From NCBI GenBank assembly GCA_018066715.1, contig JAGPWA010000082.1, forward strand, positions 1 to 32,148: a stretch of 32,148 nt of DNA, in the 5' to 3' direction. The translations under genes were made by a program, and so were the position numbers. Source of the DNA: Porticoccus sp. GTDB lineage: Bacteria; Pseudomonadota; Gammaproteobacteria; Pseudomonadales; Porticoccaceae. This document shows, one piece after another, positions 1 to 32,148 of the stretch (position 1 is its first letter; every line of letters begins with the position of its first letter). The notes beneath the pieces are model-generated. The model was not told the DNA's origin. It saw nothing but the letters and a program-made list of their open reading frames with translations, and did not search any database.

Positions 1-1
1 C

Positions 2-49
2 AAGACCACACTGAATCACGCCAAAGAATTACTTCAGCTCGCCAGTTAG
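2..49 (+). CDS. recN: C-terminal tail of DNA repair protein RecN (partial, cut by left edge)
   Basis: Only 15 codons and a TAG stop are inside the window. They read KTTLNHAKELLQLAS, which resembles the remembered C-terminus of RecN proteins (E. coli ends with a similar T-L-x-x-A-K-E-L-L-A segment). RecN is an SMC-like ATPase that acts at double-strand breaks. Its gene commonly lies next to fur and bamE in Pseudomonas-type genomes, which fits the genes that follow here. The call rests on a short match and on context, so it is only moderately secure. Confidence 0.5.
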   Translation, partial: KTTLNHAKELLQLAS

Positions 50-212
50 GTTCAATTTAATAAATTTCGATCAAGCCCCAACACTTATGATTGATTTGGA
101 TCAACTCTGAGAGTTACCAAAGCCTCTACATTTATGCGTTCAAATATTTAATTCGGTGCTGACACAGGCGCCGGTGAGACGCTGAAAAGATAATAAGAGA
201 GAGGCACTCAAT

Positions 213-314
213 ATGGATTCTGAAGATACAGCCACCTTGGGAAAACTTGGCCTACTGGTTCTTGCGGGCTTTGGTCTTATGTGCGGACTGATCGTGATTT
301 CTAACATTATATAG
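213..314 (+). CDS. Putative 33-residue single-pass membrane protein
   Basis: An ATG-started ORF encodes an acidic N-terminus (MDSEDTATLGK) followed by one hydrophobic segment (about residues 12-31, rich in Leu, Gly, Val and Ile) ending in NII. A purine-rich GAGAGAGG lies 9-17 bases upstream and could serve as ribosome binding site. The ORF fills the gap between recN and the convergent gene at 404-1219. I do not recognise the family. The predicted topology is a short cytoplasmic or periplasmic N-terminus and one transmembrane helix. It could be a chance ORF. Confidence 0.45.
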   Translation: MDSEDTATLGKLGLLVLAGFGLMCGLIVISNII

Positions 315-379
315 GTGAGTTTTGGGCCACCCACTAGACGATTTTTGGTTCGCTCTTTAACTGATCAAGCACCAAATGG

Positions 380-403
380 CCCTGCCTCCACTAAGAAGCA
401 GGG
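380..403. terminator. Weak hairpin between convergent genes
   Basis: A 6-bp inverted repeat (CCCTGC at 380-385, GCAGGG at 398-403) with a 12-base loop lies between the small plus-strand ORF and the stop of the minus-strand gene at 404. It is followed by TTAGTTTA on the plus strand, so the U-tract is poor. It may be a weak bidirectional terminator. Confidence 0.25.
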
Positions 404-1219
404 TTAGTTTATGTGGCGGTACAAATAGTTTTTTCGCCCTCCATCACAGACAACCAAACTATCACCAAGCCTACCGCAGTGTTCTCGCACTAATGGCACA
501 CTACTAGGAAGAGTTTCGCTCACTGCAATATTCTGTTTGTCCTGCTTCAGGAACCGGAACATGGTTTCAAAGCGCTGGCTAAAATCTATCCCTTTTGTCG
601 TCACATCGTGAAAAAGAAAGTCAAACTTGGCATAGGAAAAGGTCGACCCACCCAGCCCGATTTCCAGCATTTTCCCAATATATTGTCGGTAGGCTCGTGT
701 GAGATATTGACTAAGTGCCTGCTGATCACTGAGCAATCCCATATAATCAGGTATCTCCATCTTATTGGTACTAGCTAGCGCGCCTTGTGCTAGCTTACTG
801 TTCGCCTGATTGCCAACCAAGTGATAGCTGTCACCATCACACTGAATGTTTTTTGCATAAAATAAACATTGCCTCAACGCCACCCCACCATCTACTTCTC
901 GATTGACGAGCATAGTTTGTGTCTGAGTTATTTTAGGTGCCGCTTCTCTACTGGGTGCTACCTCTCTTTTTGGCAGTACAACCTCAACACCCACCTTGGC
1001 AGCAGGACGCTTTAACAACATAGCCTGTGTCAATTCATTATTGCGCTGAAAATCAAGAAATGAGGGAAGCCGGCGGCCCTGCCCCATAGCCTTGATCTCA
1101 CAATAGAGCTGCTCGTAATAGTTTTCTGCTAGCAATAAACAAAAGTTCCCCGCATTAACCGTCAACGGCGACATGAGCAACAGCCACAAAACACCCGCTG
1201 AAATACCACTTAACCTCAT
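404..1219 (-). CDS. Exported protein of unknown function
   Basis: I do not recognise this 271-residue protein. The chosen ATG at 1219 is preceded by TAGGGAAT and opens directly into a signal peptide (Arg at position 2, hydrophobic stretch WLLLM, cleavage near VNAG). A GTG 48 bases further upstream would put 16 polar residues before the signal and looks less likely. After the signal come conserved-looking segments such as NYYEQLYCEIKAMGQG and a C-terminal part with Cys residues (REHCGRL, VVCDGG), suggesting disulfides in the periplasm. It is convergent with the small ORF at 213-314 and divergent from the diguanylate cyclase gene. Confidence 0.7.
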   Translation of the reverse strand: MRLSGISAGVLWLLLMSPLTVNAGNFCLLLAENYYEQLYCEIKAMGQGRRLPSFLDFQRNNELTQAMLLKRPAAKVGVEVVLPKREVAPSREAAPKITQTQTMLVNREVDGGVALRQCLFYAKNIQCDGDSYHLVGNQANSKLAQGALASTNKMEIPDYMGLLSDQQALSQYLTRAYRQYIGKMLEIGLGGSTFSYAKFDFLFHDVTTKGIDFSQRFETMFRFLKQDKQNIAVSETLPSSVPLVREHCGRLGDSLVVCDGGRKNYLYRHIN

Positions 1220-1396
1220 ATTCCCTACCCATTTGTAGCTACTGAAAGAACCCGTTTTTTTACACACCCTGACTCCGCCCTCAACTGACTCTACCGATTC
1301 TCACCCTAACGCCACCGACCAAATGTTTACGCTGCCGCCACAACATCATAGACTGTCAGCCAACATCCGGAGCAAGGCGCTTAAAATCAGCAGGTT

Positions 1397-2626
1397 ATGT
1401 CACAAATAATGGTCCGCCTACTGCCACCCTTCTTTTGCCTGATGCTGGCAGGGTTTGTTACTTGGCATGCGCCTTCATTGGAAAGTGATCAACTATCCAT
1501 GTTGAGCCAACTCCCCTACATTTTTTGTGGGCTGGCTGCGTTTGTTGCCATTTTGGCCAATCACTCTCGGGATTTGGGTGCAGCACTTATTATGCTCACC
1601 TGCTATTGGCTGATCCGCCAATATCTACAAGCCCCTCTAGACACCGAGCCGGCAGGCCAGGCCTACGGCCTGATATCTCTCTGCCTCCCCTTACTTCTTG
1701 GGATACTGATTGTCTTACCCAATACCGGCTGGCGACACCTAGGATTCTTAGTCCTTATCTCTTTTATTTCAATTTTTGCTCTCATTATTACCAGCCTATT
1801 TCAGTGGCAACCACTTTGGTTCTCGACACTATCCCCCGAGTTACAGGAAAGCACTTTTCTAGGTTTGAAAATTTCTTCTACCGCCAGCCTGTTATTTATT
1901 GTCACCTTTATTATTGGCTTAACTCTACCCATACTGAAGAATCAGCAGCTAGACACTAATCTTCCAGGCTGCATTATTTTCAGTTTTATCACTCTGGCTT
2001 GGTTCCAGATACCTCATATTTCAGCAACCATATTTTCCGCCACTGGCCTGCTACTGATCATCAATCAAACTCATAGCCTGCTTAATATGGTGTACCGCGA
2101 TGAACTCACACAAATACCTAACCGGCGGGCACTATTGAGAGATGTACGCAATGCCGGCAACACCTATGCCCTTGCAATGGTGGACGTGGATCATTTCAAA
2201 AACATTAATGACCAATATGGTCATGATCTAGGTGATCAGGTTCTAAAATCCATAGCCGCAAAACTCTGCCAAGTTACCGGTGGCGGTCGGGCCTACCGCT
2301 TTGGTGGTGAGGAGTTCTGTCTGTTATTCAAAGGGAAAACTGCTGACAAGGTGGCAGATAATCTGGAGGAACTCCGCAAAATTATTGCAGAGTACGATAT
2401 GACGGCTCGAGACAAAGAATCCCGCCCCTGGCTACAGAATACCGGTGAAAAGAAGCGTGGCGCATCACGAAGCAAGGGTGACATTCGGGCCACAGTCAGC
2501 ATGGGTTTATCGGATTCCAACGACAGCCTAGACTTTGATGTTGTCTTAAAATCAGCAGACCGCGCCATGTATCGAGCCAAGGAGGGTGGGCGAAATCAAA
2601 TTCGACGGTCACGCTCCCACAGGTAA
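1397..2626 (+). CDS. Membrane-anchored diguanylate cyclase (GGDEF domain)
   Basis: The product makes cyclic di-GMP from two GTP. Residues 1 to about 220 hold six or seven hydrophobic segments with no recognised sensory domain. The GGDEF domain follows, starting with RDELTQIPNRRAL, then DVDHFKNINDQYGHDLGD, and the catalytic GGEEF at about residues 303-307, so it is predicted to be active. The position of the inhibitory I-site (R-x-x-D, ending five residues before GGEEF) reads T-G-G-G here, so product feedback through the usual site is not expected. CAGG six bases before the ATG is a plausible ribosome binding site. It sits between recN and fur, which are often closer neighbours in relatives. 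Confidence 0.93.
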   Translation: MSQIMVRLLPPFFCLMLAGFVTWHAPSLESDQLSMLSQLPYIFCGLAAFVAILANHSRDLGAALIMLTCYWLIRQYLQAPLDTEPAGQAYGLISLCLPLLLGILIVLPNTGWRHLGFLVLISFISIFALIITSLFQWQPLWFSTLSPELQESTFLGLKISSTASLLFIVTFIIGLTLPILKNQQLDTNLPGCIIFSFITLAWFQIPHISATIFSATGLLLIINQTHSLLNMVYRDELTQIPNRRALLRDVRNAGNTYALAMVDVDHFKNINDQYGHDLGDQVLKSIAAKLCQVTGGGRAYRFGGEEFCLLFKGKTADKVADNLEELRKIIAEYDMTARDKESRPWLQNTGEKKRGASRSKGDIRATVSMGLSDSNDSLDFDVVLKSADRAMYRAKEGGRNQIRRSRSHR

Positions 2627-2686
2627 TAGGCCTCAAGTCTCGAGTGAAACACTGAATAAGCGCCATACTAATATTGGAAATATTGA

Positions 2687-3094
2687 TTATTTTCTGGGTT
2701 TCACATACAGCACTAAATTGTGGCCGATAATATCAACGCCATGGTCTGCGGCAATTTTCTGCTGCAACTCCTCAATTTCTGCACAGTGAAACTCTATCAC
2801 CTGGCCATCATCCACATTGACCATATGATCATGGTGGTCCCCACGATCAACTTCGTACACGGCAGGGCCATTATCAAAATTATGGCGAATTATCAGCCCA
2901 GCGCCCTCAAATTGTGTCAGCACACGGTAAACCGTGGCAATACCCACATCTTCACCGGTCTCTATCAGCTTGCGATAAACATCCTCTGCACTCATATGGC
3001 GACCAGAGGACTCTTCCAGAATATGCAAAATCTTTAATCTAGGCGCGGTGACTTTAAGCCCAGCCTTGCGTAATTCTATGTTTTCCTCATTCAT
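2687..3094 (-). CDS. fur: Ferric uptake regulator Fur
   Basis: Fur is the iron-responsive dimeric repressor of iron acquisition genes. The 135-residue product from the ATG at 3094 has the typical N-terminus (NEENIELRKAGLKVTAPRLKIL), the winged helix (SAEDVYRKL, GIATVYRVLTQFE) and the metal-binding HHDHM segment, ending in HNLVLYVKP. An upstream GTG at 3118 would add eight residues, but the family length and AGGCA just before the ATG favour 3094. The C-x-x-C of E. coli Fur is N-x-x-D here, and a single Cys occurs later (EFHC). Pseudomonas Fur also lacks a full pair. It is divergent from bamE across about 70 bases. Confidence 0.95.
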   Translation of the reverse strand: MNEENIELRKAGLKVTAPRLKILHILEESSGRHMSAEDVYRKLIETGEDVGIATVYRVLTQFEGAGLIIRHNFDNGPAVYEVDRGDHHDHMVNVDDGQVIEFHCAEIEELQQKIAADHGVDIIGHNLVLYVKPRK

Positions 3095-3132
3095 TGCCTG
3101 ATGGCCTCTTCTATCCACTGGATGGATTGGGT

Positions 3133-3138
3133 ATTATC
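3133..3138 (-). promoter_or_regulatory. Possible -10 box of fur
   Basis: On the minus strand GATAAT lies about 40 bases upstream of the fur start, with a poor -35 match (TTCCAG) 17 bases further up. The gap to bamE is short, so the operator sequences of both divergent genes must overlap here. No convincing Fur box was seen. Confidence 0.3.
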
Positions 3139-3167
3139 GCCGTTCGAAGATATGACTGGAACCCCTA

Positions 3168-3560
3168 ATGCACTTTACTGCACGAACGACTTGCTGTTTT
3201 GCCTTGGCTCTCGCCCTTTCAGGATGCTCTGATTTTTCTATGCCAAGCTTCAGCATGCCAACACTTCCAGGCATTCATAAGTTTGATGTTCAACAGGGTA
3301 ACGTAATCACTCAGGATATGGTTGATCAACTGAAGCCAGGAATGACCAAGTCACAGGTGCGCTTTATTATGGGCACACCACTCATCGCAGACACCTTCAA
3401 CCAGAATCGCTGGGATTATTACTATAGCCTAGACCCTAAAAAAGGCGAAGAGGTTCGCGAACGTGTGGCCATCTTCTTCGATAACGACCAATTAGCCGGG
3501 TTTAAAGGCGACTATCTACCGAGCGCCAGTACTCCCGAGCAGTCTACTGATCCCGAGTAA
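3168..3560 (+). CDS. bamE: Outer membrane assembly lipoprotein BamE (SmpA/OmlA)
   Basis: BamE is a small lipoprotein of the BAM complex that inserts beta-barrel proteins into the outer membrane. The 130-residue product has a lipoprotein signal ending in the lipobox LSGC (Cys about residue 20) and the family core: [22 protein letters not shown], then FIMGTPL and a WDYYY segment. It is divergent from fur, the usual arrangement in pseudomonads. The last codons and the stop lie inside an 18-bp imperfect tandem duplication (3534-3569), so the extreme C-terminus (EQSTDPE) is probably recent and dispensable. Confidence 0.93.
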
Positions 3561-3569
3561 TCTACTGAT
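3534..3569 (+). repeat. 18-bp imperfect tandem duplication over the bamE stop
   Basis: The units are CCCGAGCAGTCTACTGAT (3534-3551) and CCCGAGTAATCTACTGAT (3552-3569). They differ at two of 18 positions, and the difference turns CAG into the TAA stop of bamE. A third, partial TCTACT occurs just after (3579-3584). Confidence 0.75.
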
Positions 3570-3599
3570 ATTGGCTATCTACTCGAGTTATTCTTAAGC

Positions 3600-3914
3600 T
3601 TACTGGCGCGCTTTCTCAGCGCGGCGCTTACGCACTTCTTTCGGATCAACAATCAAAGGGCGGTAGATTTCTACCCTGTCCTTCATCTCTAGCACATGCT
3701 CTTTAGGCAGCTTTAACCCTTTGGTACCCAAGGCTTGCCCAAATATACCCATCTTGGCCGTCTCCAAATCAATGTCTGGAAACTGCCCAACAATGCCCGA
3801 TTGCTGTACCGCCTCAAATGCAGTTGTACCTTGCGGGACTTCTAGTTCAATCAATTGTTGTCGGTGCGGCAATGCATAAGCCACTTCGACAGTTATAAGC
3901 TCAGCATCCGTCAT
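3600..3914 (-). CDS. rnfH: RnfH family protein (RatB, UPF0125)
   Basis: This 104-residue protein has a ubiquitin-like fold of the RnfH family and an uncertain biochemical role (in E. coli it is RatB, partner gene of ratA). Family traits are the N-terminal VEVAYALPHRQQLIELEVPQGTT and the MGIFGQ and V.EIYRPL.DPKEVRKRRAEKAR segments at the C-terminus. Its ATG overlaps the TGA of ratA as TGATG at 3912-3916, so translation is probably coupled. It is the last gene of the minus-strand transporter-ratA-rnfH run and is convergent with bamE. Confidence 0.92.
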   Translation of the reverse strand: MTDAELITVEVAYALPHRQQLIELEVPQGTTAFEAVQQSGIVGQFPDIDLETAKMGIFGQALGTKGLKLPKEHVLEMKDRVEIYRPLIVDPKEVRKRRAEKARQ

Positions 3915-4348
3915 CAGCCATAAACCTCTTGCGCCCTCTGCGCCAGAGCATCTACCAGATTATTGGCTACCGAAGTAAACAAGCTGGATGACGCAATACC
4001 GACAGAGAGGCTATTAAATTCAAATTCCAGATCCAACATCACCTTACAAGCTGAATCAGTCAGTGCCATAAAGCTCCATCCGCCCGATAACCTCTTGAAC
4101 GGCCCCTGCTGGAGATTCATATCAATTCGCTCGGGTTCCTTAAGGGTGTTACAGGTTGTAAAGCTGTGGCCAATACCACCTTTTTTCAAGTCCAACCTAG
4201 CGACCATCGAGTGTTCGTTCTGCTCAAGAATTTCTGCACCCACACAATTATCCATGTACAACGGATAACTGGCCACATCATTGACCAGGTCGAACATTTG
4301 TTGCACCGAGTACATGACCAGCGCACTGCGTTTAATCGTTGTCAGCAT
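3914..4348 (-). CDS. ratA: RatA family START-like protein
   Basis: The product belongs to the RatA/coenzyme Q-binding (COQ10-like, SRPBCC fold) family. In E. coli RatA is reported to interfere with 70S formation, while COQ10-like members bind ubiquinone; the role here is open. From the ATG at 4348 it is 144 residues, the family length, beginning MLTTIKRSALVMYS and containing YPLYMDNCVGAEIL and the FKRLSGGWSF segment. A longer reading frame upstream lies inside the transporter gene and is not used. The start overlaps the transporter stop (TGATG, 4346-4350), which suggests translational coupling. That is unusual, because ratA normally lies beside smpB, here 1.5 kb away. Confidence 0.92.
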   Translation of the reverse strand: MLTTIKRSALVMYSVQQMFDLVNDVASYPLYMDNCVGAEILEQNEHSMVARLDLKKGGIGHSFTTCNTLKEPERIDMNLQQGPFKRLSGGWSFMALTDSACKVMLDLEFEFNSLSVGIASSSLFTSVANNLVDALAQRAQEVYG

Positions 4349-5748
4349 CACCAGAACGTCTTGTAGAGACCTAAAACAAACACCACCAGTACTAACAGTG
4401 GCGAAACAAAGCGCAACACCCAGCGCCAAGAAAAGAATACCCGGTTAGACTCATCATCTAACTCTTCCCGTACTGTATCAGGCTTCATTATCCAGCCAAC
4501 GAAGATAGCAATAAATAATCCGGTCAATGGCAGCATCACGCTAGAGGTGAGAAAGTCCATAAACTCAAAGAATGTAAACCCGGCTACCCGCGTATCAGCC
4601 CACTCATTAAATGACAACACACTGCCCAGACCAACGACCCAAGCCATCAAGCCCAGCGACAGATTGGCTGTAATTCGGTTAAACCCCTTAGACTCGACTA
4701 GATAGGCCACCGCCGGCTCAATCAGAGAAATGGCTGAACTCCAGGCTGCCAGCGTCACCAATACAAAGAAGAAACTGCCAAACAACAAGCCGCCTGTCAT
4801 GTTACCAAAGGCTACAGGTAAACTGACAAACATCAGGCCTGGGCCGGCACCCGGCTCTATGGCTGGATTGGCGAAGACAATAGGGAAAATAGCCAGTCCG
4901 GCGACCAATGCCACCGCTGTGTCGATAAACCCAACCGCTAATACCGTACGGCCAATCCGTGCATGCTCAGGCATATAGGCGCCGTAGGCCATAATCGCAC
5001 CCATCCCCAAACTGAGAGTAAAGAACGCGTGCCCCAGTGCTTCCAGCACACCTTCCCAGGTCAATGCTTGGTAGTTAAAGCTGAATAGAAAGTTAAGCCC
5101 TCGCTCGAAATCACCATGCTTATAGCTGAATACCAGCAGTATCATCAACAAGACAAACAACATCGGCATTAATATTCGGACGGCCACACCAAGCCCTTTG
5201 GTAACGCCACCAATCACTATCGCCATGGTGAGCAACAAAAAAATAGTTTGCCAGTAAATCAGGGTGTTTTTATCCGCCAAAAGATTTCCAAAAATAGCCC
5301 CTGCCTGTTCAGCACTGGCTCCCTGAAATGCACCAGAAGCCATTTGACCGACATAGTGGAGCGCCCAACCAGCAATCACCGCGTAGTAGGAGAGAATCAT
5401 TAACCCCGCGGTTACCCCAAGCCAACCGATGGCATTCCAGGCACCGTGTAACCCTGCTTCCTCCGTTAAATAGCGCATGGTATTGATGGGACTCTGGCGA
5501 CCTCTACGCCCCAACATAACCTCTGCGACCATGATGGGGATTCCCACCAATAAGATGCAGACTAAATACACTAAAACAAAGGCGCCTCCGCCATTTTCAC
5601 CAACAATATAGGGAAACTTCCAGATATTACCCAACCCCACCGCAGAACCAGTGGCGGCCATAACAAAGGTCCAACGGCTAGCCCAAGCACCATGCACGCC
5701 TCTTTTCGTACCAGATGTTGTTGTACCAGACTGATCCTGCTCTGCCAT
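4348..5748 (-). CDS. Sodium-dependent SNF-family transporter
   Basis: A 466-residue inner membrane protein of the neurotransmitter:sodium symporter (SNF) family. The signature lies in transmembrane segment 1: SAVGLGNIWKFPYIVGENGG, with the unwound glycine-rich stretch that binds Na+ and substrate. About 11-12 hydrophobic segments follow, ending with a Trp-rich C-terminus (KTFW). Relatives carry amino acids or amines; the substrate cannot be read from the sequence. It is the first gene of a coupled unit with ratA and rnfH. A second, diverged paralogue lies at 16552-17904. Confidence 0.93.
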   Translation of the reverse strand: MAEQDQSGTTTSGTKRGVHGAWASRWTFVMAATGSAVGLGNIWKFPYIVGENGGGAFVLVYLVCILLVGIPIMVAEVMLGRRGRQSPINTMRYLTEEAGLHGAWNAIGWLGVTAGLMILSYYAVIAGWALHYVGQMASGAFQGASAEQAGAIFGNLLADKNTLIYWQTIFLLLTMAIVIGGVTKGLGVAVRILMPMLFVLLMILLVFSYKHGDFERGLNFLFSFNYQALTWEGVLEALGHAFFTLSLGMGAIMAYGAYMPEHARIGRTVLAVGFIDTAVALVAGLAIFPIVFANPAIEPGAGPGLMFVSLPVAFGNMTGGLLFGSFFFVLVTLAAWSSAISLIEPAVAYLVESKGFNRITANLSLGLMAWVVGLGSVLSFNEWADTRVAGFTFFEFMDFLTSSVMLPLTGLFIAIFVGWIMKPDTVREELDDESNRVFFSWRWVLRFVSPLLVLVVFVLGLYKTFW

Positions 5749-5880
5749 TTAACCTGCTCTGTATCAACTTGCCCGAATTGTACCGGCAATCAGTGCTGTG
5801 AAAAACCAGCATCATCCCAATCTTTGCTTTCCCGAAAGAGGCGGTGCAACAAAATCATAGGCGCACCGGCAACCAATGCC

Positions 5881-5886
5881 TATAAT
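5881..5886 (+). promoter_or_regulatory. Consensus -10 box directly upstream of smpB
   Basis: A perfect TATAAT ends seven bases before the smpB ATG at 5894. No recognisable -35 was found at the usual distance. If used, transcription would begin at or next to the start codon, giving a leaderless or nearly leaderless smpB mRNA. Confidence 0.35.
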
Positions 5887-5893
5887 CCACGTC

Positions 5894-6373
5894 ATGGCTA
5901 AGAAACCGAAAAATACCCAGAAAAGTACAACGATTGCTCTCAATAAAAGAGCGAAGCACGACTATCACCTGGAAGATAAGTTTGAAGCGGGCATTGCTTT
6001 ACTTGGCTGGGAAGTCAAGAGTCTGCGAGCAGGTAAAGTACAGCTAACGGATTCCTATGTTTTGCTAAAAGACGGCGAGGCATTTCTACTGGGTGTTCAT
6101 ATTTCACCACTGAATACGGCCTCAACCCATTTTGTCACCGACCCGACTAGAACCCGCAAATTACTGTTAAACCACAAAGAACTGAGCAAATTATCCCAAA
6201 GTGTTCATCAAAAAGGACATACCTGTGTTGCCACGGCTCTTTACTGGAAGGGACATTTGGCCAAATGCGAAATTGCACTGGCAAAAGGGAAACAGGACTA
6301 TGACAAACGAGAGGCTTCAAAGGATCAAGACTGGGAACGACAAAAACAGCGTCTGAAACGCCATGCCAGCTGA
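5894..6373 (+). CDS. smpB: SsrA-binding protein SmpB
   Basis: SmpB binds tmRNA and carries it into stalled ribosomes for trans-translation. From the ATG at 5894 it is 159 residues, the family length. A longer start at 5876 would add MPIIHV and is not supported. Core motifs are [44 protein letters not shown] and the C-terminal basic tail ([20 protein letters not shown]) that probes the mRNA channel. The only candidate promoter is a TATAAT seven bases upstream, and no Shine-Dalgarno is visible. The stop overlaps the start of the next gene, and ssrA follows 310 bases downstream. Confidence 0.96.
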
Positions 6374-6563
6374 CATACGCCGCACTGCCATCAAAGTAGC
6401 TCTCATCGTGGGCACTCTACTTGCCCTGATTAATTACGGTGACAAGGTACTAATGAGCACCATGAACACGACAGACTGGCTGAAGTTAGCGCTCACTTAC
6501 TTAGTTCCCTATGGCGTATCTTGGTACAGTGCTGCTCGTCTGCAAAAAATCACAATTAACTGA
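6363..6563 (+). CDS. nrtS: NrtS-like small membrane protein (putative nitrate/nitrite transporter)
   Basis: The 66-residue product resembles the NrtS family, first described in cyanobacteria as small nitrate transport proteins. Family-like traits are [22 protein letters not shown] at residues 6-27, and [17 protein letters not shown] around residues 41-57. This gives two hydrophobic helices. The ATG lies inside smpB, overlapping its end by 11 bases in another frame, so it is probably co-transcribed with smpB and translated by coupling. I have no way to run a profile search here; the assignment rests on motif memory and the two-helix layout, and the transport role is inferred. Confidence 0.6.
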
Positions 6564-6659
6564 ACGCCATCTTAAGAAAAGGTCTAATGGCCGGCCTATG
6601 CTGTGTTAGAATCTTCGACGAGGTTTTACCTTGTAGGGTGTGAGATTTTCTCAACACAG

Positions 6660-6665
6660 TATAAG
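6660..6665 (+). promoter_or_regulatory. Possible -10 box of ssrA
   Basis: TATAAG lies 19 bases before the first base of the tmRNA acceptor stem; the -35 is poor. The 5' end of tmRNA is made by RNase P, so a short leader fits. A 7-bp inverted repeat (CTGTGTT at 6601-6607, AACACAG at 6653-6659) surrounds the region. Confidence 0.3.
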
Positions 6666-6683
6666 GCTACCAAACCTAGTTCA

Positions 6684-7079
6684 GGGGGCGTTTTGGATTC
6701 GACGCCGGTTACAAAACCCTGGGTGCATGCCGAGATGGTGACCAATCTCGTTAATCCAAAGTCGCAAACTATTAGTTGCCAACGACGACAACTACGCACT
6801 CGCCGCCTAAGAAACGGTAGATTGCCATCTGACTGGAGCCGTGCTTGTGCGTCCAGCGCTTCATCTACCTTAGGGTAGCGGCGAAGCATTCAGGTGTCAT
6901 ACTCGCAAGATCGTGATGAAGCTCGTCCGGGGCGGATTCACTAAAAACTCACCGGAATCGCGGTTTACGCGCCCTGCCAGCCGGGCTGTAAAACGTTAAA
7001 TATAATAGACTGAACTAAGCATGTAGAGCCTTCGGCAGCGGACTGACGGACGCGGGTTCAATTCCCGCCGCCTCCACCA
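6684..7079 (+). ncRNA. ssrA: Transfer-messenger RNA (tmRNA, ssrA)
   Basis: The 396-base RNA rescues stalled ribosomes with SmpB. GGGGGCG at 6684-6690 pairs with the 3' CGCCTCC to form the 7-bp acceptor stem, followed by discriminator A and encoded CCA (7077-7079). GGATTCGACG follows the 5' stem as in other tmRNAs, and a GGTTCAATTCC T-arm loop lies near the 3' end. The reading frame for the tag resumes at GCC 6778 after TTAGTT and encodes ANDDNYALAA with a TAA at 6808-6810. With the alanine carried by tmRNA, the tag is AANDDNYALAA, typical of gammaproteobacteria. The last 18 bases are the attachment core of the island downstream and remain intact. Confidence 0.97.
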
Positions 7080-7173
7080 ATTCGTTGAAATATTCTTTAT
7101 TTTTCAACATATCACCAAGTGCACGGGGAACCAGAAATGGGGACTCGTACATTTTGGTCATACATTCTCGTAC
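7062..7173 (+). repeat. Left 112-bp direct repeat (attL-like) starting in the tmRNA 3' end
   Basis: This copy covers the last 18 bases of ssrA plus 94 bases beyond the CCA. The second copy is at 9287-9398 (offset 2225). I count four substitutions over 112 bases. The part inside ssrA (7062-7079) is identical in both copies and is the likely recombination core of a tyrosine-recombinase element. Beyond it the copy keeps a 7-bp stem (7084-7090/7102-7108) and a cluster of CTCGTAC-type heptamers. Confidence 0.9.
7084..7108 (+). terminator. Hairpin after ssrA
   Basis: GTTGAAA (7084-7090) and TTTCAAC (7102-7108) form a 7-bp stem around an 11-base loop, five bases after the tmRNA CCA. It could help end the tmRNA precursor or be part of a recombinase site. 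The same stem occurs in the second repeat at 9309-9333, with the two nearby substitutions confined to the loop. Confidence 0.35.
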
Positions 7174-7514
7174 GTTGCCTTTAACTTAATACTCCGAAAA
7201 AACCTGTATTGAATACTGTAGGTGGCGAGTCACTACCGGGCGGAAACTATGACTCTTAAGAAAATACCCCCTCAAAAAAATTCGAAAACAAAAAAAACCA
7301 CAGGTTTTTCCGTATTTTCGATTTCTCGGGTATTAAAGACTGTAGTTTTTGTTACAGGATGGACATTTCACTTCAGATAGGAAGATGAGCGTAATAATGG
7401 TTTATGGGGACTTTAGGAGTTGCTCTAGGAATTAGAATCTAAGTTTAATTTTTGTCTCGATATAAAGGGAAGTATAGTAAAAGGGATTCACAATCCAAGA
7501 CCTTACCCTGTTTT
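7174..7514. other. Gene-free left arm of the island
   Basis: No credible ORF is seen here. The stretch is AT-rich with A-tracts. It holds an inverted repeat with GAAAAAACCTGT at 7196-7207 and ACAGGTTTTTCC at 7301-7312, and the hairpin listed separately. It separates the first att-like repeat from the toxin gene, and may be where the integrase of this copy was lost. Confidence 0.5.
7290..7309 (-). terminator. Possible terminator of the abiE operon
   Basis: AAAAACC (7293-7299) and GGTTTTT (7303-7309) form a hairpin with a 3-base loop. Read on the minus strand it runs into eight Ts, so it could end transcription of the toxin/antitoxin operon about 200 bases downstream of the toxin stop. The stem has few G-C pairs, so it is weak. 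Confidence 0.35.
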
Positions 7515-8459
7515 TCAATTGATGCTACTACCGGAAAAATCTTGGGCACAAAATTTCTCATGCGCCAAGTTTTGAAAGTGTGCCAAGGCCTCATCGAATA
7601 CAATCTTTTCTTCATCGTCGGCGTAGGACATCGCATCAACAAACTGCTCATATTCCTGACGGTAGAGAGCGTCTTCCTGAATAGCTGTAACCGTCTTCAC
7701 AGCCGCCTCTCCAAGCGGCAATAGAACCTGACGGTTGGGCCTTTCCTGATCCTGGGCGAATGACTCTAGAGCCGTTGCAACAAAAAGCTGGTCATTTTCG
7801 GCTATGACACCCTGCAAAGCGCAAAGATCGTGAAGGTGTCGAAGCATGGCCGGGTCGTCCTTTGCATCTTCCCTGTTCCGCTTCAGGACGCGCCAGACAA
7901 GACTACTGAATTTATCAGCAGCTATTTCAAGCGGCGAAAGACACAAGAAGCCCGCTTCTGGTTGTTCATTCTTGTACTCGGCGACGAAAGAAGTTATTTC
8001 CCGATACTCCTCTTCAAGGCGAGGCTGCGTAAAGCTAAACTCAATCTGTAAATCTGGCCTTATACCATTCGGCGCATCAAAGAGTTTCGGATAAGTAAGC
8101 TGTATCTTGAAGCCTAGCCCATCCACCTTTACATCGTCATCATCAAATGAAATGTCGTCTATCTGTCTTAACGCCTCAATGAGGCTTAACCGAAAGGCAC
8201 TTTTTTTCTTCTTTAGCTGATTTTTCGTCTTCGCTTCATGGAAACGCACCCTAAAATCCAAATCTTCGGAAAACCGCTTGAGAAGACCACGGCCTTTAGA
8301 AAGACTCGTACCGCCGGTAAAGATGGTTGTTATACCTTCATGGGAATGCCCTGAAAGGGCCTTAAGCACCCTGACGGCGTGCCAGTCCTTTTCAATAAAA
8401 GCGGAGTCTATGCCCCGTTCTCTTGAGAGATATTCTACAACTTCCCTATCCAGCGACAT
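7515..8459 (-). CDS. Nucleotidyltransferase toxin, AbiEii/AbiGii family
   Basis: This 314-residue product is the toxin half of an AbiE-type (type IV) toxin/antitoxin system, a family linked to abortive phage defence. Known AbiEii-family toxins are nucleotidyltransferases, some of which act on tRNA. The polymerase-beta-like active site is visible: GGTSLSKG at residues 49-56, then EDLDFR at 65-70, preceded by FIEKDWHAVRVL. The length is usual for the family and the frame is intact, so it may be functional. It overlaps the upstream antitoxin gene by 14 bases and lies between two island repeats next to tmRNA. The gene has no housekeeping neighbours, consistent with horizontal acquisition. Confidence 0.9.
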   Translation of the reverse strand: MSLDREVVEYLSRERGIDSAFIEKDWHAVRVLKALSGHSHEGITTIFTGGTSLSKGRGLLKRFSEDLDFRVRFHEAKTKNQLKKKKSAFRLSLIEALRQIDDISFDDDDVKVDGLGFKIQLTYPKLFDAPNGIRPDLQIEFSFTQPRLEEEYREITSFVAEYKNEQPEAGFLCLSPLEIAADKFSSLVWRVLKRNREDAKDDPAMLRHLHDLCALQGVIAENDQLFVATALESFAQDQERPNRQVLLPLGEAAVKTVTAIQEDALYRQEYEQFVDAMSYADDEEKIVFDEALAHFQNLAHEKFCAQDFSGSSIN

Positions 8460-8871
8460 GCTCTAATTTCACCGACTGTCCGTTATAGCTCATTTTGCGT
8501 GATACACGCCCTTTTACACCGACCACCCGCCCCGTGGGAACCTGGGTCGTCAGGCCACTGTTATAACGCTGTTTGGCCGACGACGGGACGACTATAACCC
8601 CTAACTTATTCAAAGCTTCTTCGGCCAAACTTGGCAAAGCTTTCTTCGGCAAAATCTTGCCCGAATAAGGAGACCTTTCGGCCTTGGCATATAATCCGTA
8701 ACCGAACCTGATAAGCTGGCCATCTCCGATAAGCTGGCGCAAGGCTCGACCGACCTGATCCCTACCCGACAGATCAAGAAAATCCTGCGGCGTAAAGACA
8801 GCCACCTTACTCCGACTCAAGCGGTATTTTATCCTGCTTTTCAGCGTATTCAGTGCCACGTACAACTCCAT
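8446..8871 (-). CDS. AbiEi-like antitoxin (DUF6088-type winged-helix protein)
   Basis: The 141-residue product has a helix-turn-helix-like N-terminus (FTPQDFLDLSGRDQVGRALRQL, then GQLIRFGYGLYAKA) typical of DUF6088/AbiEi antitoxins, which repress their own operon and neutralise the toxin. The ATG at 8871 lacks a ribosome binding site. A GTG four codons downstream (8857-8859) is preceded by GGAG at seven bases and may be the real start. Its 3' end overlaps the toxin gene by 14 bases, so synthesis is likely coupled. A 12-bp direct repeat just upstream (8878-8913) is a likely operator. Confidence 0.82.
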   Translation of the reverse strand: MELYVALNTLKSRIKYRLSRSKVAVFTPQDFLDLSGRDQVGRALRQLIGDGQLIRFGYGLYAKAERSPYSGKILPKKALPSLAEEALNKLGVIVVPSSAKQRYNSGLTTQVPTGRVVGVKGRVSRKMSYNGQSVKLEHVAG

Positions 8872-8877
8872 TCAAAA

Positions 8878-8913
8878 ATACGACATTAACACTATACAAA
8901 TATACGACATTAA
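8878..8913 (-). promoter_or_regulatory. Putative antitoxin operator: two 12-bp direct repeats
   Basis: ATACGACATTAA occurs at 8878-8889 and at 8902-8913, a 24-base period (about two helical turns). Between them, on the minus strand, TATAGT (8891-8896) could be a -10 box for the operon. Known AbiEi antitoxins bind repeats in their promoter, so autorepression here is a fair inference. Confidence 0.5.
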
Positions 8914-9286
8914 TAGACAGTTATCTAGCAAATAGTTCTATATATTTCATAAAGTTATTATATATTTATATATTTCACGAAGTAATATTATTTACTATTC
9001 GCGAAAAGTGTTGGTTCAAGTTATCTCCTAGCCACTTAATAGCCATTTCTGGCTATTAAGACTCATCATTAGACCCAGATTCAATCCCTAACTGGGGAGC
9101 CTAACCTAACCCATCATCTACCTACGCATGAAGGCCAGCCCTTTCCATGCCCCAATCTAACTCATACATTTCTAGTACATTCTGCTCGTACAATGTATGA
9201 CCAACATCCAAACCCGTATTTTAAATTAATCGCTTAAAAACAATGGGTTAAGAGTTTACAATTACTGACAATGTAGGTGTAAACGT
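8914..9286. other. AT-rich gene-free right arm of the island
   Basis: No credible gene is seen. The stretch is very AT-rich at 8939-9000, where a block with TATATTTCA is repeated in imperfect form at a 28-base offset (about 8939-8960 and 8967-8988). A perfect hairpin lies at 9035-9060, and CTCATAC/CTAGTAC/CTCGTAC heptamers plus an inverted GGTCATACATT at 9161-9204 echo motifs inside the flanking 112-bp repeats. This is more like a control or recombination region than a lost gene. Confidence 0.5.
9035..9060. repeat. Perfect 11-bp inverted repeat with 4-base loop
   Basis: CTTAATAGCCA (9035-9045) and TGGCTATTAAG (9050-9060) match at all 11 positions around TTTC. No T-tract follows on either strand, so it is not a standard terminator. 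It could be a protein-binding site or a structured RNA element of the island. Confidence 0.7.
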
Positions 9287-9398
9287 TTCCCGCCGCCTCC
9301 ACCAATTCGTTGAAATATCCTTCATTTTTCAACATATTACCAAGTGCACGGGGAACCAGAAATGGGGACTCGTACATTTTGGTCATACATTCTCATAC
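9287..9398 (+). repeat. Right 112-bp direct repeat (attR-like)
   Basis: The second copy of the tmRNA-end repeat begins with the last 18 bases of ssrA (TTCCCGCCGCCTCCACCA at 9287-9304), but no tmRNA precedes it. With 7062-7173 it delimits a 2225-bp unit containing the AbiE pair. The sequence upstream of this core (GTAAACG) is unrelated to tmRNA, as expected at the far end of an integrated element. Confidence 0.9.
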
Positions 9399-9564
9399 CT
9401 ATGGCAGGTACTACTTCCAAGACAAAAGTGGTATTTTCTACTTCAGGGTAGTAACGCCAACATTCCTTCGTGACCGCTTCCCCTATCTACAAAAAAAGCT
9501 CCGCAGGTCATTGCACACTGCCAGTATAATCAGTTTTTTATTCGATCGAACAGAGTGGTCTTAA
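9379..9564 (+). pseudogene. N-terminal remnant of a tyrosine-recombinase integrase
   Basis: The frame entered from the 112-bp repeat reads YGRYYFQDKSGIFYFRVVTP and then FLRDRFPYLQKKLRRSLHT (about 9400-9519). This is the pattern of the N-terminal domain (Y-Y-F-R-x-x-x-P..L R..F....I-R-x-S-L-x-T) of phage-type integrases that use tmRNA or tRNA genes. The frame stops at 9562-9564, and the catalytic domain (R..HxxR..Y) is absent. A TTG at 9379, preceded by GGGGA, may have been the start. The remnant lies outside the second repeat, which suggests a second, older element. Confidence 0.6.
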
Positions 9565-9577
9565 AAGGGAAATTGGT

Positions 9578-10618
9578 ATGACATTTTATCCATTGAATGT
9601 TGTTGAATACGTTCCTGAAACGACCGATTCAGCTTCATTTGTATTCGAAATTCCGGAAGATTTACGCGCTACGTTTGACTATAAAGCGGGACAATTCCTG
9701 AACTTCCAAATTCCTTGGAAAGACTTCTTTATTGAACGTTGTTACTCCATTTCAAGCTCACCCATTACAGACGCCAGAATGCAAGTAACGATAAAACGGG
9801 TAGCGGATGGGCGCGCATCCAATTGGTTTAATGATGAGGTACGCAAAGGCTCAAAAGTCATGGTAGCGGCCCCATCTGGTCGTTTTGTGCTCAAAGAGCA
9901 GCATGATAATGCTCTCATTTTCTTTGCGGGCGGTAGCGGAATAACCCCCATACTGTCACTGATACAAACAGCGCTACTGACCACTGACCGTCCCGTTCAA
10001 TTGATCTATGCTAACCGCGATGCTGACAGTATTATTTTTAAACAAACACTCGATGGGCTAGCGTCCGAACACAGCAACCAATTGAGCTGCCACCATCATT
10101 TAGATAGCGATGGTGAATTTCTTACTCAGCAAAAAATCGAAGACTTAGTTGCCCAAAGGTGGGATGCCGACTTTTATATCTGCGGCCCCGGTCCGTTTAT
10201 GGATACGGTGGAAGCAGCATTGGCTGATCACAACGTAGACGACGAGAGAACGTTCATTGAGCGTTTCGTTTCGTCCATTGACCCTGATCGTACCGAGGCG
10301 CAAACACAGATGGAGGAAGAGCCTGACATTGGTGATGTTAAATTAAAGGTTACCGCAGACGGCAAAGACTTTGATGTTGAATACCTCAGTGGAAAATCGC
10401 TACTCGAATCTGTTCTTGCTGATAAAAGTATTGAGGCAGATATACCATTTTCTTGTCAGGAGGGGCATTGTGGCTCCTGCATGTCGATTCTCAAACAGGG
10501 CGATGTGAAGATGCGAGCCAATCGTGCTTTATCGAAACGAGACTTAGCCAAAGGCTATGTATTAGCTTGCCAGTCGGTACCCATGAGTAACAAAATCTGG
10601 ATAGATTTCGATGTGTAA
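9578..10618 (+). CDS. Oxygenase-type ferredoxin reductase with C-terminal 2Fe-2S domain (PaaE/KshB-like)
   Basis: The 346-residue protein moves electrons from NAD(P)H through FAD to a plant-type 2Fe-2S cluster, usually to feed an oxygenase or hydroxylase. FAD domain: RCYSISSSP at residues 54-62. NAD domain: FAGGSGITPILSL at 116-128 and YICGPGPFMDT at 200-210. The C-terminal ferredoxin domain has Cys293, Cys298, Cys301 and Cys331 (CQEGHCGSC, ACQ). AAGGGA about eight bases before the ATG is the ribosome binding site. The oxygenase partner is not in this window, so the substrate is unknown; PaaE, KshB or a hybrid-cluster-protein reductase are all possible. Confidence 0.88.
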   Translation: MTFYPLNVVEYVPETTDSASFVFEIPEDLRATFDYKAGQFLNFQIPWKDFFIERCYSISSSPITDARMQVTIKRVADGRASNWFNDEVRKGSKVMVAAPSGRFVLKEQHDNALIFFAGGSGITPILSLIQTALLTTDRPVQLIYANRDADSIIFKQTLDGLASEHSNQLSCHHHLDSDGEFLTQQKIEDLVAQRWDADFYICGPGPFMDTVEAALADHNVDDERTFIERFVSSIDPDRTEAQTQMEEEPDIGDVKLKVTADGKDFDVEYLSGKSLLESVLADKSIEADIPFSCQEGHCGSCMSILKQGDVKMRANRALSKRDLAKGYVLACQSVPMSNKIWIDFDV

Positions 10619-10638
10619 ATCAGCATTAACACCAGAAC

Positions 10639-11421
10639 TTAAACCAAACTGATCTCATCACCTTCTTTAATCACACCCTCAACCAACACAGCACCATAAA
10701 CCCCGGCATAACCTTCGTGTGCAAGGGTGACATGCTTGAGAATTTTGGGCGTACTATCTCCCGTATCAGGGTCAAGTGTAATCATCTTGCAGCGCGGATC
10801 GCGCTCAAGGAAGGTGATTTCACAACGCTCGCCAATTTTAAGGCGCTTACCGATCAAGGTATTTTCGTAATACCCCTCTCCGCTGGCCCAATTGATCAGA
10901 GCGTTAGGCCTGAAGCGGCGGTAGTCAATATTCATGTCGAGCTCAGAGCTCAATTGATCGCAGGTTTGCTGTGAAATTAACGACAACGGGCGGCAATCCA
11001 CTTGGCTCTTTTGAGCAGAAAAATGGGCTCTCAAGCCAACCTCGAAACGCTTACTCATGTGCTCGTTAAAGGTCGACGAGGCAATATCGAACACTTGCCC
11101 CTCTGGAGACTCTACATCTACAGCAAATTGGTCTGGCTCAGGGTAAAGGGGATGAATACCGGGTGCGATACCTTCAAATTCTGCCAAGTCACCAGGCACA
11201 CGGTTGTTATCAGATTTAAAGCGCGGACGATAAAGCATGAAGTCTTCATCATCGCGAGCGGTAAACCAAGGAAAACCTTTTTCACCAGCTGCATTGATGA
11301 CGCCGTAGACTCTGTCGCCCATCACGCCACCAAAGCCCGTGAAGACCTCGCTTATCTCTTCGCCTTGCATGCCTTTCACAGGATATCGCCATATTTTTTC
11401 TACTTTGCCAAGCACCGCCAT
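10639..11421 (-). CDS. MOSC domain protein with MOSC N-terminal beta-barrel
   Basis: The 260-residue product carries an N-terminal MOSC_N barrel (IWRYPVKGMQGEEI, DRVYGV) and a MOSC domain with FRPNALI and the Cys-bearing RDPRCKMITLDPDTG. MOSC proteins bind the molybdenum cofactor and take part in sulfur transfer or reduction of N-hydroxylated compounds; the substrate here is unknown. The ATG at 11421 is preceded by AGGAGA at seven bases; a start 15 codons upstream is not supported. The gene is convergent with the reductase at 9578-10618, and YcbX-like MOSC proteins are known to work with or be fused to such 2Fe-2S domains, so a link is possible but unproven. Confidence 0.85.
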   Translation of the reverse strand: MAVLGKVEKIWRYPVKGMQGEEISEVFTGFGGVMGDRVYGVINAAGEKGFPWFTARDDEDFMLYRPRFKSDNNRVPGDLAEFEGIAPGIHPLYPEPDQFAVDVESPEGQVFDIASSTFNEHMSKRFEVGLRAHFSAQKSQVDCRPLSLISQQTCDQLSSELDMNIDYRRFRPNALINWASGEGYYENTLIGKRLKIGERCEITFLERDPRCKMITLDPDTGDSTPKILKHVTLAHEGYAGVYGAVLVEGVIKEGDEISLV

Positions 11422-11870
11422 CTCTGTTCTCCTGTCGTATCGGTTAATCAAAAACAACTGAACCACCTAAACAATTCAGTTGCAGACGACCTTACAAGGG
11501 TTGATTCAAGCAGGCTTTCAACGAGCCAAGCGCTGTATAGTTTCAAAGATATGCCCTATTAACAAGTGCATAACCACCGGCCTACAACTTAAGATCTTTC
11601 AAGAACTATAGGACAACATGGGGCATCCTACGCGGTGACGCGCCCAATCTAGAAGTTTTTGGCGATGCTCTTCCATGCTGAAGGGCCGAAAAGCTTGTAT
11701 ATAGCAGGTTTATTCACTGATTCAAGACACAAGCTTGGCTGCCACTATTGATCGATAAACAATCAATACGACTCTTTTTTTGTGCATTTTTTGCGACCAT
11801 TTCTTACAATAAAGTTACCATTTGCTGCTATATTGCTTAGATACACGGAAAATAAAAGGGGTATAGGGTT
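11422..11870. other. Gene-free divergent intergenic region
   Basis: No convincing gene was found. An 8-bp inverted repeat (AAGCTTGT at 11691-11698, ACAAGCTT at 11729-11736) is present. A possible promoter for the next gene is TTACAA (11804-11809) with TATATT (11829-11834), but at 19 bases the spacing is long. Confidence 0.4.
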
Positions 11871-12188
11871 ATGAAGCGGATCTTTGATAGCACTTCTCGT
11901 GCATTACTGGCAACACTGATGACTGCGTTGTTAGTAATACCGTCGGTAAGTGTTGCAAAAAATCTTGTTGAAGAGCCTAGCACAGGAGAAATGGTTCTTG
12001 ATGCTGTGGTAGCGCGCCCCATACTGTTGGTGGCAACGGTTGCAGGGACTGCTATATATCTGGTCACTTTGCCATTTTCACTAGCGGGCGGTAATGCAGG
12101 TGACGCAGGCGAAGCACTGGTTGTTGGGCCGGCGAGAAGTACGTTTGTTCGCTGTCTTGGCTGTCGCACTTCAGGCCGTCAGGAATAG
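11871..12188 (+). CDS. Small exported or membrane protein of unknown function
   Basis: The 105-residue product starts with a signal-like segment (MKRIFDSTSRALLATLMTALLVIPSVSVA) and has a second hydrophobic stretch (ILLVATVAGTAIYLVTLPFSL) with Gly-rich flanks (AGGNAGDAGEALV) and RSTFVRCLGCR near the end. Similar small proteins with VARP..VATVAGTA..L..PFS occur in pseudomonads, where they are named only as hypothetical, sometimes as transporter-like. AAGGGG and AGGG lie upstream of the ATG. No function can be assigned. Confidence 0.75.
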   Translation: MKRIFDSTSRALLATLMTALLVIPSVSVAKNLVEEPSTGEMVLDAVVARPILLVATVAGTAIYLVTLPFSLAGGNAGDAGEALVVGPARSTFVRCLGCRTSGRQE

Positions 12189-12242
12189 GGCTCTAAATCA
12201 GTGTCCTAAGCTGGCGAGCCCATGCCTCAGGTTTACCTCTAA

Positions 12243-12530
12243 AGCGTTTTTATACCGTGTCTGGTACCGCATAAGGTCAACGTAACCGCTGCACCGGTGT
12301 TTGAGGGGTTAGCCAGTCAGAAGTTGGTCGGGGGAAAAGTCTATGGCTTTCTTCGTGTAGGCCGCAGCTCTAGTTTTTATTTCACTCAGCCTAGACGTTT
12401 AGAGGTGGCTGGAAAACCACCTGAAGCTTCAGTACGGCTTACTAACTACCGACAGAATTATGATCGATGGAGCCGACAGAGTCTTGAAGTGGCCCCAGCG
12501 GATTTTTGCGGATTTCGTGTTCATCAATAA
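12243..12530 (+). pseudogene. Possible remnant of a plus-strand gene
   Basis: The frame open from 12243 (after a TAA) to 12530 reads protein-like sequence such as VFEGLASQKLVGGKVYGFLR and PRRLEVAGKPPEASVRL. It has no good start codon (GTG at 12297 at best) and overlaps the 3' end of the minus-strand lipoprotein gene by about 90 bases. It may be a fragment of a lost gene. Codon statistics or a database search would decide; chance cannot be excluded. Confidence 0.25.
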
Positions 12531-13038
12531 GTGGTATGCCACTCCAGATTTTGTACACCACCATATTATGATCAATAACAATCAGAGCATTAAAACTCCA
12601 TCCCGTTTCAATCCTGTTTCGCTTAAATTTCAATAGGTCCAAAAATACATTGCCTACTCGCACGCGTTTATTGACGCCGGGCGAAGCTTCATATGCGAGG
12701 CAAGCCTCACGAGCCGCCAAACATGCGCGCACACTTGGCGGTAAATCTTCCGGTCTGACTGAATTACCTGGATTAAATATTTTAATAACATCCAGATAAG
12801 ACAAAATTCTCACATTTGGCGTGCTATAGGGATCAAACCCAAGCGCCTTTAAATCAGCGGTGACTGTCTCGAATGGAACAATACTGTCATATGATGCTTT
12901 CGCCTCCTCAAAAGTATCCCACTGGGACTCTGTTGTAGCCTCGCCCTTTGGCAAGCTGCTGCTGCACGACGCTAACATCATTACCACCAGAGGAAGAAGG
13001 CACCAACTCAGCCCAAAAAACACATTATTTTTCTTCAT
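12442..13038 (-). CDS. Lipoprotein of unknown function
   Basis: The 198-residue product from the ATG at 13038 has a lipoprotein signal (MKKNNVFFGLSWCLLPLVVMMLASC), with the lipobox LASC giving the lipidated Cys at about residue 25, followed by Ser. A TTG nine bases upstream is the alternative start. The mature part is compact: LKALGFDPYSTPNVRILSY, RACLAAREACLAYE with two Cys that may pair, and FNALIVIDHNMVVYKIWSG near the end. I do not recognise a family. The C-terminus carries a short repeat (DSVGS, NSVGS). It is separated from the protease gene by about 140 gene-free bases. Confidence 0.75.
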   Translation of the reverse strand: MKKNNVFFGLSWCLLPLVVMMLASCSSSLPKGEATTESQWDTFEEAKASYDSIVPFETVTADLKALGFDPYSTPNVRILSYLDVIKIFNPGNSVRPEDLPPSVRACLAAREACLAYEASPGVNKRVRVGNVFLDLLKFKRNRIETGWSFNALIVIDHNMVVYKIWSGIPLIDEHEIRKNPLGPLQDSVGSIDHNSVGS

Positions 13039-13185
13039 TACAGCCAACTTACCTATTTGAACTTCTTAAATCATTATATTAAGGATAGTCTAAACGAAAA
13101 TGCTTCCGTCACTGGTGTACCAATACACATAAAATAGCTTTTTATAACGATATCTCATATCAAAAAAATAATCTGACTTTTGAAA

Positions 13186-14550
13186 CTACCGAACGACTAA
13201 ATACAACCCACGGCCATTGCGGTTTATCTGCAGTAACACCGATTGGTTGCTGTGAGATAAGGCTTCCCTAAAGCTCTTAATATCGCGCACCCGCTGACGG
13301 TTTGCACCCACAATAATATCCCCAGGTCGCAAGCCACTGTAGGCTGCAGCAGAGTTAGGTGACAAACCCGCGACCACTACACCCTCTCCATCAGGGTTAT
13401 TCTCAAACTGCGCACCGTCCAACAGTCCGTGAAGCTCATTATTAATAGAAGCAAGTTGCTGTGGTTCGCCCACTTCTACATTGACCTTTTTAGTTTTACC
13501 TTCCCGTATCAATGAGAGCCTAACCTTATCTCCAATTTCCTTAATACCAATCTGACTGCGCAGCTGACCTGTAGAGGTCGTCTTATTCCCATCAACGGCA
13601 ACAATAATATCACCCGGTTGAAGCTTCGCCTTCTCGGCTGAAGAGTCTTCACTGACACCGGTCACCAGCACACCTTGCTGACCGTTTTTCAGATTAAATG
13701 CCTCTCTCAGTTCGGGGGATATATCCTGTATCCCAATACCCAATTGTCCACGGCGCACCTCTCCATGAGCAATGATTTGCTTCATGCTGGCCTTAGCCAT
13801 ATTCACTGGGATTGCAAAGCCAATCCCCACATTGCCTCCAGCAGGTGCAAGAATAGCCGTGTTGATACCAATCAGCTCGCCACGCAGGTTAACCAAAGCA
13901 CCACCGGAATTACCGGGGTTGATAGAGGCGTCCGTCTGGATAAAGTTTTCATAGCCCTCTATACCCAACCCTGTTCGCCCTAAAGCACTCACCACACCGG
14001 TGGTCACTGTCTGGCCCAGGCCAAAAGGGCTGCCAATGGCAACGACAAAGTCACCCACTTCCAACCCGCTTGAATTACCCAAGGGTACTTCAGCCAGGTC
14101 CTTGGCATCAATCTGAAGAATAGCAATATCCAGCTCTGGGTCAGAACCTTTCACCTCGGCAGTAAAAGAACGTCCATCTGCTAGTGAAATCTGCACTTCA
14201 TCTGCACCATCAATCACATGAGAATTGGTCATCACGATGCCATTAATGGCATCGACAATAACTCCAGACCCGGCACTTTGCTGACGTTTTTTTGGTGCCT
14301 GCTTGGGTATCTGTTGTTGATCGGGGACATTAAAAAAACGTCTAAAGAACGGATCATTCAGCAGTGGATTTTGAGCTTGTCGTGTAGAAAAAGTGGCAAT
14401 ATTGACGACGGCTGGATTGACCTGCTTCAACATGGGGGACAGTGACGGCAGCTTATTGCCTTCTCCATCTGACAGGGGTAATGCGGCCTGCGCTACCACG
14501 GTAAAACAACACATGGAAACCACAAACAACCATTGACGAATTTGCTGCAT
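13186..14550 (-). CDS. degQ: Periplasmic serine protease, Do family (DegQ/MucD type)
   Basis: This 454-residue HtrA-type protease/chaperone degrades misfolded envelope proteins. A signal peptide (to about QAA at 21-23) is followed by a trypsin-like domain with His111 (TNSHVI), Asp141 (LDIAIL) and Ser215 (NPGNSGGAL), then two PDZ domains (around GQLGIGIQD..PGDIIVAVDG and VVAGLSPNSAAAYSGLRPGDIIVG). The length and short linker are those of DegQ; Pseudomonas MucD is the other likely name. CAGGAGTAG lies just before the ATG. An alginate or sigma-E locus (algU, mucA/B) is not next to it, so a MucD role is not implied by context. Confidence 0.93.
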   Translation of the reverse strand: MQQIRQWLFVVSMCCFTVVAQAALPLSDGEGNKLPSLSPMLKQVNPAVVNIATFSTRQAQNPLLNDPFFRRFFNVPDQQQIPKQAPKKRQQSAGSGVIVDAINGIVMTNSHVIDGADEVQISLADGRSFTAEVKGSDPELDIAILQIDAKDLAEVPLGNSSGLEVGDFVVAIGSPFGLGQTVTTGVVSALGRTGLGIEGYENFIQTDASINPGNSGGALVNLRGELIGINTAILAPAGGNVGIGFAIPVNMAKASMKQIIAHGEVRRGQLGIGIQDISPELREAFNLKNGQQGVLVTGVSEDSSAEKAKLQPGDIIVAVDGNKTTSTGQLRSQIGIKEIGDKVRLSLIREGKTKKVNVEVGEPQQLASINNELHGLLDGAQFENNPDGEGVVVAGLSPNSAAAYSGLRPGDIIVGANRQRVRDIKSFREALSHSNQSVLLQINRNGRGLYLVVR

Positions 14551-14807
14551 AGAACTACTCCTGATTATTACTGATTTATCACACCACTTGTTTGGGACTA
14601 GCCTGAATCAGCGCCAAAATTCAGAGACGAACCTATTTATTACCACCAATTTTTCCAGCACTTTATGCCCCAGTGTCACTGAGACATGGGTCTCCTAAAA
14701 AAATTCCAAAACATCGTGTATAAACTAATTTCTGACAACCATCTAAAAAAATGGTGGGGTTTGTTTTTTACTGGCTCGCTGCACGCACAAAAATCAAGTG
14801 GTGTAAT
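14551..14807. other. Intergenic region upstream of the protease gene
   Basis: There is no gene. A small stem (ACCAT/ATGGT) around A-rich sequence is followed on the plus strand by GGGGTTTGTTTTTT (about 14733-14768). As both flanking genes are on the minus strand, it has the wrong polarity for a terminator of either. Confidence 0.35.
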
Positions 14808-15233
14808 CTAGCGAACCACTAACACCGAAATAGGCGCAAAGAGAGATACCTGATGACTTAACGTACCCAGCCCTTGCTCTCCTTTGTTAAAGGTTCGTGA
14901 TGTCATCACGATCAAATCAATATTCTTTTCTTGAGAAAATTTTATAATTTCCTGCGCTCTTTTACCAACGAGAATAGTTATCTCAATAGGGACGCCAACA
15001 AAGTCCGTTTTAAACCGATGCTGCCAATCACTCAACTTCTGATTAGCCTTTTCCGCTAACTTCAAATAGAAATCTTCTATCTCCTCATCAGCATCATCGC
15101 CCACTTTTTCAACGACATGTAACAACTGAACACTGCCATGATTTTGTGAAGCCATGGTTAATGCTGTATGAATGGAGAGTTCGCTTTTATCCGCTAAATC
15201 TGTAGGTACCAGAATATTCTTATACATCATCAA
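14808..15233 (-). CDS. Universal stress protein (UspA family)
   Basis: A 141-residue single-domain Usp. It opens with YKNILVPTDLADKSELSIHTAL, contains DLIVMTSRTF and ends with PISVLVVR, all family marks. The ATP-binding signature (G-2x-G-9x-G-S/T) is not clear, because the segment reads SRTFNKGEQGLGTLSHQV, so nucleotide binding is uncertain. Three ATGs occur in a row at the start; CAGGA lies upstream. A perfect 7-bp hairpin (15257-15275) lies in the leader. The protein is cytoplasmic, with a general stress role inferred only from the family. Confidence 0.9.
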   Translation of the reverse strand: MMMYKNILVPTDLADKSELSIHTALTMASQNHGSVQLLHVVEKVGDDADEEIEDFYLKLAEKANQKLSDWQHRFKTDFVGVPIEITILVGKRAQEIIKFSQEKNIDLIVMTSRTFNKGEQGLGTLSHQVSLFAPISVLVVR

Positions 15234-15256
15234 ATCCTGTCAAAAGTTTTTTGCAG

Positions 15257-15275
15257 AGTGCACCGAGAGTGCACT
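15257..15275 (-). promoter_or_regulatory. Perfect inverted repeat in the usp leader
   Basis: AGTGCAC (15257-15263) and GTGCACT (15269-15275) form a 7-bp palindrome with a 5-base spacer, about 24 bases before the usp start. It could be an operator or an RNA hairpin; no regulator is identified. Confidence 0.4.
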
Positions 15276-15426
15276 AAAAGAATAGACCCAGATGTTGACG
15301 CATTCAATATTAGGCAACTTATTTTATAAATAGCTTTAGCCTTGGTCAGATAGCGTACACCTTCTCTAACACGCTAAGATGTGATGAACTATTTTTACAC
15401 CAACAAAATACCTAGGGGTGACGACG

Positions 15427-16434
15427 ATGAAAGCAGTAGTACTGAAAGAGCTAGGAGGGCCGGAGCAGCTACACATTCAAGACGTGGATACACCGTCACC
15501 CAATACTGGTGAAGTCAGGGTAAAACTACAGACTTCTGCACTTAATCGCCGTGACTATTGGATCACCAACGGGCAATACCCTGGCATGCAACTACCCTGT
15601 ATTACAGGGTCTGATGGTGCGGGCATTGTAGATAGGGTCGGCGAGGGCGTAGACACCCACCTTATCGGGCAAGAAGTTGTCCTTTACCCCGCCCGGGCGT
15701 GGGGAGAAAATGAAGACTATTTCGGTCCTGATTTTCGTGTTCTTGGCATGCCAGACCAAGGCACTTTTGCTGAATATATCTGTACACCATGGACAGATAT
15801 CCACAGAAAACCTGAACACCTGAGCTGGGAACAAGCGGCGGCAATACCACTGGCTGGGCTGACATCCTGGCGGGCCGTGGTTACTCAGGCTAACGTCAAA
15901 TCTGGTGACAAAGTGCTTATTACCGGTGCGGGCAGCGGGGTCTCCACCTTTGCCATCCTTTGGTGCGTTAATCTAGGCGCTGAGGTTTATGTGAGCACCA
16001 GTAGTGAAGAAAAACTGGAAGCGGCCAAAGCATTAGGCGCCGTGGCTGGAGAAAACTACAACGATCCCGAGTGTTACAAAAAACTTCGACAGCAGTCCGG
16101 TGGATTTAATGCCGTTATCGACAGTGCAGGAGGCGATGCTCTGAACAGCATTTTGAATACCCTTTTACCCGCAGGACGCTTTGTGTTTTTTGGATCAACC
16201 CTCGGCAATCCTGACAAAGGTCTCCCCCTTGCCAAGATCTTCTTTCAACACATCCGTATTCAGGGCACAACGATGGGTAGCAATGCTGAATTTGAAGCCA
16301 TGTTGAATTTTCTAAGCGATAAAAAAATTGAACCCGTCATTGACCGAGTGTTGCCTTTATCAAAAGCAGTGGAAGCACACAAGTTGATGGAAAGCTTTAG
16401 TCATACTGGCAAGATAGTATTGAAAAATACCTAA
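15427..16434 (+). CDS. Zinc-independent medium-chain dehydrogenase (quinone oxidoreductase-like)
   Basis: The 335-residue product belongs to the MDR superfamily. The GroES-like N-terminal domain has LNRRDYWITNGQYP and TGSDGAGIVDRVGEGVD. The Rossmann domain has the nucleotide-binding LITGAGSGVSTFAI, and AAKALGA. The zinc-ligand cysteines of alcohol dehydrogenases are absent, which suggests an NAD(P)H quinone- or enone-reducing enzyme. The start is the ATG at 15427, because AGGGGTGA lies seven bases upstream; a GTG three codons earlier sits inside that Shine-Dalgarno. The substrate is unknown. It is followed at a distance by the second SNF transporter. Confidence 0.88.
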   Translation: MKAVVLKELGGPEQLHIQDVDTPSPNTGEVRVKLQTSALNRRDYWITNGQYPGMQLPCITGSDGAGIVDRVGEGVDTHLIGQEVVLYPARAWGENEDYFGPDFRVLGMPDQGTFAEYICTPWTDIHRKPEHLSWEQAAAIPLAGLTSWRAVVTQANVKSGDKVLITGAGSGVSTFAILWCVNLGAEVYVSTSSEEKLEAAKALGAVAGENYNDPECYKKLRQQSGGFNAVIDSAGGDALNSILNTLLPAGRFVFFGSTLGNPDKGLPLAKIFFQHIRIQGTTMGSNAEFEAMLNFLSDKKIEPVIDRVLPLSKAVEAHKLMESFSHTGKIVLKNT

Positions 16435-16551
16435 TCAGTGACCACGGTAAGAAGGCTTATTTATTTCCCTACACTTATTTTCTCTAGACTTGTTTTTCTA
16501 AAGATTCCAAAACAGTAACATAGGCCCGATGACAAATAGAGATCAGCGCCA

Positions 16552-17904
16552 ATGAGTTCCCCCAGAGGACAGTTTTCATCAAAAACCGGTTTTATACTGG
16601 CAGCCTCCGGCTCCGCTGTGGGCTTGGGCAATATCTGGGGGTTTCCTACCAATGCTGCAGAAAATGGTGGTGGCGCCTTTGTACTGATTTACTTCGTATT
16701 GGCATTCTGTCTCGCATACCCAGCCCTGATGGCCGAGCTAATTATTGGTCGGCATACCAAATCCAATATGGTCAGTGCATTGCAAAAAATATCGACGGGA
16801 GCAATTGCGAAAAATATTGGCAAACTGACTGGCTTCTATGGGGTTATTATTGCCACGCTGATCCTCAGTTTTTACAGTATTGTCGCGGGCTGGATGCTGG
16901 CATTTCTGCTAGAACCCTTATCAACAGTAACAGGTCTGTCTGACGTTTCTATTTGGCTGACCGAATTTGGTAATACGCGCAATATCATTTTTAGTGCCGT
17001 ATTTATAATACTGACGACTACCGTTATTAGCGCAGGCGTTGAACATGGCATCGAAAAATGGTCCTGCCGTTTAATGCCATCCATGTTACTGCTCATGGCC
17101 TGCTTGATTGTATACGTGATGTTTCAAGACGGCGCCATAGAAGGGCTCAAAGTCTATCTACTACCAGACTTCCGACAAATAGGGGATCCACAGCTGATTG
17201 CCAGCGCGATGGGGCAGGCATTCTTTTCCCTCTCCCTCGGCGTCGGTACCATGCTGATCTACGGGTCCTATTTAAGTCCCGATGAAAACCTACCCGCCAT
17301 GGGAGCCATTGTTACTATTGTTGATTCATCGATTGCCTTCCTGGCAGGGTTACTCGTGTTACCCGCTCTATTCGTCGCCCAACAACAGGGTGTCACCATT
17401 TATAACGAGGCAGGTAATCTGATTGCGGGGCCAGACCTGATTTTTCAAACATTGCCTACCCTTTTTCACAGTATGGGAGCTATTGGTATTCCCATCGCTC
17501 TGGTTTTCTTTTGCCTGATGACCATTGCTGCGCTGACCTCCTCCATATCGATGCTGGAAGTTCCCGTTTCTTATACCATCGAAAACCACGGAACAAGCCG
17601 CCATACTGCGGCTTGGTTAATTGGTGTTGTTGTCTTTGTACTCAGCAGCTTAATCGCTCTAAATTTTGACAGGCTATTTAGCGTTGTCGTAACGCTCACC
17701 ACCGAATACAGCCAGCCACTACTGGGGCTCATGCTATGTATTTTTGCTACCTGGGTGTGGCACAGAGATAAGATGCTAGCTGAAATTCGCAGTGGACACC
17801 CACAGGTGGAGCAATCATTGTTTTGGAAAATATGGCCAGGTTATGTGCGCTTCTGCTGCCCAGTACTTATTCTCCTGATGTTTGTGCAGAACATATTGAA
17901 TTAA
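16552..17904 (+). CDS. Sodium-dependent SNF-family transporter (second copy)
   Basis: A 450-residue integral membrane protein of the neurotransmitter:sodium symporter family. Transmembrane segment 1 holds SGSAVGLGNIWGFPTNAAEN, equivalent to the segment in the paralogue at 4348-5748, though with GFPTN where that has KFPYI, a change in the substrate/ion region that may alter specificity. About 11 hydrophobic segments are visible. Substrate unknown. It is convergent with the HNH gene. No terminator was seen between the two genes, which are 22 bases apart. Confidence 0.92.
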   Translation: MSSPRGQFSSKTGFILAASGSAVGLGNIWGFPTNAAENGGGAFVLIYFVLAFCLAYPALMAELIIGRHTKSNMVSALQKISTGAIAKNIGKLTGFYGVIIATLILSFYSIVAGWMLAFLLEPLSTVTGLSDVSIWLTEFGNTRNIIFSAVFIILTTTVISAGVEHGIEKWSCRLMPSMLLLMACLIVYVMFQDGAIEGLKVYLLPDFRQIGDPQLIASAMGQAFFSLSLGVGTMLIYGSYLSPDENLPAMGAIVTIVDSSIAFLAGLLVLPALFVAQQQGVTIYNEAGNLIAGPDLIFQTLPTLFHSMGAIGIPIALVFFCLMTIAALTSSISMLEVPVSYTIENHGTSRHTAAWLIGVVVFVLSSLIALNFDRLFSVVVTLTTEYSQPLLGLMLCIFATWVWHRDKMLAEIRSGHPQVEQSLFWKIWPGYVRFCCPVLILLMFVQNILN

Positions 17905-17926
17905 TGACCAGGAACAGCACGTCCAA

Positions 17927-18490
17927 TTATAACCAGCGAGAGTTCTTGGAAAACTGACTTCGCAAAAACTCCATCTGATCCCCAAGAATACGGCGGGAAT
18001 TTATCAGCGCCAAATACTCAGCATTATTGGGCCTATAAGGTAGCGCCACCAACTCCATGCTGAGTTCTTCAAGTAAATAATTAGCCTTATGTTGATTGCA
18101 GCGCCGACAAGCTGCAACCACATTTTCCCATTTATCATCACCACCCCGAGACGTAGGTACAATATGGTCACGAGTCAGCTGACCTGAAGGAAGCTGCCGA
18201 GAGCAATACATACAAAGGTGCCCATCCCTGGCAAACAGGGCAGGATTATTGAGCGGATAGGTGGTACGTGGTCTGGCTAGATACTCACCGCCACAGGCAA
18301 TAATACTTGGCAACACAACCTGAGACTGCGTCCCCTCAGCTCGGGAATGACCTCCCTTCACCATTTTCACCACATCACCCAACGTCCAAACGACCATGTC
18401 CCTTGCGAAAAGACACACCGCCTCCTGCCAGAGAAGCCATTCAATCGGCTGACCCGCCATGTTGAGTCGCAAGATCCTAGGTTGCACCAC
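17927..18490 (-). CDS. HNH endonuclease family protein
   Basis: The 187-residue product has a Zn-binding HNH module: Cys93-x2-Cys96 (LCMYCSRQL), the catalytic-type Asp108-His109 (TRDHIVPTSRGG), Asn123 (WENVV) and Cys128-x2-Cys131-Asn132 (ACRRCNQHK). This chromosomal family starts with a conserved R-I-L-R-L-N-x-A-G-Q-P-x-E-W and is widespread in gammaproteobacteria, with no known function. GTG at 18490 is the likely start because GGAGG lies six bases before it and the conserved N-terminus begins just after; an internal ATG would cut into it. A plausible promoter lies at 18516-18543. Confidence 0.88.
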   Translation of the reverse strand: MVQPRILRLNMAGQPIEWLLWQEAVCLFARDMVVWTLGDVVKMVKGGHSRAEGTQSQVVLPSIIACGGEYLARPRTTYPLNNPALFARDGHLCMYCSRQLPSGQLTRDHIVPTSRGGDDKWENVVAACRRCNQHKANYLLEELSMELVALPYRPNNAEYLALINSRRILGDQMEFLRSQFSKNSRWL

Positions 18491-18515
18491 TATGCACCTC
18501 CACCAATATGTACCC

Positions 18516-18543
18516 CCATTAGAGCGTCATATTCATTTGACAA
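18516..18543 (-). promoter_or_regulatory. Possible promoter of the HNH gene
   Basis: Read on the minus strand, TTGTCA (18538-18543) is 16 bases before TAATGG (18516-18521), upstream of the GTG start. This lets the HNH gene be transcribed independently of the RNA candidate upstream. Confidence 0.4.
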
Positions 18544-18606
18544 CACGGGCCCCCAAAACACTGGGTTTTAAAACAGAAAGAATGAAAACTGCGAGCCCTA
18601 AGAAGC

Positions 18607-18636
18607 AAAAACCCCATCAATTTGGATTGATAGGGT
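18607..18636 (-). terminator. Intrinsic terminator on the minus strand
   Basis: On the minus strand the stem ACCC-ATCAAT / ATTGAT-GGGT (plus-strand arms 18611-18621 and 18626-18636, one mismatch, 4-base loop) ends in GGGG and runs into TTTTT (18607-18611). Good hairpin, short U-tract. It would end the RNA candidate that starts near 18765. Confidence 0.7.
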
Positions 18637-18765
18637 CTGAAATGAGAGGGGGAGAGAAAGTTACACCGCTGCATTCTTTTATGCCGGAGATAACTAAAAT
18701 GTAGGCTAACCAACCAGTTTATTTCACAACTGTTGAAGGCTTACTCTCCCTTAAAGAGTGTAGTT
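18607..18765 (-). ncRNA. Candidate small RNA of about 160 bases with own promoter and terminator
   Basis: No ORF with a credible start is seen, but the unit is bounded by a strong promoter (18772-18799) and an intrinsic terminator (18607-18636) on the minus strand. Inside is a short stem (ACTCT/AGAGT with TTAAGGG between them) and, just before the terminator, an unpaired CU-rich run (TTTCTCTCCCCCTCTC) of the kind that binds ribosome binding sites. It may be a trans-acting sRNA. The alternative is an attenuated leader of the HNH gene. I recognise no named RNA family. Confidence 0.5.
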
Positions 18766-18771
18766 GCCACC

Positions 18772-18799
18772 ATCATAACCCGGAGAGGACTACTGTCAA
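18772..18799 (-). promoter_or_regulatory. Near-consensus sigma-70 promoter
   Basis: Minus-strand TTGACA (18794-18799), a 16-base spacer, then TATGAT (18772-18777). The expected start is near 18765. This is the best promoter match in the region and has no ORF directly downstream. Confidence 0.65.
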
Positions 18800-18815
18800 G
18801 CTGAGGAATTCAGAC

Positions 18816-18852
18816 AAAATAAAGCCCTGATACATAGGCGTATCAGGGCTTT
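18816..18852 (-). terminator. Strong intrinsic terminator of the Rsm-like RNA
   Basis: AAAGCCCTGATAC (18821-18833) and GTATCAGGGCTTT (18840-18852) form a perfect 13-bp stem with a 6-base loop. On the minus strand it continues ATTTTG, a better U-tract than on the plus strand (TTTAAGG). Confidence 0.85.
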
Positions 18853-18975
18853 AAGGCAGTACAGGAACATGCTATCCGTTTATGGACTAAACAACCAACC
18901 ATCCGTGCTATTTCATGGTCTTGCACATCCGTGTGCAGCTGCTTCCATGCGCGAGAGACTATCTCCCTTTTACCT
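18816..18975 (-). ncRNA. Candidate RsmY/RsmZ/CsrB-type small RNA
   Basis: The minus strand carries five A-N-G-G-A-N motifs: AGGGAG (18963-18968), ATGGAA (18943-18948) and three copies of ACGGAT (18927-18932, 18901-18906, 18874-18879), spaced 16-27 bases. The middle one is the hexaloop of a perfect 5-bp hairpin, TGCAC-ACGGAT-GTGCA (18922-18937), the classic CsrA/RsmA binding form; the last follows a GTTTA/TAAAC stem as a single-stranded linker. A strong terminator (18816-18852) closes the unit. An 18-bp palindrome like a GacA/UvrY box lies upstream (19008-19025). Such RNAs titrate RsmA/CsrA. The 5' end is not determined and no clear -10 was found. Confidence 0.6.
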
Positions 18976-19007
18976 ATTTGGTACTACTGGGTATTTTCTG
19001 TTTTTGG

Positions 19008-19025
19008 TGTAGGAAATAGCCTACA
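19008..19025. promoter_or_regulatory. GacA/UvrY-like palindrome
   Basis: TGTAGG-N6-CCTACA is a perfect 6-bp inverted repeat with 6-base spacing. The published Gac box for rsm/csr RNA genes is TGTAAG-N6-CTTACA, so this differs only at one symmetrical position. It lies about 40 bases upstream of the first GGA motif, on the correct side, and 20 bases before the possible xseB promoter. Confidence 0.55.
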
Positions 19026-19044
19026 AACATACACCCTGATAAAA

Positions 19045-19073
19045 TTGACCCACCACTATGGCTCAGTTAGTGT
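19045..19073 (+). promoter_or_regulatory. Possible xseB-ispA-dxs promoter
   Basis: TTGACC (19045-19050), 17-base spacer, TAGTGT (19068-19073). It would give a leader of about 20 bases to the xseB start. The -35 is good, the -10 moderate. Confidence 0.45.
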
Positions 19074-19100
19074 GGCACCTTAATTTTTGGAGAGAATACC

Positions 19101-19334
19101 GTGGCAGCTCGGAAAAAATCTGTTGATTTTGAACATAAACTCAGTCAACTGGAAATACTGGTCAGCGAAATGGAAAAGGGCTCACTAAGTCTTGAGGATT
19201 CACTCAAAGCCTTTGAAGATGGCATCAAGATTACTCGTGAATGCCAACAAGCACTCAAAGATGCCGAACAAAAAGTTGAAATGCTGACCCGAGACTCCGC
19301 TCAACCGACCCCCTTTGAGCCTGAGAACGAGTAA
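19101..19334 (+). CDS. xseB: Exodeoxyribonuclease VII small subunit
   Basis: The 77-residue product is the coiled-coil small subunit of ExoVII, which with XseA degrades single-stranded DNA. Family features are FEHKLSQLEILVSEMEKGSLSLEDSLKAFEDGI and the acidic tail. The start is GTG, with GGAGAG upstream. The TAA overlaps the ispA ATG by one base (TAATG at 19332-19336), so the pair is translationally coupled. The xseB-ispA-dxs order is common in gammaproteobacteria. xseA is not in the window. Confidence 0.95.
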   Translation: MAARKKSVDFEHKLSQLEILVSEMEKGSLSLEDSLKAFEDGIKITRECQQALKDAEQKVEMLTRDSAQPTPFEPENE

Positions 19335-20227
19335 TGGGAGATATCCCTTTCTCCAAATTTCTCAGCACTAGCCAGCAACGTGTTGATCGACAATTAGAAA
19401 CGTTACTTTCTGATAATGAGGGGCCTGCAAGCCAGTTATTCGCTGCGCTCCGATACAGTGTATTCAGTGGCGGGAAGCGTATACGACCAGTACTGGCCTA
19501 CGCGGCCGCCCACGCCCTCGAAAGTATTAATCAGGACACTGACCGTGTAGCTGCTGCCATAGAACTCGTCCACGCCTACTCTTTAATTCACGATGATCTA
19601 CCGGCAATGGATGACGATGATTTGCGGCGGGGAAAACCCACCTGTCATATCGCATTCAATGAAGCCACCGCTATTCTTGCTGGCGATGCTTTGCAAACAC
19701 TGGCTTTCGAACAACTGACAACGTTAGAGAACACATCACCGGAAACAACCTTACGCATCATTGCATCTCTGGCAAAAGCTGCGGGTGTACAAGGCATGGT
19801 CGCAGGACAAGCTATCGATATTGCTGCCGTCAATGGAACGCCAACACTGGAAGAACTGGAGCACATGCACCGCCAGAAAACAGGTGCCATGATCGTTGCC
19901 AGTATCACCATGGGCGCCCTGTCCACAGGAAAGGCAACCGAACAACAACTAGACTCCCTGACAAGCTATGGCGAAGCAATCGGTCTTGCCTTCCAGGTAC
20001 AGGATGACATCCTCGATGTGACTGCCAATACAGCTATGCTTGGGAAACAGCAGGGGGCAGACCAAGCGATGAACAAGCCAACCTATACCAGCCTACTCGG
20101 CCTGGATGGTGCAAGAGAAAAGGCAACACAACTGCAAAAAGATGCGCTCGACGCACTATCCGATTTTGACCAGCATGCCGATCAGCTTAGAGCGATTGCC
20201 GATTACATTGTAAATCGTAACTACTGA
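19334..20227 (+). CDS. ispA: Farnesyl diphosphate synthase
   Basis: The 297-residue enzyme condenses isopentenyl diphosphate with allylic diphosphates to make farnesyl diphosphate for quinones, undecaprenol and other isoprenoids. It has the two aspartate-rich Mg2+ sites: DDLPAMDDDD at 87-96 (chain-length region LIHDDLP) and QDDILD at 223-228. GGKRIRP is at 46-52. The gene is coupled to xseB and followed by dxs after about 100 bases. Full length, no defects seen. Confidence 0.96.
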   Translation: MGDIPFSKFLSTSQQRVDRQLETLLSDNEGPASQLFAALRYSVFSGGKRIRPVLAYAAAHALESINQDTDRVAAAIELVHAYSLIHDDLPAMDDDDLRRGKPTCHIAFNEATAILAGDALQTLAFEQLTTLENTSPETTLRIIASLAKAAGVQGMVAGQAIDIAAVNGTPTLEELEHMHRQKTGAMIVASITMGALSTGKATEQQLDSLTSYGEAIGLAFQVQDDILDVTANTAMLGKQQGADQAMNKPTYTSLLGLDGAREKATQLQKDALDALSDFDQHADQLRAIADYIVNRNY

Positions 20228-20329
20228 TGATGATTTTTTAACCGCTCCACCAGCTAAATACACCTACCCCCAGAGTCTATAGGGTCATTTTCGTGTAACA
20301 TTGCTCCCCTTATTCTGGATTCCATCTGC

Positions 20330-22264
20330 ATGGCAAAAACCTTTAACGACATACCGCTTATTCGCCCCGAAACACCGTTGCTCGATACTATCGACAACCC
20401 GTTCCACCTCCGGGAGCTAGAAGAAGATCAACTGCTGACACTCGCGGATGAGCTGCGGTCGTACCTGCTTTACAGCGTTGGTAAAAGCGGTGGTCACTTT
20501 GGTGCCGGACTTGGCACTGTAGAGTTAACTATTGCCCTGCATTATATTTTCAACACCCCCCACGACCACTTGGTATGGGATGTTGGACACCAAGCCTATC
20601 CTCACAAAATCTTGACTGGCCGAAGGGATCAAATGCTCACTATCCGACAGGCTGAAGGCTTGTCCGCATTTCCCAAGCGCGATGAAAGTGAATACGACAC
20701 CTTTGGCGTCGGGCATTCAAGCACCTCGATCAGTGCCGCCCTAGGTATGGCACTGGGTGCCGCTATGAATGGAAAAGACAGTAAAGCTGTAGCCGTTATC
20801 GGTGATGGGGCCATGACCGCAGGTTTAGCCTTTGAAGCGCTCAACCACGCCGCCCACACCGATGCAGACTTACTGGTCTTACTGAACGACAACAACATGT
20901 CTATCTCCCACAATGTAGGCGGACTAGCGACCTATTTCTCCAAACTATGGTCCAGCCGTTTTTACAACACCATTCGTGAAGGCGGGAAAAAGGTATTGAG
21001 GTCAGTGCCCTCGGCTGCCACCTTTGTCAGAAAAACAGAAGAACACTTAAAAGCTATGGTAGCCCCGGGAATTGTCTTCGAAGAGTTGGGGTTCAACTAT
21101 ATTGGCCCCATCGATGGCCATAATCTTCCCCTATTAGTGCAAACACTGCGCAATCTGAAAGCGCTCTCTGGACCAATTTTACTTCACACCATTACTCGCA
21201 AGGGTAAAGGGTTTGCTCCTGCGGAAGCAGACCCGGTGGGTTATCACGCCCTCAATAAAATCGAGCCAAAAAACAAACCAAAAGTTGCCGTACCTCAGCC
21301 AGCTGCTGTCGTCAGTCCACCGAAACAGAAATACCAACAGGTGTTTGGTAGCTGGCTCTGTGATATGGCGGAGAGAGAACCGCGGCTAGTCGGTATTACC
21401 CCAGCCATGTGCGAGGGGTCTGGAATGGTCGAGTTTGCCAAACGCTTTCCAGACCAATTCCACGACGTGGCTATCGCAGAACAGCACGCTGTCACCTTGG
21501 CCGCTGGCTTGGCCTGCGAAGGTATAAAACCCGTTGTTGCTATCTATTCAACTTTTTTGCAGCGGGCCTACGATCAACTTATCCATGATGTAGCACTACA
21601 GAATTTGGATGTTTTATTTGGTATTGACCGGGCAGGCCTGGTGGGCGAAGACGGCCCCAGCCATGCAGGTAGTTTTGATCTGACCTACCTACGCTGTATC
21701 CCCAACATGATGGTAATGACGCCTTCTGATGAAAATGAAACCCGGCAAATGCTCTATACCGGATTTATACATAAAGGCCCCGCTGCTGTTCGCTACCCCC
21801 GAGGAACAGGCCCCGGCACGACCATTGAAAAAGATATGACGGCTCTACCTATTGGTAAAGGCCTCATACGTAGAGAAGGCAATCAAATAGCCATTCTCAA
21901 CTTTGGCACCCTGCTCCCAGCAGCATTAGCAACGGCAGACGAACTCAATGCTACAGTTGCCGATATGCGGTTTGTGAAACCATTGGATACAGGGCTGATC
22001 AATCAATTGGCATCAGAACATAGTCTTCTGGTGACGCTTGAGGAGAATACAATCCAAGGTGGTGCCGGTGCGGCCGTGAGTGAATATCTCGCATCCATGG
22101 GAATTGTGGTTCCCGTTCTACACCTTGGACTGCCAGACAAATTTGTTGATCACGGTAACCACCAGCAACAGCTGGCAGCAACCGGACTGGATACAGCGTC
22201 AGTTAGGCATGCCATTGAACAACGGCTTAGCGAACTAGAAAGTATTCACGGCGTGGTTTCCTAA
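20330..22264 (+). CDS. dxs: 1-deoxy-D-xylulose-5-phosphate synthase
   Basis: DXS makes the first intermediate of the MEP pathway from pyruvate and glyceraldehyde 3-phosphate, using thiamine diphosphate. The 644-residue protein has [12 protein letters not shown] at 55-66, the TPP motif GDGAMTAG (158-165) to NDNNMSIS, a catalytic-region segment [17 protein letters not shown], and [16 protein letters not shown] transketolase C-terminal domain ends the protein. It follows ispA, so two isoprenoid steps are grouped. A weak ribosome binding site precedes the ATG. Confidence 0.97.
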
Positions 22265-22307
22265 ACGAACCCCGCCTAACCCCCTGACTCGCACTGAAGA
22301 TAAAAAC

Positions 22308-23138
22308 CTACGTGCCGGGTTGCTGAGCTAACTTGGCCATCTCAGCCAAACTTTGCCCGAGCTGTCCAGCACCACCCAACCCCCAACCACCATCCACAGG
22401 TAGTACAGCGCCATTAATATAGCTGGCTATATCAGAGGCTATAAATAAAGCGGCATTGGCCATATCCTCAACCGTACCCTGTCGCTTCAGAGGTACAGAG
22501 TCGATCACCCTTTGGGCACCCAAAGATCCGGCAGGAGCCAACCTCTTCATACCCTCGGTACCTTCAATGGGGCCAGGCACCAGAGAATTCACGCGAATCC
22601 CTTCCGGCCCCCACTCCATTGCTGTGGTGCGAGTCAGCATATCCACCCCGGCTTTTGCGGCACAAACATGTGCCTGCATTTCCATGGGGATGAAGGCTTG
22701 GGGAGCAGAGATATTAATAATACTGGCCCCCGGCTTTCTCAGGTAGTCATAGCAGTAACGAAGCACATTAAAGGTGCCCAGCAGATCAATATCCACAACG
22801 GCTTTAAACGCATTGGCCGACATTTCGTTAGCAGCAGCGGGAAAATTACCGGCTGCGCCCGAGACCAGGACATCAATAGGCCCTAGCTCACGATGAGCCT
22901 GTTCAAATACTACCTTGAGTCTATCCACATCACGCACATCAGCAGCAAAGCCCATAACCTGACCACCTTGTTGCTTCAGTGCCTCAATGGCGGCATCTAC
23001 TTTATCCTGGGAACGGCTCATCACGGCCAACGTCGCACCTGCCTTGGCAAAACCCTGAGCAATGCCAAGGTTGATACCACTGGTACCCCCGGCCACAAAT
23101 ACGACCTTGTCACGATAATCAAACTGACACTGAGACAT
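22308..23138 (-). CDS. Short-chain dehydrogenase, 2,4-dienoyl-CoA reductase (DECR2)-like
   Basis: A 276-residue SDR-family protein. The nucleotide-binding GGTSGINLG is near the N-terminus, followed by the AADVRD and SGAAGN segments. The catalytic YxxxK is not present in its usual form: the segment reads QAHVCAAKAGVDML, as in the DECR subgroup (peroxisomal DECR2 has a similar H..SAKA). Also DECR-like are EWGPEGIRVNSLVPGPIEGTEG and the DGGWGL tail. The reaction is probably NADPH-dependent reduction of a 2,4-dienoyl-CoA or a related acyl-CoA in fatty acid breakdown, but other SDR substrates are possible. Confidence 0.85.
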   Translation of the reverse strand: MSQCQFDYRDKVVFVAGGTSGINLGIAQGFAKAGATLAVMSRSQDKVDAAIEALKQQGGQVMGFAADVRDVDRLKVVFEQAHRELGPIDVLVSGAAGNFPAAANEMSANAFKAVVDIDLLGTFNVLRYCYDYLRKPGASIINISAPQAFIPMEMQAHVCAAKAGVDMLTRTTAMEWGPEGIRVNSLVPGPIEGTEGMKRLAPAGSLGAQRVIDSVPLKRQGTVEDMANAALFIASDIASYINGAVLPVDGGWGLGGAGQLGQSLAEMAKLAQQPGT

Positions 23139-23225
23139 AATTTCCTCTGGCTATCAGCCATCATTGGCAATATTAAATACCGTTACTCTTTAGTACTCAT
23201 GGGGTTGAGAATAATGGAGTTAAAA

Positions 23226-23549
23226 CTAATTGGACAGCAATGTATCGATCGACTCAAGTAACTTAATAAGCTCTGCTGCCTGATGAGATGAACGATTGAT
23301 TGACTCTTCAGCCATCGGAGCAATCTGACAGTTCTGAGGAAGTGGTGCCGCGGCCTCCACCAGTAAATGTATCCGTGGCAAAAAAACAAACTGGAGCCAT
23401 TCGACAAATTCCAGGGTATCCACTGCAAAGGGCTGGGTGCTTGTAAGTGCTTCAGGTGATGGGGTGATGTCGGACCAACAATTCATTTTCCTTAGAACTC
23501 GCTCTACCTCGAGAAGCCGCGATGCCAGCTCTGTGTAAATGTTATTCAC
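23226..23549 (-). CDS. YqcC family protein
   Basis: The 107-residue product matches the YqcC/DUF446 pattern of a short helical protein: a coiled N-terminus (YTELASRLLEVERVLRKMNCW), then QPFAVDTLEFVEWLQFVFLPRIHLLVEAAAPLP, highly characteristic of the family. Its role is unknown; in several genomes it lies next to truC. The start is GTG at 23549, with AGGAGG seven bases upstream. No tRNA pseudouridine synthase gene is adjacent here. Confidence 0.9.
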   Translation of the reverse strand: MNNIYTELASRLLEVERVLRKMNCWSDITPSPEALTSTQPFAVDTLEFVEWLQFVFLPRIHLLVEAAAPLPQNCQIAPMAEESINRSSHQAAELIKLLESIDTLLSN

Positions 23550-23625
23550 CCAATGGCCTCCTATTTCGTATCACTCACTGACTATCACCCACTCCCTTAC
23601 CGCCCTCGCCCGCATCACGCTCTTA

Positions 23626-25755
23626 TCACTCATAGTCACGACGAAATGGCGGTAAATCCGCCAGTAATTGCTTTCCGTAACGCTTGGTGACAATACGCCG
23701 ATCTAAAATAGTGACACGCCCCACATCCGTTTCTGTACGAATGAGTCGACCACAGGCTTGATGTAGTCGAAGAGAGGCATCTGGCAACATCAACTCCATA
23801 AATGCATTCCCACCCTTTTTCTCCAGCCACTCTGAAAGCGTCGAATGTACCGGATCGTTCGGTACAGCAAAGGGTATTTTCGCAATGATCACGTGGACAC
23901 AATAACTGCCGGGAAAATCCATCCCTTCTGCAAAACTGGCCAAGCCAAAAATAACACTGCCCTTACCTGCATCAATCGCCGTCTTATGACGCTGAACAAT
24001 TTCCTGATTAGCCCACTGCCCCTGAATTAATACTTTGTCCACATTCTCTGCAGGCAGTTGCTCATACACCAGCTCCATCTGCCGCTTGGAAGCAAACAGC
24101 ACGAGAGAACCCTCCTGCCAATCGATAATATCGGGTAACTGAGCAATGAGTGCATCGGTATGTGCTTTCGCATCGCTGGGATCAGCACCTATATCGGGTA
24201 CCGATAGCACCCCGGCCTTAGCAAAATCAAAGGCACCTGCGACAGCTGAAAACTGTGCGTCATCGGTCAAGCCACAACGCTTTTGAAAGCCACCAAAAGA
24301 ACCCAGTGTCTGAAGCGTGGCTGATGTAATGACCGCCCCATAACATCGCTGCCAGAGGCTAGACTTAAAAATGCTTCCGGCATCAGTGGGCGACGCTGAC
24401 AACTGAATATCCATGTTGCCGCCCACACCCTCCTCCAGTGACAACCAACGGGCATAGGGTGGACCCTGACCCTGATCTTTCGAGGCATAACATTTCCAGA
24501 GATGTAGTGCCGCTTCCACACGACCCTGCCAAATGCCTACCATTTGAAATAACTGCTCTAAATCCACTCTGGGCACAGGAAAATGGGGTTCATCCATCCC
24601 GTCTCCCACACGATCGGAAAGAACCTCCAGTGTCGACGCAAGAGAACTCAAGCTTTCTGAAATATGCCCGGCCAGCTCTCGCACTTCATCACCAGGATCT
24701 CCACCGGGAAAACACCAACGACTTTCGTCATCACCTAAAGACTCCCGATCCAATAACTTCTCAAACATCGGATAACTCAGCCCAAGTAACTTCTCGGTCG
24801 AACTGGCAAGGTTAGCCATTTTTTCGATTCGGGTTGTCAGGTCTGGTGCATTAATCAGCAAAGGTAGTCGCCCCACAACCTGCTTTTGCATTCGACCAAA
24901 CCAGTTGATGGTGCTTCTCAGACGGCATTGGCCAGAAAAATGATTAAGTGCAGTAGCTGCGACTCGATGACCTTCATCAAAAATATAAATTGTGTCTTCG
25001 GGTGCCGGTAGAATAATCCCACCACCCAATGCCAAATCAGCCATGACCAAATCATGGTTGGCAACAATGCAGTCAGCTTCTTCAAGTTCGTCTCGCGCTT
25101 TAAAGAAGCAGCATTCCCTAATATAACGACAACGACGCCCAGCACACTGTCGGCGGTCTACTGTCAATGGTCGCCAATCGGCATCCTCTATTGAATCAGG
25201 CCAGTTATCCCTGTCACCGGGCCAATCTCCACTCTTCAGGGACTCATCCATAGCTCGGTAACTGGCAATGATGTTACTGGTAGGATTAAAGTCAATTTCA
25301 TCCTCGAACAGAAATACGCCACTATCTTTTGCACTGGCTGTATCAAGGCACTGCTCTAACCGCAAAGGACACAGATAGCGGCCACGTCCTTTGGCCAGGC
25401 TAATCGTATACTCCCACCCCGTGCTCTTCAGTAGTGCGGGGATATCCCGGTTAACTAATTGTTCCTGAAGCGCAACAGTGCCGGTAGCCACGACGACCCG
25501 CTTACCCAACTGGCGAGCAATAGGTAATGTTGATAATAGGTAGGCAAGTGTCTTTCCAGTACCCGTACCCGCCTCAACGACACAGATACCATTCGCAGAG
25601 ATTCTTTGACCCTCATCACCCTCTTCAATATCACCCAAGACATTGGCAATGGCAGCAATCATTTGCTTTTGGCCGAGCCGCGGACGCAACTCGTTACTGG
25701 CTAGGAACTGACGATAGCCCTGCTGGATTTCTTCTTTAAGATCAGCATCTAACAC
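23626..25755 (-). CDS. dinG: ATP-dependent DNA helicase DinG
   Basis: A 709-residue superfamily 2 helicase of the XPD/DinG type that unwinds forked DNA and R-loops. Walker A is EAGTGTGKT at 61-69, and the Walker B/DEAH-like box is IFDEGHRV. Iron-sulfur cluster cysteines are visible between them (LCPLRLEQC and CAGRRCRYIRECC). Motif VI near the C-terminus reads QACGRLIRTETDVG. The start is GTG, two bases after the acyltransferase stop, so it is probably in the same transcript. Length is that of DinG rather than the shorter YoaA. Confidence 0.93.
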   Translation of the reverse strand: MLDADLKEEIQQGYRQFLASNELRPRLGQKQMIAAIANVLGDIEEGDEGQRISANGICVVEAGTGTGKTLAYLLSTLPIARQLGKRVVVATGTVALQEQLVNRDIPALLKSTGWEYTISLAKGRGRYLCPLRLEQCLDTASAKDSGVFLFEDEIDFNPTSNIIASYRAMDESLKSGDWPGDRDNWPDSIEDADWRPLTVDRRQCAGRRCRYIRECCFFKARDELEEADCIVANHDLVMADLALGGGIILPAPEDTIYIFDEGHRVAATALNHFSGQCRLRSTINWFGRMQKQVVGRLPLLINAPDLTTRIEKMANLASSTEKLLGLSYPMFEKLLDRESLGDDESRWCFPGGDPGDEVRELAGHISESLSSLASTLEVLSDRVGDGMDEPHFPVPRVDLEQLFQMVGIWQGRVEAALHLWKCYASKDQGQGPPYARWLSLEEGVGGNMDIQLSASPTDAGSIFKSSLWQRCYGAVITSATLQTLGSFGGFQKRCGLTDDAQFSAVAGAFDFAKAGVLSVPDIGADPSDAKAHTDALIAQLPDIIDWQEGSLVLFASKRQMELVYEQLPAENVDKVLIQGQWANQEIVQRHKTAIDAGKGSVIFGLASFAEGMDFPGSYCVHVIIAKIPFAVPNDPVHSTLSEWLEKKGGNAFMELMLPDASLRLHQACGRLIRTETDVGRVTILDRRIVTKRYGKQLLADLPPFRRDYE

Positions 25756-25757
25756 TT

Positions 25758-26900
25758 TCAGGAGAGACTGAGTTTCTGACGAACCGGATTGGCATACATG
25801 GCCAAGACAATATCGCGATACTCGGCCGGTATAGCATTCATGCGATCATTAAACGCTCGAACAGCTTTCGGCCAGTCACACACCATGCCTGCTTTCCATT
25901 CTGTCACCGCTGCAGCAGTTTCATCCAACTGCTCATACGCAATGATATTGGTCGGGTGCAGGTAATAATTACCAATAATTTGCTGGTCCACAGCAGCTGC
26001 CATGTCATCAGCAGAATCAACACTACCCACCAACGGTGAGCCGAAGGCCACATGAACAGAGCCCTTTCTCCCAACAATGCCGTTATAGATACTGACAAAA
26101 TCTTCGTGCTCGTCCTTCTCGTAAGCACCTTCAGTTTGCTTAGCATAGAGCTCCTGCCCTTTAGCGGCATCCAGCGGGTCAAGCTCGTAGGATATCGCCA
26201 CCGGCACGACGTTAAGCTCACCCGATGCTTCGGCAAAGGTCTGCTCTTTTTGTTTACTGAGAGCCAGCATTTTCAGCAAAGCCGGCTCCGTTTTATCAAC
26301 CCCATCTTTTGCTCGACCTTCCCGCTGCGCAATCCAAATTGATGCATGCTCCTTAGTCAATGAGTGTCGAATATAACGGGATAGCTGTAATAGAGCCGCC
26401 AACTTCTCCCGTCGCCCAGAAGCAGAACGCTTAACAATAAAGCTCTTATTTACTCGCATCAGGTCCGAAGTAAACGCCTTGGTTAGCAAGTTGTCGCCAA
26501 TAGCGATACGTACTGTTTCCCGGTTATCGTCAAAGAGCGCCACATTGACAAAAGCCGGATCCATGGCGATATCTCTATGGTTACTTATGAATAAGTAGGG
26601 AGTGTCTCTATCCAGCTTATCAAGCCCTGACACGGTCACCGTACAATCAATCTTTTTTAATAGGTTGCCAAGGCTGGCCCGCATAGCGGAGTGCAAATCA
26701 TGTACTGTATTTATTTTATTAAAGACACTATTCAACGCTCGTCTAATAAGTGGACGCAGTAGCCACGGTGTCCAACGTGCAATTCTTGGGTATTTTATGG
26801 ACAAAAGAGTGTCGATAAATTCTCGGTTATCCGAAAGCCGGGTAAGAACTTGGGGTACCTCATCGTCACGATAAGGGCGAATGTCATCAAATGTATTCAT
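25758..26900 (-). CDS. 1-acylglycerol-3-phosphate acyltransferase (PlsC-like)
   Basis: The 380-residue product has the acyltransferase block NHRDIAMDPAFVN (His at 108), giving His and Asp six residues apart rather than the canonical H-x4-D. Close relatives in pseudomonads have the same block, so this is the family state. SFIVKRSASGRR, and WIAQREGRAKDG, the substrate-binding EGR segment, follow. It probably acylates lysophosphatidate or another lysolipid at the inner membrane. The ATG at 26900 was chosen because the frame before it is not family-like. A perfect 14-bp palindrome (26908-26921) is just upstream. Confidence 0.87.
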   Translation of the reverse strand: MNTFDDIRPYRDDEVPQVLTRLSDNREFIDTLLSIKYPRIARWTPWLLRPLIRRALNSVFNKINTVHDLHSAMRASLGNLLKKIDCTVTVSGLDKLDRDTPYLFISNHRDIAMDPAFVNVALFDDNRETVRIAIGDNLLTKAFTSDLMRVNKSFIVKRSASGRREKLAALLQLSRYIRHSLTKEHASIWIAQREGRAKDGVDKTEPALLKMLALSKQKEQTFAEASGELNVVPVAISYELDPLDAAKGQELYAKQTEGAYEKDEHEDFVSIYNGIVGRKGSVHVAFGSPLVGSVDSADDMAAAVDQQIIGNYYLHPTNIIAYEQLDETAAAVTEWKAGMVCDWPKAVRAFNDRMNAIPAEYRDIVLAMYANPVRQKLSLS

Positions 26901-26907
26901 ATGAGAT

Positions 26908-26921
26908 AGAATAATTATTCT
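26908..26921. promoter_or_regulatory. Perfect 14-bp palindrome upstream of the acyltransferase
   Basis: AGAATAATTATTCT is fully self-complementary and ends eight bases before the ATG at 26900. It could be an operator. As an A/T palindrome it may also arise by chance. Confidence 0.3.
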
Positions 26922-27052
26922 TCTGGGTCTGGCCCACATTAGGGACAAAGGGTTGAATCAAAAGCGCAGGCTACCAGATTCCGGTCCGAATCGAATAACA
27001 GCTAGCTCCTACTTAATTCTGTGGTGCTCTGTGTCTGTTTTTTTACTACTCA

Positions 27053-28060
27053 CTATCGAGGATTATACCAACGCACCTCGGAAGCATACTTATCCACCAA
27101 ATGCGTCACATCCAGAATGATGGAAAATAAGGCCATACGCACCAACAGGCCATTATCTGTTTGCCGAAAGATCGCCAGGTTCGGATTGCTGTCCAGATCG
27201 CTGTCTAACTCATTGGCCTCTGCCCGGGAATCTCTAGGCAAAGGGTGCATGATCACCGTATTGGGTTCACAGTGAGAGGTATAAATTGCCTGATTAAGAC
27301 GAAACCGACCACGATAAAGATCTGCTTCATCCCTGCTGGAAAATCGCTCTTCCTGAATTCGTGTGGAATACACAATATCTACATGGGAGATACTAGGCTC
27401 AATCTTGTCAGATTCCTCCACTGAAAGGCCCGCCCGCCGCATATCATCCACCAGATCGGCTGGCATAGACAGCTCACTAGGGGATACAAGCTGGACAGAG
27501 ACATTGTCAAACAACATCAGTAACTTACAGAGAGAGTGAACAGTCCGCCCATGTTTCAAGTCACCAATCATGGCAATCCGAAGGCCGTCCAAATCTCTTC
27601 CCAAGCCCTTTAATTCTTTCTCTATGGTGTACAAGTCAAGTAATGCTTGGCTAGGATGTTCATTGGTGCCATCTCCGCCATTAATAACGGGTACTCGACT
27701 AGCACTGGCAAACGCAGCAACAGAACCAGACTCTGGGTGACGCATACAGATGATGTCGCTAAACCCTGACAGTACCCGCGCAGTATCCTGTAGCGACTCC
27801 CCTTTAGCCAGTGCTGAGGCTTCAAAGCCAACCGTTTCTCGTACTTCTCCACCGAGTAGGTTGAAGGCACTACCAAAGCTGATCCGGGTTCTGGTGCTGG
27901 CCTCAAAGAACATATTACCTAGAATCGCACCATCCAGAACCCGCGTAATTTTTTGGCGCTGGGCATAGGGCTCCATGCGGTCTGCTACCCGAAAAATATG
28001 ATCAATATCAACTCGTTCGAATTGACTGATGGAGAGAATACTCGCGCCCTTAAATTCCAC
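27053..28060 (-). CDS. pyrB: Aspartate carbamoyltransferase, catalytic chain
   Basis: ATCase joins carbamoyl phosphate and aspartate, the first committed step of pyrimidine synthesis. The 335-residue product has the carbamoyl phosphate-binding STRTR at 55-59 (FFEASTRTRISFGSA), GGDGTNEHPSQALLDLYTI and MHPLPR. The GTG start is preceded by GGGGGTAGT. No pyrC-like (dihydroorotase) or pyrI gene follows within the window, so the regulatory partner, if any, is elsewhere. A hairpin of unclear role lies upstream (28099-28128). Confidence 0.96.
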   Translation of the reverse strand: MEFKGASILSISQFERVDIDHIFRVADRMEPYAQRQKITRVLDGAILGNMFFEASTRTRISFGSAFNLLGGEVRETVGFEASALAKGESLQDTARVLSGFSDIICMRHPESGSVAAFASASRVPVINGGDGTNEHPSQALLDLYTIEKELKGLGRDLDGLRIAMIGDLKHGRTVHSLCKLLMLFDNVSVQLVSPSELSMPADLVDDMRRAGLSVEESDKIEPSISHVDIVYSTRIQEERFSSRDEADLYRGRFRLNQAIYTSHCEPNTVIMHPLPRDSRAEANELDSDLDSNPNLAIFRQTDNGLLVRMALFSIILDVTHLVDKYASEVRWYNPR

Positions 28061-28098
28061 ACTACCCCCGTATACTATTCATTACGCCGCCGCATTTT

Positions 28099-28128
28099 AG
28101 CGGCTTTGCCGTAGGCGAACCAGCCGCT
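28099..28128 (-). promoter_or_regulatory. Long hairpin between sbcB and pyrB
   Basis: AGCGGC (28099-28104) pairs with GCCGCT (28123-28128), and TTTGCC with GGCGAA inside, capped by GTA. It lies upstream of the pyrB start. No T-tract follows on the minus strand, so it is not a standard terminator; it could be a leader structure or a protein site. Confidence 0.4.
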
Positions 28129-28136
28129 TTCCACAC

Positions 28137-29564
28137 CTATAAAATTTGACTACCCCAGTCCTGTAGAGCACGTAAAATATTGCGGTCCTTTTCTGACATG
28201 CTTTCTTGCCCCAAAAGCTGATCAATCTCAGAAAAGTAAGTATCCAGAGTCAGATAGCCTTCCGCTGAATTTGTCAGTCGCTGAAAACGCAACTCATCCC
28301 AACGGTGCTGTTCCTCATCACTGAGGGTCTCCGGAAAATTTTTCACCCGATAAAGAAATAATAACTGCTGATAACGCTCATCACGAAAGTGTAGGGAATC
28401 CGATACCAGCTCTGTAGCCGTGGCTGTACGAACCGCTGGTAACAACCCTTTATCTACCTCATCAAGAAAACCATCATACAAGCGTCGCTCAGCATTATCT
28501 GTTTTTTCAAATAACCGTGAAGAGAACACCTCGCCTAATTTTACTGATAAATCCTGTTGCTGTAACAACGTCCAGTTTTGTTCACAAAGTGCCGTATCAA
28601 TACCCAACCTTCGTGCAGATTCAGAATCCAGTAGCTTCGGTGTCGCTAAAACAGGGCAACGATTTAACTGCACCCCTTTTAGTGGAATTCTCTCAACGCC
28701 TTCCGGTAAATCCTGAGCTGATATAAATAGCCGTTGCTGAATCTGTTCTGCTGACAATTGCACCAAAGCCTCGGCATCACCCATCAGATTAAAACAGATC
28801 ATTAAATTTTTATTGGTTGGATGCCTTGCCAATGGCATCATCAATGCTGTGTAGCCATTTTCTCTTGGCAGCTTACCCGATACATGCAAGAAAGGTTTTT
28901 TGTGGTTTAAATCAATTAGGCCTGCCACCTTATGCTTTAACCGATGTTCATAGATATACCGATATAGCTTCGGCTGTTTTGTCATGACCAACTTGGCCAT
29001 AGCAATGGTGGCTAAAACATCTGACAACGCATCGTGTGCAGATTCGTGCGCTATTCCATTTGCCTCAGTCAAGCGTTCCAGTTTGAAACAAGGTGACCCG
29101 TCTTCATAGTTGGGCCACTCGATACCTTCGGGTCTCAAGGCCCTAGCCAACCGCACCATATCAATAATGTCCCACCGAGAATTCCCGTGCTTCCACTCAC
29201 GTTCATAGGGATCATAAAAATTGCGATAAAGGCTATACCGGGTCACCTCATCATCAAACCGAATGCTGTTATATCCTACCCCGCAGGTCCCAGGCAGAGA
29301 TAATTCACGGTGAATTTTGTCAATAAATTCCCGCTCAGGCACACCCTTTTGCTGAGCGCTCTGTGGTGTTATTCCCGTGACAAGACAGGCTTGCGGCCAG
29401 GGGAGTCGGTCCGTTGGTGGATGACAGTATATGGAGAGTGGCTCACCAATAAAATTCAGGTTTTCATCTGTACGAATACCAGCAAACTGAGAGGGGCCAT
29501 CACGAGAAGGGTCTATGCCAAAGGTTTCGTAATCATGCCAGTAGAGTGTATTTGCCATAGCCAT
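28137..29564 (-). CDS. sbcB: Exodeoxyribonuclease I
   Basis: ExoI degrades single-stranded DNA 3' to 5' and takes part in recombination and mismatch repair. From the ATG at 29564 it is 475 residues, the length of E. coli ExoI. The DEDDh active site is visible: DYETFG (about 11-16), GYNSIRFDDEVTRY and the HDALSDVLATI segment. The SH3-like and C-terminal helical parts follow. Two ATGs lie within six bases, so the exact start is uncertain. The gene is separated from ompA by a strong terminator. Confidence 0.95.
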   Translation of the reverse strand: MAMANTLYWHDYETFGIDPSRDGPSQFAGIRTDENLNFIGEPLSIYCHPPTDRLPWPQACLVTGITPQSAQQKGVPEREFIDKIHRELSLPGTCGVGYNSIRFDDEVTRYSLYRNFYDPYEREWKHGNSRWDIIDMVRLARALRPEGIEWPNYEDGSPCFKLERLTEANGIAHESAHDALSDVLATIAMAKLVMTKQPKLYRYIYEHRLKHKVAGLIDLNHKKPFLHVSGKLPRENGYTALMMPLARHPTNKNLMICFNLMGDAEALVQLSAEQIQQRLFISAQDLPEGVERIPLKGVQLNRCPVLATPKLLDSESARRLGIDTALCEQNWTLLQQQDLSVKLGEVFSSRLFEKTDNAERRLYDGFLDEVDKGLLPAVRTATATELVSDSLHFRDERYQQLLFLYRVKNFPETLSDEEQHRWDELRFQRLTNSAEGYLTLDTYFSEIDQLLGQESMSEKDRNILRALQDWGSQIL

Positions 29565-29617
29565 AACCCGTTCCAACACCTAGCTTTTTTGTAGCCTCAG
29601 TAATTAAAAACACCCAC

Positions 29618-29647
29618 AAAAAACGGCGTCCTAAGACGCCGTTTTTT
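29618..29647 (-). terminator. Bidirectional terminator downstream of the ompA-like gene
   Basis: AAAAAACGGCGTC (29618-29630) and GACGCCGTTTTTT (29635-29647) form a perfect 13-bp stem with a CTAA loop. The A/T flanks give a U-tract in both directions. On the minus strand it ends the porin gene. Confidence 0.92.
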
Positions 29648-29677
29648 AATAGCTTGTAATGAGAAATCTACCAGAGC

Positions 29678-30622
29678 TTATTTCACTACCTCGGTAAAGG
29701 TCATCTCACCAACAACACGACGGTTACGGGCACGCCCATCGTCAGTGTCATTATCAGCAATTGGGCGACTCTCGCCGTAACCCGTAGTAGTAATACGGCT
29801 AACATCTATACCGTACTCTTCATGGATCTTAGCTTTAACTGCATCAACACGACGCTGTGACAAGTCTTGGTTATAACCTTCCTCACCACGAGAGTCCGTG
29901 TGACCTTCCAGCTCCAAAGTAATATCTTCGTGAACCTTCATGGCATTGGCTACAGCTTCCAGCTCATCACCATAGATTGCGCGAACATCTGCTTTGTCGA
30001 ATTCAAACTCAACATTGAGCTTAACAGTAAGAGTGCGTGTTTCTGGCTCCATTTCTGGCTCACGTACTGGCACTGGCTCCATAACCACTGGGGCAACAGG
30101 CTTGTTGAAGTAATACCGCATGCCTAAGTTAACAGATGCATCCCACATGCTACCTTTGCCTTCACCGCGAACTTTATTTAGCGCCCGCACATCACCACGG
30201 AACTCCAACTGGGGAGTGATCATGTTAGACATACCCAAACCAGCCTGGAGCTGATGAGTGTATTCTTCTTCTATCTGAAGGTTCTTTTCACCTTCACGGT
30301 CATAGTAGGCATAACCACCAACGGCATAAGTGCGCCAGCCGCCATCGTCCTCACCAAACCAATAGTAGGCATTCAACTGGGCTACTTCTAGATCTTCACC
30401 AGCTATTTCGCTGCCGTATGATGCTTCAAGAGCCCAGTCGTTAGAAAAGCGATAACCAAGGTTGAAGCTCAGAACACCCGCTTCATCATGCCCGCTAACC
30501 ACTCGGTCACTATCGAGATAGTAATAACTCAAGCTTGGCCCAAGATACAACCCTTCTTGAGACTGCGCAGACATAGAAACAGCCAGCATCAAACCACCAA
30601 CTGCTATAATTAATTTTTTCAT
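29678..30622 (-). CDS. OmpA family outer membrane protein
   Basis: The 314-residue product has a signal peptide (MKKLIIAVGGLMLAVSMSAQS) and an eight-strand-type barrel N-terminal domain (EGLYLGPSLSYYYLD, NLGYRFSNDWALEASYG). A Pro/Glu-rich hinge (VPVREPEMEPETRT) leads to a peptidoglycan-binding OmpA domain (ITLELEGHTDSRG, YNQDLSQRRVDAVK, RARNRRVV). It links the outer membrane to the cell wall. The start at 30622 has GGGGAA six bases before; a start four codons upstream is not preferred. Monocistronic, with a strong terminator downstream. Confidence 0.94.
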   Translation of the reverse strand: MKKLIIAVGGLMLAVSMSAQSQEGLYLGPSLSYYYLDSDRVVSGHDEAGVLSFNLGYRFSNDWALEASYGSEIAGEDLEVAQLNAYYWFGEDDGGWRTYAVGGYAYYDREGEKNLQIEEEYTHQLQAGLGMSNMITPQLEFRGDVRALNKVRGEGKGSMWDASVNLGMRYYFNKPVAPVVMEPVPVREPEMEPETRTLTVKLNVEFEFDKADVRAIYGDELEAVANAMKVHEDITLELEGHTDSRGEEGYNQDLSQRRVDAVKAKIHEEYGIDVSRITTTGYGESRPIADNDTDDGRARNRRVVGEMTFTEVVK

Positions 30623-30883
30623 GATATTCCCCAATTTCTATTTAATACTTACAGGCATCCCCGCCTAACCGCCATCTGGCAGTTGCCGTCATAATAATAC
30701 ATTTCTAAGCAGTTTTCTTTTTCTTTCCATTGTTTTTACTACAAAAAGTAAATTTTTTAATGAAAATCAGCTCTGCTTAGGGCTTCTTGTTCAATTATTA
30801 ATCAACTTATACCCACAAGCCCCAAAGCAAGGTCTTTTACGAAGATAGTCGAGACCCAGTGCTCACGCAACTTAATAAAGAAA

Positions 30884-30910
30884 AAAACCGGAAGGGAGAC
30901 TTCCGGTTTT
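30884..30910 (-). terminator. Bidirectional terminator after the fumarase gene
   Basis: AAAACCGGAAG (30884-30894) and CTTCCGGTTTT (30900-30910) form an 11-bp stem with a GGAGA loop, followed on the minus strand by a T-rich run. It ends the fumarase transcript, 20 bases after the stop. Confidence 0.9.
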
Positions 30911-30930
30911 AACAAGTACTTACCTAACAA

Positions 30931-32148
30931 TTAAAGCGTTAATGCATGCTCTTCAATCTTTGCTCGCCAGATTTGGGGCCCCGTTTGGTGAACAGATTCA
31001 CCCCTAGAGTCCACCGCCACCGTAACCGGCATATCTACAATCTCAAACTCATAGATCGCTTCCATACCCAAGTCTTCAAAGGCCACCACTTTGGCTCCTG
31101 TTATCGCTTTTGATACTAGATAGGCAGCGCCGCCCACAGCCATCAGATAAACTGCCTCATTGTCCCTGATCGCCTCAATAGCCACTGGCCCACGCTCGGC
31201 CTTACCTATCATGCCAATCAAGCCTGTTTGCTCCAGCATAGTGCGAGTAAACTTGTCCATACGGGTAGCGGTGGTAGGTCCGGCAGGCCCAACAACCTCT
31301 TCCCGCACAGGGTCAACTGGTCCTACGTAGTAAATAAAACGCCCTGTCATATCTACTGGTAGCTGCTCACCCTTCGCCAGCATATCGATCATTCGCTTAT
31401 GTGCAGCATCCCGACCGGTCAGCATCTTGCCTGACAGAAGAACAGTTTCGCCGGTCTTCCAATCTTTAATATCCTCACTGGTTACGGTATCAAGATTAAC
31501 TCGGCGTACACTATCACCCACTTCCCAGGTAATTTCTGGCCAATCATCTAAATTTGGCGGCACCTGTTTAGCGGGGCCTGAGCCATCAAGCACAAAGTGT
31601 GTATGGCGAGTTGCAGCACAGTTGGGGATCAATGCCACTGCCTTATTGGCAGCATGGGCGGGAAAATCTTTTACTTTCACATCCAGGACAGTGGTTAACC
31701 CACCTAATCCTTGAGCACCTATACCCAGATTATTCACTTTCTCATACAGCTCGAGACGAATTTCCTCCGCACGATTTGAGGCTCCCCGCGCCTGTAACTC
31801 CTGAATATCAATGGAGCCCATCAATGACTCCTTGGCTGACAACATTGCTTTTTCTGCTGTGCCACCAATACCAATACCCAACATTCCGGGCGGACACCAA
31901 CCAGCCCCCATTTTAGGCAGCTGCTCAAGCACCCATTCCACAACAGAATCGGATGGATTAAGCATGGCAAATTTTGACTTAGCCTCCGACCCACCCCCTT
32001 TGGCGGCCACATCAACTTCTACCGTATCTCCGGGCACAATCTCGTAATTAATCACGGCGGGTGTATTGTCACCGGTATTCTTACGAGCACCATCAGGGTC
32101 CGCCAATACTGAGGCACGAAGCACGTTATCAGGGTGCTTATAAGCCCG
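30931..32148 (-). CDS. fumA: Class I fumarate hydratase (partial, cut by right edge)
   Basis: The enzyme hydrates fumarate to malate with an oxygen-sensitive [4Fe-4S] cluster. The last 405 residues are inside the window; the frame stays open to the final base (first residues RAYKHPDN before LRASVLADP), so an internal GTG at 32124 is not the start. Class I features are GWCPPGMLGIGIGGTAEKAM, PNCAATRHTHFVLDG and VVGPAGPTTATRMDKFT. Cysteines in the first two segments are likely cluster ligands. The C-terminal beta part ends in ALTL. The alternative family name is fumA/fumB-type; it is not class II FumC. Confidence 0.94.
   Translation of the reverse strand, partial: RAYKHPDNVLRASVLADPDGARKNTGDNTPAVINYEIVPGDTVEVDVAAKGGGSEAKSKFAMLNPSDSVVEWVLEQLPKMGAGWCPPGMLGIGIGGTAEKAMLSAKESLMGSIDIQELQARGASNRAEEIRLELYEKVNNLGIGAQGLGGLTTVLDVKVKDFPAHAANKAVALIPNCAATRHTHFVLDGSGPAKQVPPNLDDWPEITWEVGDSVRRVNLDTVTSEDIKDWKTGETVLLSGKMLTGRDAAHKRMIDMLAKGEQLPVDMTGRFIYYVGPVDPVREEVVGPAGPTTATRMDKFTRTMLEQTGLIGMIGKAERGPVAIEAIRDNEAVYLMAVGGAAYLVSKAITGAKVVAFEDLGMEAIYEFEIVDMPVTVAVDSRGESVHQTGPQIWRAKIEEHALTL

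Follow-up and report, generated by a model that had tools for sequence, protein, structure and literature searches.

Does the gap between xseB and an HNH endonuclease-family gene in a Porticoccus sp. genome encode a small RNA that titrates CsrA? CsrA is a global regulator protein, and RNAs that serve as its sponges represent a well-known type of bacterial switch. The window analyzed here, a DNA stretch of 32,148 nucleotides, is one contig of a 2.33-Mb draft genome (153 contigs). A sequence-only reading of this window had noticed a group of A-N-GGA-N motifs followed by a terminator and had assigned it to the class of CsrA-titrating RNAs. That assignment is supported by the conservation of the GGA motifs, the presence of genes for CsrA, GacA-like, and GacS-like proteins, an upstream box, and the co-absence of the RNA with CsrA, and we consider it highly likely that the locus encodes a GacA-activated, CsrA-titrating small RNA.

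Motif Cluster and Genomic Setting

The candidate RNA sits between xseB, which starts at position 19101 on the plus strand, and the HNH gene (18490-17927) on the minus strand. The features of this region are as follows.

17927-18490, minus strand: HNH endonuclease-family gene, downstream neighbor (Pfam HNH_5 and HNH)
18817-18951, minus strand: predicted small RNA, ∼135 nt (5' end predicted from the -10 box, 3' end by the terminator)
18820-18853, minus strand: intrinsic terminator stem-loop, 15 pairs followed by TTTTG (in 15 loci, 99.4% of the cells pair)
18874-18879, minus strand: site 5, ACGGAT (some GGA in 15 of 15 genus loci, columns shift slightly)
18901-18906, minus strand: site 4, ACGGAT (GGA core in 15 of 15)
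18911-18916, minus strand: site 3, ATGAAA in the window, where the motif is degenerate (the remaining 14 of the 15 loci keep the GGA core)
18927-18932, minus strand: site 2, ACGGAT, in the loop of hairpin 18937-18922 (GGA core in 15 of 15)
18943-18948, minus strand: site 1, ATGGAA (GGA core in 15 of 15)
18958-18963, minus strand: -10-like box GATAGT (44 nt beyond the palindrome)
19008-19025, minus strand: GacA-box-like palindrome TGTAGGCTATTTCCTACA (TGTA-N10-TACA in 15 of 15 genus loci)
19101-19334, plus strand: xseB, divergent neighbor (Pfam Exonuc_VII_S)

The two genes mark the location of the RNA, and neither is proposed as its target. The original placement was upstream of xseB-ispA-dxs; the RNA is divergent from xseB and does not lead into it. 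No ORF of at least 60 amino acids overlaps positions 18816-18975, in agreement with the initial remark that no ORF explains the region. Elsewhere in the window, a tmRNA gene was detected at 6684-7079 on the plus strand (Rfam RF00023, 202 bits).

All five A-N-GGA-N motifs reported within about 95 bases are present on the minus strand, starting at 18968, 18948, 18932, 18906, and 18879 and spanning 95 bases; three of them are identical ACGGAT hexamers with the reported spacings of 26 and 27. In 5000 dinucleotide shuffles of 18816-18975, the mean number of such sites was 0.66, and not a single shuffle reached five. On the minus strand, a density of at least four motifs per 100 nt is found solely at this cluster, and the plus strand has at most three per 100 nt. 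However, the 5'-most motif, AGGGAG (18968-18963), overlaps the predicted -10 box GATAGT (18963-18958) and is probably not part of the transcript, so that four sites, and not the five originally counted, fall within the predicted RNA. Several A-N-GGA-N sites in one short noncoding RNA are a defining feature of the class, and the window RNA has four.

Conservation and Structure within the Genus

A DNA search recovered the locus in the source genome and in 14 of the 16 other genomes of the genus, and a covariance model found the RNA in 15 of the 17 genus genomes. In the alignment of these 15 loci, the GGA cores of sites 1 through 5 are kept in 15, 15, 14, 15, and 15 loci, respectively, while much else varies: of the 125 columns preceding the terminator, 40 are invariant. 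The GGA triplets of sites 1, 2, and 4 occupy fixed columns in all 15 sequences, and each genus RNA holds 4 to 6 GGA. The pattern that had been named in advance as evidence against this class of RNA, GGA motifs lost with the flanks kept, was seen in none of the 15 genus loci.

The hairpin with a motif in its hexaloop was found at 18937-18922, where stem strands TGCAC and GTGCA enclose ACGGAT. It does not appear in the minimum-energy fold of the whole window RNA (folding z = -2.6) but is present in the consensus fold of the 15 loci, in which sites 2 and 4 lie in loops, and its inner three stem pairs are invariant among the genus loci. For the structure that we chose, 95.5% of the cells pair in the 15 loci versus 94.4% in shuffles, and two-sided changes occur at four pairs versus 0.8 in shuffles (none of the 500 shuffles was as high); an alignment slid by +2 likewise yields four such pairs, so the covariation backing for the RNA structure should be viewed as modest. 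The terminator directly after the motifs is real, and its stem, at 18853-18820, has 15 pairs instead of the 13 bp counted earlier.

Predicted Promoter

The initial description overlooked an 18-bp palindrome, TGTAGG-N6-CCTACA, at 19025-19008, which we regard as the strongest evidence in favor of the reading that it proposed. This element resembles TGTAAG-N6-CTTACA, the consensus given in PMC4950607 for the upstream activating sequence of GacA, which is a point of likeness to RsmY, RsmZ, and RsmX. In 7 of the 15 loci (L009 to L015), the box has TGTAAT as its left half, making the palindrome imperfect. Exactly 44 nt past the box, 13 of the 15 loci have the hexamer GATAGT, one has CATAGT, and one has GATATT. 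A sigma-70 consensus scan detected no promoter at the position of this -10-like box, which would be consistent with an activator-dependent promoter.

The pattern TGTANGN6CYTACA occurs at two places in the source genome, with a match on both strands only at the RNA locus; a reversed control pattern also matches this genome, once per strand, so the pattern is not specific by itself. It was found somewhere in 14 of the 17 genus genomes, with several of the sites elsewhere and asymmetric, and the search overlooks genus members with TGTAAT boxes. One genus genome carries an additional GacA-box-like palindrome, TGTAGGCATTACCTTACA, away from the xseB locus (G013:C205:2081-2098, L075). The promoter rule (box, 44 nt, -10 hexamer) can be used to look for more such RNAs.

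CsrA, GacA-like, and GacS-like Proteins

The source genome encodes CsrA, the partner that the sequence-only reading had suggested looking for, with a score above the NCBIfam cutoffs; an aspartokinase-like ORF (identified by eye) lies upstream of its gene. The best GacA-family match in this genome scores 242 bits, below the curated cutoff of 280, and the GacA-like proteins of all the relatives in the genus likewise fall below 280. The GacA-like gene adjoins a murB-like ORF (by eye), and in a close relative, G016, uvrC (tested) follows a pgsA-like ORF (by eye) and precedes the GacA-like gene, after which comes a murB-like ORF. Two sCache_4 sensor-domain matches were found in the source genome, and the 895-amino-acid frame is the likelier of the two to be the putative GacS. 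The box, the GacA-like protein, and the sCache_4 matches would thus provide the upstream GacA (UvrY) box and the GacS/GacA system that characterize the class.

Among the 17 genus genomes, the RNA is found in 15, CsrA in 15, GacA-like matches above 200 bits in 14, and sCache_4 in 14. Two small genomes, G001 and G014 (1.3 and 1.2 Mb, respectively), are devoid of all four: the RNA, CsrA, a strong GacA-like match, and sCache_4. In addition, G013 has no strong GacA-like match, G004 has no sCache_4, and the sole CsrA of G006 is divergent (40.6 bits). The probability that the two RNA-less genomes coincide with the two CsrA-less ones by chance is 1 in 136 if genomes are independent, which they are not, and one shared loss may lie behind the co-absence in G001 and G014. 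The joint absence in these 1.2- to 1.3-Mb relatives suggests that the whole switch is discardable in genome reduction. Seven genus genomes contain a second, divergent CsrA match (G016:C2, G005:C15, G015:C3, G002:C121, G012:C3, G010:C5, and G007:C2) with scores of 22 to 49 bits, four of them below the cutoff of 27.

Comparison with Rfam Models and Known RNAs

The Infernal comparison with Rfam that had been proposed as a check came back empty: a cmscan of 4227 families yielded no match to the named families in the region at E values up to 10 (for the RsmY family, this result comes from the scan of all 4227 families only). The PrrB_RsmZ model (RF00166, gathering cutoff of 44 bits) has no match in the region and four subthreshold matches elsewhere in the source genome, and the CsrB model (RF00018, 71 bits) has none in either the region or the genome. 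Over 38 genomes, RF00166 produced subthreshold matches in 23 and none above the cutoff, with 6 of the 14 control genomes matching as well; the two best matches, in G013 and in G001 (which has no window-type RNA), were rejected as terminators with no A-N-GGA and no box. RF00018 matched 4 of the 38 genomes at E values up to 0.1, none above the cutoff; the controls that match this model are E. coli (above the cutoff), B. subtilis, and T. maritima. The best RF00018 match in G021 (E value of 3.7e-4, below the gathering score) is in a locus that carries xseB. A scan of 13 of the 14 other genus loci (L009 was left out) returned PrrB_RsmZ in L013 and NsiR1 in L007, the former ∼240 nt downstream of the RNA match and the latter inside the RNA; both were dropped as subthreshold, with E values above 0.5. 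Based on these comparisons, the RNA is filed in the Gac/Rsm sponge class by predicted function, and not under Rfam RsmZ or CsrB by score.

Similarly to RsmY, RsmZ, and RsmX of Pseudomonas, the candidate is a short, terminator-ended RNA with several GGA motifs and a GacA-box-like element in a genome with csrA/rsmA and gacA-like genes, but it is not recognized by the Rfam models and occupies a different locus (xseB-HNH). It also has only four GGA motifs, compared to the 7 given for RsmY in the available part of PMC4950607. With CsrB/RsmB it would share the proposed function, and its long orthologs L079, L085, and L087 weakly match RF00018, whereas the window RNA itself is short, has four sites, and does not match that model. 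A third comparison is with RgsA, a Pseudomonas small RNA also linked to GacA; PMC2375449 suspects GacA of acting on it indirectly and describes the motif upstream of RgsA as unrelated to the GacA palindrome, unlike the element upstream of the window RNA. No report of the RNA was found in the literature searched, which is weak evidence of absence as subscription journals were mostly outside it, and Porticoccus, SAR92, and HTCC2207 were not met among the literature matches listed.

Another family of the order has a GGA-rich locus, L180 (G031:C77:71243-71498), with a subthreshold CsrB match (E value of 8.7e-14) and 22 GGA in the 400 nt read; none of the queries (xseB, ispA, dxs, and HNH) matched there.

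Short and Long Forms in Other Genera

Outside the main set, 19 model matches were read, of which 11 are beside xseB and 8 are not. The 11 xseB-side matches come from other genera of the family and comprise seven short forms and four long ones. In the short forms (L076, L077, L078, L080, L081, L083, and L084), 129 to 162 nt were matched, with 4 to 7 GGA, and the box lies 49 to 50 nt ahead of the model start in all seven; the boxes of L080, L083, and L084 have an imperfect first base. The long forms L079, L082, L085, and L087, joined by L112, measure about 245, 339, 262, 263, and 366 nt (L112 being the last), as estimated from box to terminator, and contain 12, 19, 12, 14, and 15 GGA, respectively; all five have the upstream box, the first base of which deviates for L079, L085, and L087. 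RF00018 matches L079, L085, and L087 below threshold (E values of 0.027, 0.008, and 0.0042, respectively), weak matches of a kind also seen in two of the 14 control genomes, and it does not match L082, L112, or L104.

The occurrence of short and long forms at one locus is, in our view, the most interesting aspect of this system, offering an opening for studying how the number of binding sites in a sponge RNA changes. The balance tips slightly toward there being one orthologous Gac/Rsm RNA at the xseB-divergent locus, which within this one family has lengthened or shortened between an RsmY-like form (129 to 162 nt) and a CsrB-like one (245 to 366 nt). If so, the two textbook architectures would interconvert as GGA hairpins are added or lost while the GacA-boxed promoter stays fixed.

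The covariance model R1 yields weak chance matches, and the count of 43 of 112 family genomes overstates the presence of the RNA, given the eight non-xseB matches among the 19 read; the model may also overlook long forms, and L104 was missed in one search. L047, L048, L053, L054, L086, and L088 were rejected as instances of this RNA, having the look of ordinary terminators with 0 to 1 A-N-GGA. A GGA-rich region with long internal repeats and a terminator at its end was found in two genomes from a different genus of the family (G048 and G072), both among those that keep CsrA without the RNA at xseB; it lies upstream of and within positions 1501-1629 of L089 (on the minus strand) and L090 (on the plus strand). 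This region has no xseB match and no TGTA-N10-TACA in the 500 nt read and is possibly the CsrB-like RNA of these genomes.

Of the 49 named HNH loci, some of which are the same contigs as genomes with G handles, xseB is beside the HNH gene in 28, with a box-like element in 18 of them and none in 10. The ten box-less loci, which include HTCC2207 and SAR92 clade records, have intergenic lengths of 161 to 198 nt in eight cases and of 283 and 412 nt in the others. CsrA is encoded in 89 of the 112 family genomes, so many members of the family keep CsrA without the RNA at the xseB locus. Outside the family, xseB was matched in 111 of 115 genomes; 30 xseB loci were fetched, and none of the 26 from outside the family has a box-like element in the 900 nt upstream of xseB.

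Proposed Function and Alternative Explanations

We infer transcription, control by GacA, and CsrA binding and titration from the known class. A GacS-type sensor would drive the response regulator GacA, which would bind the upstream box and turn the RNA on; CsrA dimers would bind the several GGA sites of this RNA and thereby be drawn off the mRNAs that CsrA represses. The locus very probably represents a Gac/Csr-type RNA at a new chromosomal site in a marine bacterial family, which would place this switch in a mostly uncultured group, at a locus and with a sequence missed by the Rfam models.

Just 5' of the terminator, the genus loci share a strongly conserved, CCT-ATACTGC-like stretch that contains no GGA, and selection for something besides CsrA binding is possible. 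This favors an Hfq-type small RNA that works chiefly by pairing with mRNAs, with the GGA motifs being secondary; such a reading is nonetheless very unlikely, as the GGA cores are among the best-conserved positions and CsrA is indicated both by the GacA-like box and by the joint absence of the RNA and CsrA.

A CsrA-titrating free RNA also has to be distinguished from a cis-acting leader or 5' untranslated region of the HNH gene that contains CsrA sites. That gene is on the same strand and is the next one downstream both in the 28 named loci with xseB adjacent and, within the sequence read, in the 15 genus loci. However, a strong terminator ends the RNA unit, a second promoter-like element (TTGACA/TATGAT, 18799-18772; TTGACAG in 15 of 15 genus loci) follows past it, and the long forms L079, L082, L085, and L087 have no HNH match within the stretch read, making a leader even less probable than a base-pairing RNA. 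A chance GGA cluster beside an ordinary terminator has next to no credibility, being contradicted by the shuffles, none of which reached five sites, and already by the fixed-spacing conservation in the 15 genus loci and other genera.

Between the RNA and the HNH gene, the minus strand of the window holds a further conserved unit (18799-18609), which begins with the promoter-like element at 18799-18772 and has no Rfam match. A conserved motif with CTTCA, which reads GCCTTCAA at most of the 15 genus loci, is part of this unit, as is a separate terminator at 18638-18609. The unit could encode one more small RNA or form a leader through which the HNH gene is attenuated.
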